In this document: one piece after another, positions 1 to 64,000 of the stretch | Layout of the letters: every line of letters starts with the position of its first letter | Numbering within the stretch: position 1 is the stretch's first letter | Assembly (NCBI GenBank): GCA_003215655.1 | Contig: QCKB01000002.1 | Span: 62,001 to 126,000 of the forward strand | Direction: 5' to 3' | Origin: Prochlorococcus sp. AG-409-J16 | GTDB lineage: Bacteria; Cyanobacteriota; Cyanobacteriia; PCC-6307; Cyanobiaceae | Length of the DNA: 64,000 nucleotides | Translations under genes and position numbers: made by a program | Notes under the pieces: model-generated | What the model was told of the DNA's origin: nothing | Databases searched by the model: none | The model's input: only the letters and a program-made list of their open reading frames with translations

Positions 1-141
1 AAAAATTACTCCACCATGATCTCTAGAGCGGTCTACCCAGCCACATAGCTTGACTGTTGCATCGATGTGGCTGGTCCCCAGTTCGCCGCAATTATTACTT
101 CTCATCAGAAGAGATTTATTTAGTGAATTTGAGGTTGCCAT
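1..141 (-). CDS. aspS: Aspartyl-tRNA synthetase, N-terminal part (cut by window edge)
   Basis: Reading the minus strand from 141 gives an open frame to the window edge (47 codons). It contains [10 protein letters not shown] followed by [14 protein letters not shown], the N-terminal OB-fold signature of bacterial AspRS, which charges tRNA-Asp (and tRNA-Asn in organisms using the GatCAB route). GatB is encoded at 48.8 kb, which fits a non-discriminating enzyme, but that is inference. The family normally begins at the MRSN position, so the start may be at 105 rather than 141; neither has a clear ribosome binding site. It lies just downstream of gcvT on the same strand. Confidence 0.85.
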
Positions 142-182
142 AGGGTGTTTTAGTCAGAGTGGTATTGGGTGAATTTTTTTGA

Positions 183-1301
183 CTATGTTTTGCGTTTGTA
201 AAATGGTTTTTTAACTACTTTTGCTAGATGGTTTTCTCCGCGGATTTGAACTTGTAATGAGTTTCCAACTTTGCTAACTTCTTTTGGGACATATGCAAGG
301 GCAATAGCTTTTTGAAGTGTTGGAGACCATGAGCCGCTTGTGATACTTCCTATTTTTTGCTCATTAATCATTACTGGATATCCATGTCGAGCAATTGCTC
401 TTCCTTGAATCTCTAGGCCGATGAGCTGTCGTTTGATTCCTTTTTCAGCGAGTTCTTCTAGGGCTCTTCTTCCAATAAATTGCTTTGGCATTTCTAAATG
501 CACAAGCCATCCTAGTCCGGCCTCAAATGGACTGGTTGTTGAATCAATGTCTTTTCCGTATAGGTGCATAGAAGCTTCTAGTCTTAAGGTATCTCTTGCC
601 CCCAATCCACATGGGGTGACACCTGAGTTAATTAGTTTTTGCCAGAGACTAAGACCTTCTTCTTTAGGAAGTAGAAGTTCGAAACCTTCTTCTCCTGTAT
701 AGCCTGTTTTTGCTATGAAGATAGAGTCAGACAAGTCTTTTCCTTGTGCATTTAATTGAATGGCACGATGGCCAAACTTTGGAATGTCGCTGATTGGTTC
801 TTGATAAAGGTTTTCTAGAACTCTGTTTGCATCTGGACCTTGTAAAGCCATCAATACACCATCTTTTTTAGCATCTGAGATGCATATATCTTTTCTTTCC
901 AAGTTTTTTTTGAGCCATTTCATATCAGATTCGAAACAGGCTGCATTAATTACTAAAAGCAGGCTTTCTTTTTCTTCTTCGATTTCTCCTAAGTCATAGA
1001 TGATCAGATCATCAATTATTCCTCCTGCTTCATTAAGCAGAACTGTGTAACAGGCTTCTCCAGCCCCTATTCGATAAAGATCTGTAGGGACTAGGTATTG
1101 AAGAGCATCTTTTGGATTTTTACCGTCAAGTCGTATTACGCCCATATGAGAAATATCGAAAATTCCTACTCGTTCTCGTACGGAATGGTGCTCATTAACT
1201 AGGCCTGAGAATTGAACCGGCATTTCCCAGCCTGCAAATGGAACCATTTTGCCCCCAGCAGCTAAGCAGTTATTGAATAGAGCTGTCCGTTGAAGTGTCA
1301 T
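183..1301 (-). CDS. gcvT: Glycine cleavage system T protein (aminomethyltransferase)
   Basis: A 372-residue protein of normal GcvT length. It takes the aminomethyl group from lipoylated GcvH, releases ammonia and passes the one-carbon unit to tetrahydrofolate. Family marks visible are FAGWEMPVQF near residues 23-32, SHMGV at 51-55, LQGP near 153, TGYTGE at 199-204 and GLGARDTLRLE at 232-242. It sits alone on the minus strand between aspS and a divergent small gene, about 24 kb from gcvH and gcvP, so the system is not one operon here. No glycine riboswitch was recognisable in the 130 bases upstream. Confidence 0.96.
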   Translation of the reverse strand: MTLQRTALFNNCLAAGGKMVPFAGWEMPVQFSGLVNEHHSVRERVGIFDISHMGVIRLDGKNPKDALQYLVPTDLYRIGAGEACYTVLLNEAGGIIDDLIIYDLGEIEEEKESLLLVINAACFESDMKWLKKNLERKDICISDAKKDGVLMALQGPDANRVLENLYQEPISDIPKFGHRAIQLNAQGKDLSDSIFIAKTGYTGEEGFELLLPKEEGLSLWQKLINSGVTPCGLGARDTLRLEASMHLYGKDIDSTTSPFEAGLGWLVHLEMPKQFIGRRALEELAEKGIKRQLIGLEIQGRAIARHGYPVMINEQKIGSITSGSWSPTLQKAIALAYVPKEVSKVGNSLQVQIRGENHLAKVVKKPFYKRKT

Positions 1302-1431
1302 GAGGGATGCTTGGTTGGGAATTTTGGATTTAGAACAATGAAGATCTGAACTGGTAGGAAATTAGAAGATTTTTACGTCTTAGTAGTCCGATCGAGCAAC
1401 TCTCATTACCCTATGAGTCTTCGGGGCTTGG

Positions 1432-1680
1432 ATGATGTCCACGAAAGAATGCTGCAGGACCTGTCAACATTGCAGTTTTGGTTCAGATCAAATTGGTTCT
1501 CAAGCATGGTGCAGGATGCGGAAGCTTAGTGTTCATGCTGAGTTGACTCCATTTGCTTTTTGTCATCATTGGACGAAGAGAGCACCAACCTTACCGATAC
1601 TTGAGGAAACTATTTTGGAATCTTCTATGGATCGACAGCTTGAATGTAGAGAGCTTATGGATATGGTTCGACAGGATTAG
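1432..1680 (+). CDS. Small cysteine-rich protein, unknown function
   Basis: An 82-residue protein with cysteines at 7, 8, 11, 14, 27 and 44, the last followed by HHW. The spacing (CxxCxxC, then C after 12 residues, then C-H-H) resembles small zinc or Fe-S binding proteins with the pattern C-x2-C-...-C-...-fC-x-x-W. No catalytic motif is visible and the C-terminal half is acidic and featureless. It lies between the divergent gcvT and the convergent speB, so it is probably monocistronic. ATG start with a second in-frame ATG immediately after. I do not recognise a named family. Confidence 0.7.
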   Translation: MMSTKECCRTCQHCSFGSDQIGSQAWCRMRKLSVHAELTPFAFCHHWTKRAPTLPILEETILESSMDRQLECRELMDMVRQD

Positions 1681-1697
1681 ATGCTGAGTGATATTAA

Positions 1698-2573
1698 TCA
1701 TTGGCTAAGAAGCATGATCAGGCTTCGAGTTACTTTTGCGGCAAGAATGCTACTAGAGCCCGATTGGTCTAAATGTGGAGCTAATTCCACAACATCAGCA
1801 GCGACTAGGTGATGTTGGCGTAAAACTTCAATAACAGATGCGAAGTCATTCCAAAAGAAACCACCTGGTTCAGGTGTGCCAGTTCCTGGCATAACGCTTG
1901 GGTCGAACCAGTCCAAATCAACAGTTAGGTAGATGGGACAATCTTGATATGGTCTTAATGCTTGTTGTAGTGATTTGGCGGATGAGCCAGGAAAATGCGG
2001 TACTAGTCGATTTTGTGTTCTTAGTTCATTGAATTCTTTTTGCGTTCCGCTTCGTATTCCTAATTGCAAAAGTTTTTTAGATGGCAGGTTTTCAAGGCAC
2101 CTTCGCATTACACAAGCGTGATTATTGCTGCTACCAAGCCATTCATTACGAAGATCTGCATGTGCATCTAATTGAAGCATTATTAAGTTTGAGTATTGCT
2201 CGGCTACAGCTGTTAAGGCTCCTGCACTGATCGAATGCTCACCACCTAGGACAAGAGGGTTTAGCCCTAGTTCCATCATTGTTTCGGTTGCTGTTTTTAC
2301 TTTTTCTAAAACTGGTTCGGGTGCTCCATAAGGAATTTCTATGGAGCCAAGATCTGCGAAGGCAATTTCTTCAAGGTCTAAATTAAGTTGAGGGCAATAG
2401 CTTTCTAAGCCCTCACTAACTTCACGAATTGCTTGTGGACCAAATCTTGTGCCTGGACGAAAGCTTGTAGTTCCGTCATAAGGCACGCCAAAAATACCGA
2501 CCTTGCAATCTTTTGGATCGCGACTAGCACAAATGAAGATAGAGCCGTCACTGTTGAATTCTTGATGATTCAT
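1698..2573 (-). CDS. speB: Agmatinase / ureohydrolase family protein
   Basis: A 291-residue member of the arginase/agmatinase family. Manganese-binding motifs are complete: GGEHS at 110-114, DAHADLR at 136-142, a His at 152 and DLDWFDP at 219-225, followed by GTGTPEPGG at 230-238. Agmatinases hydrolyse agmatine to putrescine and urea. The start overlaps the end of speE by four bases (ATGA), which implies translational coupling, and putrescine is the substrate of SpeE, so context supports agmatinase over arginase or guanidinobutyrase. The agmatine source, SpeA, is encoded at 45-47 kb. Confidence 0.9.
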
Positions 2574-3415
2574 TTTTCAAATTCTCTTTCTAAGAAGGCT
2601 GGTATAGCTTGAAAAGCACCCTTTTGCCAACGAGGACTCCATATCTCACATTGGTCTGAAATCACGCTGGCTCTTTTTTTTAATGGATTGAGATACCTAG
2701 GTGCATCTATGCATGCAAAAGTCCAACTCCACCATCCACTTGGATAAATAGGTACCCATCCGTATAAAGGATCAGAATAGTTAAAGACATCTCGTATTAG
2801 TCGAACAATATCTATATGGATTTGTTGAAACGCTTCTGGTGATTCACTTTGTGTCGCGAAAATACCATTGGGCTTAAGAATGCGTTTGCAATTTTCAAAG
2901 AAGGTTTTATTGAACAACCCTTCTGCTGGACCAATAGGGTCTGATCCATCTACAAGTACTACGTCATAAGAGTTATTTTCTGCATTAGCAGCCCATGCAA
3001 TTCCATCACCAATTGTTAAGTGTAGGCGAGGATCATTCCACGCATTTCCTCCAATACTTGGAAGATATTCTTTGCTTAATTCAATGACTCTGTTATCGAT
3101 TTCAATCATGTCAATATGTTGAACTTCTTTGTGCTTAAGACATTCCCTTGCAGTACCTCCGTCTCCACCACCAATAACAAGGATTTTTTTTATTTCTGCA
3201 GCACTACAAAGTGCTGGGTGAACTAAACACTCGTGATATTGCTTTTCTTGGTATTCAGTTGTCATCCAACAACCATTCAATAATAAGCCTTTTCCATATC
3301 GAACACTTTCAATCACAGTGATCTCTTGGACATCACTTGCCTCTTGAATTAGCACCTTTCCTTGAAGGCCATACCGGACGCCTAGGTGGTATTCATCAAT
3401 CCAGTTTTCAGTCAA
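2570..3415 (-). CDS. speE: Spermidine synthase (polyamine aminopropyltransferase)
   Basis: A 281-residue enzyme transferring the aminopropyl group of decarboxylated SAM to putrescine. The Rossmann-like core shows GGGDGG at 82-87, MIEID at 103-107, GDG at 136-138 and VDGSDP around 155-160, all family hallmarks. The N-terminal part includes the QYHECL stretch that contributes to polyamine binding. It is the first member of a tight pair with speB, and mazG ends 54 bases upstream on the same strand, so the three may share a transcript. Confidence 0.95.
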
Positions 3416-3469
3416 TCTCTTAAGGGCCTATTGGAAAATAATTATTTTCCCATTAATGACCAATTAATT

Positions 3470-4315
3470 TCATTCTTTTTCTTTTTTTGTTAGCATTTTC
3501 TTTGCTGACCTCCATTCTTTTTGTAATTTCAGCCAGGATTGATTTGACACTTCACCATCTATATTTTTTTCAACTAGTGAAAATCTTTCTAAGAATCTAC
3601 TATTAGTCTCTTCGATACATTCTTCAGGGTTTAAATCATACCAGCGAGCAATATTGACTAAAGTAAAAAAGACATCACCAAGTTCAGATTGAATATTTTT
3701 GGTGTCATTCCCTTCTATTGCAGACTTTAGCTCTTGCATTTCTTCTTCGACTTTTTCGATAACTGCTTTTATGTTGCTCCATTCAAACCCTTCTTTTGCT
3801 ACTTTTTTAGATATAAGCATCGCTCCGCTTAAAGATGGTTGTGAACGGACTTTTCTTAGTAATTGATTAGTGATTGGACTTTTCGACTCTTCTGATGCTT
3901 TTTCATTTGCCTTAATTGCTTCCCAACTCTCTTTCACCTCTTCTATATTCAGTTTTTTCCTTGATGAGAAAACATGTGGGTGACGGCGAATTATTTTTTC
4001 ACTTATTGCATTTACAACGTCTTCAAAACAAAACTTTTTCTCTTCAGTAGCAATTTGAGAATGAAGAATGATTTGTAGTAGTAGGTCTCCTAGTTCTTCG
4101 CAAAGCTCTTTTTTGTTTCCATGCTTAATTGCATCTGCTACTTCATGTGCTTCTTCAAGAACATATGGAATCAATGACTTATGAGTTTGCTCTATGTCCC
4201 AAGGACAACCATTGTTGGGATCGCGTAACTCTTTTACAAGGCTTATGAGTTGATCGATTTTTTCTTTTCTGTTTTTTGTTGATTTATCAAACTTTTTTTG
4301 TAGTGAATTGTCCAT
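3470..4315 (-). CDS. mazG: Nucleoside triphosphate pyrophosphohydrolase MazG
   Basis: A 281-residue two-domain MazG. It hydrolyses non-canonical or excess NTPs to the monophosphate and pyrophosphate. The first domain has NNGCPWD near residues 34-40 and the metal-binding helices with EEAHEVADAI and EELGDLLLQI; the second repeats the pattern with EEEMQELKSAI and SELGDVFFTLVNIARW. Cyanophages carry their own MazG, but the full tandem-domain form points to the host chromosomal gene. It starts four bases after the stop of the DUF2227-type gene and precedes speE. Confidence 0.94.
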   Translation of the reverse strand: MDNSLQKKFDKSTKNRKEKIDQLISLVKELRDPNNGCPWDIEQTHKSLIPYVLEEAHEVADAIKHGNKKELCEELGDLLLQIILHSQIATEEKKFCFEDVVNAISEKIIRRHPHVFSSRKKLNIEEVKESWEAIKANEKASEESKSPITNQLLRKVRSQPSLSGAMLISKKVAKEGFEWSNIKAVIEKVEEEMQELKSAIEGNDTKNIQSELGDVFFTLVNIARWYDLNPEECIEETNSRFLERFSLVEKNIDGEVSNQSWLKLQKEWRSAKKMLTKKEKE

Positions 4316-4318
4316 TTA

Positions 4319-4810
4319 TTAATGATGGCGCTTACGATCCCATTCTGTTGGAAGTGGATCACCATCTTGAATTAAGTGAAGCCAGGCACTGGCTTCCAGG
4401 CCCAGTAATACAGCAATTGTAGGTTGTTTGTATATTTGTATGATTTTTATGCAATCTTGGAAGATAATCAAAGGTTTTGTTATGCCTAACGGTTGAAGAG
4501 ATAAGACTATTAGTGTTGCTGTTGTGATTAAGTAAATCAGCCTGATTGCTGTTCCTATTAAAGGTCCATGTGAAATTAATGACCTATGACGAATGAACTT
4601 GCGATACGGCCACCAGATTCTTCGCAGCCAACCCCAGCGCTTTAAGGCTTTTGATTGCGTATCTAGATCGGGAGATAGCCAATGTCCCCCTACTGCAAAG
4701 GCAAGACCACCACATACGCCACTCCTAAGATCCAGGAAAAGCCATAGCAATAGGCCAAATGGCACACTTAAGAAGCTTGTTGCTTTGTCATGATCATGTC
4801 CGGATGCCAT
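4319..4810 (-). CDS. Putative metal-binding membrane protein (DUF2227 type)
   Basis: A 163-residue membrane protein with His-rich cytoplasmic-looking segments: GHDHD at 4-8, GGHWLSPDLD around 41-50, FIRHRSLISHG around 72-82 and WLHLIQDGDPLPTEWDRKRHH at the C terminus. Three or four hydrophobic helices separate them. This arrangement of His/Asp motifs matches the DUF2227 family of cyanobacterial proteins, distantly like YdjM-type membrane hydrolases. Function is unknown. It is immediately upstream of mazG and probably co-transcribed. Confidence 0.78.
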   Translation of the reverse strand: MASGHDHDKATSFLSVPFGLLLWLFLDLRSGVCGGLAFAVGGHWLSPDLDTQSKALKRWGWLRRIWWPYRKFIRHRSLISHGPLIGTAIRLIYLITTATLIVLSLQPLGITKPLIIFQDCIKIIQIYKQPTIAVLLGLEASAWLHLIQDGDPLPTEWDRKRHH

Positions 4811-4866
4811 AGTTTTTGGTAATACAGCATGTCCTATGGCAGGCTGTAGTGCAGAATTTATATATT

Positions 4867-4938
<72 letters not shown>

Positions 4939-4970
4939 TTGAAAAAATCATTTACATATCTATTCCTTAG

Positions 4971-5132
4971 ATGTTTTTCTTTGGGATTCAGTTTGCCTCA
5001 TATCATCAACCTAATAGATCTGTAACTGCTGGTTTTCTTGAGAAATTTGCTATCGCTAGTGGCGAGTTGTTTATTAGACGCGTAGGTAATAGGTTCGTCA
5101 ATTTTTTTATAAAAATGTCAGAATCGATTTAG
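4971..5132 (+). CDS. Possible small ORF (53 codons) after tRNA-Val
   Basis: An ATG-started frame of 53 residues (begins MFFFGIQFAS, ends FIKMSESI) fills most of the gap between tRNA-Val and the Fe-S carrier-like gene. It has no recognisable domain and no clear ribosome binding site. In DNA this AT-rich a frame of this length can arise by chance, so it is recorded as a possibility only. Confidence 0.2.
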   Translation: MFFFGIQFASYHQPNRSVTAGFLEKFAIASGELFIRRVGNRFVNFFIKMSESI

Positions 5133-5145
5133 GCTTTTACTTTCC

Positions 5146-5493
5146 ATGCAAAAGGGACAGATCCTTAGAGTTTCATCTGCTGCTTCAGCTGAGTTAGGCA
5201 GGTTGTCTTCTTTTTCTGGAAGACCAGGTCATATGTATCTAGATTTGGTAGAAGATACTTCTGGTGAAGGCTGGCTTCATATCAGGCTGCAGTCAGGAAA
5301 TCTAGATGGGGTACCAATCGCTCGTATAGATGGCATAACTGTATATGCTCCATCCCATCAGTTACAAATGCTTAGGGGATTAAGCCTAAATTATTATTCA
5401 GATTTAAGTGGTGGTGGATTTTTAATAAGTTCACCAAATGGTTATGAAGGTTGTTCCTGTGGCGCAGGCTTTAGACTTTCAAAAACGATATAA
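5146..5493 (+). CDS. A-type Fe-S carrier (IscA/HesB)-like protein lacking the first cysteine
   Basis: A 115-residue protein. The second half follows the IscA/HesB/ErpA fold closely: a DGITVYAPSHQLQMLRGLSL strand-turn, then DLSGGGFLISSPNG and CSCGAGF at 103-109, the last corresponding to the C-terminal C-x-C-G cluster ligands. In canonical A-type carriers a third cysteine lies in a GGCSG motif near residue 35; here that region reads LVEDTSGEGW with no cysteine. It may therefore bind its cluster differently, act as an adaptor, or have lost the function. Unlinked to other Fe-S genes. Confidence 0.75.
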   Translation: MQKGQILRVSSAASAELGRLSSFSGRPGHMYLDLVEDTSGEGWLHIRLQSGNLDGVPIARIDGITVYAPSHQLQMLRGLSLNYYSDLSGGGFLISSPNGYEGCSCGAGFRLSKTI

Positions 5494-5583
5494 ATTTTTT
5501 ATTTGATTGATTTTCCATACTTTTAGTTGCAACCAATTTCACTCTTTATTTAATTAGTCAAGCAATAAATTGACAGTGAAAAG

Positions 5584-5841
5584 TTAATCTTCTTCAGGGA
5601 AGAGAATTTCAGATAGCTCATCTGCATCAACGTCATAAACCCGAGCCAAGCTAGTTTCTATAGCATTGGTTACTTCTCCTGGTAGAAATCTCATAGCATT
5701 TAATGCGTCTTCGGTAATCTCATCTGTTAGGAGCTTCTCTTCACTTTCTAGTTTTTCATCATTGATGATTGCCATTACCCAGCTTTGGTAGGCATAGATC
5801 AGATCTGAAAACTCTAGTTCTGGGTCGTTGAGATCCATCAT
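5584..5841 (-). CDS. Small acidic protein, unknown function
   Basis: An acidic protein of 85 residues when started at the ATG at 5841; an in-frame TTG at 5856 would add five residues. It is rich in Asp/Glu (LNDPELEFSD near the start, ELSEILFPEED at the end), with predicted helices and no cysteines, signal peptide or membrane segment. It is divergent from the gene at 5894, only about 50 bases away, so the two share a promoter region. I do not recognise a function. Confidence 0.65.
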   Translation of the reverse strand: MMDLNDPELEFSDLIYAYQSWVMAIINDEKLESEEKLLTDEITEDALNAMRFLPGEVTNAIETSLARVYDVDADELSEILFPEED

Positions 5842-5893
5842 TATGGAAATTGCCAATGGGGAGGCACCACCAGTTTGACTCTTTACGGACCAG

Positions 5894-6352
5894 ATGTCTT
5901 CAATGAAGGATGCAAAGCCAATTCAGATTCAGTCAAAAATTTTTGATTTTGCACTCAGTGACTTGGTTTGCAGGCATAGGGAAAGCTTTCAGCCAATTTG
6001 GACTGTTGATAGCTGGGTTAAGTTTTTGATTTGGATGGCCTTAAATTGTGGATTGCCTGGAGATAGAGAGAGTCTTGAATGCTTTTCTGATGCTTTGGGT
6101 ACAACTCTCGCTAGAAGAATGAGGAGGCTTTATTTTGAGCGAAATTTAGATGTAATGGATTTAAAGCTTTTGGCTGACCCATCTGATGACCAGGTTTTGA
6201 TTATGCCTATAAGGAATTCAGAGTCTTTAACTATCGATCAGGCTTCTAAATTTTTGACAGAGGTTGGTTTGGAAGAGAAAGTTTTGCGGGATAAAAGTAC
6301 TTGGCAGGTTTTGGATGCAGTAATTGCAATTCCATGGAACCGCTCAGACTAA
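5894..6352 (+). CDS. Conserved-looking hypothetical protein upstream of valS
   Basis: A 152-residue soluble protein. The middle has a W-V-K-F-L-I-W-M segment and a basic stretch LARRMRRLYFER around 91-102. No catalytic motif was identified. A second in-frame start (MKDAKP) lies three codons in. It ends 38 bases before valS on the same strand and may be co-transcribed with it. I do not recognise a named family. Confidence 0.7.
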   Translation: MSSMKDAKPIQIQSKIFDFALSDLVCRHRESFQPIWTVDSWVKFLIWMALNCGLPGDRESLECFSDALGTTLARRMRRLYFERNLDVMDLKLLADPSDDQVLIMPIRNSESLTIDQASKFLTEVGLEEKVLRDKSTWQVLDAVIAIPWNRSD

Positions 6353-6390
6353 TGAAACTAATTTTGCCCTAGTGTTTTGCGAGCATAGCT

Positions 6391-9210
6391 TTGACTTCTG
6401 TAGATCCTATTGTGAATAATCACCAATCTGCCCCAGATTTGAGTAAGTCGGCAGATGTCTTACCTAAAACCTATGACCCTGCAGGGACTGAGAGTCGTTG
6501 GCAGTTCGCATGGGAGAGGAATGAAATTTTTCATCCAGATCCTTCCAATTCTGGGGAACCCTTTGCAGTTGTAATTCCTCCTCCAAATGTCACTGGCAAT
6601 CTCCATATGGGACATGCCTTTAACACATCTCTAATTGATACGATTGTTCGTTTTCAAAGATTACAAGGTAAAAATGTCTTGTGTTTGCCAGGAACTGATC
6701 ACGCCTCTATTGCTGTACAAACGATTCTTACGAAGCAGCTTCAGGCAGAAGATAAAAGTCTTGAACAAATAGGCCGAGCTAGTTTCCTCGAGAAAGCTTG
6801 GGCTTGGAAAGAAGAAAGTGGAGGTCAGATTGTTGATCAGTTGAAGCGATTGGGGTTTTCAGTTGATTGGACTAGGCAGCGGTTTACGTTGGATGATGGG
6901 CTGAGTAAAGCCGTAACAGAGGCTTTTGTTCGTTTATATAAGCAGGGTTTGATTTATAGGGGTGAATACCTTGTTAATTGGTGCCCTGCTTCTGCTTCCG
7001 CTGTAAGTGATTTGGAAGTCGATATGAAAGAGGTAGAAGGTCATCTTTGGCATTTTCGTTATCCACTAGTTGGAGACTCTTCTTCAGATGGCACTTCCTT
7101 TCTTGAAGTAGCTACTACACGCCCTGAAACTATGTTGGGTGATGTGGCTGTTGCAGTAAACCCTTCGGATGAGCGTTATCAGAAATTAATTGGAAGAATG
7201 CTTTCTTTGCCTTTAGTAGGAAGAGAGATACCTGTCATTGCTGATGAACATGTAGATAAATCATTCGGCACGGGTTGTGTCAAGGTCACTCCTGCTCATG
7301 ATCCGAATGATTTTGCTATTGGTAAAAGACATGACTTGCCTCAGATCACTGTTATGAATAAGAACGGAACTATGAATATGAATGCCGGTAGCTTTAAAGG
7401 TCTTGATAGATTTGAAGCTCGAAAAGCTGTGGTTGATGCATTAGACGCAGCAGGCTTTCTGGTCAAAGTGGAGTCGCATATTCATAGTGTTCCTTATTCA
7501 GATAGGGGAAAAGTTCCTGTGGAGCCTTTGCTTTCTACGCAATGGTTTGTTCGAATGGAGCCTTTAGCTGCGAGATGTCGAGAGTTTTTAGATAAGGGCG
7601 AACCTAGATTTGTTCCAAATCGATGGGAGAAGGTATATAGGGATTGGTTGGTTGATATTCGTGATTGGTGTATAAGCAGACAGCTGTGGTGGGGGCATCG
7701 CATTCCTGCTTGGTTCGTAATAAGTGAGACGGGTGGTCAAATAACAGATTCCACTCCTTATGTCGTGGCTTCTTCAGAGGAAGAAGCTTTCCAGCAAGCA
7801 ACAACTGAATATGGCGCATCTGCTGTCATTCGACAGGATGACGATGTTTTGGATACTTGGTTCTCTAGTGGTCTGTGGCCTTTTTCAACTTTGGGTTGGC
7901 CGGATGAAACTGATCAGGATTTTGCGTGTTGGTATCCCACTAATACTTTGGTGACTGGATTTGACATCATTTTTTTCTGGGTTGCGAGGATGACAATGAT
8001 GGCTGGTATTTTTACGGAAAAGATGCCTTTCGGAGACGTATATATCCATGGCTTAGTAAGGGATGAGCAGAATCGGAAGATGAGTAAGAGTATTGGTAAT
8101 GGCATTGACCCTCTTCTACTTATTGAACGTTATGGAACAGATGCCTTGCGATTTGCATTAGTACGCGAGGTTGCTGGTGCTGGCCAAGATATTCGCCTTG
8201 ATTACGATCGTAAGAAAGCAACTTCAGCAACTGTTGAAGCGGCTAGAAATTTTGCCAACAAGCTTTGGAATGCCACTCGCTTTGCTTTGATGAATTTAGG
8301 TACTGATATCTCTGTCAATTTGGATGAGATAGATCCTTCCAAGTTGCAGTTATCAGATAAATGGATTCTTTCTCGTCTAGCAAGAGTCAATTGTGAGACG
8401 GCACAACGTTATGAGAGTTATGGTTTAGGTGAGGCTGCTAAAGGTCTTTATGAATTTGCCTGGAATGATTTTTGTGATTGGTATTTAGAGTTAATTAAAC
8501 CTCGACTCAACCTTGTTGATGCTCCAACTCAATCTCAAGTAGATGATCAGCGAATTGCTCGTCAAGTTTTAATCAAGGTTTTGATTGATCTTCTCATTAT
8601 GTTGCACCCATTAATGCCTCATTTGACTGAAGAGCTTTGGCATGGCCTGACAGGTTCTCCTGAAGATGAATTTATTGCACTACAGCCTTGGCCTCAATAT
8701 AAACAAGTTTTTATAAATGATCCGCTAGAGAAATCTTTTGATGAATTAATCGATGCCATTCGAGTCGTTAGAAATTTGCGAGCAATTGCTGGATTAAAAC
8801 TTTCCCAAAGTGTTCCGGTTAGATTTATAACTGGACGAGGTTCTTTGGCAAATATGCTTAAAGAGGTAAAGGCAGATGTTATTTCTTTGACTCGTGCTGA
8901 ATCTGTCGAGATTCTAGACCCCGCGGTTGCAGCTAACAAAACTTCTGTAAAAGCATTGGCTGCAGTTAGTGGAGATTTGCAGGTTGTTTTACCGATTGAG
9001 GGTTTGGTTGATCTTGATGCATTACGTGGTCGACTAGAAAAAGATATTTCAAAAGCAGATAAAGAGATTGAGACTCTGACTAATAGGTTGAAGAATCCTA
9101 ATTTTGCCAATAAGGCACCAGCTGATGTTGTGGCTGAATGCAAGACAAAACTCGCTCAAGTAGAGGTTCAGGCTGAGTTAGCTAGGAAAAGACTTTTAGA
9201 TTTGGCTTGA
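6391..9210 (+). CDS. valS: Valyl-tRNA synthetase
   Basis: A 939-residue class I synthetase of normal length, charging tRNA-Val. The HIGH motif is HMGH at 72-75 (after PPPNVTGN) and the KMSKS motif is at 563-567. The CP1 editing domain shows [11 protein letters not shown] and [15 protein letters not shown]. The C terminus forms the coiled-coil arm typical of ValRS. The chosen start is TTG at 6391, giving the MTSVDP N terminus. It is followed after one base by the ABC exporter, and a tRNA-Val gene lies 1.5 kb upstream, though not in the same transcript. Confidence 0.97.
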
Positions 9211-9211
9211 G

Positions 9212-10189
9212 ATGGTGATTGAGGTGCAAGGCCTTAGTAAGACTTATCGAATAGCTGATAAGGAACCCGGTTTGCTTGGGACATTTAATCATTTCTTTAA
9301 TCGAAAAACATATGATCTCAAGGCGGTCAATGAAGTGAGCTTTGTTATTAAACAAGGAGAAATTGTTGGCTTTCTTGGAGCTAATGGTGCTGGTAAAACA
9401 ACAACATTGAAGATGTTGTGTGGATTAATTTATCCAAGTGCAGGCTTTATAAGTGTTGCAGGTTATTTACCGCAAAGAAGACAAGTTCCTTTTCTTAAAC
9501 AAATCACCTTGGTGATGGGTCAGAAGCAGCAGTTGATTTGGGATTTACCACCTTTGGATTCATTAATGGTTAATGCTGCTGTTTATGGCATTAGAGAACC
9601 TGAGGCTCGTAATCGTATTACTGAGCTAGCAGATATGCTTGAAATAGGTGAAGAACTTACGCGTCCTGTTAGAAAGCTATCTCTAGGTCAACGTATGAAG
9701 GCAGAGTTGTTAGCAGCTCTTCTTCACAGGCCTACAGTCCTTTTCCTTGATGAACCAACGCTAGGGCTTGATGTTAATGCACAGGCAAAAGTAAGAAGCT
9801 TTCTTGCTGAATACAATCGACGGACAGGGGCAACTATCTTATTAACGAGTCATTACATGACAGATATCACTACTCTGTGTTCTCGGGTATTACTAATTCA
9901 TCAAGGACAATTATTTCATGATGGAGGATTGGATGCATTAACAGAACGTTTGTCGCCTTATCGTCAAGTTAGGCTAGAGCTTAATAAGCTGGCTTCCAAA
10001 AGCGATTTTTTAGGTTATGGCAAACTTGAATCATTGAACGGTCGATCTGTATGTTTGTTGGTCGAGCGTAAGAATCTGACTTCAATTGTTTCAAGATTAT
10101 TGTCGAATTTTGATATTTTTGATTTTGAAGTAACCGATCCACCTATTGATGAGTTAATTGGAAGTCTTTTTCAAAAGGGGACTCTTTGA
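9212..10189 (+). CDS. ABC-2 type exporter, ATP-binding protein
   Basis: A 325-residue ABC ATPase. Walker A is GANGAGKTT at 56-64, the signature is LSLGQRMKAELL around 155-166, and Walker B LFLDEPTLGLD follows with a switch His in LTSHYM. The C-terminal extension beyond residue 230 resembles the DUF4162-type tail of multidrug or polysaccharide exporters. It overlaps the next permease by four bases, and the valS stop precedes it by one base. Together with the two permeases it forms an ABC-2 exporter; the substrate is not evident. Confidence 0.92.
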   Translation: MVIEVQGLSKTYRIADKEPGLLGTFNHFFNRKTYDLKAVNEVSFVIKQGEIVGFLGANGAGKTTTLKMLCGLIYPSAGFISVAGYLPQRRQVPFLKQITLVMGQKQQLIWDLPPLDSLMVNAAVYGIREPEARNRITELADMLEIGEELTRPVRKLSLGQRMKAELLAALLHRPTVLFLDEPTLGLDVNAQAKVRSFLAEYNRRTGATILLTSHYMTDITTLCSRVLLIHQGQLFHDGGLDALTERLSPYRQVRLELNKLASKSDFLGYGKLESLNGRSVCLLVERKNLTSIVSRLLSNFDIFDFEVTDPPIDELIGSLFQKGTL

Positions 10190-10986
10190 TGAGGGTTGCA
10201 GGTCTATCTCCCCAGGTTATTAAGGCGCTGTTTTCTACTCAGTACGCAAATATGCTCGAATATAGAGCTGAGATTGCTCTTTGGGCACTTTCAGGTGTCT
10301 TGCCTTTCATCATGTTGACTCTTTGGAGTCAACATGATGGAGGGAATAGTTTGGCTTATCAAGGATCTGATTTATCCAGATATTTTTTAAGTGCTTTTTT
10401 AGTGCGTCAGTTTTCAGTTGTTTGGGTAGTTTTTTCATTTGAAGAAGATGCATTATTTGGCCGTTTATCTCCATACATTTTGCAACCTTTACATCCTCTT
10501 TGGCGTTATGTTGCATCTCATTTAGCGGAACAGGTAACTCGCTTCCCTTTTGCTTTCGGGATTGCATTAATTTTTTTCCTTTTGAATCCAGCCTCATTTT
10601 GGCTCCCTTCATTTTGGCAGTTGTTATTGGCCTGGTTGGCTACTTTTTTTTCTTTTACTATTGGTTTTCTATTACAGAGTTTGATCGCTTCACTTTGTTT
10701 TTGGAATGAGAGAGCTAGTGCTTTAGAAAGACTATTATTTGTACCGTATTTATTTTTGTCTGGCCTTCTTGCTCCTTTGATTGCTTTCCCGTCTGATGTA
10801 CTTAAGTTTGCCAATTGGACGCCATTTCCTTATTTAATTGATTTCCCGGCGAGGGTTCTGGCAGGATTGCCAGTAGATATCTTGAGTGGGTTTCTCTCTC
10901 AATTGTTTTGGATATTTTGCCTTTTACCTGCTGTCTTGATTCTATGGCGACTAGGTGTGCGGCGCTACACAGCTATGGGAGCTTGA
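10186..10986 (+). CDS. ABC-2 type exporter permease (DUF990-like), first subunit
   Basis: A 266-residue integral membrane protein with about six hydrophobic helices. It begins with a short cytoplasmic segment containing LEYRAEIALWALSG, and the ERASALERLLFVPYLFLSG loop in the second half is typical of ABC-2 permeases paired in tandem. The ATG overlaps the ATPase stop (ATGA), indicating coupled translation. It is the partner of the next gene, likely forming a heterodimeric pore. Confidence 0.88.
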   Translation: MMRVAGLSPQVIKALFSTQYANMLEYRAEIALWALSGVLPFIMLTLWSQHDGGNSLAYQGSDLSRYFLSAFLVRQFSVVWVVFSFEEDALFGRLSPYILQPLHPLWRYVASHLAEQVTRFPFAFGIALIFFLLNPASFWLPSFWQLLLAWLATFFSFTIGFLLQSLIASLCFWNERASALERLLFVPYLFLSGLLAPLIAFPSDVLKFANWTPFPYLIDFPARVLAGLPVDILSGFLSQLFWIFCLLPAVLILWRLGVRRYTAMGA

Positions 10987-10987
10987 G

Positions 10988-11776
10988 ATGGGAAGATACT
11001 TGACTACTATGAGACTTTTTTGGAGTAATGCATTCGGTGTTCTTTTGGAATACCAGTTTAATTTTTTGATTGAATTTTTTGCAATGTTGGCAAGTTTGAT
11101 TGGGAGTATTTTTATACTTTCACTTTTTTTTGTAGAAGGCCAAAGCCTTGGCGGATGGAGTTGGGAAGCAGCCTTAGTGGTACAGGGTTTTTATACTTTG
11201 CTGGATGGAGTTACGAACACTTGGTTGCGCCCGAACCTTGGTGCAATAGTTAATTATGTTCGAGAAGGCACTTTGGATTTTGTTTTGTTGAAGCCTATTG
11301 ATAGTCAGTTTTGGGTATCGGTAAGAACACTCGCTCCTACAGGTATACCTGAGATTGCATTAGGCATAGTTTTGATTCTTTGGGCAGCATCCAAAGCTGG
11401 AGCGGAATTTAGTTTTGGCGTTCTTTTTGTGACAAGCATGATGTTGCTTGTCAGTTGCATCATCCTTTACTCCCTTTGGTTTTTGATAGCTGCAACAACA
11501 ATTTGGTTCGTTAAAACTTGGAATGCTACCGAGGTATTGCGTGCTCTTCTTGCCGCAGGTCGCTTTCCTGTCGTTGCTTATCCACCAATTCTTCGAATTA
11601 TCTTTACTGTCCTTTTGCCAATAGCTTTTTTAACAACCGTACCTGCTGAGGTGATACTTGGGCAATCAGCTACTTATACATTGCTATTAGGTTGGCTTCT
11701 TGCTCTTATTGCGTTTTTTCTCAGTAGAATTTTTTGGAATTTTGCGTTGAGTTTTTATACTTCTGCTTCTAGTTGA
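10988..11776 (+). CDS. ABC-2 type exporter permease, second subunit
   Basis: A 262-residue membrane protein with about six helices. The start is placed at the ATG at 10988 (MGRYLTTMRLFW), directly after the previous stop; an upstream GTG/TTG frame would overlap the first permease for no clear reason. It contains YVREGTLDFVLLKPIDSQFW, the amphipathic coupling segment shared by DUF990-like permeases. It ends one base before the VTT-domain gene, so the four genes form one run. Confidence 0.88.
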   Translation: MGRYLTTMRLFWSNAFGVLLEYQFNFLIEFFAMLASLIGSIFILSLFFVEGQSLGGWSWEAALVVQGFYTLLDGVTNTWLRPNLGAIVNYVREGTLDFVLLKPIDSQFWVSVRTLAPTGIPEIALGIVLILWAASKAGAEFSFGVLFVTSMMLLVSCIILYSLWFLIAATTIWFVKTWNATEVLRALLAAGRFPVVAYPPILRIIFTVLLPIAFLTTVPAEVILGQSATYTLLLGWLLALIAFFLSRIFWNFALSFYTSASS

Positions 11777-11777
11777 G

Positions 11778-12401
11778 ATGATTGATTTAGGAAGTTCTTG
11801 GGATGTGATTTTGCCTTTCTTGAGGTCTCCGGTAGGAGCAGTTCTTTTTATTCCTTTATATGCAATTTGGGTAACTTTACTTTTGCCAGGTGTTTGGGCG
11901 TCGATGTTAGCAGGTGTTTTATATGGAACTTTTTTGGGAAGTGTGTTGGTTTTTATTGGTGCATTTATTGGTGCTGAAGTAGCTTTTGTTTTAGGTCGAA
12001 CAATTTTTAGGGAGTGGTTAAGACAACGTTTGTCTAGATTTCACAAACTAAGAGCGATAGAGACTGCTGTTAGTAAAGAGGGTTTGCGATTGGTTTTACT
12101 TACTCGCCTTTCGCCTGCTTTCCCTTTTAGCTTGCTGAATTTAGCTTACGGATTGAGTGAGGTTAGCTTTAGGGATTATTCAATTGGTTTGGTTGGAATA
12201 TTGCCTGGAACAATTTTGTTTTGTGGTTTAGGAGCTTTGGCAGGTGATCTTGCTAACTTTCAAGATGTACTTTCTGGCAGATCTGATTTGATGTCATGGA
12301 GTATTCGACTTATAGGCTTGATGGCCACAGTTGCTGTTGTATGGGTTGTTGCACGTGCTGCTAAAAATGTTCTTCAAGAATCTGAAGATTCTTCAAAGTG
12401 A
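11778..12401 (+). CDS. VTT/SNARE-associated (TVP38/TMEM64, DedA-like) membrane protein
   Basis: A 207-residue protein with several membrane helices. The central block matches the VTT domain: GVLYGTFLGSVLVFIGAFIG, then AFVLGR, and later LTRLSPAFPFSLLNLAYG with GILPGTILFCGLGALAG. Members act in lipid scrambling or membrane homeostasis; a specific role is not shown here. It follows the exporter permease directly, so it may work on the same membrane process. Its last 28 bases overlap the convergent small gene ending at 12374. Confidence 0.88.
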   Translation: MIDLGSSWDVILPFLRSPVGAVLFIPLYAIWVTLLLPGVWASMLAGVLYGTFLGSVLVFIGAFIGAEVAFVLGRTIFREWLRQRLSRFHKLRAIETAVSKEGLRLVLLTRLSPAFPFSLLNLAYGLSEVSFRDYSIGLVGILPGTILFCGLGALAGDLANFQDVLSGRSDLMSWSIRLIGLMATVAVVWVVARAAKNVLQESEDSSK

Positions 12402-12562
12402 TCTGGGTTAGCTACTTTCAAGTCTCGGAGGATTGCAAAAAAAATAAACCAGTTAAGTCTTATAAATGATATAAAACCACGACGAGCAGCTAGATCAGTA
12501 TATTTTGCACGTCCACAAGGAGTTTTTATCCAGTTATAGATCAAAGGTTTTTTTATTTTCAT
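12374..12562 (-). CDS. Small basic protein downstream of ligA
   Basis: A 62-residue protein. It has a basic N-terminal half (MKIKKPLIYNWIKTPCGRAKY), then ARRGFISFIRLNWFIFFAILRDLKVANPDHF. The aromatic run LNWFIFFAIL could be a short membrane-associated helix. It starts two bases after the ligA stop on the same strand, which argues for a genuine coupled gene, and its 3' end overlaps the convergent VTT gene by 28 bases. Function unknown. Confidence 0.6.
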   Translation of the reverse strand: MKIKKPLIYNWIKTPCGRAKYTDLAARRGFISFIRLNWFIFFAILRDLKVANPDHFEESSDS

Positions 12563-12564
12563 AT

Positions 12565-14706
<2,142 letters not shown>

Positions 14707-15129
14707 TTAACTTTTGACTTTCGCGATGCGATCGATTCGCCAGTCTGTATCAACTTTCACAAAAGTGAAATCTAATGGCAATTCGCTTTGCTTATCTTCT
14801 GATTTAAGTTTTAACGTCAGGATGATTTGTTTGTCTTGGATTCGTGGTCTTCCTGATTTCAGGTTCCTATAGCGGTTTAGCTGAAGACTTCCTAAGAATT
14901 TAAGGAAATCCTGGCGATTCACGTGTTGACGATAGGTTTTTGTCGTTAATCGGTATGCACCATCAATTCTTCCGGCAGCGATTTGGTTAAAGAATTGTTT
15001 TACTAGAGGGTTAATCCCTCTAGCGCTGATAACCAGTTTCACAGCGTTGAAGGTCCAGAAGAGAAGTAATGCACCAGCACCTATTAGGAGTGATTTCGTG
15101 CCTATTTCTTTGAGGAGTGCCCCATCCAT
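14707..15129 (-). CDS. Membrane-anchored protein with NTF2-like fold (hypothetical)
   Basis: A 140-residue protein with one N-terminal membrane helix (LLIGAGALLLFWTFNAVKLV) and a soluble domain of about 100 residues. The pattern NQIAAGRIDGAYRLTTKTYRQHVNRQDFLKFLG resembles NTF2-like or DUF4864-like domains in which a helix pair precedes a curved sheet; the end reads FVKVDTDWRIDRIAKV, the usual closing strand. It lies 24 bases upstream of ligA on the same strand. Function unknown. Confidence 0.7.
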   Translation of the reverse strand: MDGALLKEIGTKSLLIGAGALLLFWTFNAVKLVISARGINPLVKQFFNQIAAGRIDGAYRLTTKTYRQHVNRQDFLKFLGSLQLNRYRNLKSGRPRIQDKQIILTLKLKSEDKQSELPLDFTFVKVDTDWRIDRIAKVKS

Positions 15130-15255
15130 TGGCTAAATGCAATTGAGTAATGAGTCTGACTTACAAACTGAAGGAATCAGTGTCTTTCACAGTTAGTGAT
15201 TTTTCGGCAGACTGTTATGGCCTTTATGTACCAGGGCATTGCCCAAACTGTCTAG

Positions 15256-15804
15256 ATGTCTTTGGTGCCTCTGTTACCACTTTTTCACCGTTTTAATCGA
15301 GAATTTTTTGATGGAGCTTTAGTTGTTGGCAGTAAGCCACTGTTAAGTTTGAGATGGAGTGATGGACGATTGCGTAAGACAGCAGGGTTTTATCGCAGTG
15401 GTTTCATTGATGTGGGCAAACAAGGGGCTGAGATTGTTTTGTCAAGACCTGTGCTTGAGCATCTGCCTCAAATTGCTACAGAAAGCACACTTTGTCATGA
15501 GATGATTCATGCCTGGATTGATTTAGTGCTGTGCGTCAGAGAAGGTCATGGTCCACATTTTCATGCACGCATGGAGGCAATAAATTCATCGCAATCAAGA
15601 TTTCAAATCAGTGTGCGTCACAAGTTCCCTGTTATTGAGAAACCTATGAAATGGTGGGCAATATGTCCGTTATGTGGATCTAGATCTGCATATCAAAGGA
15701 GGATGAGGGGAGCGGCTTGCAGGTACTGTTGTGATCGCTTATTTGCAGGTACTTGGGATTCAAGCTGCTTGCTTGTTTATGAACCAGCCTGTAAGGAGAG
15801 CTAG
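15256..15804 (+). CDS. SprT-like metallopeptidase-family protein
   Basis: A 182-residue protein. FNREFFDGAL near residue 13 and HEMIHAWID near 81-89 match the SprT/Spartan family, the latter being the zinc HExxH motif. A second zinc-ribbon-like part follows with CPLCGSR and CRYCCDR. Members of the family are linked to DNA-protein crosslink repair in eukaryotes; the bacterial role is unsettled. It is followed directly by a 31-codon ORF with a strong ribosome binding site. Confidence 0.85.
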   Translation: MSLVPLLPLFHRFNREFFDGALVVGSKPLLSLRWSDGRLRKTAGFYRSGFIDVGKQGAEIVLSRPVLEHLPQIATESTLCHEMIHAWIDLVLCVREGHGPHFHARMEAINSSQSRFQISVRHKFPVIEKPMKWWAICPLCGSRSAYQRRMRGAACRYCCDRLFAGTWDSSCLLVYEPACKES

Positions 15805-15900
15805 GTGGATCTTTTCATTTTTATTTTGGAATTGTGTGGTTTATTTATTGCATTCATTGGTATGAAAAGAGAAAGTTGGTTTGATAGCAGGCGGAAGTAA
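15805..15900 (+). CDS. Possible 31-residue single-span membrane peptide
   Basis: A GTG-started frame directly after the SprT-like stop encodes a peptide with a hydrophobic helix (LFIFILELCGLFIAFIGM) and a charged tail ending DSRRK. AAGGAGAG lies about seven bases before the GTG, one of the few good Shine-Dalgarno sites in the window, which supports coupled translation. The protein is too short for family assignment. Confidence 0.42.
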   Translation: MDLFIFILELCGLFIAFIGMKRESWFDSRRK

Positions 15901-15906
15901 CGTTGA

Positions 15907-16434
15907 GTGATGGATGAAAATCGATACCCCCGTCAATGGGGGCCAAGCTCTAGGGAACCTTTGGAACGACGTTTAGATCAGTTGATTGAAACAGGACGTC
16001 AGTTTGTTGATGGTGTTGCTGGTAATCGACCTGGCAAGCGCAGAGCTGGGCGGAACGATAGGCGTCCCGAGAGAAGTTTTGAGACAGTCGGACGTTGGGT
16101 TGGAGATAAAATTGATTGGTTTTTAGAAGATAATGGTGATATGTCGGAGCCTTGGCCTATGGATCAAAAAGAATCTCGTAAATATGAATCTAAAAATTTT
16201 AGAGATAAGCGACCATTAGATGCTATTTCTAAAAGAGGTACACATGCTATTACTAAAGAGGCTGAGCTTAGGGAGAGTGCTCCTATCGAAGATAAATGGC
16301 CAGATGACTCTATATTTAAAGTAAATAGATGGCAAAGAGGCTTTGGAAAAAATAATCCTGATTCTTTAGGGACTAATGAATCAGGGAAGTTGCTTCAACG
16401 TCGTTTGCCAAGATCAAGTAGACGGCGTTATTGA
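15907..16434 (+). CDS. Arg/Asp-rich hypothetical protein
   Basis: A 175-residue hydrophilic protein. The N-terminal 80 residues look ordered (EPLERRLDQLIETGRQFVDGV, then FETVGRWVGDKIDWFLED) and carry a basic linker RPGKRRAGRNDRRPER. The rest is highly charged and probably disordered, ending RRLPRSSRRRY. GTG start at 15907 or ATG at 15910. No signal peptide or membrane segment. It could bind nucleic acid through its Arg-rich parts, but that is inference only. Confidence 0.65.
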   Translation: MMDENRYPRQWGPSSREPLERRLDQLIETGRQFVDGVAGNRPGKRRAGRNDRRPERSFETVGRWVGDKIDWFLEDNGDMSEPWPMDQKESRKYESKNFRDKRPLDAISKRGTHAITKEAELRESAPIEDKWPDDSIFKVNRWQRGFGKNNPDSLGTNESGKLLQRRLPRSSRRRY

Positions 16435-16463
16435 TTTTATATTTTTTATAGATGAGTTACTAC

Positions 16464-16895
16464 TTAAGCTATTACTTTGTTAGCTTTTATTCTAAATAGA
16501 CAGTTTTTGCTTGATAGTTCATCATTAATATCTTCAATAAGTTCTTCTGGTATTTCTTCAGCCATTTGGTCTGCGGTTATATCGATTGACGGGCACCCTT
16601 CTGCAATTGCTTCAAGTAGTAATGCCCATTGCTCAACTCTCATTGCTCTGCTGATTTGGTGGTACCCCGTTTTTTCTAATAAAGCGCCGCAGATTTTTGT
16701 ATTCCAAAGTGATGAGTTGGTGTGATTTAGCGGGCCATTGATGCTTGCAGCTCCAGCTTGAAGAGCGCCTTGTGTTGGCTGTCCAAATCGATCTCTCCAA
16801 CCATTGTTTTTTAGTGCGCGTCCGCAATGGATAGCTGAGATTCCGTAGACGCGACCTAGATCAGTAAGGCTCATCCAGGTAGGTGAGGCTGCCAT
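16464..16895 (-). CDS. Hypothetical protein, possible DNA-binding-like N terminus
   Basis: A 143-residue protein. The start (MSLTDLGRVYGISAIHCGRALKNNGWRD) resembles a winged-helix-like or MerR-like recognition segment, and the C-terminal half is acidic (PEELIEDINDELS). I do not recognise a named family. It is convergent with the Arg-rich gene and precedes the chorismate lyase region by about 90 bases on the opposite reading order. Confidence 0.65.
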   Translation of the reverse strand: MAASPTWMSLTDLGRVYGISAIHCGRALKNNGWRDRFGQPTQGALQAGAASINGPLNHTNSSLWNTKICGALLEKTGYHQISRAMRVEQWALLLEAIAEGCPSIDITADQMAEEIPEELIEDINDELSSKNCLFRIKANKVIA

Positions 16896-16985
16896 AGATA
16901 TCGAAACATCTAAAGTTATCTTCCTTAAACAATAGAGATTGGCAAGTTGTAAAGGGAATTCCTTATAAAGGTGTAAATCAGTTGA

Positions 16986-17609
16986 CTAATTGATTTTTAA
17001 TTTTTTCCTAGAAGTTTTACCTAGCCATGTTTCTAGTAAAGGGTTAAAAACTTCTCTGATGACTGTCAGTTCACGCTCTTGTCGAAAGAATCGGTAATGC
17101 CTGCTCCAAAAAGGTCCATTTTTTTCAAATTTGGATTCAAGCCAATCTGCATTTACTAATGCTAATCCGTCTACTTCTCGAAAAAGTTCAGATCGACCTT
17201 GCGTCAAGCTATGCCAAATAGGTTGATTCTTATTTTTCATATGTAGTTTTGCCTCCTTTACATTCCACCAGCTTTCTGCCCAAGCAAGAGTATTGGTTCC
17301 ACAATTTAGCCATACTTGTCTACGGAGTAGAGGTGCTTTTAATTCATTAATTTCAAGAGGTGTTTCGGGATCCTGAAGATTGTCTGTTTCCATTGCGATT
17401 ACCACTATTTGGACTTCGTGGCCTGTTAATAACCTTAAGTGTCTTGTTGGGCTTCCATCTCCTAGCAGCATTAATCGCCATGGACCTGGTAATTCCTTCG
17501 GCCCATCTCCTGACAGAACCGCTTGAGTGGGAGCTTTCCAAATACTATGTGGTGATGGTAAGAGAGAGGTTGATTTGTTCAGAAGTTCACTCCCAAAAGG
17601 TTGTACCAT
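16986..17609 (-). CDS. Chorismate lyase (cyanobacterial type)
   Basis: A 207-residue protein. The motifs LLRRQVWLNCG near 114-124, the REVDGLALVNADWL segment around 162-175 and FWSRHYRFFRQERELTVIREVFNP near the C terminus match the DUF98-type chorismate pyruvate-lyase family. In cyanobacteria this enzyme makes 4-hydroxybenzoate for plastoquinone. It lies just downstream of mnmG on the same strand (57 bases). Confidence 0.82.
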   Translation of the reverse strand: MVQPFGSELLNKSTSLLPSPHSIWKAPTQAVLSGDGPKELPGPWRLMLLGDGSPTRHLRLLTGHEVQIVVIAMETDNLQDPETPLEINELKAPLLRRQVWLNCGTNTLAWAESWWNVKEAKLHMKNKNQPIWHSLTQGRSELFREVDGLALVNADWLESKFEKNGPFWSRHYRFFRQERELTVIREVFNPLLETWLGKTSRKKLKIN

Positions 17610-17666
17610 GGTTGTATGGGGTGATTCCTTTTTGTATATTTTGTTCAGAAATTAATTCCATTTGCA

Positions 17667-19634
17667 TTAATTCTTTTGTTTATTAGCAATCAGTTTTTTC
17701 TGATTGTTGCTTTGTAGTTTGAGCCATATTAGTAAGGCTGTTAAGTCTGCCTTGCTTACACCAGCTACATTGGCCGCATGCCCGAAGTTAATAGGTCGAG
17801 CAGCAGAAAGCTTTTCTCTGGCTTCTTGAGATATTGTACTGATTTCTGTGTAATCAATATCCTTCGGTAGAGGTCTTTTGCTTTGTTTGCTTACTTGTTC
17901 AATTTGTTTTTGTTGTCGATGAAGGTAACCACTGTATTTGATATCAATTTCCGCTCCTTCACGTACAGAGAGAGAAAGTGATTTATTAGATAGGCCATGG
18001 TGAAGCAGGTTTTCTGTGTGAATTTTTGGTCTTCTTAGTAGATCCCCGAGTGTTATTGACCCTTTGATAGGCGCTCCACTTTCTAACTCCAACTGTTTGC
18101 AGAGAGGACTGCTTTCTTTTATTCGTTCAGTTTCCAACCTATGCTTTTCAGTAGTTATAGCATTTATTTTTTGTTGAAATAACTCCCAACGTCGTGAGTC
18201 AATAAGCCCGAGTTCGTATCCTAATGGAGTTAGTCGACGATCTGCATTATCACCTCTAAGTACAAGTCGATATTCGCTGCGACTAGTAAGAACCCTATAA
18301 GGTTCATTGAGATCATTAGTTATAAGATCGTCAATCATTGTTCCTATATAGCTTTCTTCACGAGGAAAGTGTATAGATTCTTTTTCCCTTACAAAACGGG
18401 CGGCATTAATTCCTGCCACTAGTCCTTGGGCAGCGGCTTCTTCATATCCAGTCGTTCCATTTAGTTGCCCTGCACTGAAAAGACCTTTGATTCGCTTTGT
18501 TTCTAGCGAAGGCATTAGTTGTGTTGCTGGTAAATAGTCATATTCGACTGCGTAAGCAGGGCGTAGCATTACGCATTCTTCAAGTCCAGGAAGTGTTCTT
18601 AATAATTTGAGTTGCAGTGCCTCTGGGAGCCCTGTTGAAAAACCTTGTACGTATATCTCTGGGGTATCAAGGCCTTCTGGCTCCAAAAATATTTGATGTG
18701 ATGGCTTGTCAGCAAAGCGTACTATTTTGTCTTCAATTGATGGGCAGTAGCGCGGTCCTTTGCTTGTTATATATCCACCATATATTGGAGTTAAATGTAG
18801 ATTGTTTTTGATGAGTTTGTGAGTAGCTGAGGTAGTTCTTGTGATATGACAGCTGATTTGTTTGTTGCTTACCCAAGCCTCAGGGTCAAAAGAGAAGAAG
18901 CGATGAGCTGCGTCACTGGGTTGCTCTGTAAGCATCTCGAAATTGATGCTACGACGATCAATTCTTGGCGGTGTGCCAGTTTTTAGTCGGCTGGTATGAA
19001 AACCTAGTTTTTGTAGTGCTTCGGTAAGCCCTTCGGCAGCTTGTTCTCCTGCTCTTCCAGCAGACATTGATTGATTTCCAATCCAAATTTGCCCACTTAG
19101 GAAAGTTCCTGTAGTAAGTACTACTGCATTGGCATGGTAGATACTTCCAAAGTAAGTTCTTATTCCTTTAATTCGGGCGCAATCAGGTCCATTAATGTCT
19201 ATGTGATTCTTGTTTTTCTGTGGTTTATTGTCTACTTCAAGGCCAGTGACCATGGCCTCGCGGATTGCAAGGTTTGGTGTCTCTTGCAGTAACGTGAGCA
19301 TTTTTTTTGCATATAGACGCTTGTCTGTCTGAGCACGTAGAGCCCAGACAGCAGGGCCGCGACTTGCATTGAGTATCCTTTTCTGTAGAGCAGTTGCGTC
19401 AGCAAGTTTTCCGATGGCTCCGCCTAAAGCATCTACTTCATGTACAAGTTGACTTTTAGCGGGTCCTCCAACTGCAGGATTGCATGGTTGCCAAGCAATC
19501 CTGTCAATATTTAAGGTGAATAAAGCTGTGTTCAGACCTAAGCGTGCCGAGGCGAGTGCTGCTTCGCAACCTGCATGCCCGCCACCAACAACTATGACCT
19601 CAAAACTCTCATTAGGATTTTCTGGTTCATTCAT
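17667..19634 (-). CDS. mnmG: tRNA U34 carboxymethylaminomethyl-modifying enzyme MnmG
   Basis: A 655-residue FAD enzyme. With MnmE it modifies wobble uridine of several tRNAs. The N-terminal FAD motif is [14 protein letters not shown] near 15-28, followed by [23 protein letters not shown]; further marks are [10 protein letters not shown] near 217 and [21 protein letters not shown] near 374. It lies between dnaB and the chorismate lyase, on the same strand as both. Confidence 0.97.
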
Positions 19635-19671
19635 TTGATCATGGACTTGTGTGTTTGTTCTTATTCCATAT

Positions 19672-21087
19672 TTAAGCGGCTAAGTTGCGGAATCTTGTGA
19701 ATTGGGGTTCGAATAAGAGCTTGACTGTTCCTACTGGACCATTGCGGTGTTTAGTCACAATGACTTCTGTAATTCCCCTATCGGGCGTCTCAGGGTTGTA
19801 ATACTCGTCTCGATAAATCATGAGAACCAGATCAGCATCTTGTTCGATTGAGCCTGACTCACGCAGATCACTAAGCATCGGCCTTTTGTTGGTTCGCGAT
19901 TCAACTCCTCTACTCAACTGAGATAAGGCAATTACAGGTACATTCATTTCCCTAGCCATTCCCTTAAGGCCTCTGGTAATTCTTGAGAGCTCTTGTACTC
20001 GGTTATCTGGTGTAGAACCTTCCATGAGTTGTAAGTAATCAATTACAACAAGTCCTAATTCCTTTTTTTGTTCAGCCATTAAACGTCGACATAGAGATCG
20101 CATTTCAAGTACGCTTGAATTTGGTTTGTCATCTATATAGAGAGGTAGTTGACCTAAGCTATTAATTCCTTGCCCTAGCAGAGGCCATTCATCTTGTTGT
20201 AAGCGACCTGTTCGTAGGCGACCACTTTCAATACCTACTTCCATAGAAAGTAGTCGATAAGTTAATTGCTCTTTACTCATTTCTAGACTAAAAACGCATA
20301 CAGGTAATTCATGTAGTTGAGCAACGTTTTTGGCTAGATTAAGAACGATAGAAGTTTTTCCCATAGCAGGACGTCCTGCAACAATGATTAGATCACTTCT
20401 CTGGAGACCTTGGGTCATTGCATCAAGGTCGTAAAAATTCACTGGTATTCCAGCTACAGATGTACCGAGAGATCTGCTTTCAATTTCATTAAATGTACTT
20501 GTCAAAATCTCTGCTGTCGGAGTTAGTCCTTTAGAGGGCTTTTCTTGGCTAATGGCAAAGATTGTTTGCTCTGCTTTATCTAGAACTTCATCCATTGGCA
20601 AACTTTGTTCAAATCCCAATTGAATAACTTCATTGCCAGAACGAATTAGTTGACGCCGCAAGAATTTATCCATTACTAATTTCGCAACTTGTTCTATAGA
20701 AGCTGTTGAAGCAATGCGTTCAACTAGTTCAACGAGTCTTTTACTACCTCCAATTTTCTCTAAAGATCCAGTATCTGCTAACCATGCAGTCATGGCTGTT
20801 AGATCTGTTGGTTTACCTTGGCTATGAAGCATTAATGCAGTGCGAAATATTTCTCGATGTGCATTTAGATAAAAAGCTTCTGGTTGTAGTAAATCTGCTA
20901 CACGCGTTATTGCATCTGGATCTAGCAGTATTCCACCAAGAACTGCTTCTTCCGCCTCAAGGTTTTGAGGGGGTAATGAGTCTTGAGGAGCTTCAAAATT
21001 TGGTTTTTTTGAAGCAGATGAATTAGCAAAGGATCTTGAACCATCATTGGCGGCATCTCCATTACTAGGTCTAGGGACGCTCACCAT
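19672..21087 (-). CDS. dnaB: Replicative DNA helicase DnaB
   Basis: A 471-residue hexameric helicase that unwinds DNA at the replication fork. The N-terminal domain starts near [18 protein letters not shown]; the RecA-like C-terminal core has Walker [10 protein letters not shown] near 240-248, [10 protein letters not shown] and VVIDYLQLM. The length is that of an uninterrupted protein, so there is no intein. The rplI gene lies just upstream on the same strand (55 bases), a common bacterial neighbourhood. Confidence 0.97.
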
Positions 21088-21142
21088 AGATAGTCATGAA
21101 TGATTGAACTACTTTGATTTATTAGGAAAGAAGAATGGATAA

Positions 21143-21601
21143 TTAGTAGCTCTGTACTTCTAAATTTATTTCAGCAGTGACCTCACTATGTAGCTTAACT
21201 TGAACTTTATATTTCCCTGTCCGATGTATTTCAGGGACAACAATATCTCTTCGGTCTATTTCTTTTTTTGTTGTCTCTTGTATAACTTCAGCTACATCAC
21301 CATTAGTAACGGTCCCGAACAGCACGCCATCTTCACCAATTTGTTTTTTGACGATAAATCTACCAATAGTTACTAAGGCAGTTTGGAAATCAATGGCTTC
21401 TTGTTTAAGTGCTGCTTCATGTTCTGCCTGTTTGGCCCGTCGATGAGCGACTTGCTTTAGAACTGCGGGTGTAACAGCTAATGCTTTCCCGTGAGGGAGT
21501 AAGAAATTTCTGGCATACCCAGGAGCCACTTCTACTAGGTCTCCATCTTTACCTAGGCTAAGGACGTCCTCATTGAGAACGACTTGTACACGCTTGGCCA
21601 T
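21143..21601 (-). CDS. rplI: Ribosomal protein bL9
   Basis: A 152-residue large-subunit protein of normal length. The N-terminal domain [36 protein letters not shown] is the L9 signature; a long connecting helix (residues about 48-72) leads to the C-terminal rRNA-binding domain. Upstream of dnaB, as in many bacteria. The desaturase gene ends 21 bases before its start codon. Confidence 0.97.
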
Positions 21602-21622
21602 GGCTATTAAAGGTTGAAGAAA

Positions 21623-22579
21623 TTAAGGATTTGGAGCGAGTTCACCATACGATGAAGCAGGAAGGCGTATTTTGTTTACCAACCCCAGGGCATTAAGTAT
21701 ACGTATGTGCTCCCAGGTTAAATCTAATTGGCCAGGTTGAAGGCCTTGCTTGGCTGATGATGGATATGCATGGTGATTGTTGTGCCACCCTTCTCCAAAA
21801 GTTAGAGCGGCTACCCATTTGTTATTCCGAGATTTGTCTCCGCTTTCAAAAGCAATTGTCCCCCAGCAATGAGTTGCTGAGTTGACAAGCCAAGTCACGT
21901 GATAAACCAATACAAGCCTTAAGGGTATTCCCCACAAAACCATTGACCAGCCTCCTGCTCCTGTTGCATTGCCAGTCCAAAAAAGTATTGCGGCTAAAGG
22001 GAGTTGAAGAAATAAAAAGTATTTGTTTAGCCAACGATAGTAAGGGTCTTTATGCAGGTCTCCACTAAGACGAGGGACTGCTTTCATTGCTGGGATTGGT
22101 TCGAACATCCACCCCATATGTGCCCACCAAAACCCTTTATTGCTGTCATGATGATCCGCTTCAGTGTCAGAAAAGATGTGGTGATGACGATGTAGCCCAA
22201 CCCAGTCAATTGGACCGTGTTGGCAGCTCAATGCTCCGCAGATAGCAAAGAAACGTTCAAGCCACTTAGGAACTTGAAATGCTCTATGGGATAGAAGTCG
22301 GTGATATCCGAGGGTCACTCCCAAGCAGGCAGTCAACCAATAAAGGAGCAGTAGGGCTGCAACACCTTGGGAGCTCCAGAATTTAGGGAGTAATGCAATT
22401 ATTGTTAATACGTGAATTGTGATCATGAATCCGATCGTTCCCCACCTTAGTTGTTCTTTTGGGGTGAATACTGATGAAGCACCAATCTTCCGCTGAAGCT
22501 TTGAAGAGCTCTCTAAAGCCTTGTTTTTTGCTATAGGCCTTTTCAGAGGAGCAGGCATAATGATTTCATTACCACTCAT
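21623..22579 (-). CDS. Fatty acyl desaturase (delta-9 type), copy 1
   Basis: A 318-residue membrane desaturase. The three histidine boxes are HRLLSH, HRHHH and HNNHH (in GEGWHNNHHAYPSSA), spaced as in acyl-lipid/acyl-CoA delta-9 desaturases, with four hydrophobic segments. It inserts a double bond in membrane fatty acids using ferredoxin and O2. The N terminus carries an extra 40-residue hydrophilic stretch. A paralogue lies 0.8 kb away with one divergent gene between. Confidence 0.93.
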   Translation of the reverse strand: MSGNEIIMPAPLKRPIAKNKALESSSKLQRKIGASSVFTPKEQLRWGTIGFMITIHVLTIIALLPKFWSSQGVAALLLLYWLTACLGVTLGYHRLLSHRAFQVPKWLERFFAICGALSCQHGPIDWVGLHRHHHIFSDTEADHHDSNKGFWWAHMGWMFEPIPAMKAVPRLSGDLHKDPYYRWLNKYFLFLQLPLAAILFWTGNATGAGGWSMVLWGIPLRLVLVYHVTWLVNSATHCWGTIAFESGDKSRNNKWVAALTFGEGWHNNHHAYPSSAKQGLQPGQLDLTWEHIRILNALGLVNKIRLPASSYGELAPNP

Positions 22580-22660
22580 TAATGATCCGCTTTCATTTTC
22601 AAGACCTTAGCCGATCATAATCCGGATCGGACTTCTAAATCTGATCTTTTAACTGATTTT

Positions 22661-23353
22661 GTGACTATAGGTTTCCGCGAAAACTTGGCAGACGGCCGTC
22701 GGGCGATGGCGCATTTGATCCATATTTGGCATCAAAGAAATGGCTGGTCCCACAAAGTGTTGCCAGCCTTAGTGCAATGTCTTGAGTTGGGTCGGCTTCA
22801 TAATTCTCAGATTTCAAATCTCCGTAATGGCAAATTAGCTTCACCCGGACCAGAAGTCTTTTTGTCATTGGCTCAAGCCAATGCAGTCCTTTATAAAGGA
22901 ATTGATCCAATCAAAGATTTCTTATCAGGGGTTCACCCTGAGTTATTAAAGGTGCTTAATGAATCTGCAATTGCATTGTTAGGTGACGATGGCTTGCCAA
23001 TAGGAGCGGGAACATTCTTGGAGATCTTTTTAGGATTAACTCCTTTACCATCAAGTTTTGATTGGTTTATAGAAGACCATGAGTCTTCTGCAATTAGTGC
23101 GGCTATTGCAGATTATTTATGTAATGGAACTTCTTGGAGGCATTGTCGTGACAAGGTGATGAAGGCTTATCCAATAAAAAATCTAGAGAGACGTGAAAGG
23201 TTCGCATCTGTTATGGCTGGTTTAAGCGATTACACGGCTGAAGAATTGGATGGTGAATTATTAGATCTATATGCAACATTTGTTGCTTTGGAAGGCGATA
23301 AGAAATTAACAATCGAAGCTTTTTTGGATGTTTTGAGAAGTAGATCTAAATAG
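22661..23353 (+). CDS. Hypothetical protein between the two desaturases
   Basis: A 230-residue soluble protein starting at GTG 22661. The segment RLHNSQISNLRNGKLASPGPEVFLSLAQANAVL resembles a helix-turn-helix of the Cro/XRE kind, in which a short recognition helix (SQISNLRNGK) is followed by a packing helix. The remainder has no motif I recognise. It is divergent from desaturase 1 and convergent with desaturase 2, so a regulatory link to membrane lipid genes is possible but unproven. Confidence 0.72.
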   Translation: MTIGFRENLADGRRAMAHLIHIWHQRNGWSHKVLPALVQCLELGRLHNSQISNLRNGKLASPGPEVFLSLAQANAVLYKGIDPIKDFLSGVHPELLKVLNESAIALLGDDGLPIGAGTFLEIFLGLTPLPSSFDWFIEDHESSAISAAIADYLCNGTSWRHCRDKVMKAYPIKNLERRERFASVMAGLSDYTAEELDGELLDLYATFVALEGDKKLTIEAFLDVLRSRSK

Positions 23354-23370
23354 AACAAAATAATTATTTC

Positions 23371-24288
23371 TTATTCAGATGAAGAAAAGTGAGCTTGGCG
23401 TACTTGCTTAGCTAGTCCGAGTCTTCTCAACAACTTTATGTGTTGCCAAGTGATATCGAATTCAAACCATCTCAATCCATGACGCGCACTTGAGGGATAT
23501 GCGTGGTGGTTGTTGTGCCAGCCTTCTCCGAAGGAAAGAATTGCAACCCACCAACAATTTCTAGATAGATCTGGGCAATCGAAGTTTCGATATCCAAAGG
23601 TATGTGTTGCTGAGTTAACAAGCCATGTGACGTGGTAAACCACTACTAATCGAAGTGGGATTGCCCATAGAACTAGTCCTAAACCTCCCCCATTGATTTG
23701 GTTGCTTTCTCCAAACCAATAAAGACTCAGTCCTAATGGTATTTGAAGCAGTAAAAACCAGTGATCTAGCCATCTAAAGAAAGGGTCAGCAAGTAAATCA
23801 CCTGCCAATTTGTCACTATGCTCAAGCGCTGGTATTTCATGCAGCATCCAGTCGCTATGGCTCCACCAGAAGCCTCTTCCAGCATCATGATGGTCGTTTG
23901 ATTGGTCAGAAAACTTATGGTGATGGCGATGGAGTGCTACCCATTCGATAGGTCCGCTTTGACATGCCAAAGTCCCCATAACTACAAGTACTTTCTCAAC
24001 CCATTTGGGGGTTACGAAGCTTCTATGAGCAACAAGCCTATGTAGTCCTAGAGTTACACCAAGAACAGTGGTCCAATAGAGAGCAGCAAATGCAAGGACA
24101 CCTTGCCAGCTCCAAAATCGAGGTAATAAGGCAAAACTAGCTCCTATATGCATCACCAACATGAAAGCGGTAGTGCCGAATTTGTATCTCCTTTGGGAAG
24201 CAGGGAGACGCTCTCTAGGTGCGACTATTCCTGCTCGGAGTCGAAGATCTCGGGAGGTGGATTGAGTGGCCGAAAGATTGGAAACCAA
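23371..24288 (-). CDS. Fatty acyl desaturase (delta-9 type), copy 2
   Basis: A 305-residue desaturase paralogous to the one at 21.6 kb. Histidine boxes are HRLVAH, HRHHH (ALHRHHHKFSD) and HNNHH. It differs in the N terminus and in loop sequences, so it is a diverged copy, not a recent duplicate. Both would act on membrane lipids; different chain positions or growth temperatures could explain keeping two. It is divergent from the PLP lyase gene at 24395. Confidence 0.93.
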   Translation of the reverse strand: MVSNLSATQSTSRDLRLRAGIVAPRERLPASQRRYKFGTTAFMLVMHIGASFALLPRFWSWQGVLAFAALYWTTVLGVTLGLHRLVAHRSFVTPKWVEKVLVVMGTLACQSGPIEWVALHRHHHKFSDQSNDHHDAGRGFWWSHSDWMLHEIPALEHSDKLAGDLLADPFFRWLDHWFLLLQIPLGLSLYWFGESNQINGGGLGLVLWAIPLRLVVVYHVTWLVNSATHTFGYRNFDCPDLSRNCWWVAILSFGEGWHNNHHAYPSSARHGLRWFEFDITWQHIKLLRRLGLAKQVRQAHFSSSE

Positions 24289-24394
24289 AATTTACTCCTT
24301 TGATTGCGAATGTCGCTCGTTCAGGATGTCAGGTGATGGTATAGCCCAGATGATCGAAATCTAAAAGAACTGTAAACCTCGAATTGGACTTTTT

Positions 24395-25696
24395 GTGCAA
24401 AAACTTGATTCAGATGGCCATGCTAATGATCTAGTTGAAGAATGGGCTAGGGCTCATGTTGAAGGTATCTATGAGAAGCTGAAGAGTTGCTCCAGTAAGC
24501 ATATAGCTGGTGTAACTCCACGTTTAGAAAAAGTTTTGCGTGCTTTTTCTAAAGAAAATCTTGGCACTCAGCATTTTTCGTCTGTTACTGGTTATGGCCA
24601 TAGTGATCAATCAAGAGAGGCTATAGATCGAGTTTTTGCAAGAGTTCTCAATGTTGAGAAAGCTGCCGTAAGGATGCAGTTTGTTAGTGGAACACATGCA
24701 ATTTCTGCAGCGTTGTTTGGCGTATTGCGACCCGGTGATGCCCTCTTATCAATCACTGGGAGACCTTATGAAACCTTGCAAGAAGTAATTGGGCTAAGGG
24801 GATCAAGGCAAGGATCTCTTAAAGAATTTGGCATTGATTATGAAGAATTGTCTCTCACGGAAGAAGGAGACGTTGATTTTTTAACGCTTGAAAAAGCTTT
24901 GTCTCTTCCAAGAAGAATGATTTTCATTCAACGTAGTTGTGGCTATAGCTGGCGCAGATCTCTTTCTATTGAATCAATTGGTCAGGTTTGTGCGTTGATT
25001 CATAGTCGTCAGCCCAAATGTGTGTGTTTTGTAGATAATTGCTATGGAGAATTTGTTGAAGAAAGGGAACCTTGTGAGGTCGGAGCAGACTTAATAGCAG
25101 GATCTTTAATAAAGAATTTGGGGGGAACTATTGCGCCAACTGGTGGATATGTTGCCGGTAGGGCTGACTTGGTTGAGCAGGCCTGCTGTCGTTTAACTGC
25201 ACCTGGAATAGGTAGTTATGGAGGAACAGGGTTTGATCTCAATCGTCTTGTATTACAGGGCTTATTCTTGGCCCCTCAGATGGTTTCTGAGGCTTTGATC
25301 GGAGCAGATCTTATCGCAGGGGTTTTTGATTCTCTTGGTTACGAGGTGAAGCCACTTCCAGCTGAAAAGCGGTCTGATTTAATCCAAGCCATTTGCTTAA
25401 GAGATCCGAAGTTATTAAAGATAGTTTGCAAGGCATTTCAAAAGAGTTCTCCTATTGGCTCGTATTTAGAACCTGTTTCTGCACAAATGCCAGGTTATGA
25501 ATCTGAGCTAATCATGTCTGGAGGAACATTTATTGATGGTAGTACTAGTGAATTTTCTGCAGATGGGCCTCTAAAGCCCCCTTTTATCTTGTTTGTTCAG
25601 GGAGGAACACATCATTCACATATCAAAATCGCCTTAATAAGAGCATTAGTTGATTTAGTTAAAGCAAATTTGTTGGATATCCCCCAAACTGGTTAA
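24395..25696 (+). CDS. Methionine gamma-lyase family / aluminium-resistance-type PLP enzyme
   Basis: A 433-residue PLP enzyme of the group often annotated as aluminium resistance protein (YnbB-like, Cys/Met-metabolism fold). It shows FVSGTHAISAALFGVLRPGD near residues 94-113, YEELSL, then VFVDNCYGEFVE and the PLP lysine in GSLIKNLGGTIAPTGGY near 240-256. The family's actual reaction is poorly defined. GTG start. It is immediately upstream of gcvH (19 bases to the ATG) and shares its strand, so it likely forms an operon with gcvH-gcvP. Confidence 0.85.
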   Translation: MQKLDSDGHANDLVEEWARAHVEGIYEKLKSCSSKHIAGVTPRLEKVLRAFSKENLGTQHFSSVTGYGHSDQSREAIDRVFARVLNVEKAAVRMQFVSGTHAISAALFGVLRPGDALLSITGRPYETLQEVIGLRGSRQGSLKEFGIDYEELSLTEEGDVDFLTLEKALSLPRRMIFIQRSCGYSWRRSLSIESIGQVCALIHSRQPKCVCFVDNCYGEFVEEREPCEVGADLIAGSLIKNLGGTIAPTGGYVAGRADLVEQACCRLTAPGIGSYGGTGFDLNRLVLQGLFLAPQMVSEALIGADLIAGVFDSLGYEVKPLPAEKRSDLIQAICLRDPKLLKIVCKAFQKSSPIGSYLEPVSAQMPGYESELIMSGGTFIDGSTSEFSADGPLKPPFILFVQGGTHHSHIKIALIRALVDLVKANLLDIPQTG

Positions 25697-25715
25697 AAAG
25701 AGTTGACCCAGTTTG

Positions 25716-26105
25716 ATGGTCTTTAATTTTCCAGAAAACTTCCGCTTCGCTGATAGCCATGAATATGCCTGCTTGGAGAATGGGCTTATTCGGGTAGGCA
25801 TTAGTGCCTTTGCCGTAGATCAGCTAGGCGATATTGTTTTTGTTGAACTCCCAGATGAAGGAGCGTCTTTAAATCGAGGGAAGAGCTTTGGTTCAGTTGA
25901 ATCTGTTAAAGCTGTCGAAGAGATGTATTCGCCTATTTCTGGCGAGGTGGTGAAAAGAAATGAGTCGGTTCTTAATAATCCTGAGGAATTGCAGAATGAT
26001 CCTCATGGAGAGGGGTGGTTAATGATCCTGCGTCCATCAGATTTGTCTCAGCTTGACGAGTTAATGGATGCTGATGCGTATGCAAGCAAAATTGCAGCCG
26101 CATAA
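25716..26105 (+). CDS. gcvH: Glycine cleavage system H protein
   Basis: A 129-residue lipoyl carrier from the ATG at 25716 (a TTG three bases earlier is also possible). It shuttles the aminomethyl intermediate between GcvP, GcvT and the lipoamide dehydrogenase. The lipoyl-lysine motif is GSVESVKAVEEMYSP with the lysine near residue 66, and the FVELPDEG strand is typical. The C terminus ends in alanines. It lies 71 bases before gcvP. Confidence 0.97.
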   Translation: MVFNFPENFRFADSHEYACLENGLIRVGISAFAVDQLGDIVFVELPDEGASLNRGKSFGSVESVKAVEEMYSPISGEVVKRNESVLNNPEELQNDPHGEGWLMILRPSDLSQLDELMDADAYASKIAAA

Positions 26106-26176
26106 AGTTCGATTCTTTGTTGTTAAGCAGACAAATGCCCCAGGCTTTTTATAACCTGCTTTGAAATACTGATTCT

Positions 26177-29101
26177 TTGACCATTTTGCTTGAACAGGAG
26201 CCTACAGACGATGCAAGCATTGAGTCTTTGCCTTTTTTAAAACGGCATATAGGGCCCAGTGATGAAGACCAAATGACTATGCTTTTAGGCCTTTCTCAGA
26301 AAGAGCTAGAAGTTTTTGTAGAAGAAGTTGTTCCTAAAGAAATTCTAGATGCGAAATGTGTAGAGGGCGTTTTACCTGAAGGGTGTTCTGAATTTCAATC
26401 TTTACAAGAGTTGAGGGATATTGCAAATCAAAATAAGGTTTTTAGATCTCTAATTGGTCTTGGATATTTCGGCACATTTACTCCTTCTTTGATTCAACGC
26501 CATGTCTTGGAAAACCCTGCTTGGTATACGGCATATACCCCTTATCAGGCTGAGATATCTCAAGGTCGACTAGAAGCTCTCTTCAATTTTCAAACATTTA
26601 TAAGTGAATTGTGTGGATTACCGGTTGCTAATGCTTCCTTACTTGATGAAGCTACAGCTGCAGCTGAGGCTATGGCACTTAGTCTTTCTGTATGTAAGCG
26701 ACATGAAGCTAAAACCTTTCTGGTTGATGAAGATGTATATCCACAAACTCTTGCGGTTTTATCAACAAGGGCTGAGCCACTTGGTATCGAAATTGAAATA
26801 GCTCCTTATAACAAATTTGTTTTTGGATCAAATGTATTTGGTTGCTTTATACAACTACCAAGTTCGAGTGGTTTGATTTTTGATGTAAGTCAGTTAGTTG
26901 CTAGAGCCCATCAGGAAGACTCACTTGTAACTGTTGCTATTGATCCTTTGGCGCAAGTGTTATTGCAGCCAATTGGCTCACTCGGAGTTGATATTGCAGT
27001 TGGTAGTGCACAAAGGTTGGGAGTACCAATTGGCTTTGGCGGACCACATGCAGCTTTTTTTGCTACACATGATCGCTTTAAAAGGCAAATACCAGGTCGT
27101 TTGGTAGGTCAGTCAATTGACCTTGAAGGTCAACCTGCTTTGCGATTGGCATTGCAAACTAGGGAGCAACATATTCGTAGAGAGAAGGCCACAAGCAATA
27201 TTTGCACTGCGCAAGTTTTACTTGCAGTGATGTCGTCTTTTTATGTAGTTCATCATGGACCTGAAGGCCTGGAAGTGATTGCTCGTCGTATAGCCAGTTT
27301 CCGTTTGAGGCTAGAGAAAGGATTGATTCAATTGGGCTATTCAGTCAAGTTGATGCCTCGTTTTGACACAGTAGAAGTTTTATCCAGTAATGCCCCAGAA
27401 GTTCATAGGTTGGCAAGTTTGGCAGGGTTTAATTTGCGTGTTTTACCATTAGGTGCATCTATAGATAATGCTATAGGTTTTGGGGTTACTTTTGATGAAT
27501 TAAGTACGAATAAAGAGTTGCAAATTCTTTTAGATATCTTTGCTAAAGCTGTAGGTAAGTCTCATCAATTTTCTAACAATATGCTTGATCAAGAATGGGA
27601 TGGTATACCTCTCAGGACAACACCTTGGCTTAAGCAAAATGTCTTTCATCTTTATAGATCTGAAACGGAGTTGCTTAGATATATTCAGAATTTGGTCAGT
27701 AAAGATTTTTCTTTGGTCCATGGGATGATTCCTTTAGGCAGTTGCACGATGAAGCTCAATGCAACTTCAGAGTTGTTGCCGATAAGTTGGAGGAAATTTT
27801 CTGCCATACATCCTTTTGCGCCGATTAACCAAGTTGAAGGTTATATCAAACTTTTTCATGATCTTGAAAAGTGGCTAGCTGCTCTTACCGGCTTTTCAGC
27901 TGTATCACTGCAGCCGAATGCTGGTTCACAAGGTGAATTTGCAGGCTTATTAGTTATTCGTGCATGGCATGAATCCCGAGGTGAGAAAGAAAGGGATATT
28001 TGCCTTATTCCTTCAAGTGCTCATGGCACTAATCCGGCCAGTTCTGTTATGGCAGGGTTCAAAGTGGTTTCTGTGGCTTGTGATAAGCATGGAAATATTG
28101 ATTTAGAGGATCTGGAAAATAAGGCAAAAAAATATACCTTAAATCTAGGTGCCATTATGGTTACCTATCCCTCTACGCATGGAGTTTTTGAGCCAAAGAT
28201 ACGTGAGATCTGTGATTTGGCTCATAAGTATGGCGCTCAGGTTTATTTAGATGGAGCGAACCTCAATGCACAGATAGGACTTGCTAGACCTGGTGCTTAT
28301 GGTGCTGATGTTTGTCATTTAAATCTTCATAAGACATTTTGCATTCCTCATGGCGGAGGGGGGCCAGGGGTTGGTCCTATTGCTGTGGGTTCACATTTAG
28401 TGCAGTTTTTACCAGGGCATCCATTGGCTACTTGTGGGGGTCACAAATCAATTGGTGCAGTATCTGCAGCTCCTTGGGGAAGTGCAGGCATCTTGCCAAT
28501 TAGTTGGATGTATTTACGAATGATGGGTTCTAGAGGATTAAGGAAAGCAAGTTCAGTGGCTTTGCTTTCAGCTAATTACATTGCTGAGAGATTGCATCCG
28601 TTTTATCCGGTCTTGTACCGCGGATTGAATGGAAGAGTGGCTCATGAATGCATTTTAGATTTGAGAGATCTGAAGCGCACTGCAGGAGTTGATGTAGAGG
28701 ATATTGCTAAACGATTAATGGATTATGGCTTTCATGCTCCAACTATTAATTGGCCTGTTTCCGGTACGTTGATGGTTGAACCTACTGAAAGCGAGAGTTT
28801 GATTGAGTTGATGCGTTTTTGTGATGCAATGATTGCGATAAGGCAAGAAATCGCTGCTATTGAATCTGGTCTGAGTGATCGAGAAAAAAATCCTTTGCGT
28901 TGTGCGCCTCATACTTTGGCTGCTTTAACTGCGGATGAGTGGGATCGACCATATACACGTCGAGAAGCGGCTTATCCATTGGCTGGACAGAAAAAAAATA
29001 AGATTTGGCCTGCGGTTGCTCGTATTCAGAATGCTTTTGGAGATCGCAATTTGGTTTGTACTTGCCCTGCTGTTGAAGACTTCGAAAAGGGTGAGATTTA
29101 A
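26177..29101 (+). CDS. gcvP: Glycine dehydrogenase (decarboxylating), P protein
   Basis: A 974-residue single-chain P protein, homodimeric in other bacteria. It decarboxylates glycine and passes the remaining aminomethyl group to GcvH. The N-terminal half begins with [13 protein letters not shown]; the PLP lysine is in the [22 protein letters not shown] region near 714-735 in the C-terminal half. TTG start. Photorespiratory glycine is the likely main substrate in this organism, by analogy with cyanobacteria. Confidence 0.97.
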
Positions 29102-29236
29102 CTCTCTTGACTAGCTTTAATGGCGTTGACGAGTTAAATTTTCACAGAAATCTAAAATTTTACCTTTGATTTCATCCTGCTACCCATTCTTTTAACCACA
29201 ATGGGCCGCAGTTGCACCAATCGCTGGGGGGACAGC

Positions 29237-29497
29237 ATGGATAGCGACAAGTCAATTAAGAAATCGGGCCAACTTTTGGAAGTAAATGAGCTGACATTGC
29301 CTTTACTACCAAATGGTTTGGAGGCTTCTTTTAGTAATGGCCAAACATTTTCGGTTGATGGAACCAACGTTGTTCGTGTTCCATTTGGTATTCGACAGCC
29401 CCGTAGAAAACGCCCTGAGCGTCCAGAAAGATGGGCTACTTTAGTTTTGCCTTTGCAGCCCGTTGATAATCCGACTCCGCCACCGCAAGCAGCCTGA
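29237..29497 (+). CDS. Small hypothetical protein, Pro-rich C terminus
   Basis: An 86-residue protein if started at the ATG at 29237 (MDSDKSIKKS); a longer frame from 29201 would add 12 residues of unlikely look. It has two short beta-like segments and a Pro/Arg-rich tail (RQPRRKRPERPERW, ending TPPPQA). No cysteines, no membrane segment. I do not recognise a function. Confidence 0.6.
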   Translation: MDSDKSIKKSGQLLEVNELTLPLLPNGLEASFSNGQTFSVDGTNVVRVPFGIRQPRRKRPERPERWATLVLPLQPVDNPTPPPQAA

Positions 29498-29501
29498 TTA
29501 T

Positions 29502-29714
29502 TTATGCGGCATTTTGAAAATGTTCTTCAGAAGATAAACGATGATCCAAAATAGCTTTCACTTCATCTAAAGAGCACCTAGGAGTCCTAAAGGGTAGTAG
29601 AAACATTGGACTTCGTTCGGGACGCACTAACCAAGTTAGATTTGATTGTGGAAGGAGGACAAAACCTCTGTAGCGAAATACAGATTTGTAGGAAGAAGAA
29701 GTTCTCATCTTCAC
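29502..29714 (-). CDS. Small hypothetical protein (RGFVLLPQSNLTWLVRPERSP type)
   Basis: A 70-residue protein. The core (YRGFVLLPQSNLTWLVRPER and FRTPRCSLDEVKAILDHRL) has the look of a conserved marine-cyanobacterial small protein: alternating strands then a single helix, with dense Arg/Pro residues that are unlikely in a chance frame in AT-rich DNA. It is convergent with the small gene at 29237. The biological role is unknown. Confidence 0.65.
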   Translation of the reverse strand: MKMRTSSSYKSVFRYRGFVLLPQSNLTWLVRPERSPMFLLPFRTPRCSLDEVKAILDHRLSSEEHFQNAA

Positions 29715-30004
29715 TTTTACTTGGTCAAAATGACCCAGAATTTATATACACAATATATAGCGTTACTAGTTATTTTTTCAAGATCACGAAATCCACATTG
29801 TTTGGCTTGGATTAATTCAGGAATATTCTGAAAGACTAATGATATCTAGTTTAGCTACGCATAATTTGCTCTAAAATTTTATTTTTTATTTTTTTGGACC
29901 CTATATGACTAGGCAACATATGGTGTTTTGGTTTTTGTGAAGAGGTTAGTATCGCTTGATAGAGAGGATTACCTTTGCTTTTCTGGGTTTAAAAGATTTG
30001 ATCT

Positions 30005-30538
30005 TTATAGGACTAATGGTTTCATTTGAATGAGGCGCTCTAATAAATCTTGAATTGATTCATCTTTGGCTGGCTTTTGGAAATTACTCATTAGTTGACG
30101 ACCTACAACTTGGGCTCCTAAGTGACTTAGTTGAATGCGAAGTGATAAGAGGACCTCCATCCCACCTCCTCCAGAGAAACTGGCTATTGCTATAGGTCTT
30201 CCGTTGAATAAGTCTCGGAAGTCCTCTCCCAAAACTGATAGCCACGCAATTGCACTGGTTAAGACAGGAGGAATTGAGCCATTGTATTCAGGAGCACAGA
30301 TTACCCATCGTGGAGAAGAGGCCATCTTTTCCATAAGGGTTTTGGTTAAGGGTGGAATTCCCGATTCATTATGTGATCTCGGGTTATACAAAGGTAGATC
30401 CAGATCAGTTAGATCAAGAACTTCCGGGTTTGCACCTAGCTCCTTACTAATTTGAGCAAAGCGTTGTGCAAGTTTTAGGTTTTCTCCATTGCTTGCAGTG
30501 ATTACAAGAAGAGCTTTGTCAGCTGTCATTTGATTCAT
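30005..30538 (-). CDS. NAD(P)H-dependent FMN reductase family protein
   Basis: A 177-residue flavodoxin-like reductase. The fold marks are LLVITASNGENLKLAQRFA (phosphate loop), LDLPLYNP, and PEYNGSIPPVLTSAIAWLS, the signature of the NADPH-dependent FMN reductase family. It would supply reduced flavin or reduce quinones or metals. It follows the two flavodiiron genes on the same strand, 36 bases away, so it may be their functional partner. Confidence 0.88.
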   Translation of the reverse strand: MNQMTADKALLVITASNGENLKLAQRFAQISKELGANPEVLDLTDLDLPLYNPRSHNESGIPPLTKTLMEKMASSPRWVICAPEYNGSIPPVLTSAIAWLSVLGEDFRDLFNGRPIAIASFSGGGGMEVLLSLRIQLSHLGAQVVGRQLMSNFQKPAKDESIQDLLERLIQMKPLVL

Positions 30539-30573
30539 AGGTAGGTCGTGTTGTGTTGAGCTATTAAAAAGTA

Positions 30574-32403
30574 CTAATAATTTGCTCCTGTTTGGCGATG
30601 GTGAATAGCAGTTATGCCTTCTTTATCTAGGACTGCTCCTGATTTTACTTCTGCATAGATCAACCAATGGTCTCCACATTCCATACGCTGTGAGACAGTG
30701 CCTTCTAACCAGGCCAATGCTTCTGGAAGGATTGGCTGCCCTGAAGGGCTCATTTCGATTTGTACTCCTTCGAACCGATTTGCCCCAGGAGGGAATGGTT
30801 GGAGAAATTGCCGTAGTAATTTGTTTTGTTTTCCAGCAGCTAAGACATTTAAGGCGAATTTATCACCGCAATGTAATAGCGCTTCTACTGCTCTGTCTTT
30901 GGCAATAGCGATCGTTATCCCTAAAGGGTAAAAGCTTGCTTGACTTACCCAGCTTGCCACCATGGCCCCATTTAAGCGTTCTTCTTCTTCTCCTTGAGTT
31001 GCAGTAAGTACGCACAAAGAGCCAATCACTTTACCTAGCGCTACTACTGCTGGATCACTCCTGCTTGTAGTCATACCTCTAGCTGCTTGACGGTGTTTAT
31101 TCCCTTTCGCTTGTAATAGCTTTCTGGCAAATAGTGTTCCTGTTTCTTCTAAAACTTTCAACATTGAAGTATCAGGACTGAATTTTATTTTGATTGGTTC
31201 AAATCCAAATTTGAATCCACCATCCCGTAGCTTATTTTCCAAAAGATCTAAGGCTTCTCCGCTCCAGCCATAGCTGCCAAAGATACCTACTTTCTTTTTG
31301 CGGTCTCCTTCAGCTAATAACGTACCTAAAGCCGAAATTATAGGTGTTGGTGCATGACCACCCAGTGTAGGTGAACCTATTAGGTAGGCATCGGCTTCTT
31401 TGATTGCACTAAGCAATTTATCTGCTGATGTGAACTCACAATTTAAGCTTTCTACTTGTATCCCAGCTTTTCCAACTCCTCTTGCCAAAGCATCTGCAAT
31501 AGTTGCTGTATTTCCATAGGCGCTAGCAAATAGCAAAACTATTTTTAATGAGGCTTGTTTTTGACTTTCGCCCCAGCGTCTGTAGTCGTTTAATAGACTT
31601 CTCCAACTTGAATCTATTGATGGACCATGACCTGGCGCTATTGTTCGGATTTCTAGTTCTTCGATTTTTTCAACGAGCGTATCTACTTGATCGGCCATTG
31701 GTGCCATTAGGCAGTCATAGTAATGACGTCGATCCTCTTCAGTGCTACTTCGATTGGATTCTGCCCACGTTGATGTACATATATGTGCACCAAAGAGTTT
31801 ATCGCTCATAAGTAGTCCTAGGCTTTCTTCATAAGCTAAAAGGCCACCTGGCCATCTAGCTGTAGGCGCTGGAAGAAGAATTAATTGACGTTCATAGCTA
31901 ACAGGTATTTTTGTTTTTTGCTTAATTAATGTAATTTCAGGAATAGGTGGTGTAGCTTGTTCAAGATTTCTAGGATCTTTTTGATTCCAGATTTCTCGTA
32001 GTAATTTTGCTCCTGGATTAGAAGCTATTAATTTTAAATTTGGGTATAGGGTTGCGAGTGTTTGGAGTAGTGCTATGCGATTAGGATTGATATGACCTAC
32101 TACTACAGAGAGTTCACTAGGATTATTTGGTAAGGCGTTTGCAAGTGCTGGGATGAAAACATCACTAAAAGCAGCTCCCGGTGGATGAATGAGAATAGGT
32201 GGTTGTTCGTTCCCATTGGAATCAATTCCTGCTAAGAATAAGAAACTGTTTGCCGTACTTCCACGCTCTAGTGCATATTCCAGTTCAAATCTCAAACGTT
32301 TCGGACTTAAACCTCTTAGATGAATTAGGCCTTCCTCTAAAGAGACACTAATCATTTGCCGTTGTTGTATTGAGTCTTTAGCTTTTTGAATAGGTATAGA
32401 CAT
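30574..32403 (-). CDS. flv1: Flavodiiron protein, Flv1-like (substituted metal site)
   Basis: A 609-residue cyanobacterial class C flavodiiron protein: metallo-beta-lactamase-like domain (to about 270), flavodoxin domain (FASAYGNTATIADALARGV near 291) and C-terminal flavin reductase domain (GSLCVLTATQGEEEERLNGAMVASWVSQASF). The canonical H-x-E-x-D-H metal motif is replaced by GHINPNR near residue 103, as in Flv1. It overlaps the upstream Flv3 gene by one base. Flv1/Flv3 heteromers reduce O2 to water downstream of photosystem I. Confidence 0.88.
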   Translation of the reverse strand: MSIPIQKAKDSIQQRQMISVSLEEGLIHLRGLSPKRLRFELEYALERGSTANSFLFLAGIDSNGNEQPPILIHPPGAAFSDVFIPALANALPNNPSELSVVVGHINPNRIALLQTLATLYPNLKLIASNPGAKLLREIWNQKDPRNLEQATPPIPEITLIKQKTKIPVSYERQLILLPAPTARWPGGLLAYEESLGLLMSDKLFGAHICTSTWAESNRSSTEEDRRHYYDCLMAPMADQVDTLVEKIEELEIRTIAPGHGPSIDSSWRSLLNDYRRWGESQKQASLKIVLLFASAYGNTATIADALARGVGKAGIQVESLNCEFTSADKLLSAIKEADAYLIGSPTLGGHAPTPIISALGTLLAEGDRKKKVGIFGSYGWSGEALDLLENKLRDGGFKFGFEPIKIKFSPDTSMLKVLEETGTLFARKLLQAKGNKHRQAARGMTTSRSDPAVVALGKVIGSLCVLTATQGEEEERLNGAMVASWVSQASFYPLGITIAIAKDRAVEALLHCGDKFALNVLAAGKQNKLLRQFLQPFPPGANRFEGVQIEMSPSGQPILPEALAWLEGTVSQRMECGDHWLIYAEVKSGAVLDKEGITAIHHRQTGANY

Positions 32404-34178
32404 TAGTAATTACTACCAACTTTGCGGTGATGTACCGCGGTTTTAGTACTTGTATCGGCTACGTTGCCTTGCTCAACTAACCCATAAACAATCCAGTGAT
32501 CTGGAGTTTCCAGCCGTTGCTGAACTTGGCAACTTAAAAAAGCTAGTGCATCCATTAGCACAGGACCTCCTTTGGCATGATCTTCAAGTATTGCGACTCC
32601 TTCAAAACGATCGGCACCAGGGGGGAATCGTTTAAGGAAATGTCTAAGTATTGGTTGGTAATTGTCTTCACGTAACACGTTGATTACAAATCTATCTCCC
32701 ACTTGCATTAATGCTTCTATAGCCCGATCTTTAGCAACAGCTACTGTTAGGCCTGGAGGCTTAAAGCTTGCTTGACTAACCCAGCTTGCCACCATTGCAC
32801 CTCGCCTTCGATCATTCCCAAGACCTTGCTCAGCGGTCACAATATAAAGTCCACCACTTACACGCCCCATCGCTTTGGCAAGCTCTCCATCGATACTTTT
32901 TGCCGTAGCTACATTTTGCTTCCGATTTAATAATTGCCCGAGATCAGTCCCAGCCTCTTCAAAACGTTGAAACGTATTGCTATCTGGGTTTTGTTTTACT
33001 CGTAATGGTGAGAAGCCTTCTTTTTGTCCCAGGGTTCGTAATTTATTTGCGATGGCGTCTATCGGCTCATCATTACCTCCATATGCCTCATAAACACCAA
33101 TCCATTGCTTTTGGCTTAAGGCTGCAAGCAGAGTACCGATTGAATTTTGTAAATCTCCAATAGGCTGGCTTGGCCAGGTTGGCACGACGACTGCCTTTGC
33201 TTCACTAATTAAAGCGGTGAGTTCTTGAGGGTCAGAACTATTTAGGTCTATTAGCTGAGCCTGAGCATTTGTTTTGGCGACTCCGTGAGCTATGGACTGG
33301 CTTAATTGATCACAGAATCCATATTGACTGATATAGCAAATAGCTGAATAATTCTTGCCTTTACTTTTTTGATTACTCCACGTTTGATAGTATTCAATCC
33401 ACGAATTGAGGTGATATTTTAGTAGCGGACCATGTCCTACCGCAATGATATTTATTGTTGGTAATTTTTCTAATCGCTTGATAGCTTGCAGGACACTTCT
33501 TGCATTTGGTCCCATAAGACATTCATAGTAGAAACGAAAGTCTTCATAGATCACTTGTTGATCTATATCAAAAACTTCTTCGGAGCAATAATGGAGTCCA
33601 AAAGCATCGCAAGTGTATAAAATGCTAGTGCCATAATCGAAGGTGAATATGGTATCTGGCCAGTGAAGATTGGGTGCACTAATGAATTCGAGCCGATGTG
33701 AGATGCCACTGCAACTATTTTCTCCAAGGTCAAGCTCCTCTCCACTTTTAATAGCTCTTGAACGAAAAGGACGATGTACTTGATTTGCTAAAAATTGTAT
33801 AGCTACTTTTGAGGCTAATATTTCTATATCTGGATTGAGTTCAAGTAACTCACCTATGAGGCCTGAGTGATCAGGTTCTGTATGGCTCACGATGAGGTAA
33901 TCGATGGAGCAAGGATTAATTTCTTTTTTAAGTAATTGAATCCAATCATTCAAAAATTTTTTGTGACTAGTATCAACCAGTGCAGTTTTTTTCCCTTTAA
34001 TTAGAAAGCTGTTATATGTAGTCCCATTTCGGAGACCGAATTCAATATCAAACCTGCTTCTATCCCAGTCCAGGGATCTGAAGGTTGATGTGTCTTGAGC
34101 GATTTTCGCGAATTGAAGCGATAATCTTTGCTCTTTTTTAGGTCCTCCGACTACGGGAGGAAGATTTTCGGTTTTCAT
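32403..34178 (-). CDS. flv3: Flavodiiron protein, Flv3-like (canonical metal site)
   Basis: A 591-residue flavodiiron protein with the same three domains as its neighbour. The metal motif SHTEPDHSG near 98-106 has the canonical H-x-E-x-D-H ligands, and further histidines are present (GHGP near 249), so this is the catalytically complete Flv3 type. C-terminal flavin reductase domain: GGLYIVTAEQGLGNDRRRGAMVASWVSQASF. It is translationally coupled to the Flv1-like gene and transcribed first. Confidence 0.9.
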   Translation of the reverse strand: MKTENLPPVVGGPKKEQRLSLQFAKIAQDTSTFRSLDWDRSRFDIEFGLRNGTTYNSFLIKGKKTALVDTSHKKFLNDWIQLLKKEINPCSIDYLIVSHTEPDHSGLIGELLELNPDIEILASKVAIQFLANQVHRPFRSRAIKSGEELDLGENSCSGISHRLEFISAPNLHWPDTIFTFDYGTSILYTCDAFGLHYCSEEVFDIDQQVIYEDFRFYYECLMGPNARSVLQAIKRLEKLPTINIIAVGHGPLLKYHLNSWIEYYQTWSNQKSKGKNYSAICYISQYGFCDQLSQSIAHGVAKTNAQAQLIDLNSSDPQELTALISEAKAVVVPTWPSQPIGDLQNSIGTLLAALSQKQWIGVYEAYGGNDEPIDAIANKLRTLGQKEGFSPLRVKQNPDSNTFQRFEEAGTDLGQLLNRKQNVATAKSIDGELAKAMGRVSGGLYIVTAEQGLGNDRRRGAMVASWVSQASFKPPGLTVAVAKDRAIEALMQVGDRFVINVLREDNYQPILRHFLKRFPPGADRFEGVAILEDHAKGGPVLMDALAFLSCQVQQRLETPDHWIVYGLVEQGNVADTSTKTAVHHRKVGSNY

Positions 34179-34237
34179 AGATCCCTTTCTCTAAGATCAG
34201 AACTTTAGGAATTAGCTTTTAAGCAAAGAGTGATTAG

Positions 34238-35608
34238 TTAGAAGTAGGCTAGGTTTGGAAGCCACGTTACAAGGCTTGGAATCATTATTAGTAATATCAA
34301 CACGCTGATTTGCAATCCCACAAAGGGGAGAGCACCAGCGTAGATTTCTTTTGTAGAAACTGATTTTGGTGCTACTCCTCGTAAATAAAACAGGGCAAAT
34401 CCGAACGGAGGGGTAAGAAAGGAAGTTTGTAGATTTGAGCCGATAATCACTCCAAGCCATATCAGTTGGTCAGGCCCTAATAGCTCACGCGCAGTGGGTA
34501 GCAATAGTGGAACTGCAATAAATGCGATTTCAAAGAAGTCAATAAAAAATCCCAGCAGAAAGATGATGAGCATGCTGAATGCAATGAAGCCAGCCTTTCC
34601 GCCAGGAAGATTTAGTAAGAGGTCCGCGATCATTTTGTCTCCGCCAACCCCACGAAATACAAGACTAAATGCAGTGGATCCTAGTAAAATTGCCATTACC
34701 ATTGAGGTGGTGCGTAGGGTTTGATCACATACTTTGCTTAGTATTTTTCGACTAAATCCTTTATTGAGGGTGGCTAATGTCATGGCACCAATCGCACCTA
34801 AAGTTCCTGCTTCTGTAGGTGTAGCGATTCCAATAAAAATACTTCCTAGAACTAAAAGAATTAACCCTAGAGGCGGCAAAATTATTTTTATCACCTTAAC
34901 TATCTCTAAAAAGGAGAGTGGAATTTGATCTTGTTTAGGAGCCAGTTCGGGTTTGAGACTGCTTATTACAACTACATAGATTGCAAAAGCACTAGCCATG
35001 AGTAGGCCTGGGATCACAGATCCAAGGAATAGATCTCCCACAGAAATCCCTAATTGGTCACCTAGCACTACTAAAACAATGCTTGGAGGGATGATTTGCC
35101 CCAGGGTTCCAGATGCGGCAATGACACCTGTTGCTAGTGATCGGTTGTATCCTGCTCGCATCATTGCTGGAAGTGAGATCAGCCCCATAGTGGTTACTGT
35201 TGCAGCCACTACTCCAGTGGTTGCAGCTAGAAGAGACCCCACGATTACAACTGCAAGGGCTAGGCCACCTTGTAGTCTCCCAAGTAGTTTTCCCATGCTT
35301 TCTAGTAGACGTTCTGCTATCCCTGACGTCTCAAGCATTGCCCCCATGAAAACAAAAGCAGGAATTGCCAATAAGGTGAAATTGGACATTATTCCCATGA
35401 TTCGTTGAGGCAATGCAGTTACGAACAGTGGTTCAATTGCATTCATTGCTATTCCTAGCAATGCAAAGAAAACAGCAATCCCACCTAGGCAAAAGGCAAC
35501 TGGATAGCCACTTAAGAGCACCATTACAAGAGCTACGAACATGCCTGGACCAAGTATCAAGGCAGGGTCAAAACTGATTACATATCCGAGGAATTCAATT
35601 TCAATCAA
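34238..35608 (-). CDS. TRAP transporter large permease (DctM family)
   Basis: A 456-residue membrane protein with about 12 helices. Typical DctM stretches are GYPVAFCLGG near the start, LLAATTGVVAATVTTMGLISLPAMM and ASGTLGQIIPPSIVLVVLGDQLG, with TPTEAGTLGAIGA later. It is the sodium-driven permease of a tripartite TRAP system. The small subunit DctQ precedes it with seven bases between. The substrate is not set by this subunit. Confidence 0.93.
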   Translation of the reverse strand: MIEIEFLGYVISFDPALILGPGMFVALVMVLLSGYPVAFCLGGIAVFFALLGIAMNAIEPLFVTALPQRIMGIMSNFTLLAIPAFVFMGAMLETSGIAERLLESMGKLLGRLQGGLALAVVIVGSLLAATTGVVAATVTTMGLISLPAMMRAGYNRSLATGVIAASGTLGQIIPPSIVLVVLGDQLGISVGDLFLGSVIPGLLMASAFAIYVVVISSLKPELAPKQDQIPLSFLEIVKVIKIILPPLGLILLVLGSIFIGIATPTEAGTLGAIGAMTLATLNKGFSRKILSKVCDQTLRTTSMVMAILLGSTAFSLVFRGVGGDKMIADLLLNLPGGKAGFIAFSMLIIFLLGFFIDFFEIAFIAVPLLLPTARELLGPDQLIWLGVIIGSNLQTSFLTPPFGFALFYLRGVAPKSVSTKEIYAGALPFVGLQISVLILLIMIPSLVTWLPNLAYF

Positions 35609-35615
35609 TGTTTGT

Positions 35616-36170
35616 TTAAGTTGTGGGGTGAGAAGATTTTCTATTAATTGTGGACTTCTCTTTTAATTGCGCCCAATTTCTGAGCCCTTCGGCTATTCCT
35701 TGTAGGGAAAGGAGAAAAAAACCAATTGGAATTAGCATCTTCACCCAATAGCGAGGGAGTCCATTGGGATCAGGAGAAGCCTCACCAATGTTCCAAGATT
35801 GTATTGCTGGTGGTATAGAAAGGGCCATAACGCCAATAGCAAAAGGTAATAACAAAGCTACGGTTCCAAGAAGCTCTATACGAACTTTTTTCTTTAGTTT
35901 CCAACGACTTTGAAGAACATCAACACGGACATGATCTTGACGTTGAAGTGTCCAGCCAAGACCTAGTAAAAAAACAAGGTCGAAGAGAAACCATTGTCCT
36001 TCAATTAGACCATTAGAGCTGAGATTTCTTCCAATGGCTACACCTATATATCTGCCAACAACATTCCATAGCCCTGTTCCTAGCATTAGAAGAATTGCCC
36101 AACGTGCAATAATCGCGAAGGCTTTATTTACTTTGTCTATAGAGTTTGCTAGGGCTAACCATTTGTTCAT
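35616..36170 (-). CDS. TRAP transporter small permease (DctQ family)
   Basis: A 184-residue protein with four hydrophobic helices. VDKVNKAFAIIARWAILLMLG-type start and WTLQRQDHVRVDVL near residues 77-90 are the recognisable DctQ features. It joins DctM to complete the membrane part and lies between dctM and dctP on the same strand with short gaps (seven and six bases). Confidence 0.88.
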   Translation of the reverse strand: MNKWLALANSIDKVNKAFAIIARWAILLMLGTGLWNVVGRYIGVAIGRNLSSNGLIEGQWFLFDLVFLLGLGWTLQRQDHVRVDVLQSRWKLKKKVRIELLGTVALLLPFAIGVMALSIPPAIQSWNIGEASPDPNGLPRYWVKMLIPIGFFLLSLQGIAEGLRNWAQLKEKSTINRKSSHPTT

Positions 36171-36176
36171 TAGGAG

Positions 36177-37286
36177 TTATTGGTAGTTAAAGCGAGAGAA
36201 AGAGAATTCATTAACTTTGTTCCATAAAGAAACTTCTTGGCGATAAATTTTCCATTTTTCATAAATTTTCCGAAATTCCTGATCTTTTGAAGACATATCC
36301 GAGTAAAGCCCAAGCGCAGCTTCTTTAGCCGCTACTAGGACACTGTCTTCATAAGGGACAAGTTCTGTTCCTTGTTTTAATAATCTTTGAAGCGCTGCTC
36401 CATTGAGTGTGTCATAACGACTAAGCATTGTTAGGTTTGCTTCGTAACAAGCTGTTTGGAATATCTCTTGGTATTCGTTTGGTAATTTGTTCCAGGCTTT
36501 TTTATTTACTAGACCAGTTAATGTTGGCCCAGGCTCCCACCAGCCTGGATAGTAGTAGAAATTTGCAGCTCGAAAGAGGCCAAGCTTTTCATCGTCATAA
36601 GGACCTGTCCATTCAGCTGCATCAATTGCACCACGATCAAGAGCTAGATAAATTTCACCACCTGGTAGTACTTGGACATTTACACCTAGTTGCGCCATGA
36701 CTTTTCCACCTAGGCCTGGGATGCGCATCTTTAAGCCTTGAAGAGAATTCAGTCCATTTAGTTTGCGTTTAAACCAACCACCCATTTGGGCACCAGTATT
36801 CCCAGCAGGAAAACCGATCACTCCGAAGTCGTTATAAATTCGGTTCATTGCATCATTTCCACCTGCTTCATAGAGCCATGAATTTTGTTGTTGGGCTGTT
36901 AGTCCAAATGGCAAAGAAGTGCCAAATGCAAAAGCGGGATTCTTTCCTATGTAGTAATAGCTAGCGGTATGGCCGCATTCGACAGAGCCTGCTTGAACTG
37001 CATCTAAAACTTCTAAACCAGGTACTAATTCACCTGCTGCATATGCTGTGATTTGGAATTTCCCCCCACTTAATGCATCGACCCTTTGGCTTATTGTTTC
37101 GGCACCTCCGTAGATTGTGTCTAGTGAATATGGCCAGCTGGTAGCCATTCGCCATCGAACTTTGGGGAGGATGAGGTTAGTTGTGCTTGTTTCCTCCCGC
37201 CTGATTGTGCAAGATCCAAGTAATCCTGCTCCCATTGTTGCTGTGAGGGCAGTTGCGCCAGATTGAAGGAGCTTCCGACGTTGCAT
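36177..37286 (-). CDS. TRAP transporter solute-binding protein (DctP/TakP-like lipoprotein)
   Basis: A 369-residue periplasmic binding protein. The N terminus has a twin-arginine motif (QRRKLLQ) followed by a hydrophobic segment and a lipobox-like LLGSC, so it is probably Tat-exported and lipid-anchored. The region GLKMRIPGLGGKVM near 181-194 contains the conserved carboxylate-binding Arg; GPYDDEKLGLFRAANFYYYPGWWEPG resembles keto-acid/mannitol-type TRAP binding proteins. A carboxylate substrate is likely, identity unknown. Confidence 0.9.
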   Translation of the reverse strand: MQRRKLLQSGATALTATMGAGLLGSCTIRREETSTTNLILPKVRWRMATSWPYSLDTIYGGAETISQRVDALSGGKFQITAYAAGELVPGLEVLDAVQAGSVECGHTASYYYIGKNPAFAFGTSLPFGLTAQQQNSWLYEAGGNDAMNRIYNDFGVIGFPAGNTGAQMGGWFKRKLNGLNSLQGLKMRIPGLGGKVMAQLGVNVQVLPGGEIYLALDRGAIDAAEWTGPYDDEKLGLFRAANFYYYPGWWEPGPTLTGLVNKKAWNKLPNEYQEIFQTACYEANLTMLSRYDTLNGAALQRLLKQGTELVPYEDSVLVAAKEAALGLYSDMSSKDQEFRKIYEKWKIYRQEVSLWNKVNEFSFSRFNYQ

Positions 37287-37353
37287 GGATTTTTTTGTAT
37301 TTAAGAGATCTTAGGCATAACATGATTGGCAAAGAATGTTGCTTTTTTGTTTT

Positions 37354-37830
37354 TTAAATCCATTGCCAGTGCGAGAAGGCTGCGGCTTGACCATATGCGT
37401 TGTTATGTTCGTCCCAGATTTTCCAGACGCGTGCTTTTCTTATTAGGAATCGTTTACCTGTACTGCTAATTCGGATCCCTTGATAGTTACTTATAGAATT
37501 TTTGAGTAAAGCATTTTCCATTGCGCGCGCTCTTTTGCTTCGTTCCTCTGAAGGAGCGGTCAGCCTAGAAGGCATTCCAATCATTTCAGACCATGTTCTT
37601 TCCCAGATATGTAATGCTAATGCATTGGAGTAGTTAAGGATAGGATCTTTAGCCGTATCATGTGCCATGACAACTATTCCAAGTGAGAATAGTTTTTCGT
37701 TATTGATTAGCTCCGATTTTTTTTCTGAAGAGTTTACAAAAAGTGGATACCCAAATGCTTTTTGATGAGAATTTAATAGCAGGTGAACTAGTTTTATTGT
37801 TTCTGGGTTTAACCAGGGAAAATTAGTCAC
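37354..37830 (-). CDS. MEKHLA domain protein
   Basis: A 158-residue protein that is almost entirely a MEKHLA (PAS-related) domain: LLNSHQKAFGYPLF near the start, VVMAHDTAKDPILNYSNALALHIWERTWSEMIGMPSRLTAP in the middle, and YQGIRISSTGKRFLIRKARVWKIWDEHNNAYGQAAAF near the end. The domain was first described as a sensory-like module in plant HD-ZIP III proteins and is standalone in cyanobacteria. Its ligand is unknown. It overlaps the SWIM gene by eight bases. Confidence 0.88.
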   Translation of the reverse strand: MTNFPWLNPETIKLVHLLLNSHQKAFGYPLFVNSSEKKSELINNEKLFSLGIVVMAHDTAKDPILNYSNALALHIWERTWSEMIGMPSRLTAPSEERSKRARAMENALLKNSISNYQGIRISSTGKRFLIRKARVWKIWDEHNNAYGQAAAFSHWQWI

Positions 37831-38716
37831 CGGCTGTCATAGCTAGGAGCATTGCTTTTTGAGCAAGAGCCTGGCCTTGTTCTTTCAAGTGACAGAGAAA
37901 TTTTTGACGTGCTTCAGGGAATCTAGGCTCTTCGGCAAGTGGAAGTTCTCCTGCGCAATCGAGACCTGTTTCACCTTCCATTGCAGGAGTTATAACGACT
38001 AGATCAGCATTCAGACTTCCTTCATAACGCCACCATAGGCTTGGATCGACAATAGCAGGATGAGGAGGAATTGCTAAGTCATTGGCATTGTTTTGGTTTG
38101 CATTAGATATAGATTTTTCTGCAGCAGCTATTGCTGCAAGTACTTCACGACGTTGCTCTGCAAGATCTGCGAGTAGTTTTGCACGTGTTCTTCCTCGCAA
38201 TTGAAAGAGAACAAAAGGATCTTCACTGAAACGATCTCCCATAAGAAAATATATTGCACTTATGTGCTTACAAGGATTTGCTTTATCAGGACAGCTGCAT
38301 TCACTTCGGACTTCTTGGAGCTTAAATGGGAATAATCGTCTACCACTTGCGGCGAATGCTCGCTCAATGTCTGCGGGCATGGTTCCCGCTAACAATTGTG
38401 CTGACCATCTAGCTTTTTGAGTTAATGCTTCAAGTACATAACCCCAGTCTTCATCATTTAAGACATCTAGCCAAAGTTTAACTTTATAAGGATCTTCACC
38501 AGTTCCTTGAACGCGTGCATGCACTCTACGACCTTCAAATCTGATGGAAGTGACATTGCCTTCTCTTGCATAAGTCCACGCCCTTTCTAAGCGTTTTTTG
38601 AAGCGATATGAATTGATTAACTCCATCCATTGTTCTACCCACCAAGGTTGTTGCCCTAAACCTTCTTCTCCAAGAGCAGTTGTAATTTCTGAGTGATTAG
38701 GATTTGAATTTGTCAT
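37823..38716 (-). CDS. SWIM zinc finger protein
   Basis: A 297-residue protein. The SWIM motif C-x-C-x6-C-x-H is seen as CSCPDKANPCKH near residues 140-151, preceded by a beta-rich N-terminal part (SIRFEGRRVHARVQG). In bacteria this protein type is regularly encoded next to an SNF2-family ATPase, and the next gene upstream here is one. It may target that ATPase to DNA or protein. The 3' end overlaps the MEKHLA gene by eight bases. Confidence 0.9.
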   Translation of the reverse strand: MTNSNPNHSEITTALGEEGLGQQPWWVEQWMELINSYRFKKRLERAWTYAREGNVTSIRFEGRRVHARVQGTGEDPYKVKLWLDVLNDEDWGYVLEALTQKARWSAQLLAGTMPADIERAFAASGRRLFPFKLQEVRSECSCPDKANPCKHISAIYFLMGDRFSEDPFVLFQLRGRTRAKLLADLAEQRREVLAAIAAAEKSISNANQNNANDLAIPPHPAIVDPSLWWRYEGSLNADLVVITPAMEGETGLDCAGELPLAEEPRFPEARQKFLCHLKEQGQALAQKAMLLAMTAGD

Positions 38717-38731
38717 GTGGATGCTGCCTAT

Positions 38732-41700
38732 TTAATCGTTTTGCAAGGTGACTAGTTCGCGTAATTGGCTGACACCTAAGCCTCCTAGCCAATCTTCGCC
38801 GGACCCAATTATGTCTTCTGCTAAACGGGATTTTTCGCGAATCATATGATCTATTTTCTCCTCGACAGAACCACTGGTGATGAATTTATGAACCATGACT
38901 CGCTTTGATTGACCTATTCGATAGGCACGGTCTGTTGCTTGGTTTTCCACGGCTGGGTTCCACCAACGATCTATATGAAATACATGACTTGCACGAGTGA
39001 GGTTTAGTCCTACGCCTCCAGCTTTTAGGGAGAGGAGGAATAGTTGTGGTCCTCTTGGGTCTTCTTGAAATCGATCAACCATTTCCTGCCTCTCAGTTTT
39101 TCTAGTACTACCATGTAAGAAGGGCACTTCTGACCGCCATCGCTGCTGAAGATAGGCTTGTAGTAGATGTCCCCACTCTGCAAATTGAGTAAATAGGAGA
39201 GCTCGATCGCCTGCTTCTATTACTTCTTCAAGAATTTCTTCCAGTCTTTGCATTTTACTAGACCGGTTAATGAATTCTCCCTCGACAGTTGTTTCTTTCA
39301 GAGCAAGTGCCGGATGATTGCAAATTTGTTTTAGGCGAGTAAGTAGACCTAGAACTTTTCCATGACGCTGACCACGAGGAGAACGAGCAATAGCATCCAA
39401 GGTGTCTTCAACAGTTTTTTGATACAGACTTGTTTGTTCTTTGCTGAGTCCTACCCATTCACTGAGCTCTACTTTCTCTGGAAGATCAGAGATTATTGCT
39501 TTATCTGTTTTTAGTCTTCGGAGTATGAATGGGCTGACGCGAGCTTTGAGGTCTTTGAGTGAAGACATATCACCATATCTTTCTATAGGCATTCGATATC
39601 GTTGATGAAAGAAGTCTTCTTCACCAAGAACTCTTGGGTTGAGGAAGTCCATTAATGCCCAGACTTCGCTCACTCTGTTCTCTACCGGTGTTCCTGTAAG
39701 AGCAATTCGAAAACGATTTGTCTTAATTGGTTTAGCTATATCTCTTACGGCTTTACTTTGCTTTGCGTTTGGATTCTTAATCGCCTGTGCCTCATCGATT
39801 ACAATTCCTTGCCAATCGATCATTTCTAGTAGATCAATATCTCTTTGCATAAGGCCATAGCTAGTTAGAACCAGGTCTACTTTTTGGAGATTTGTTTTAA
39901 GTTTGCTAAGAGAAGAAGATCGTCTTGGTCCATAGTGTTCGAGTACGATCAATTCTGGGGTAAATGCTAGTGCTTCTCGTTTCCAGTTCGTTAAGACTGA
40001 GGTAGGAGCAATTAATAGTATTGGTCGCTTGAGTTCCTGTTCTGTTTTTAAGTGTTGTAGAAAAGCGAGTAATTGGATGGTTTTGCCTAGTCCCATATCA
40101 TCAGCTAAGCAAGCACCTTGATCAAATCGATGAAGGAAAGCTAACCAGCCTAAGCCTCTTTCTTGGTAAGGACGAAGTTGTCCATGGAATCCTTCAGGTG
40201 CAGGTAGTGGGTCTGGCGCTTTTTGTTGATGGTATTGCTCTAGAACGGTTTGTAACCTTGGCCCAGCTTCAAAGAGATGGACTGGTAGTCGCATGAGAGT
40301 GTTGCCTTCTGTGGCTGTAAGTCTCAGTGCATCATCGAGACTTATTTCTGGATTGGCGCTACAGAAGAGTTCTGCATTTTTTAAATCGTTGGGACGTAAT
40401 TCAATCCAGGCACCTTTATGACGAACTAATGGACTTCGTTTACCGGCAAGTCGCTCTAATTCGCGTAGCGTTAGTGTGACGCCACCGATCATTAACTCCC
40501 AACTCCAATCAAGGCTTTCACCAAGAGTAAATCCCCTAGAAGTTTCAGGAAGTTCTGCTTTGATCGCCAATCCCAATCGACTAGCCAACCCTCCAGATAG
40601 ACTTGGTGGCAGCTCTACTCCAACACCTACATCACGCAGTTGATTAGCAGCTGTTCTTACTAAGACAAAAGCTTCTGCCGGAGTCAGCTGCATTGTTTCT
40701 GGAGTCGCATTATCGAGTCCTCTTTCGATGGGAGAAAAGACTGATAAGGCTCTACCTAATCCTTCCAGAAGTACTTCTCCTGGGTGCTCCACACGGACTT
40801 CACCTAATTGCAAAATTTTTGGACCTGTTGCCCAGGCAGTGCTAGCGGGAACCTTGAGAGTTGGATCTGCTTCAGCTTGCAGCGCAAAGCGAAGTTCCCA
40901 TAATTCTTTACCTTCTGTTGGGCTGAAAAGTTCTAGACAGGCTCTTGCTGGAGCCACGTTGCCAGCTACGCCTTCTCGCCAGTGATGACTAGCTGTTGCT
41001 AGTCGCTCAGCTTCTTCTGAAGATAAATTGATTACACCAGTTTCGGAGCCCAGAGCTTGTTGCCAAGAAGCGAGCAGATGATCTAGGCCTTCTGCATTTA
41101 CTAAAAATTCTTTCCTTAGCTGGGCATCGACTAATTCTTCTAGGAGATTGGCGACTCTAAGTCGACCACTTCGTGGTCGACATGATGCTATAGGGTTCGC
41201 TTCCCGCATAGCTTCTGGTCGTAAGCGAGTTGTCCTGTTGCTTCTTTTTCCAGTTGGCTCTCTCCATGGGAGTGCACAGGTTGCAACCAAAGGGAGACTT
41301 GCTGCTAATTCTTCTAGGCGACGTCGATCGTCTTCCCGATTAAGCAGGGGAACCCATCTGGCTCGATGTGGATACCCTTCGCCTTTGCTGAGTTCAACTT
41401 GGGGAAGCCATCGCCCCCGAGCAATAATGCTTAATGCCCAACGCTCCATATGACTCCACCATCTAAGTTCATCTCCTAGATCAGGATGTCGACCAGAAAG
41501 CGGTAGGTGTGAGAGCCATGCGGTAGCGGCACTAGGTTCAAGAGCTAAACCTTCCACTTGCCATGGCCACCACTCTGCATTTTTTGGAATTGGCTCTCCA
41601 GCTTGTAAAGGTAACCCTGTCCACTCAGGCGCTTCTTCTTGATCGGCTTTACTTGATTGAACTTGGCTGTTTCGGGTGTTTCGGGGCTTTAAAGATCTAC

Positions 41701-41935
41701 TAGGAAGGGTTAAGCATGCGGTGGCATCGATGATTCCATTGGGTAAAAGATCTTGATCTTTCAGCCATCCCCGAAGTTCATCAGCATTTAGTGTAAAAGG
41801 ATGTAGTGCGGGTGTTATATCAGGGCCTGCTGGCTTTGCTACGCGCCAGGTGTCAGCCCAAACCAGGAGGGCGGGGCGACCAGAGCTGGTCGGAGTTCGG
41901 ATGGCTGGAAGCCAAGTGGCGTGCAGCAGGCTCAT
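38732..41935 (-). CDS. SNF2-family DEAD/DEAH helicase
   Basis: A protein of 1067 residues if started at ATG 41935 (MSLLHATWLPAI), more plausible than an extended start at 42019. The N-terminal half is the SNF2-associated region seen in bacterial members. The motor shows DDMGLGKT (Walker A), VIDEAQAIKN (motif II), LTGTPVENR (motif III), and in the second lobe SLKAGGVGLNLTRASHVFHIDRWWNPAVE and QATDRAYRIGQ. It likely translocates on DNA or removes bound proteins. SWIM gene 15 bases downstream. Confidence 0.93.
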   Translation of the reverse strand: MSLLHATWLPAIRTPTSSGRPALLVWADTWRVAKPAGPDITPALHPFTLNADELRGWLKDQDLLPNGIIDATACLTLPSRSLKPRNTRNSQVQSSKADQEEAPEWTGLPLQAGEPIPKNAEWWPWQVEGLALEPSAATAWLSHLPLSGRHPDLGDELRWWSHMERWALSIIARGRWLPQVELSKGEGYPHRARWVPLLNREDDRRRLEELAASLPLVATCALPWREPTGKRSNRTTRLRPEAMREANPIASCRPRSGRLRVANLLEELVDAQLRKEFLVNAEGLDHLLASWQQALGSETGVINLSSEEAERLATASHHWREGVAGNVAPARACLELFSPTEGKELWELRFALQAEADPTLKVPASTAWATGPKILQLGEVRVEHPGEVLLEGLGRALSVFSPIERGLDNATPETMQLTPAEAFVLVRTAANQLRDVGVGVELPPSLSGGLASRLGLAIKAELPETSRGFTLGESLDWSWELMIGGVTLTLRELERLAGKRSPLVRHKGAWIELRPNDLKNAELFCSANPEISLDDALRLTATEGNTLMRLPVHLFEAGPRLQTVLEQYHQQKAPDPLPAPEGFHGQLRPYQERGLGWLAFLHRFDQGACLADDMGLGKTIQLLAFLQHLKTEQELKRPILLIAPTSVLTNWKREALAFTPELIVLEHYGPRRSSSLSKLKTNLQKVDLVLTSYGLMQRDIDLLEMIDWQGIVIDEAQAIKNPNAKQSKAVRDIAKPIKTNRFRIALTGTPVENRVSEVWALMDFLNPRVLGEEDFFHQRYRMPIERYGDMSSLKDLKARVSPFILRRLKTDKAIISDLPEKVELSEWVGLSKEQTSLYQKTVEDTLDAIARSPRGQRHGKVLGLLTRLKQICNHPALALKETTVEGEFINRSSKMQRLEEILEEVIEAGDRALLFTQFAEWGHLLQAYLQQRWRSEVPFLHGSTRKTERQEMVDRFQEDPRGPQLFLLSLKAGGVGLNLTRASHVFHIDRWWNPAVENQATDRAYRIGQSKRVMVHKFITSGSVEEKIDHMIREKSRLAEDIIGSGEDWLGGLGVSQLRELVTLQND

Positions 41936-42318
41936 AGCCGCGACGCGGAAATCATGGAGGAGTTTTGGAAGTAGTTTTGAGCTGCCGATCAGCGGCAACA
42001 TCACCCATAGAAGTTCCAACCTCAGTATGCCAGGGAATCACCCCCCTCGTCAGATAAATGTGGACCTATTGCATCGATTTTTTAGTTCATTAAGCACATT
42101 ATCGTGCTTTAAAGCCCTTTAGAACAGTCAGATTAAATCCTAAGGGAATATCAATAGAAGTTTGAGCAGAGTCGCAAAAAATTCTTTCAGAAGGCCATAT
42201 TCAAGTTACTGGAAGCATAATTAAGAATGAATTAGGAGGTTCTTGAACAGTTTTAAGGCTTTTTGATTTTTCAAGGTGATCATGACTGTTCTACCTTCTT
42301 ACCACGCTTAATTTTGTT
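41936..42318. other. Intergenic region between snf2 and alaS (383 bases)
   Basis: A divergent spacer carrying the promoters of both flanking genes. It contains an inverted repeat AAGCAC/GTGCTT (42092-42097 and 42104-42109), with no T-run after it on either strand, and a GAACAGT/ACTGTTC pair (42245-42251 and 42285-42291) straddling the stretch upstream of alaS; GAACAGT also occurs at 42122. No RNA gene or ORF was supported. Confidence 0.4.
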
Positions 42319-44997
42319 ATGGCCGTTCCACGAACGTCGCGTTCAATTGAATCGCGATCTCGTACTGGAGAAGAGATTCGAAAGGCCTTTTTAGGTTTTT
42401 TTGCAGAGAGAGATCACAAGGTAATTCCTAGTGCATCTTTGGTTCCTGAAGATCCAACGGTGTTGCTAACGATTGCTGGCATGCTTCCTTTTAAGCCTGT
42501 TTTCTTGGGACAGCAGGAACGTCCTGCGGCCAGGGCGACTAGTAGTCAAAAATGTATTCGAACAAATGACATTGAAAATGTTGGTCTAACTGCAAGGCAT
42601 CACACGTTCTTTGAAATGCTTGGCAATTTTTCGTTTGGAGATTATTTCAAAGAAGAGGCAATTCAATGGGCTTGGGAGCTTAGTACTGAAGTTTTTGGCA
42701 TAGATCCAAAGCATTTGGTGGTTAGTGTTTTTCGTGAGGATGACGAAGCTGCTCAAATTTGGCGAGAAGTAGTAGGTGTTCATCCTCAGCGAATTGTTCG
42801 CATGGATGAAGAGGATAATTTCTGGGCTTCGGGACCAACCGGACCTTGTGGACCTTGTTCAGAGATGTATTTCGATTTCATGCCCGAGTTGGGTAATGAA
42901 TCAATTGACCTGAATGACGATAAGAGGTTTATCGAGTTTTATAACTTGGTTTTTATGCAGTACAACCGAGATATTGCTGGGAAGCTTACTCCTTTAGCTA
43001 ATTGCAATATTGACACTGGAATGGGCTTGGAAAGAATGGCTCAGATTTTGCAAGGAGTGTCTAATAATTATGAAACTGATTTGATCTACCCTTTGCTTGA
43101 GAAAGCAGCTTCTTTAGCAGATATTGACTATCAGTCGGTTGATAAAAAAAAGCAGACATCTTTGAAGGTTATTGGAGATCACTCGAGAGCAATTACTCAA
43201 TTAATTGCAGATGGTGTAATAGCAAGCAACTTGGGTCGAGGATATATTTTACGCCGACTAGTTCGCAGAGTGATTCGGCATGGTCACTTAATAGGTATTA
43301 AGAAGCCTTTTCTTGTTGAATTAGGGGAGGCAGCGATTAAGTTAATGCAGTCGGCATTTCCTGAATTGTTGGAGCGCCGTCAATTTATTTTACAGGAGCT
43401 GCAGAGAGAAGAAGATCGCTTTTTAGAAACACTTGATCGAGGAGAGAAATTGCTTTCTAGAGTTCTTCTTAGTAAACCTAAAGAAATTTCTGGAGAGGAA
43501 GCATTTGAGCTATATGATACATATGGGTTTCCATTGGAGCTAACTCAGGAAATTGCACAAGAGAATGGTTTGAAGGTAGATGAAGAGGGTTTTCATCTTG
43601 CCATGGAACGCCAACGTGAGAGAGCGAAAGCGGCAAGCTCTACTATTGATTTAACGGATCAAAGTGCCATTGATCAAATGGCTTCAGATCAGGAACCAAC
43701 GAGTTTTTGTGGCTATCAAGTTTTAGAGCGAAAAAGTATTATTCAGGCTCTGATAGTTAATGGTGAGAAGTCAAGTCTTGGAATAGCAGGCGATAAGCTT
43801 CAACTGGTACTCGATGTAACTCCCTTCTATGGCGAAGGTGGCGGACAAATAGGTGATTGTGGTCTTTTGCTCAAGGATCTCTCTGATGTTGATGGAGCAA
43901 GAGTAGTTATTAAGTCTGTTTCCCGTATTAATGATGTTTTTGTTCATCATGGATATCTTGAAAGAGGGAAACTCCAAGTGGGAGATATTGTGAATGTTGT
44001 TGTGGATCGTTCATCTCGTAGAAGAGCGCAAGCTCATCACACTGCTACGCACTTATTACAGTCAGCATTGAAACAGCTTGTTGATCCAGCTATTGCTCAA
44101 GCTGGATCTTTAGTTGATTTTGATCGTTTGCGTTTTGATTTTCATTGTTCTAAAACAGTTATCCCAGATGCCTTAGATCAAGTAGAAAGACTTGTTAATG
44201 ATTGGATCGCAGAAGCTCATATTCTTCAAGTGCGAGAAATGAGTATCGATGATGCTAAGGCTGCAGGAGCAGTTGCAATGTTTGGTGAGAAGTATTCTGA
44301 TCAAGTTCGTGTTGTTGATATACCAGGAGTTTCTATGGAACTTTGTGGAGGTACACATGTAACTAATACTGCTGAAATAGGAGTCTTTAAAATCATTTCA
44401 GAGACAGGAATTGCTGCTGGAATCCGCCGAATAGAGGCTGTTGCCGGTTCTGCAACTTTGGATTATTTAAATGAGCGAGATTTAATCGTCAAGCAACTCG
44501 CTGAACGATTCAAAGCACAACCATTAGAGATTGTTGAACGTGTGGCTGGACTACAAAATGATCTGAAATCTATCGAGAAGCTTCTAGAGGAAACACGTCA
44601 GGAATTAGCCTTGTCAAAGGCTGAGGCGTTAATGACTCAAGTTAAGAGTGTTGGTAGTAGGCAATTACTAGTTCAACGTCTGGATGGCATCGATGGTCCA
44701 GCTTTGCAAAGTGCCGCACAATCGTTGTTAGATCAGCTTGGTCCTAACACCGCTGTTGTTTTAGGTGGGCTTCCAGATCTCTCTGATAAAACTAAAGTAA
44801 TTCTTGTTGCTGCGTTTGGTCCAGAGATTATTTCTTGTGGTTTGCAGGCTGGAAAATTTATAGGAGGAATAGCGAAGCTTTGTGGAGGTGGAGGTGGTGG
44901 ACGCCCAAATTTGGCTCAGGCAGGGGGACGTAATGCAAAAACGTTGAATGATGCACTGTCTTCTGCCAAAGAGGAATTGACTTCAGCTTTATCCTAA
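42319..44997 (+). CDS. alaS: Alanyl-tRNA synthetase
   Basis: An 892-residue class II synthetase of normal length. Class II motif 1 and catalytic core at the N terminus (RKAFLGFFAERDHKVIPSASLVP, FFEMLGNFSFGDYFKEEAI), editing domain zinc ligands in AHHTATHLL near 574-582 and ELCGGTHV near 674-681, and a C-terminal DHHA1-like Gly-rich stretch (GGGGGGRPNLAQAGG). It charges tRNA-Ala and clears mischarged Ser/Gly. Convergent with speA. Confidence 0.97.
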   Translation: MAVPRTSRSIESRSRTGEEIRKAFLGFFAERDHKVIPSASLVPEDPTVLLTIAGMLPFKPVFLGQQERPAARATSSQKCIRTNDIENVGLTARHHTFFEMLGNFSFGDYFKEEAIQWAWELSTEVFGIDPKHLVVSVFREDDEAAQIWREVVGVHPQRIVRMDEEDNFWASGPTGPCGPCSEMYFDFMPELGNESIDLNDDKRFIEFYNLVFMQYNRDIAGKLTPLANCNIDTGMGLERMAQILQGVSNNYETDLIYPLLEKAASLADIDYQSVDKKKQTSLKVIGDHSRAITQLIADGVIASNLGRGYILRRLVRRVIRHGHLIGIKKPFLVELGEAAIKLMQSAFPELLERRQFILQELQREEDRFLETLDRGEKLLSRVLLSKPKEISGEEAFELYDTYGFPLELTQEIAQENGLKVDEEGFHLAMERQRERAKAASSTIDLTDQSAIDQMASDQEPTSFCGYQVLERKSIIQALIVNGEKSSLGIAGDKLQLVLDVTPFYGEGGGQIGDCGLLLKDLSDVDGARVVIKSVSRINDVFVHHGYLERGKLQVGDIVNVVVDRSSRRRAQAHHTATHLLQSALKQLVDPAIAQAGSLVDFDRLRFDFHCSKTVIPDALDQVERLVNDWIAEAHILQVREMSIDDAKAAGAVAMFGEKYSDQVRVVDIPGVSMELCGGTHVTNTAEIGVFKIISETGIAAGIRRIEAVAGSATLDYLNERDLIVKQLAERFKAQPLEIVERVAGLQNDLKSIEKLLEETRQELALSKAEALMTQVKSVGSRQLLVQRLDGIDGPALQSAAQSLLDQLGPNTAVVLGGLPDLSDKTKVILVAAFGPEIISCGLQAGKFIGGIAKLCGGGGGGRPNLAQAGGRNAKTLNDALSSAKEELTSALS

Positions 44998-45002
44998 GAA
45001 GT

Positions 45003-46949
45003 TTATTTTTGTAGATAAGTACTCTGACGAAGGCTTGCTTCTAGATGCTCCATTAATTTTCGTGCATCACTAATTTTCAACTTACCTAGTTTGATAGCTG
45101 TTTCGCTTGCAATACGAAGCCGCTCTAGGACTTGTTCGGGATTATGTTCCATGGCTTTAAGAACATCAGCTTTGGTATCGCTCCGCACGACATGGTCTAC
45201 TTGATAGTTACTTTCAGGACTGATTCGGATATGAACCGCATTAGTCCTACCAAAAAGATTATGGAGACTTCCCATCACTTCTTGGTAGGCACCTCCTAGG
45301 AACATGCCTATTACATATGGTGCTTCAGGCTTGAATTGGTGTAGTTCTAGTAATGACTTTTTTTCTCCTTTATGAATAAATTTGTTGAGCTTGCCATCCG
45401 AGTCACAGGTGAGGTCAGCGAAATGTCCTAGTTCAGTGGGGGCTTCATCTAGGCGGTGAATTGGCATTACAGGAAATAATTGGCTGATTGCCCATGTATC
45501 AGGAGCTGATCTGAAAATGGAGAGATTCGCGTAATAGGTTCCGGCAAGAGTTGAACGCAAGCCTTTAAGTTCATTTGGTATTGATAAGTCATCTGGCAAC
45601 AATTTCATGAGTGCCTTTGCACATGCCCAGGTGAGCTGTTCAGCCATAGCTCGTTCGGCCAGCTCTAGATATCCAAGCCTAAAGGCATTTAATGCGTCAT
45701 CTTTGAATTTGATTGCGTCAGTCCATGCTTCTTGGAGTTTTGCGGTCTCTATAGATGGCTCTTGAGAAATACTGTTTATGGATTGCAATGTTTCTCGGAG
45801 GTTTTGCACTATTAGGCATTCATTTTCTTTTTTTGGAGGTATCTCAGTTGTCACATTGCTGACACCGAGCACATTAAATAGCAGGACTGAAAAGTGGCTC
45901 GCTATCGCTCGTCCACTTTCACTTACTAAAGTTGGTACTTTTACTTTATTCGACTTACAGCATTCTTGTATGGTTGCCACTACATCATTTGCATAGTTTT
46001 GAAGAGAGTAGTTTGTAGAGGCTGTAGAGGAGGTTCGACTTCCGTCGTAATCGACGCCTAAACCGCCTCCTACGTCGAGGTAACTCATATTTGCTCCTAA
46101 TCGAGTTAATTCGACATAGATCTGTCCAGCTTCTTGTAACGCATTTTTGATAATGCCAATATCATTGATTTGACTACCTATATGGAAATGTAGTAGCCGA
46201 AGTTCATTTAGAAGATTGCTTTCTCGTAGCTTTTCTACTGTTGAAAGTATGTCGGGGATAGATAGTCCGAATTTTGCTTTTGCACCTATAGAGCTCCCCC
46301 AATGTCCTGCACTTTGGCTAGATAACTTTGCTCGTATTCCTATTAAAGGGGCTGAGCCGATCTCTTTGCTTGCTTTAATAATTCTTTCTACCTCGTCTGG
46401 TTGTTCAATAACTATTACTGGTTGGCGACCTAGCTGGCGAGCAAGAATAGCTGTCTCTATATATCGCTGGTCTTTATAGCCATTACAGATAAGAAGTGCT
46501 TTTGCATTGTCGACAAGTGATAAGGCTATTAACAGTTCTGCTTTACTACCAGCTTCTAGCCCGAAATTCCAATGGCGTCCGCATGCCATTAATTCTTCAA
46601 TGACGTGACGCTGTTGGTTGCACTTAACTGGAAATACACCTTGGTATTGCCCTTCATAGCCATAATGAGAAGTTGCCTTTTGAAAGACTTCATGTATTCT
46701 TCTCAGTCTGTCTTCAAGTATGTCGTCAAAGCGAATCAGTAGTGGGAGCATTAAGTTTCTTCCTTCTAACTCGCCTACTAAATCAAATAGGTCTAGGCTT
46801 TCACCCCCTTTACCTTTTGGGTGAACAATTATATGACCTTGATCATTAATTGAGAAATATCTTTTACCCCAACAATTAAGGCCATAAAGGGCCGAGCTAT
46901 CTTCTACGGTCCATTGATGATTATTTGGGGATAGCTTGGATTTAGTCAA
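45003..46949 (-). CDS. speA: Biosynthetic arginine decarboxylase
   Basis: A 648-residue fold III PLP enzyme that converts arginine to agmatine, the first step of the polyamine route completed by SpeB and SpeE at 1.7-3.4 kb. The PLP lysine is in GVFPVKCNQQRHVIEEL near 103-119, and LRLLHFHIGSQINDIG, LDVGGGLGVDYDGSR and the FLGGAYQEVMGSLHNLFG region match SpeA. Length is normal. Convergent with alaS (stops five bases apart). Confidence 0.96.
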   Translation of the reverse strand: MTKSKLSPNNHQWTVEDSSALYGLNCWGKRYFSINDQGHIIVHPKGKGGESLDLFDLVGELEGRNLMLPLLIRFDDILEDRLRRIHEVFQKATSHYGYEGQYQGVFPVKCNQQRHVIEELMACGRHWNFGLEAGSKAELLIALSLVDNAKALLICNGYKDQRYIETAILARQLGRQPVIVIEQPDEVERIIKASKEIGSAPLIGIRAKLSSQSAGHWGSSIGAKAKFGLSIPDILSTVEKLRESNLLNELRLLHFHIGSQINDIGIIKNALQEAGQIYVELTRLGANMSYLDVGGGLGVDYDGSRTSSTASTNYSLQNYANDVVATIQECCKSNKVKVPTLVSESGRAIASHFSVLLFNVLGVSNVTTEIPPKKENECLIVQNLRETLQSINSISQEPSIETAKLQEAWTDAIKFKDDALNAFRLGYLELAERAMAEQLTWACAKALMKLLPDDLSIPNELKGLRSTLAGTYYANLSIFRSAPDTWAISQLFPVMPIHRLDEAPTELGHFADLTCDSDGKLNKFIHKGEKKSLLELHQFKPEAPYVIGMFLGGAYQEVMGSLHNLFGRTNAVHIRISPESNYQVDHVVRSDTKADVLKAMEHNPEQVLERLRIASETAIKLGKLKISDARKLMEHLEASLRQSTYLQK

Positions 46950-47102
46950 TGATGTATTGGAAGTATTAAAATGAAGAATTGTTAGATGAATATCAACATC
47001 TAATTAGATAAATCTACGCAATAAGCAATTTTTGGAATCTTTTTGCTTGCCAAGAGGGCACTTTTGCGAGGACTATGGCCAGATTGTGATTTTTTGTTTT
47101 TC

Positions 47103-47561
47103 ATGGGTATTGAAAGGACCTTTGTTGCTATTAAGCCTGATGGAGTCCAAAGGGGCTTGATTGGTGAAATCCTCAGTCGCTTTGAGAGAAAGGGCTTCAA
47201 ATTAGTTGCTCTTAAGCAAGTGACACCATCTAGAGAGCTTGCAGAAAAGCATTATGGAGTACATCGGGAGCGTCCTTTTTTTAGTGGATTGGTTGATTTC
47301 ATAACTAGTGGTCCCGTAGTGGCAATGGTTTGGGAAGGAGAGGGAGTTATCTCTAGTGCCAGAAAATTGATAGGGGCAACAAAACCTCTTGAGTCAGAGC
47401 CAGGGACAATTCGTGGTGATTTGGCTGTAAACATTGGTAGGAATGTCATTCATGGTTCTGATGGAGCTGAAACTGCCAAGTTTGAGATAAGTCTTTGGTT
47501 TGATTCTTCTGAAATTAATGATTGGATTCCTGCTGATCTAGTTTGGCGGGTTGAGAGTTAA
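47103..47561 (+). CDS. ndk: Nucleoside diphosphate kinase
   Basis: A 152-residue kinase from ATG 47103 ([14 protein letters not shown]); a TTG frame extending 20 residues upstream is unlike the family and was not used. It transfers the terminal phosphate of ATP to other NDPs. The catalytic His is residue 117 in [12 protein letters not shown]. Length fits the family. It is divergent from speA and convergent with thiO. Confidence 0.97.
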
Positions 47562-47597
47562 GCCTAAGGCTTGAATCAAGAAACTTTCAATAGTTTC
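47560..47597. terminator. Possible shared terminator between ndk and thiO
   Basis: Two short hairpins follow the ndk stop: AAGCC-TAA-GGCTT (47560-47572) and GAAACT-TTCAAT-AGTTTC (47580-47597), the second followed by CTTT. They sit between convergent genes, where a bidirectional terminator is expected, but the stems are short and the T-run is weak. Confidence 0.35.
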
Positions 47598-47613
47598 CTT
47601 TAGCGGTTGATGC

Positions 47614-48726
47614 TTATAGGTTTTGAAATCGATTCCAGTAAAATTTATTTAGTAGGTGTTCTTCTTGTTCGCTTAGCGGTTGTTTGCAAATTCTTTTTGT
47701 AAGTAGTTCGGCTGTAATAGCGGCTAAGAGTACACCATTTCTATGGTGACCAGTTGCTAGCCATAATCCTTTAAGAGAAGAAGGGCCAAGAATAGGCAAT
47801 TGATCTGGAGTACATGGTCGAAATCCCCACCATCGTTCCATTGGTGGCCATTGAATTGCATTAGGAAGTAGCGCAGCAATACCGGTTTGTAGTTGTCGCT
47901 GTCCGAATGGGGTGAGCCCTTCACGAAATCCAGCTTCTTTTTCACTAGTTGCACCAACCACTATTAGACCGTCTTCTCTAGGAACCATGTATGTTCCAGG
48001 CCCAAAAATTACTCGTGTAAATGCATTTCGAGGTCCTTGCAGGGATAACATCTGTCCCTTCACAGGAAAGATAGGGAGTTCTTTCAGGATTTGATTGCTC
48101 CAGGCCCCGCTACAAAGAACTCCTTCTTGGCTAAATAGATTGTGGATCTCACCCTCAGCATTTCGGATTTGAACTCCAACAAAAAATTGGTTTTCTCTAA
48201 GAAGTTTTAGAACCTCAACTCCTTCTTGAAATTTCACACCTAAACCAACACAAGCTTTTTCAAGTGCTCTCATTAGGCGTCGACGGTTATCAATTTGACC
48301 ATCTTGCGTAAATAGCAATCCGGTTTTCCAAGGAGTTGCGATTCCAGGTAGCTCGTTTTCTAGTTCTATTCGATTTAATTTTTCTCCAAAATCCTTTGTT
48401 GGATAGGCTTCTAGCTCGGCATTATTTAAAAAAGGAACGATAATTCCGCATTGTCTTAGGCCACAATCAATTCCACTATCAGATTCAATTCTTTTTACCC
48501 AAAGAGGAATTCGATTAAGACTGAGTTGACTTAATAGAAGTAGCTCCTGGTTTAAGCCTTCTGCATGTGGCGCAAGCATTCCCGCGGCAACGAAACCTGC
48601 TGCTTCATTTCTGCGTCTGCTAAGTATTTCAATCCTTTTTCCTTGACGGGCTAGCTCATAAGCAATTGCCAGGCCCATAAGGCCGCCACCAAGGATGAGT
48701 AAAGGTTTTGTGGCTCTTAAAGCCAT
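47614..48726 (-). CDS. thiO: Glycine oxidase ThiO (DAO family)
   Basis: A 370-residue flavoprotein of the D-amino acid oxidase family. The FAD motif is ILGGGLMGLAIAYELARQG near 12-30, followed by AAGFVAAGMLAPHAEG, and the end has WWGFRPCTPDQLPILGPSS and LWLATGHHRNGVLLA, as in ThiO enzymes that oxidise glycine to make the iminoacetate for thiazole synthesis. Convergent with ndk. In many cyanobacteria thiO is fused to thiG; here it stands alone. Confidence 0.88.
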   Translation of the reverse strand: MALRATKPLLILGGGLMGLAIAYELARQGKRIEILSRRRNEAAGFVAAGMLAPHAEGLNQELLLLSQLSLNRIPLWVKRIESDSGIDCGLRQCGIIVPFLNNAELEAYPTKDFGEKLNRIELENELPGIATPWKTGLLFTQDGQIDNRRRLMRALEKACVGLGVKFQEGVEVLKLLRENQFFVGVQIRNAEGEIHNLFSQEGVLCSGAWSNQILKELPIFPVKGQMLSLQGPRNAFTRVIFGPGTYMVPREDGLIVVGATSEKEAGFREGLTPFGQRQLQTGIAALLPNAIQWPPMERWWGFRPCTPDQLPILGPSSLKGLWLATGHHRNGVLLAAITAELLTKRICKQPLSEQEEHLLNKFYWNRFQNL

Positions 48727-48825
48727 TTTGTAGTTCGTTAGGTCTGATTTTTAGGTTTGAAGATCAGAGCATTGATCATGTTCTAATGGTTGTTTCATAG
48801 GATTTGTGAAACCATTTAATTTCTG

Positions 48826-50301
48826 ATGCCGGCAACTATTGCAGAGTGGGAAGCTGTCATTGGGTTAGAGACCCATGTGCAGTTAGGAACTGAAAGCAAA
48901 ATATTTACTGGAGCGTCAACTTCATTTGGCGATAATCCCAATACACATATTGATCCAGTCGTTTGTGGACTTCCAGGAACCTTACCTGTATTGAACAAAA
49001 AGGTTCTCGAGTATGCAGTTAAGGCTGCTCTGGCCTTAAATCTAAATATTGCAGAGCACAGTAAATTCGATCGAAAGCAATATTTTTATCCAGACTTACC
49101 CAAGAATTATCAAATTTCTCAATTTGATCAACCTATTGCTGAAGAGGGGTGGATTGATGTAGAGGTTGCGGAAAAGGGTAAAGACACATATGTCAAAAAA
49201 ATTGGCATTGAGCGGCTTCATATGGAAGAGGATGCTGGAAAATTAGTTCATGCAGGAAGTGATCGCCTTGCAGGTTCAACTTATTCGTTAGTTGATTACA
49301 ACCGTGCAGGAGTTGCTTTAGCTGAGATAGTTAGCAAGCCTGATCTTCGTACTGGAAGAGAGGCAGCAGAATATGCTTCTGAAATTCGGCGAATTATGCG
49401 ATATCTAGGTGTTTCTGATGGCAATATGCAAGAGGGTTCTTTGCGATGTGATGTCAATATTTCTGTAAGACGAGGTCCTAAGGCTCCATTTGGTACAAAG
49501 GTTGAGATTAAGAATATGAACTCTTTTTCTGCTATTCAGAAGGCTTGTGAATATGAAATTAGTCGCCAGATCAAAGCCTATGAGTCTGGTGAACCTGTTA
49601 TTCAAGAAACCCGTCTTTGGGATGAAGGTAAGCAATTAACCAAAAGCATGCGCTCAAAAGAAGGAAGTAGCGACTATCGTTATTTTCCTGATCCTGATTT
49701 GGGTCCTATAGAAGTTACTGAGGAGCTGCGTGAAGCTTGGCGTAATGAGCTTCCTGAGTTGCCTGCAGCTAAGAGGATTCGTTATGTGGAGGAGTTGTCT
49801 CTTTCTAGTTATGACGCTCGAGTATTGACTGATGAATTGTCTATGGCTTCTTATTTTGAGGATGTAGTCAAGGCGGGCGCAGCTGCAAAATTGGCATCTA
49901 ATTGGATTACAGGAGATATTGCAGCTTATGTAAATGCAAACAAGCTCAACTTCACAGAATTGCCTTTTTCTCCTAAAGATTTGGCTGAAATGATTAAGCT
50001 AATAAGTTCAGGAAAGATTAGTGGGAAGATAGCAAAGGAGATATTGCCGGAATTACTTAAGGCTGGAGGTTCGCCAGAAAAAATTATTGATGAACGTGGC
50101 CTTGGAATGATCAGTGACCCTTCAACTTTAAGTGATATGGTCGATGAATTAATGGTTGATTATCCTAAGGAAGTTGAGGCATTTAGAGGAGGCAAGAAGA
50201 AGCTGCAAGGATTTTTTGTTGGACAATTAATGAAAATCACTAGTGGCAAGGCTGATCCAAAATTAGCCAATCAAATTTTACTTAAGAAGCTTCTTGGTTG
50301 A
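48826..50301 (+). CDS. gatB: Aspartyl/glutamyl-tRNA amidotransferase subunit B
   Basis: A 491-residue subunit of the GatCAB complex, which converts Glu-tRNA-Gln and Asp-tRNA-Asn to the amidated forms. IGLETHVQLGT near 12-22, the cysteine-containing VVCGLPGTLPVLN around 45-57, the HMEEDAGKLVH and YNRAGVALAEIVSKPD regions and the C-terminal YqeY-like tail are visible. Only subunit B is in this window. Confidence 0.97.
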   Translation: MPATIAEWEAVIGLETHVQLGTESKIFTGASTSFGDNPNTHIDPVVCGLPGTLPVLNKKVLEYAVKAALALNLNIAEHSKFDRKQYFYPDLPKNYQISQFDQPIAEEGWIDVEVAEKGKDTYVKKIGIERLHMEEDAGKLVHAGSDRLAGSTYSLVDYNRAGVALAEIVSKPDLRTGREAAEYASEIRRIMRYLGVSDGNMQEGSLRCDVNISVRRGPKAPFGTKVEIKNMNSFSAIQKACEYEISRQIKAYESGEPVIQETRLWDEGKQLTKSMRSKEGSSDYRYFPDPDLGPIEVTEELREAWRNELPELPAAKRIRYVEELSLSSYDARVLTDELSMASYFEDVVKAGAAAKLASNWITGDIAAYVNANKLNFTELPFSPKDLAEMIKLISSGKISGKIAKEILPELLKAGGSPEKIIDERGLGMISDPSTLSDMVDELMVDYPKEVEAFRGGKKKLQGFFVGQLMKITSGKADPKLANQILLKKLLG

Positions 50302-50303
50302 AA

Positions 50304-50945
50304 TTATTTCAGAAATTTTTCTACTTGATTTATCCAAGTAAGATCTGTATTGGTATTGTCGATCACTTTGTCTGCTAATTTTACTTTTACCTCTAAGGAC
50401 CATTGACTCGATATACGAGCTATTGCATCTTTCTTGGAAAGCTTATCTCTTTTGATAAGCCTTTCAATTTGCTGTATTGGTGTGCAATTAACAACCCATA
50501 TTTCACTGCAAATATTAGTTAGATTGACTTCAAATAAGAGAGGAATTATCAATACTATTATTGGCTCATCTTTCTTCGAATCTAATTCTGAGTTGATTTT
50601 TTCAATTACTATAGGGTGTATAACACTTTCTACCCAAAGACGTTCATTAGTATTGGAAAAGATAATTTCACCTAAGGCAGATCGGTTTATTGATTCAGGC
50701 TTCCCTTCGGCTTCATTGCTTATTAATTTGCCATAGCGATTTAATATTTTTTCAGTAGTTATACTTCCAGTATGGAGAGCATCTTTTGCATATAAATCCG
50801 CGTCAATCACTGGTAGAGATTGAACCTCCCTAAGAAATTTCCCAACACTGCTTTTACCGCTGGCTATACTTCCTGTGAGTCCTATCCGACGTTGAGAACC
50901 ATTCCAACGTTCTAGTAGATGTGGACTGTGAATATGGTCATCCAT
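50304..50945 (-). CDS. coaE: Dephospho-CoA kinase
   Basis: A 213-residue kinase performing the last step of coenzyme A synthesis. The P-loop is GSIASGKSS at 25-33, VIDADLYAKD near 50-59 is the substrate motif, and VLIIPLLFE follows. Length is normal. Its stop abuts the gatB stop (convergent) and it is divergent from argJ with about 30 bases between starts. Confidence 0.95.
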   Translation of the reverse strand: MDDHIHSPHLLERWNGSQRRIGLTGSIASGKSSVGKFLREVQSLPVIDADLYAKDALHTGSITTEKILNRYGKLISNEAEGKPESINRSALGEIIFSNTNERLWVESVIHPIVIEKINSELDSKKDEPIIVLIIPLLFEVNLTNICSEIWVVNCTPIQQIERLIKRDKLSKKDAIARISSQWSLEVKVKLADKVIDNTNTDLTWINQVEKFLK

Positions 50946-50974
50946 GTCGCAGGATATAGAAAGAGTAATTTTCT

Positions 50975-52225
50975 TTGCAGGTTGTGCGCCTTTCGCCTTC
51001 TTCTACATGGTCGCTTATAGAGGGTGGAATTAGTACACCTAATGGTTTTCTTGCATCTGGTGTCAAAGCAGGGTTGAAAACCTCTAAGGACCTTGACCTG
51101 GCTTTATTAGTTGCACCAGAAGGTGCTGTCTGTGCTGGCACATTTACTCAATCTATTGCAAGAGCAGCATGTGTGAATTTGAGTGCCCAGCGTCTTGAGT
51201 CTTTGGCTGGTAAAGCGCGAGCAGTTTTAATTAATTCTGGGCAAGCCAATGCATGCACTGGTGAAAGAGGTTTGGTTGATAGTTTAAATGCGACTAATGC
51301 CTTGGCGAAGCATCTCTCGTTAAATCCTGGGGAAGTTTTGATTTGTTCTACAGGTGTTATTGGGGTCCCTATTCAAATGAATAATTTACTGAAAAGTTTG
51401 GGGCCATTGGTATCTACTCTGAGCTATGAAGGTGGTTCTAATGCGGCTAAAGCAATTCTTACGACTGATCTGGTAACAAAACAGATCGCAATCGAAACTG
51501 AACTTGGTGGCAGACAGGTCAGAATTGGAGGTATGGCAAAGGGCTCAGGGATGATTCATCCTGATATGGCTACTATGTTGGGCTATTTAACTTGTGATGT
51601 TGGTGTTCCACATGAAGTTTGGAAGGAGATGATAAAGAAGGCCGTCGATGCTTCCTTTAATGTGATTACTGTTGATGGAGATACAAGTACTAATGATGCT
51701 TTTCTTGCATTTTCTGCAGGAGAAACTCTTGAGAATGAATATTTGCATTCATTGCAGCTTGGGCTTACTTATGTAGCGCAATATTTAGCCAAGGCTATAG
51801 CTCGAGATGGTGAGGGAGCGACATGTCTACTTGAAGTAAAAGTAGAAGGAGCTCAGACAAACCAAGACGCAATTCAAATCGCCAGAACGATTTGTGGTTC
51901 GTCATTAGTAAAAACGGCTGTGCATGGATCTGATCCAAATTGGGGCCGTATTATTGCTGCTGCAGGGCGTGCGGGAGTCCTTTTTAAATTAGAGGATTTG
52001 AGTCTTTCGTTAGGGCCTTATTTATTAGTTCAGGATGGGGTGCCTTGTTCGTTTGATCAAGCTCAAGTATCTAGCCACATAAAGAGTTGTCAGTCCTCTA
52101 AAGATCTTCTTAGCGATACTGTTACTATTTCCTTGACTGTTGGAGTTGGATCAGGATCAGGATTAGCTTGGGGTTGTGATATGTCAGAAGATTATATTCG
52201 AATTAATGCCGATTACACTACATAG
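50975..52225 (+). CDS. argJ: Bifunctional ornithine acetyltransferase / N-acetylglutamate synthase
   Basis: A 416-residue ArgJ that recycles the acetyl group in arginine synthesis. The self-cleavage site is MATML near 198-202 with the nucleophilic Thr at 200, in the context GSGMIHPDMATMLGY. Other marks are GTFTQSIARAACV near 55-67 and VDGDTSTNDAFLAFSAG. TTG start; a GTG three codons later is equally possible. Divergent from coaE. Confidence 0.96.
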   Translation: MQVVRLSPSSTWSLIEGGISTPNGFLASGVKAGLKTSKDLDLALLVAPEGAVCAGTFTQSIARAACVNLSAQRLESLAGKARAVLINSGQANACTGERGLVDSLNATNALAKHLSLNPGEVLICSTGVIGVPIQMNNLLKSLGPLVSTLSYEGGSNAAKAILTTDLVTKQIAIETELGGRQVRIGGMAKGSGMIHPDMATMLGYLTCDVGVPHEVWKEMIKKAVDASFNVITVDGDTSTNDAFLAFSAGETLENEYLHSLQLGLTYVAQYLAKAIARDGEGATCLLEVKVEGAQTNQDAIQIARTICGSSLVKTAVHGSDPNWGRIIAAAGRAGVLFKLEDLSLSLGPYLLVQDGVPCSFDQAQVSSHIKSCQSSKDLLSDTVTISLTVGVGSGSGLAWGCDMSEDYIRINADYTT

Positions 52226-52393
52226 CCCAAGATCGATTGCACTGGAAGGGATCTAATAGTTTTTTCTTGTCTTGTACCAGTTTTTTAACGCTTGATTTGA
52301 ACATATTTATTTCTCAATAAGAACAACAGTAATTTACAATTTTTTTGCTATTACTAGTCCAGAAATACTTGATCAGCCTCACGCTTGTCAGTT

Positions 52394-52621
52394 TTAGTTC
52401 AATGGTTTTACTGTTTTCAGCTTTTCCTGGAGTTGCTTGGCCATGGTTAGACGTCCAACTTCTAAAACATTCAAAGTATCTTTGTGCATTCGAATCTGAG
52501 TATCTGCGACTCGTAGGCCATGCACCAATTTTCTTGAGGCTTCTTCTAGTGAGTTGAAGTCGTATCGTTTGCCTTCAAAGTCGAATGTAGGTCCGGGATT
52601 GGACTCTGTTGAGTCAGCCAT
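52394..52621 (-). CDS. Small protein of DUF6447 type
   Basis: A 75-residue protein. The first half reads FDFEGKRYDFNSLEEASRKL and the second forms a predicted helical hairpin (VHGLRVADTQIRMHKDTLNVLEVGRLTMAKQLQEKL), a layout that fits DUF6447-like small cyanobacterial proteins. No cofactor motif. It is followed on the same strand (upstream side) by a fragment of a large calcium-binding protein. Confidence 0.6.
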   Translation of the reverse strand: MADSTESNPGPTFDFEGKRYDFNSLEEASRKLVHGLRVADTQIRMHKDTLNVLEVGRLTMAKQLQEKLKTVKPLN

Positions 52622-52628
52622 GATGCTT

Positions 52629-53042
52629 TTAAAGAGTTGATATGTCAGTAGTTGAGATCGTAATCGCTTGCTCTAAACCTGAGCTCATAGCAATAAGATC
52701 TGAGAATTGCTGGTTTTGATTGAGGCCAAAGAGGCTTTCATGATTGTCATTAGAAGGTATAAACCCTCCAAGATTATTGGTGCTTTGGCTGTTTCTTATG
52801 CTCCAAGAATGATTACTGTCGGATGAATTGATTTCAAAAGAGGAGTTGGCATCTTCTAAGCCAAGGTCATGATGAAATTCTTCAGTGTCTTCAAGGATAT
52901 GGATTTCTTCTGAGCCAATCGGATGACCGGCTATGCGGGCGCTGCCTTGCTCAAAGAGTTCAGCCAAGTCATCCGACAACACTCCTTCTAGCAAGAGGTC
53001 ATCTAGAGCTTGCGAATTTATTTCTCCGGCCAAGGTAAACAT
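52629..53042 (-). CDS. C-terminal fragment of a large EF-hand/RTX-like protein
   Basis: A 137-residue frame starting MFTLAGEINSQALD. The upstream sequence continues in the same frame without a break at the ATG and belongs to the same ancestral gene (see the remnant at 53043-53279). Contents: a beta-like start, an acidic LSDDLAELFEQG stretch and a low-complexity Asn/Ser-rich tail (NHESLFGLNQNQQF). Whether it is translated alone is unclear; it may be a dead remnant. Confidence 0.5.
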   Translation of the reverse strand: MFTLAGEINSQALDDLLLEGVLSDDLAELFEQGSARIAGHPIGSEEIHILEDTEEFHHDLGLEDANSSFEINSSDSNHSWSIRNSQSTNNLGGFIPSNDNHESLFGLNQNQQFSDLIAMSSGLEQAITISTTDISTL

Positions 53043-53279
53043 GGCTATTACGCCTTGTTCTGAGAAGGTTGCTTGTACAAAGCTTTCGCTATTTCCATTG
53101 GTTGTTTGATAGCTACCAATAGCATCGACGTGATTGCCAGCAATGCTCTGGTTCGTAACCTCAGCGTTGAGATCAATGCTGTTAATGTCTTACTGCGTCA
53201 GTGTTGACAGTTCACCGTCATATGTGATGCCATCAGCATTGGTATCAATCCAAATTTGAATATCTTGGATTGCTGGTAG
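53043..53279 (-). pseudogene. Interrupted upstream part of the large EF-hand/RTX-like protein
   Basis: In frame with the 52629-53042 fragment, minus-strand codons read IQDIQIWIDTNADG then ITYDGELSTLTQ, a TAA stop (53190-53192), then DINSIDLNAEVTN and further to SFVQATFSEQG. The D-x-N-x-D-G segment and the following SIDLN strand match the calcium-binding modules of large secreted RTX/VCBS-type proteins. A second stop (TGA, 53280-53282) closes the frame, and the next gene ends only 13 bases beyond. The 5' part of the original gene is gone. Confidence 0.7.
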
Positions 53280-53294
53280 TCACAGGTATAACCA

Positions 53295-54323
53295 TTAGAT
53301 TCTTGCTGTAAATATCCCTCCATATGCCGCATCAATAAAATATAACTTAGTATTTGGCCCCCTTTCCCCTATGAATCTTGTCGGAACAGATCCTGGAAGT
53401 CGCTTTGCTTTGATTATTTGTCCATCTAGATTTAATTTTAATATGCAATTTCCTGTTCTAGTTGTTAATAAGAAAGTTTCATTATCTACCCATGCTACAT
53501 CGTTTATGTAGCCATTATATTTTCCTAGATGAATGATTTTTAGTAGATATTCTGGCAGGATTTTCTGTGCTCTAAATAAAGAGTCCGGTATCTCTATTTC
53601 TCTTTCTATAGATACTAGCTTATTCAAGTTAATATTTTGTTTAGAGTGTATGTTGCTCAGGCCTAGAATTAAAACCTTGCCAGGTCGATCGGTCCAACCT
53701 CGACATGTTAAAATTGTTTTATTATTTACAATTGGTGAAAACCTATAAGGATAAATTACTTGTATAGTTTGAAGGACATTGCATTCATCTTCTAGTAACT
53801 CTACTAATAAAATTTTTCCATCTCGTATTGCACTAATTAGAAGATAGTCATCACTAAGCCATAGACAATCGTATGAACTAGTTACATTGATATTTATAAT
53901 TCTTATTTGACCTTTAGTATATATAGCAGGGCATCCATTTAAATTCCCAATAAACATTTTTCCCATTGGTGAAAGCTTAAAAGAGCTTGAGAAAAAATTC
54001 TTCTCTTGGATGCATAGATATTTATATTGCCCATAATTGTTTAAAATTAATGGAGGCGCTGAATCTCTGCAGCCAATTAAAATTTCTTCTTTATTTAGTG
54101 GTAAAGCAATATCTGGAATGCTTCTACCTAGGTTCACCTCATCAAGTAATTCGTATGTTTGAAGATCAAATATTTTGACACAGTGTCTTGACTTAATAGG
54201 AACATAAATCCTATTTTTTTCTTCACTAATAGCGGCAGAGTATACATCATTTTGAATAACTGAGGCTCGTAAGATAGGTTGTACTTCTTTTTCAGGAAGC
54301 ATTTTAACTTTATAATTAACCAC
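53295..54323 (-). CDS. Predicted beta-propeller protein, unknown function
   Basis: A 342-residue protein. Repeating blocks of roughly 45-50 residues with short hydrophobic strands (RIYVPIKSRHCVKIFDLQTYE, EILIGCRDSAP, YLLISAIRDGKILLVEL, ETFLLTTRTGNCILKLNLDGQ) suggest a beta-propeller of the NHL/SMP-30/YVTN kind. No signal peptide or membrane anchor. It is the first gene of the AT-rich stretch, its stop 13 bases from the broken calcium-binding protein. No enzymatic motif was recognised. Confidence 0.65.
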   Translation of the reverse strand: MVNYKVKMLPEKEVQPILRASVIQNDVYSAAISEEKNRIYVPIKSRHCVKIFDLQTYELLDEVNLGRSIPDIALPLNKEEILIGCRDSAPPLILNNYGQYKYLCIQEKNFFSSSFKLSPMGKMFIGNLNGCPAIYTKGQIRIININVTSSYDCLWLSDDYLLISAIRDGKILLVELLEDECNVLQTIQVIYPYRFSPIVNNKTILTCRGWTDRPGKVLILGLSNIHSKQNINLNKLVSIEREIEIPDSLFRAQKILPEYLLKIIHLGKYNGYINDVAWVDNETFLLTTRTGNCILKLNLDGQIIKAKRLPGSVPTRFIGERGPNTKLYFIDAAYGGIFTARI

Positions 54324-54493
54324 AACTTATTCCTTATTCTCGCAATATTTTACTATTGTAATACAATGGACATAATCTGCATCTAGTTGCCTTATGCTTA
54401 GCTAAATCAGCGGAGAATATTTATATAATCAACTTTTTTGGATGATAAAGCTTTTGATTAGATTTAAACAGGTTTCAGATGGATTTTCTGGCG

Positions 54494-54499
54494 TATAAT
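54494..54499 (+). promoter_or_regulatory. Possible -10 element upstream of the methyltransferase gene
   Basis: TATAAT is present 24 bases before the ATG at 54523. No good -35 hexamer is visible at the right distance, so this rests on the -10 match alone. Confidence 0.35.
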
Positions 54500-54522
54500 A
54501 AAAGTCTTAAAATAATAAAGCC

Positions 54523-55248
54523 ATGGGTTATTTTCAGAGAGAAATTAGTTCGGAAGAATACTATGATTTAATTCATAATGAATATAATGATATTTCACAA
54601 GAAAAAGCCCAATATTTAGGTTCTATAAATAAGAGGTTAATAGAGATGTTGAATAAATTTAATCCATCAACATGGCTTGATATAGGCTCTGGAGATGGAT
54701 TGCGCCTTCTGGAGATATGCAAGAAGTTACGCAAAAGAAAAGATATAGAAATAGATCTTTTAGAGCCTTCTCTTGAAATGTTTAACCTTGCAAAACAAAG
54801 ACACCCTAATAGTAATATATATAATAATACCTTGGAGGATTTTAGTAAACTATTTTCAAGAAAATATAATTTTATTACAGCATTATGGAATGTAATTGGA
54901 CATGCAAAGTCACAAGCATTGTTTTTGAATTCAATATATGAGCTTATGCATGATGAAGCAGTTTTATTTATTGATGCTAACAATCAATATAATTTAAAGG
55001 CTTATGGAGCTATTAACGTTCTTAAGAACATTTATTCTTCCTTGAATACTGAGACCAATTCACTCTTTAATTTAAAATTCTCAAATTCAAATCAATATAC
55101 AAATGTCTATATACAGAAGCCATATGAGATTGAGAAGAAATTATACCGCTTAGGATTCTCATCAGTAAAAACTATCTTCTTAAATTACAACACTGGAATT
55201 AAAGAGACGCCCTTTACAGGGCAGATATTAGTTTGTGCTATAAAGTAA
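54523..55248 (+). CDS. Class I SAM-dependent methyltransferase
   Basis: A 241-residue methyltransferase. SAM-binding motif I is WLDIGSGDGLRLLEIC near 50-65, then DLLEPSLEMFNLAK (acidic end of strand 2) and FITALWNVIGHAKSQALFLNSIYELM. The C-terminal part forms the substrate side and has no decisive motif. In this setting a sugar or lipid-linked intermediate is a reasonable guess for the substrate, but that is inference from neighbours. Confidence 0.82.
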   Translation: MGYFQREISSEEYYDLIHNEYNDISQEKAQYLGSINKRLIEMLNKFNPSTWLDIGSGDGLRLLEICKKLRKRKDIEIDLLEPSLEMFNLAKQRHPNSNIYNNTLEDFSKLFSRKYNFITALWNVIGHAKSQALFLNSIYELMHDEAVLFIDANNQYNLKAYGAINVLKNIYSSLNTETNSLFNLKFSNSNQYTNVYIQKPYEIEKKLYRLGFSSVKTIFLNYNTGIKETPFTGQILVCAIK

Positions 55249-55306
55249 ACTCCTGGAACAGCATAGATTATTCTATGTATTATCAAAGAAGGGTGAGTTG
55301 TAGAAG

Positions 55307-56656
55307 ATGAATGTAGCTGTTATAGGAAATGGTGCAATAGGACTATGCTGCGCCTATGAGCTTTATAGAAGATATCCTTCTCTTCAGATATCTCTCTTTG
55401 GTTCTAATCAAAATAAATATGGAGCATCACTAGCAGCAGGTGCAATGATTAATGTAGCTTCAGAAATTGATTGCTTTAATTGTAGTCATAAGTTAACAGC
55501 TTGGAAGATGTCAAATAGAAAAGAAGTTCTGAACTTATGGAGAGAACTGGAACAATCGTTTCTTGATAAGAAAGTTATTAATAAGAATATAATTGATGGT
55601 GGTGGTACAGAAGTTGTAATAGATAACGACTCTTCAAATGAGGTTGAACTCAATTCATTCAAGTCAATGAAGAAATGTTTACAACTTTATGGATATAAAA
55701 TCCAGTCATTTTCTGACCAGAAAAATTCAAGCCTTCTGATAAATGATGAAAAGTCGGTTGATGCTGAACTATTTATTCAATCTCTAATAAGGTATCTAGG
55801 AGAGCACATAAAAATATATAATATCGACATTGAAAGCATAAAAAAGAACAGTAAATTTTGGGAGCTGACTGATTATAGTGGTGCAACAAAGCACTTCACT
55901 CATGTCGTTATTGCTTGTGGAGCATGGTCTGAAGGATTAATTAAAAGGTCAAACTTACGGAATAAGCCCAATATTAAAAGTTTTTTTGGTGTTGGTTCTG
56001 CACTACTTACATACTCAGAGCTTCCATACGTGCAGGAACCTAAAATAGATAAAATCATAAGAACACCTAACAGAGGAGGAACATGTGGAATTCATTCTGT
56101 TCAAAGATCTAATGGTTTATATATAGGAGCTTCTAGTCTTATTACTGATGTTGAGATTCAGTCCCCCAGGATGTCAAGCATTGAATCTATTTTAGAAGGT
56201 GCAAGAAAGACTATTGGAATTAACACCTATCAATTATCATTTTCTATTTTAACAGGTTACAGACCAGTAACTTTAGATGCTGTCCCAATTATTGGAGAAC
56301 TTGATGAGAATTTATTTTGTCTTTATGGAACTAAAAGAGATGGCTTTACTTGGGCTCCTTACTATGCTAAGCATTTAGTAAATCAAATATTTGGTGAAAT
56401 AAATTCTAATTGGCAGGAAATGCTTAATTTATCCTCACCCTTTAGGACGCTTATTAGTGCTGGTGACTTCGAGAAATGCGTTGAATCATATGTACTAAAT
56501 AAGAAGTATGAAGCATTTCAACATGGTTTTGAATTGACTAATAATGAAATAGATAATCTCAGAGAAATAGCAATTAAAGCTCATAAAAGAATATCTCAGG
56601 ATTTATCTTTCGGCTTACAACCTGAACTTATTAATATGATAGCATATTCGAACTAA
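55307..56656 (+). CDS. FAD-dependent oxidoreductase (DAO family)
   Basis: A 449-residue flavoprotein. The dinucleotide motif is VAVIGNGAIGLCCAYELYRR near 3-22, then GASLAAGAMINVASEID; the C-terminal FAD contact is in FSILTGYRPVTLDAVPIIG near 313-331. The general layout is that of amino acid/amine oxidases related to ThiO, but the remainder is diverged. It follows the methyltransferase on the same strand (58 bases) and is convergent with the aminotransferase. Confidence 0.82.
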   Translation: MNVAVIGNGAIGLCCAYELYRRYPSLQISLFGSNQNKYGASLAAGAMINVASEIDCFNCSHKLTAWKMSNRKEVLNLWRELEQSFLDKKVINKNIIDGGGTEVVIDNDSSNEVELNSFKSMKKCLQLYGYKIQSFSDQKNSSLLINDEKSVDAELFIQSLIRYLGEHIKIYNIDIESIKKNSKFWELTDYSGATKHFTHVVIACGAWSEGLIKRSNLRNKPNIKSFFGVGSALLTYSELPYVQEPKIDKIIRTPNRGGTCGIHSVQRSNGLYIGASSLITDVEIQSPRMSSIESILEGARKTIGINTYQLSFSILTGYRPVTLDAVPIIGELDENLFCLYGTKRDGFTWAPYYAKHLVNQIFGEINSNWQEMLNLSSPFRTLISAGDFEKCVESYVLNKKYEAFQHGFELTNNEIDNLREIAIKAHKRISQDLSFGLQPELINMIAYSN

Positions 56657-56676
56657 AATATTAATTATATACTTAA

Positions 56677-57795
56677 CTATCGACTTGCTTCTTTTAGAAT
56701 ATTAATCACTCTATTTTGATCAGTCAAAGATAGTTCTGGATATATTGGTAAACACAGTACTTGCTCAGCTATTCTATTGGCTATCGGCAGTTGATCTAAC
56801 CTTGAGCTTTGCATATGCCGATACTTGGGTGTATTACTAATTAAGGGATAAAAGTATTTTCTTAGAAAAATTTTATTTTTCTGAAATAGATCATATAGTT
56901 CATTTCTATTAAGTTTATATTCATTTTCAATAATGATTGGGAAATAGGAATAATTATATTTAATTGAGTCTTTTATTTCTTGAAATCTAATACCCTTTAT
57001 ATTAGATAATTCTTTAATATATCTTTTACTAATTGATTTTCTTTGATCTATTAATTCCGAGATATGATTTAATTGAGTTAATCCTAAAACAGAACTAAAT
57101 TCATTTAGCTTTCCATTTATTCCTTCACCGTTAATACTAGATTCATTCTCAATCCCAAAGTTTTTCAGTAGATCTATTTTGTTCTTTAATTCAAGACTAT
57201 TTACTGCGATAGCTCCACCTTCAAATGTATTAAATATTTTAGTTGCATGGAAGCTTATAACGCTTATATCGCCAAAAGACATTACACCTTTTCCAACAGC
57301 TTCTACACCAAATGCATGAGAAGCATCATGTATAACTTTAAGATTATATCTATTAGCTATTTCCTCGATAGCCATCACGTCACAAGGGTTACCATAACAA
57401 TGAACAGGCATAATTGCACTCGTTCTTTTGGTAATCTTTTCATTTATTAGCTTTGCATCAATATTTAGACTTCCTAACTCTATGTCAACAAAGATAGGGT
57501 TAATATTATTCCATAAGAGTACATTCGATGTTGCAATAAATGAAAATGGTGTTGTAATAACGTCTCCTGTTATTTTTAGGGCTTTAAGAGCAACTAATAA
57601 TGCAGTAGTAGCATTATTAAAAAGGCATATATATGGAACCTTGAGTTGTTTTGCAAGTTTCTTTTCGAGCAGCTGATGATATGGACCTATATTTGTTAGT
57701 ACTCTTGTTTTCCAAATATTTTCTAATGATGGAAGTAGTTCTTCCAATGGAGGCAAATATGGCCTTGTAACATATATCGGTTTATAATTAACCAT
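56677..57795 (-). CDS. DegT/DnrJ/EryC1/StrS sugar aminotransferase
   Basis: A 372-residue PLP enzyme. The N terminus VTRPYLPPLEELLPSLENIW is typical of nucleotide-sugar aminotransferases of the WecE/VioA/Per type; PLP contacts are VIHDASHAFG near 154-163 and the catalytic lysine is K186 in SFHATKIFNTFEGG. Such enzymes put an amino group on a 4-keto or 3-keto nucleotide sugar. It is 15 bases downstream of the 514-residue unknown gene on the same strand. Confidence 0.92.
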   Translation of the reverse strand: MVNYKPIYVTRPYLPPLEELLPSLENIWKTRVLTNIGPYHQLLEKKLAKQLKVPYICLFNNATTALLVALKALKITGDVITTPFSFIATSNVLLWNNINPIFVDIELGSLNIDAKLINEKITKRTSAIMPVHCYGNPCDVMAIEEIANRYNLKVIHDASHAFGVEAVGKGVMSFGDISVISFHATKIFNTFEGGAIAVNSLELKNKIDLLKNFGIENESSINGEGINGKLNEFSSVLGLTQLNHISELIDQRKSISKRYIKELSNIKGIRFQEIKDSIKYNYSYFPIIIENEYKLNRNELYDLFQKNKIFLRKYFYPLISNTPKYRHMQSSRLDQLPIANRIAEQVLCLPIYPELSLTDQNRVINILKEASR

Positions 57796-57810
57796 AGATA
57801 GATTTTATCA

Positions 57811-59355
57811 CTATTTATTTATTGAAGTCATAACCAGACTCATTGGACTTGGTTTAAATATATAATCCATGATGGCTAATGAGATATTTGCGCATGCACT
57901 CTTGAATTCATCAGATTCTAGATTGTTTGTCCAAATACTATATTCATCCATGTACTTTCTATTAATTGGAGTCAATTCATCACCCCAAGCGTAACATGGC
58001 CTGCTCATACGACTAGGGGGATGCTTTTTATACCAGAGTGTGATAATTGGAAATTCATAGCAATAACTATGTGTTATTGCACTACTTCCTCCAAAGACAA
58101 ATGATACTTTCGCAGATTTGTAGAATTTATGCTTCTCATGTACATTTAATCCCATTATATTTATTAGCCTATTCTGTTTATCGTCTATTCTAGATAATAT
58201 ATTTTCGTACATTAGAGTTTCATTCTTTAGAAATTTTTCAAATAAAGGACTTGAGGATATTAACAGATCTTTTGTGACCCCTTCAATGATATATTCTATT
58301 TTATACTTAAATGTGTTGTTTATTATAGTAATAATTCTAGCTGTTATTTCTATTTGAAGATCCATTGGAATTTGCTTATTGTTTCCTTTAATAGATAAGA
58401 TTATTTTCTTAGGAGATTTATTTTCGTGCTCACTTTTACTTTTCGCATAATTTTCATCTAAATAATCTCTATACGTATTGTAATACTCTGAATATCTATG
58501 CATTGTATCTATTGGCATAAATAGGCTCTGCATTTCAAGTTTACTATTTTTATTGTTTCTATTTTTACTAATATCGACGACAGTTTGTTTATTTATTCCA
58601 GAATTAGCCAACAAATAGTTTAAGAAACCATCGCTATCAAGAAAATCCCCTTTTGTATTTAAAATACTAGAGTAGATACCTTTCTCAAAAAGTTTCTTGT
58701 ATACTCCATGCTTTTCATACTTTATTAATCCTCCGATCGTATTCCACATGCAATGTCCTAGATTCTTACTTGGATGAAGTGGTACAAATAAGATTTGATT
58801 TATATCATTCACTTTATATCTATGCTGTTTTGCCTTTTCTTGAAAGAATTTATTTTTGTCTTTTGGGGACAGTTTTAATAGACTCAGTATGACTACTTCA
58901 CTTTTTAAATTAAGTTTAGAATTGATTGATAATCCGATGGAAAGTTCAAAAATACCAGCATATCCCTTGACAAATCTTATGTACCTTCTATTTCCACAAT
59001 CATCTTTTAGATTATATATTGCAATATCTATATAGCGAAGATCATTAACTGTAAATATATTTTCGGTTATTTTGATTTGGCTCAAAATCGTATTGAGATC
59101 TGTTTTTGTTAACTCTTTAAGTAATAATTCATAAAAATAAAAATGATGACTTCTAATTAAATGCACAGCATTATATATGTTATCTGTCGACGTTTCATAT
59201 GTTAGAGATTTTTCTTTAGAATATGTTTCTATTAAATGTCTCTCCCGTTCGATGAATTCTACTTCGCATGAAGTATAAGACTTATCATATAAACTCATTA
59301 CTAAATTGTAATTATCAATATTGAGATAACCGAGTAATTTTTCGAATAAATTCAT
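57811..59355 (-). CDS. Unknown 514-residue protein, perhaps a glycosyltransferase
   Basis: The N-terminal part (to about 180) has no motif I recognise. The middle contains FVPLHPSKNLGHCMWNTIGG near 190-209. The last third has the feel of a GT-B donor-binding half: SFVFGGSSAITHSYCYEFPIITLWYKKHPP, with a Gly/Ser-rich loop after a strand and a following helix. This suggests a glycosyltransferase of a diverged family, but no catalytic residue is certain. Strongly AT-rich coding sequence with many AAA/ATA codons. It precedes the aminotransferase by 15 bases and likely shares its transcript. Confidence 0.55.
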   Translation of the reverse strand: MNLFEKLLGYLNIDNYNLVMSLYDKSYTSCEVEFIERERHLIETYSKEKSLTYETSTDNIYNAVHLIRSHHFYFYELLLKELTKTDLNTILSQIKITENIFTVNDLRYIDIAIYNLKDDCGNRRYIRFVKGYAGIFELSIGLSINSKLNLKSEVVILSLLKLSPKDKNKFFQEKAKQHRYKVNDINQILFVPLHPSKNLGHCMWNTIGGLIKYEKHGVYKKLFEKGIYSSILNTKGDFLDSDGFLNYLLANSGINKQTVVDISKNRNNKNSKLEMQSLFMPIDTMHRYSEYYNTYRDYLDENYAKSKSEHENKSPKKIILSIKGNNKQIPMDLQIEITARIITIINNTFKYKIEYIIEGVTKDLLISSSPLFEKFLKNETLMYENILSRIDDKQNRLINIMGLNVHEKHKFYKSAKVSFVFGGSSAITHSYCYEFPIITLWYKKHPPSRMSRPCYAWGDELTPINRKYMDEYSIWTNNLESDEFKSACANISLAIMDYIFKPSPMSLVMTSINK

Positions 59356-59700
59356 TAATCAGATAACCTCTATTATAGAAGTTTTACTAAAATATTTCGC
59401 TTTCTCTTTTTTTATAGAAGTTGAAACAAGTTGCCTTTTCCCCATCTAGATCCTCTAGAACATCTAATAACTATATTAGCTCATTGATACATTGAAGGCT
59501 TATCTTCTCATTATTGAGGTTTTGCAACTTTAGCCACGGATAGAATCGACTGTAATCGCTTAAATTTTATCATTCAAGTACGAACTATCTTAATTAGAAG
59601 AACGGTTGCTATTCTTGGTTTTGAGTTGTATGCATAGATTAATGTGTACTGTACAATTCAGATACATATTTATTAGACAATTATTGCTTAGCTCTAAAAC
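59356..59700. other. AT-rich intergenic region (345 bases)
   Basis: Lies upstream of the 514-residue gene and downstream of the next minus-strand gene. It holds a short near-perfect palindrome TGTAC-T-GTACA (59645-59655) and no supported ORF or RNA gene. A promoter for the 514-residue gene is expected at its left end, but no clear -10/-35 pair could be assigned. Confidence 0.35.
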
Positions 59701-60489
59701 CTATAGTGAATTTTTCCTTTGATTATTCCATGCCTTTTTAATTTCAAAATTATCTATTGAATTATCATATACTCCTTGCATCGGTGATTTGAAATCTAAA
59801 TTTTCTTCACATTTTTGCATTAGGGAAAAAATTGCACAAGTTTCAGGAATATTTTCTTTAGAGTAATATTTTAAAGCATCTTCTCGACTTAGCAGTTGAG
59901 TTATTGAAGTTGGCTTCATAGACAAATTTAGAGTAATTAACTGTTTATATTTATTTGCATGTGCTATATCCCAATAGAAAGTTGGGTGAAAATTGTAAAA
60001 GCCATGATCAATGTCTCCTGCCACTGGTAAACAATGAATTATGAACCCATTTGGCTTTGTCCATTTATGAATACTTTGGAAGAATTGAAAAATGTTAAAC
60101 ACATGCTCTCCAGTCCCTATATCGATTACATAGTCGTATTGCCTATTAAGCTCATGAGGTAGGTTTAAATCTATTTTTAGTGCCTTATTGGTTCCATGCA
60201 GATCTATCGCATTAATAGATTTTGCTTGGAAAAATGTTTTATACCAAATTTTTGTTATATCATAAGGAAGCGTTGCTGGTTTTTTCTCCCAAATTAAAAC
60301 TAATTCTTTAACCAATTGTTCTTTTAAATAATTATCTGCATAAATTGCAATATCGTCATGTAATAATTTGATTGGAATGTCTCCATACCAATTCTGTTCC
60401 CCTAGTTCCAGAATCGATCCTTGCACTTTAAGTAGATTTAAATTCCGTAACTCTTTGATAACTTCGTAATGAACTCTAGCAATTGCCAT
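59701..60489 (-). CDS. Methyltransferase-like protein
   Basis: A 262-residue protein. The segment YDYVIDIGTGEHVFNIFQFFQSIHKWTKPNGFIIHCLP near 119-156 resembles the latter part of a class I methyltransferase domain (strand 4 to strand 5), and GSILELGEQNWYGD near 24-37 takes the place of motif I, lacking the usual GxGxG. It may be a degenerate or specialised methyltransferase. It stands alone, between two long AT-rich gaps. Confidence 0.6.
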   Translation of the reverse strand: MAIARVHYEVIKELRNLNLLKVQGSILELGEQNWYGDIPIKLLHDDIAIYADNYLKEQLVKELVLIWEKKPATLPYDITKIWYKTFFQAKSINAIDLHGTNKALKIDLNLPHELNRQYDYVIDIGTGEHVFNIFQFFQSIHKWTKPNGFIIHCLPVAGDIDHGFYNFHPTFYWDIAHANKYKQLITLNLSMKPTSITQLLSREDALKYYSKENIPETCAIFSLMQKCEENLDFKSPMQGVYDNSIDNFEIKKAWNNQRKNSL

Positions 60490-60759
60490 TATTTCACAAT
60501 AAGGGTTACTCTAACTATCTATGATAATTATAAAAATCGCTTTTAAGTCTATTTGTTATTGGAATTTTACTAAAATTTAAAGCTATACTGCTCAAATGCA
60601 TATTTATTACATGATTTTCCGAATTTATTTAAACCTCACTAAAATTCAATAGAGCAAGTTTATGAACTTGATTTTTCGACTAATTATTATAATCAAAACT
60701 TACTTCCTGAGAACTAATTTATTGTTTTCTCAAGGATATACAAGTACAGGCTATCACCT

Positions 60760-61161
60760 ATGCGTTTAATTACTATTCTACTTTCCTTTCTTGTATCGAT
60801 TACCCCTCCACAAGATTTTATTTGTAATGGTATTCCTTTAAAAGCTATTATTTATAATAATATAAGCTCTAGCTATCAAGTTTTAAATGATTTAAATGAT
60901 TTAGATGAAGGTGCATTTATTGTATTAAAACTGGATGAAACCAGTATAATGATACCTAGAACATTCAATAAAGATGAGATTAGCTTTACAGACAAAAAAT
61001 GGTGGTGGAGTTATAAATTAAGAGAAACTCCAGTAGATGTAGATCATCCTTATTTGAGGAGACGTAAGCCAAATGGTGAGATTGAAAATTTTCAATGCAT
61101 TAGTGAAGCTTTATCATTGAAAAATAATAATGTAGCTATTATTCAAAATGACCAACTATAG
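60760..61161 (+). CDS. Small predicted secreted protein
   Basis: A 133-residue protein with a likely signal peptide (MRLITILLSFLVSITPPQ) and a soluble part containing two cysteines (CNG near residue 22, CIS near 113). No domain recognised. A 35-codon frame at 60662-60769 overlaps its start and could be a leader, but that is not supported further. It is transcribed toward the 490-base gap that follows. Confidence 0.5.
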   Translation: MRLITILLSFLVSITPPQDFICNGIPLKAIIYNNISSSYQVLNDLNDLDEGAFIVLKLDETSIMIPRTFNKDEISFTDKKWWWSYKLRETPVDVDHPYLRRRKPNGEIENFQCISEALSLKNNNVAIIQNDQL

Positions 61162-61651
61162 GACCTTGTTATTTATAATATAAAAATTTAGCATCTGTCT
61201 TTTACTTCTAATCTTAATAGTTAAATTATAAATATTGATTGTTTGATTTATAATGACTTCCTCTTGAGATGAAGATTAAAATTGAAAGGCCAAAAACTAC
61301 AGCAACAGGATGAAAAGCTATGGACTGACTCATTAGTTGAATCTGATTAGCATTCAATCGAAGTTCGCATCTAATTCATTATTAACCATGGAATCCATTG
61401 CAAATGTATACAAAGTTATTTCTTATGGCGTCATTTAAAACAATTCCTTTTGACGAATGTTTGCATTCCTGTTCTTCTATCCCTTGTTAGATTCTAGAAT
61501 GTTATTGGGATTAATCATTTACAAAATTCGATTTAACTATTTTTTTGTCTACAAACTTATATTTAATTATTAATTAGTATAGATTTACCTCAGAATAATA
61601 ATCTAAGATTAGAAACAAACTAAAATATATTCAGTAGAATACTGAGGCTTT
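61162..61651. other. AT-rich intergenic region (490 bases)
   Basis: No long ORF. It holds a minus-strand small membrane-peptide candidate (61226-61333) and a short sequence at 61388-61403 that repeats, with one mismatch in 16, the first bases of the amidotransferase gene at 63833. No RNA gene was recognised. Confidence 0.35.
61226..61333 (-). CDS. Possible small single-span membrane peptide
   Basis: A 35-codon frame from ATG 61333 (43 codons from TTG 61357). The peptide begins MSQSIAFHPVAVVFGLSILIF and ends with a polar tail, the pattern of a single-span membrane peptide, as seen in small photosystem and regulatory proteins. No known family matched by eye. Low support; a hydrophobic frame of this size can occur by chance. 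Confidence 0.25.
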   Translation of the reverse strand: MSQSIAFHPVAVVFGLSILIFISRGSHYKSNNQYL

Positions 61652-62293
61652 ATGCTTGATCCTAGTTTTATACCTAAGCAAATACAATATGATGTAACCT
61701 TGTGGGGACCTTTTTTATGGCAAAGTCATTTACTGTCAACACTTATAGATGAGCTTTATTTGCGTGCTGAAAAGGTTAGAAATATTCCAGAACATAATGC
61801 TGAGAGGGACTTAGCAGCATTAATGCATGATGAATGGTCCTACACAGAAGGTGATAATCAATGGTTTGCTCAAGTGATTAAACCTTGGATCCATGCTTAT
61901 CTTGACACATATGCAAAAAGTATTGGAAAGAAAGGAAGCGTAGAATTAGATTATAATAAATGGAATCTAGATAATCTTTGGGTTAATTTTCAGAAACAAT
62001 ATGATTTTAATCCTCTCCATAATCATTCTGGCTCTTTAAGTTTTGTTATTTATTTAAATGTACCAGAGGAATTAAATGCAGAAGCTTCACACTGGAAAGG
62101 AACAGGACCAGATCCAGGAAGTATTATGTTTCAATATGGAGAAGAACTCCCATTAATCTCTAATAAAAGAATCTTTAAGCCTAAGAAAGGAGATATTTTC
62201 ATCTTCCCATCATCGTTACATCATATGGTAATTCCTTTTAGAACACCTAATATTGAACGAGTATCTGTAAGTGGCAATATTACTTTAGAATAG
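61652..62293 (+). CDS. Putative 2OG-Fe(II) oxygenase
   Basis: A 213-residue protein. A likely iron site is PLHNH with His 123 and His 125, and a distal histidine pair in SSLHHMVIPF at 190-191; ERVSVSGN near 202-209 carries the Arg for 2-oxoglutarate. The order H-x-H...H...R and the GDIFIFPS strand match the family of uncharacterised 2OG-Fe(II) oxygenases often found in phage and cyanobacterial genomes. Hydroxylation of a peptide or glycan is possible. It lies 117 bases before the HisH-like gene on the same strand. Confidence 0.75.
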   Translation: MLDPSFIPKQIQYDVTLWGPFLWQSHLLSTLIDELYLRAEKVRNIPEHNAERDLAALMHDEWSYTEGDNQWFAQVIKPWIHAYLDTYAKSIGKKGSVELDYNKWNLDNLWVNFQKQYDFNPLHNHSGSLSFVIYLNVPEELNAEASHWKGTGPDPGSIMFQYGEELPLISNKRIFKPKKGDIFIFPSSLHHMVIPFRTPNIERVSVSGNITLE

Positions 62294-62410
62294 ATAATCA
62301 AATTTTAACCTTTTAGTTAGATTAATGCAGCTAATTCCATAAGACTCTTTCGTAGAATCCCATAAATAACGTCTCACTGGTATAATGATTAAAGAGATTC
62401 AGCTAATTAT

Positions 62411-63046
62411 ATGTTTTCTATTGGAATTTTAGACGTTGGAATAGGAAATATACCTGCAATAGAAGGCTCTTATAGAAGATTAAATATTCAAACCACAAGA
62501 ATATCAACCTATAATCAATTGAAATTAGTTAATCATCTGATAATACCTGGTGTAGGTAACATGTCTGAATATATGTCACGGCTCAGAGGTTTGAGCCTAG
62601 ATAATGAAATTAAATCCTTTTCACAATATGGCTACATTTTAGGTATATGCTTGGGCTTCCAAGCCCTTTTCGAGTTTTCAGAGGAAGGCGATACTGAATG
62701 CCTTGGAATACTAAATGGCCATGTTAAAAGAATTTTTGATATATCTCATATTTCTACTAACATAGGATTCTTAACCATCTCTCCAAAAAAAATATTAGAG
62801 GAGAATAGTATCAAGAACCAGCTTTCATTACGCTCTAATAATAATACTGAGTATTACTTCACTCATTCTTTCTATGTAGAAGACACGAGATTTACCACCC
62901 ATTTAATTAATAATTCACAACTATCTAATGTATCTGCGGCATGTAGCAATTTTTCAAATATTTTTGGTACTCAATTTCACCCAGAACTTAGCCATTCCGA
63001 TGGTTTGCACATACTTTCTTCCTTTTCATTATTGGGAAATCAGTGA
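62411..63046 (+). CDS. HisH-like glutamine amidotransferase (Wbu-type glycan amidation)
   Basis: A 211-residue class I glutaminase. The catalytic Cys is C80 in GICLGFQ, the His-Glu pair is in FHPE at 189-192, and PGVGNM near 46-51 is the oxyanion strand. It would release ammonia from glutamine and pass it to its partner barrel. The next gene overlaps by four bases and is a HisF-like protein; together with the amidotransferase that follows this is the glycan-amidation set (WbuY-like), not histidine synthesis, which in cyanobacteria uses separate unlinked genes. Confidence 0.85.
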   Translation: MFSIGILDVGIGNIPAIEGSYRRLNIQTTRISTYNQLKLVNHLIIPGVGNMSEYMSRLRGLSLDNEIKSFSQYGYILGICLGFQALFEFSEEGDTECLGILNGHVKRIFDISHISTNIGFLTISPKKILEENSIKNQLSLRSNNNTEYYFTHSFYVEDTRFTTHLINNSQLSNVSAACSNFSNIFGTQFHPELSHSDGLHILSSFSLLGNQ

Positions 63047-63828
63047 TTAATCTCCAGAAGTCTTATTTTAGCCATGCTCGTCCACGTCTAATAGCAACTT
63101 TGCTATTACGTAATTCTCTAGCATTTGTTTCTAATCAATTCAACTCTTATGAATATGTAGGTGATCCGATAGTTATATTAAATATTCTCTCTGGCTTCAT
63201 GGTTGATGAAGTTATTGTAATTGATCTGGATGCATCCTCTTCTGGTGCTCTGAATAAACGTCTTTTGCAATCACTAAGATCTATAGCAGATTATCCCCTT
63301 TCATATGCTGGAGGTTTACGTGATCAAAATAATATAGACTCTATATTTCAGCTGGGTTATGATAAAATTTTCCTTTCATTATTTAACCCCAGTTTAAATA
63401 ATCTTGCATCTTATGCTTCAGCTAAATCTGGAATTCAATCAATAGCCTTATCAATTGATTATACATTAACAATTAATAGCGAGCGTTTTCTTTTTAATCC
63501 TTATGACAGATTGACTAAAGGATATCTGAATGACTTTCCAAGTATTGCTCGACTTGATTATTTTTCCGATATTCTTCTTACCAATACAACACTCACTGGC
63601 ACTAAGACGAGTATCGACCATCATGTCTTATCTGATAGAACAATTAAGGCAATCGACAATCCGATAATTCTTTCAGGTGGTCTTAAAAATGAAGGCATGG
63701 CAACTATTCACTCTTGTGCATTAATAAATTCTAATTTTTCTGGTATAGCAGCTGGTTCTAGCATCTTTCTACAAACAGGTCCTGGCTCTGCTTTGGTTTC
63801 ACTGCTATGTCACTCGAATAATAATTAG
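63043..63828 (+). CDS. HisF-like barrel protein (Wbu-type glycan amidation)
   Basis: A 261-residue TIM-barrel protein resembling the cyclase subunit HisF. The strand-1 motif of true HisF (PCLDVKDGRVVKG) is replaced by ATLLLRNSLAF, so the first catalytic Asp is lost, while the second (ALSIDYT, Asp near 139) is kept. Similar replacement is typical of the WbuZ-type HisF2 paralogues that channel ammonia to an N-acetyl-sugar amidotransferase. ILSGG near 220 and AAGSS near 244 are phosphate-loop-like. Coupled to the HisH-like gene. Confidence 0.82.
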   Translation: MINLQKSYFSHARPRLIATLLLRNSLAFVSNQFNSYEYVGDPIVILNILSGFMVDEVIVIDLDASSSGALNKRLLQSLRSIADYPLSYAGGLRDQNNIDSIFQLGYDKIFLSLFNPSLNNLASYASAKSGIQSIALSIDYTLTINSERFLFNPYDRLTKGYLNDFPSIARLDYFSDILLTNTTLTGTKTSIDHHVLSDRTIKAIDNPIILSGGLKNEGMATIHSCALINSNFSGIAAGSSIFLQTGPGSALVSLLCHSNNN

Positions 63829-63832
63829 AGCT

Positions 63833-64000
63833 ATGGAATCCACTGCAACAATTTGCCCTAGATGTGTTATGGATTGTTCAGATCCAAATATTACTTTCTT
63901 TGCGGATGGTACTTGTAATAATTGTAGGCATGCACAAACAATTCTAGACACACATACTGAGAAGCATTCAATTGAGTTTGTTGTTGCATCAATAAGAAAA
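63833..64000 (+). CDS. N-acetyl-sugar amidotransferase, N-terminal part (cut by window edge)
   Basis: A 56-codon open frame to the window edge. It begins ATICPRCVMDCSDPNITFF and ADGTCNNCRHAQ: two CxxC pairs in the spacing of the zinc-binding head of the WbuX/WbpG/PseA-type N-acetyl-sugar amidotransferase family, which converts an acetamido group to an acetamidino group. It starts four bases after the stop of the HisF-like gene and completes the expected three-gene set; the catalytic ATP-pyrophosphatase domain lies beyond the window. Confidence 0.82.
   Translation, partial: MESTATICPRCVMDCSDPNITFFADGTCNNCRHAQTILDTHTEKHSIEFVVASIRK

What the first reader, a model, noticed from the sequence alone, without database searches (positions are those of the whole stretch)
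54523..57795. Methyltransferase, DAO-type oxidoreductase and sugar aminotransferase cluster
These three are typical of pathways making rare amino sugars, yet a DAO-family oxidase is an unusual partner. It could oxidise an amine or amino-sugar intermediate instead of an amino acid. Together with the amidation module this suggests one multi-step sugar not yet described in this group.
Basis: inference. Interest (0 to 1): 0.5.

Follow-up and report, generated by a model that had tools for sequence, protein, structure and literature searches.

The report
Glycine-derived amidine maker beside sugar aminotransferase
A Prochlorococcus-type ocean cyanobacterium carries, in a genomic island with sugar-modifying genes, an enzyme related to those that antibiotic producers use to put a glycine-derived amidine cap on amino sugars, which suggests an undescribed way of decorating its surface sugars.

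Summary
The three genes are real and intact at the stated coordinates, in a GC-poor island of a Prochlorococcus-type genome. The DAO-type protein does not look like an amino-acid-catabolism oxidase. Its best solved relative is the N-formimidoyl synthase Orf1 (E 7e-24, against 1e-5 for the best glycine oxidase). It keeps Orf1's reactive cysteine (C281 -> C260), the glycine-site residues (H284, Y294, R342, R368) and a C-terminal extension. In an 18-protein tree it groups with Orf1-type proteins away from ThiO/DadA (100/100). Orf1 oxidises glycine and transfers it to an amine as a formimidoyl or iminoacetyl group. The neighbouring gene is a DesI/PseC-like sugar aminotransferase and the genome has rmlABCD, so the likely acceptor is an amino sugar. 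The same trio, rearranged, recurs in a second genome (methyltransferase cut by the contig end). Five of 400 family genomes have the oxidase. Caveats: acceptor and activity are untested, and Orf1's essential E426 appears as glutamine in all five homologues. New variant of a known kind.

The parts
55307..56656 (+). DAO-family flavoprotein of the N-formimidoyl/iminoacetyl synthase (Orf1) type, 449 aa
   Evidence: Pfam DAO E 2.7e-28; the six best phmmer PDB hits are all Orf1 chains, best E 7e-24; tree 100/100 with Orf1-type proteins; Foldseek rank 1 Orf1 on a weak model, pLDDT 61
56060..56095 (+). codons of RTPNRGGTCGIH (residues 252-263): stretch with C260 (= Orf1 C281) and H263 (= Orf1 H284)
   Evidence: identical in 5 of 5 picocyanobacterial homologues; Cys in 10 of 10 family rows and 0 of 8 ThiO/DadA/other rows
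56381..56653 (+). C-terminal extension absent from ThiO (about residues 359-449), predicted helical; counterpart of Orf1's four-helix domain
   Evidence: Pfam DAO match ends at residue 358; helices 388-405, 412-429, 439-448 in a weak model; extra C-terminal domain described for Orf1 (PMC10156733)
56677..57795 (-). DegT/DnrJ/EryC1 sugar aminotransferase; best NCBIfam model DesI, below its cut-off
   Evidence: homologue next to the oxidase in G749, 46%, against 35% or less for the other matches; motif SFHATK kept
54523..55248 (+). class I SAM methyltransferase; weak best PDB match to a dTDP-3-amino-sugar N,N-dimethyltransferase
   Evidence: truncated homologue next to the oxidase in G749
53295..54323 (-). 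predicted beta-propeller protein, candidate partner of the oxidase
   Evidence: 2 of 299 order genomes have it, both oxidase genomes and near the oxidase; not found near the oxidase in G104, G643 or G749; all-beta model, pLDDT 79, Foldseek hits propellers
57811..59355 (-). 514-aa protein just upstream of the aminotransferase on the same strand, possibly a glycosyltransferase
   Evidence: 15 bases from the aminotransferase (coordinates); only a sub-threshold Glyco_transf_61 match, E 0.07
62411..63828 (+). HisH2/HisF2 genes of the amidation module (WbuX-like partner lies just past the window, L006:11833-13017); same island, not shown to belong to the trio's pathway
   Evidence: co-occurrence not supported

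Best explanation
The trio modifies a nucleotide-linked (probably dTDP-) amino sugar. The aminotransferase puts an amine on a 4-keto-6-deoxy sugar. The DAO protein, a relative of N-formimidoyl fortimicin A synthase / Orf1, oxidises free glycine with FAD and O2, passes the product to cysteine C260, and delivers it to the sugar amine, leaving an N-formimidoyl (amidine) or N-iminoacetyl (glycine imine) group. The methyltransferase adds a methyl group to the sugar or its amine. The sugar ends up in a surface glycan or glycoprotein encoded by a variable island. Shown here: family, residues, clustering and recurrence. Inferred: glycine as donor, sugar amine as acceptor, order of steps, surface location. 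Orf1's F316A variant gave mainly iminoacetyl product and this position aligns with S, N or T in four picocyanobacterial homologues, which hints at the kasugamycin-like product; that alignment column is uncertain.
For: phmmer: Orf1 E 7e-24 against 1.1e-5 for the best glycine oxidase. Orf1 A54, G55, A56, M57, C281, H284, Y294, R342, R368 map to A44, G45, A46, M47, C260, H263, Y272, R319, R344. The genome's own ThiO (47614-48726) lacks C281, H284 and Y294. Tree: 10 family rows on one side of a branch against 8 others, 100/100. Profile comparison: E 5e-37 with Orf1-type, 1e-17 with ThiO, 3e-4 with DadA. Similar aminotransferase next to the oxidase in G000 and G749; another DegT aminotransferase plus rmlA, rmlB, rmlC about 1.3-4 kb away in G233. 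rmlA, B, C, D above cut-off in the window's genome. Orf1 chemistry: PMC10156733 sections 6, 7, 8 (part 1) and 9. Precedent, proposed there, for a transaminase plus this kind of oxidase on the kasugamine precursor: KasC/KasN, PMC8869731 passages.
Against: No activity, substrate or glycan data. Overall identity to Orf1 is only about 27%. Orf1 E426, whose E426Q variant made no end product, aligns with Q405 in 5 of 5 picocyanobacterial homologues; the profile alignment stops before that column, so it is neither confirmed nor excluded. Orf1's acceptor-site residues F279, E312, E313, F316 are not kept in the window protein. In G104 and G643 I saw no DegT aminotransferase among the ORFs read beside the oxidase; the nearest matches lie on the same contigs about 14 kb (G104) and 16 kb (G643) away. 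DegT proteins occur in 10 of 10 genomes searched. The predicted model is weak at the active site. No dehydratase or epimerase was recognised in the island itself.
Confidence: 0.6

Rival explanations
1. Same glycine-transfer chemistry, but the acceptor is not a sugar: a small molecule, lipid amine or peptide; the aminotransferase is a neighbour only.
For: Family members on plasmids lie beside genes without an annotated sugar aminotransferase in the stretches read (A. tumefaciens L011, S. finlayi L012, P. avellanae L013). Orf1's acceptor-site residues are not conserved. G104 and G643 show no adjacent aminotransferase.
Against: Similar aminotransferase adjacent in two genomes; G233, G104 and G643 loci also hold nucleotide-sugar genes.
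Confidence: 0.17
2. The DAO protein oxidises an amine or amino-sugar intermediate directly.
For: DAO-family enzymes include N-alkyl amine oxidases (recalled); the CmiS2 structure ranks 27th by Foldseek. The acceptor pocket differs from Orf1.
Against: Glycine-site residues H284, Y294, R342, R368 and the Orf1-type cysteine are all kept; R342 and R368 alone are also in ThiO and not specific.
Confidence: 0.1
3. An amino-acid catabolic oxidase (glycine, sarcosine or D-amino acid) caught in the island by chance.
For: Same Pfam family; best NCBIfam model is ThiO, 71.6 bits against a cut-off of 250.8. A first tree with more distant outgroups did not resolve its place.
Against: Below the cut-offs of all five NCBIfam models listed; the genome has a separate ThiO in the same window; tree and Cys stretch; recurs next to a similar aminotransferase.
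Confidence: 0.06
4. The trio and the HisH/HisF/WbuX module build one multi-step sugar.
For: Both lie in one island of about 12 kb; G104 and G643 have WbuX on other contigs.
Against: WbuX over cut-off in 2 of 5 oxidase genomes against 20 of 141: no clear association; none found in G233 or G749.
Confidence: 0.07

Closest known systems
Orf1 of the BD-12 (streptothricin) cluster and N-formimidoyl fortimicin A synthase (Fsm14)
   Same: To Orf1: DAO/GR2 fold, glycine-site residues, reactive cysteine in the RTxNRxxxCGxH stretch, C-terminal extension
   Different: About 27% identity to Orf1; E426 appears as Q405; F279 is G258; other acceptor-site residues differ; lies in a cyanobacterial island instead of an antibiotic cluster. 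Fsm14's own sequence was not compared
KasN/KasC of kasugamycin biosynthesis
   Same: Glycine-oxidase-type enzyme paired with a transaminase on an amino-sugar precursor (proposed in PMC8869731; passages read)
   Different: KasC is likened there to an omega-transaminase, not DegT; KasN and KasC sequences were not compared here
DesI/PseC-type sugar aminotransferases
   Same: DegT family, best NCBIfam model DesI, best PDB hit 2po3
   Different: 269 bits against a DesI cut-off of 650: not a DesI equivalog
dTDP-3-amino-3,6-dideoxyglucose N,N-dimethyltransferase (TylM1; name recalled)
   Same: Best PDB match of the methyltransferase, residues 12-133
   Different: Only E 2e-5; O- or N-methylation cannot be told apart
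ThiO glycine oxidase
   Same: Superfamily and glycine-carboxylate arginines
   Different: Lacks the Cys stretch, H284, Y294 and the C-terminal extension; a separate ThiO gene is in the same window

Membership tests
N-formimidoyl/iminoacetyl synthase (Orf1/Fsm14) family | DAO-type FAD fold with highest similarity to Orf1 among solved structures | tested here: met
N-formimidoyl/iminoacetyl synthase (Orf1/Fsm14) family | Reactive cysteine C281 | tested here: met
   C260; Cys in 10 of 10 family rows, 0 of 8 others
N-formimidoyl/iminoacetyl synthase (Orf1/Fsm14) family | Glycine-site residues H284, Y294, R342, R368 | tested here: met
   H263, Y272, R319, R344
N-formimidoyl/iminoacetyl synthase (Orf1/Fsm14) family | E426 that holds the adduct's carboxylate | tested here: inconclusive
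   MAFFT places Q405 there in 5 of 5; E in wild-type Orf1 (paper; the Q in the typed 7xyl piece is the E426Q variant), L011, L012, L014; gap in L013; hhalign does not reach the column. If the alignment holds, the feature is not met in Orf1's form
N-formimidoyl/iminoacetyl synthase (Orf1/Fsm14) family | C-terminal domain of about 100 residues | tested here: met
   about 90 residues beyond the DAO match; helical, but in a weak model only, so the fold of the domain is not established
N-formimidoyl/iminoacetyl synthase (Orf1/Fsm14) family | Grouping with Orf1 against ThiO/DadA | tested here: met
   100/100 with 18 rows; a first tree of 15 rows with more distant outgroups was unresolved
N-formimidoyl/iminoacetyl synthase (Orf1/Fsm14) family | Glycine-dependent transfer to an amine | not testable with these tools
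   needs enzyme assay
DegT/DnrJ/EryC1 sugar aminotransferases | Family profile and the PLP lysine (motif recalled) | tested here: met
   PF01041 E 1.4e-94; K186 invariant in three aligned proteins
DesI equivalog | Score above the TIGR04427 cut-off | tested here: not met
   269 bits against 650
ThiO glycine oxidase equivalog | Score above the TIGR02352 cut-off | tested here: not met
   71.6 bits against 250.8

The most novel reading that the evidence does not exclude
Some Prochlorococcus-type cells cap an amino sugar of their surface glycan with a glycine-derived formamidine or iminoacetyl group, using a Cys-N-O-S type flavoenzyme that the papers seen here describe only from antibiotic pathways, with Gln-His in place of Orf1's Glu; it would be a second, independent route to sugar amidines beside the HisH/HisF/WbuX acetamidino route, and here both sit in one island.
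Probability: 0.45. Interest if true: 0.75.

Novelty: new variant of a known kind. Interest (0 to 1): 0.6.

Why it matters
If right, a rare and mechanistically odd flavoenzyme chemistry moves from antibiotics into the envelope of a very abundant phototroph. Amidine groups on sugars change charge and can be recognised by phages: a Campylobacter phage protein binds acetamidino-modified pseudaminic acid (PMC4690887, abstract start in the search listing only). It gives a concrete, testable product for an otherwise anonymous island, and a natural variant (Q for E426, if the alignment holds) to probe the proposed N-O-S mechanism.

Tried and rejected
Plain ThiO/DadA-type oxidase: rejected. Direct oxidation of the amino sugar: disfavoured. 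Link to the amidation module: an enrichment suggested (protein query: 2 of 4 oxidase genomes against 5 of 151 family genomes) was not borne out by the more sensitive profile; the protein query had missed a WbuX over the cut-off in the AG-409-J19 genome. Phage origin: no relative of the oxidase found in viral contigs (pattern-based scans) or phages. First genome-contig scan with the single protein found nothing; with the alignment it found three loci. First tree with MnmC, SolA and DadA as outgroups was unresolved; for I dropped MnmC and SolA, added two ThiO, one DadA and two other oxidases, and supplied an L-INS-i alignment, so outgroup and alignment were changed after seeing a bad tree. Structure prediction of the oxidase was weak (pLDDT 61), so no distances were taken from it. 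A methyltransferase-type gene lies next to the oxidase in G233 (by eye), G104 and S. finlayi too, but blastp found no significant similarity to the window's. Literature: no paper with 'formimidoyl' and 'Prochlorococcus'; 'N-formimidoyl' with 'cyanobacteri' gave one natural-product review, listing only; formimidoyl with O-antigen, and N-formimidoyl with polysaccharide and sugar, gave nothing relevant by listing beyond the kasugamycin paper; N-formimidoyl with aminotransferase and gene cluster gave only that paper. These searches cover open-licence PMC papers only. Similar proteins outside actinomycetes are in print: Photorhabdus plu3567 is listed as similar to N-formimidoyl fortimicin A synthase (PMC2422844, passages).
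Full report
What is there. The stated interval holds three intact ORFs: a SAM methyltransferase, a DAO-type flavoprotein and a DegT/DnrJ/EryC1 aminotransferase. They belong to a GC-poor island (genes at 0.29-0.34 GC; the argJ-like gene before it, named by eye, 0.43) of a 1.84-Mb genome in 18 contigs. Relatives of the oxidase found in named records are Prochlorococcus single-cell genomes AG-402-I20, AG-409-J19 and AG-363-P06, so I treat the host as Prochlorococcus-type (inference). The island also holds a predicted beta-propeller protein, a 514-aa protein, a second methyltransferase-like protein, a 2OG-Fe(II) oxygenase, HisH2, HisF2 and, just past the window, a WbuX-like amidotransferase.

What the oxidase is. 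The six best solved relatives are all chains of Orf1, named N-formimidoyl fortimicin A synthase (best E 7e-24); the best glycine oxidase is at 1.1e-5. Numbering the printed Orf1 chain so that C281 fits (offset 21) reproduces the paper's residues at 22 of 23 positions checked; the other, 426, reads Q because 7xyl is the E426Q variant. Against this, the window protein keeps A54-G55-A56-M57, C281, H284, Y294, R342 and R368 as A44-G45-A46-M47, C260, H263, Y272, R319 and R344. The cysteine sits in a stretch, RTxNRxxxCGxH, that is gapped in the four ThiO rows. In an alignment of 18 proteins it is Cys in all 10 family rows and in none of 8 ThiO, DadA and other oxidases, and the tree separates these two sets with 100/100 support. 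An earlier 15-row tree with MnmC and SolA did not resolve this. Profile comparison gives E 5e-37 with Orf1-type proteins and 1e-17 with ThiO. The predicted model is weak (pLDDT 61) but ranks Orf1 first among solved structures. The genome has its own ThiO-like gene at 47614-48726 (38% identical to an annotated Azospirillum ThiO), so thiamine synthesis should not need this protein.

What Orf1 does (PMC10156733; abstract, introduction, sections 6, 7, 8 part 1 and 9 read). Orf1 oxidises glycine with FAD. The product reaches C281, forms an N-O-S linked adduct, and the amine of a second substrate attacks it. This leaves an N-formimidoyl group (+27 Da) or, with longer acceptors or in F316A, an N-iminoacetyl group (+71 Da with ST-F). 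C281A, C281S and E426Q gave no end product; C281A and E426Q still oxidised glycine. R342A lost glycine oxidation.

Where the window enzyme differs. Orf1 F279, E312, E313 and F316 are not kept in the window protein, as expected for another acceptor; E312 does align with Glu in G643 and G104. E426 aligns with Q405 in all five picocyanobacterial homologues, followed by an invariant H406 and preceded by an invariant E402. The profile alignment ends before this column, so the difference is likely but not settled. It is the main reason to call this a variant and to keep confidence moderate.

Distribution. The oxidase was found in 3 of 299 sampled genomes of the order, in 1 of 386 of the phylum (the window's own) and in 5 of 400 of the family; each count includes the window's own genome. 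The five are G000, G233 (= AG-402-I20), G643 (= AG-409-J19, the genome also reached as G627), G104 (= AG-363-P06) and G749. These identities follow from equal contig lengths and positions. No relative was found in viral contigs or in phage records. In plasmids, 15 records matched; the four whose protein I aligned with the family (L011-L014) all keep the cysteine, and a fifth fetched (H11) is annotated ThiO and served as outgroup. Other phyla's chromosomes could not be searched with the tools left.

Neighbours. G749 has the aminotransferase (46%) and, cut by the contig end, the methyltransferase (53% over 55 residues) next to its oxidase, in another order. The methyltransferase had matches in 2 of 299 order genomes: the window's own and G218 (29%), where it lies in another context. 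G749 is not among the rows of that search that I saw. After the G749 aminotransferase lies a protein matching the NGT glucosyltransferase model, below its cut-off. In G233 a different DegT aminotransferase (25%), rmlA, rmlB and rmlC lie within about 4 kb, and a homologue of the window's propeller protein (43%) about 5 kb away. That propeller was found in 2 of 299 order genomes, both oxidase genomes, but not near the oxidase in G104, G643 or G749. In G104 and G643 the oxidase is followed by a 443-444-aa protein and a dehydratase-type SDR; their nearest DegT matches lie about 14 and 16 kb away on the same contigs. So sugar genes lie near the oxidase in all five loci, but close relatives of this aminotransferase and methyltransferase in two. 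DegT homologues were found in 10 of 10 genomes searched, so a DegT gene somewhere in the genome is no evidence.

Pathway proposal. The window's genome has rmlA, B, C and D above their cut-offs, so dTDP-4-keto-6-deoxyglucose should be available. The aminotransferase scores best with DesI and PseC models, below cut-offs, and would make a 4-amino sugar. The oxidase would add the glycine-derived group. The methyltransferase, whose weak best PDB match is a dTDP-amino-sugar N,N-dimethyltransferase (E 2e-5), would methylate. Kasugamycin is a close parallel: KasC (transaminase) and KasN (glycine oxidase type) are proposed to act on the kasugamine precursor (PMC8869731, passages). All steps beyond family assignment are inference.

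The amidation module. HisH2 scores above the HisH cut-off; HisF2 and the WbuX-like protein score below their family cut-offs. A first test suggested co-occurrence with the oxidase, but with the TIGR03573 profile WbuX passes the cut-off in 2 of 5 oxidase genomes and in 20 of 141 family genomes; at E <= 0.001 it is 3 of 5 against 43 of 141. The sample of 141 includes G000 and G643. The numbers are small and show no clear link.

Verdict.

Noticed in passing
window 53295-54323 (-); L008:3924-4919 (-): Predicted beta-propeller protein with no Pfam or NCBIfam match at E 0.001, found in 2 of 299 order genomes, both at an oxidase locus; a candidate partner of unknown role.
   Followed up: partly
L042:2890-4761 (+): Protein similar to UDP-glucose:protein N-glucosyltransferase (NF049992, 190 bits, cut-off 1000) right after the aminotransferase in G749; might point to protein glycosylation.
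   Followed up: no
L009:5230-6561 and L010:11440-12774: A 443-444-aa protein directly downstream of the oxidase in two Prochlorococcus genomes, similar by eye; the L009 copy has no Pfam match at E 0.001.
   Followed up: no
L011:7980-9470, L012:9965-11422, L013:5995-7443, L014:5644-7215: Cys-bearing relatives of Orf1 on Agrobacterium, Streptomyces and Pseudomonas syringae-group plasmids, annotated only as FAD oxidoreductases; S. finlayi's lies near NRPS and RidA genes.
   Followed up: partly
L006:11833-13017 (just past the window): The island's WbuX-like amidotransferase scores low (171 bits, cut-off 203) compared with the 20 of 141 family genomes whose WbuX passes the cut-off.
   Followed up: partly
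window 61652-62293 (+): 2OG-Fe(II) oxygenase matching phrog_81, a family placed by PHROGs among phage auxiliary genes.
   Followed up: no
window 52629-53042 (-): 137-aa ORF with no PHROGs match at the island edge; GC 0.42 unlike the island.
   Followed up: no
L023:1489-2217 (-): 29%-identical homologue of the window methyltransferase in G218, beside an SDR and a cytidylyltransferase-like protein (by eye), with no match to the oxidase in the 3.7 kb held.
   Followed up: partly
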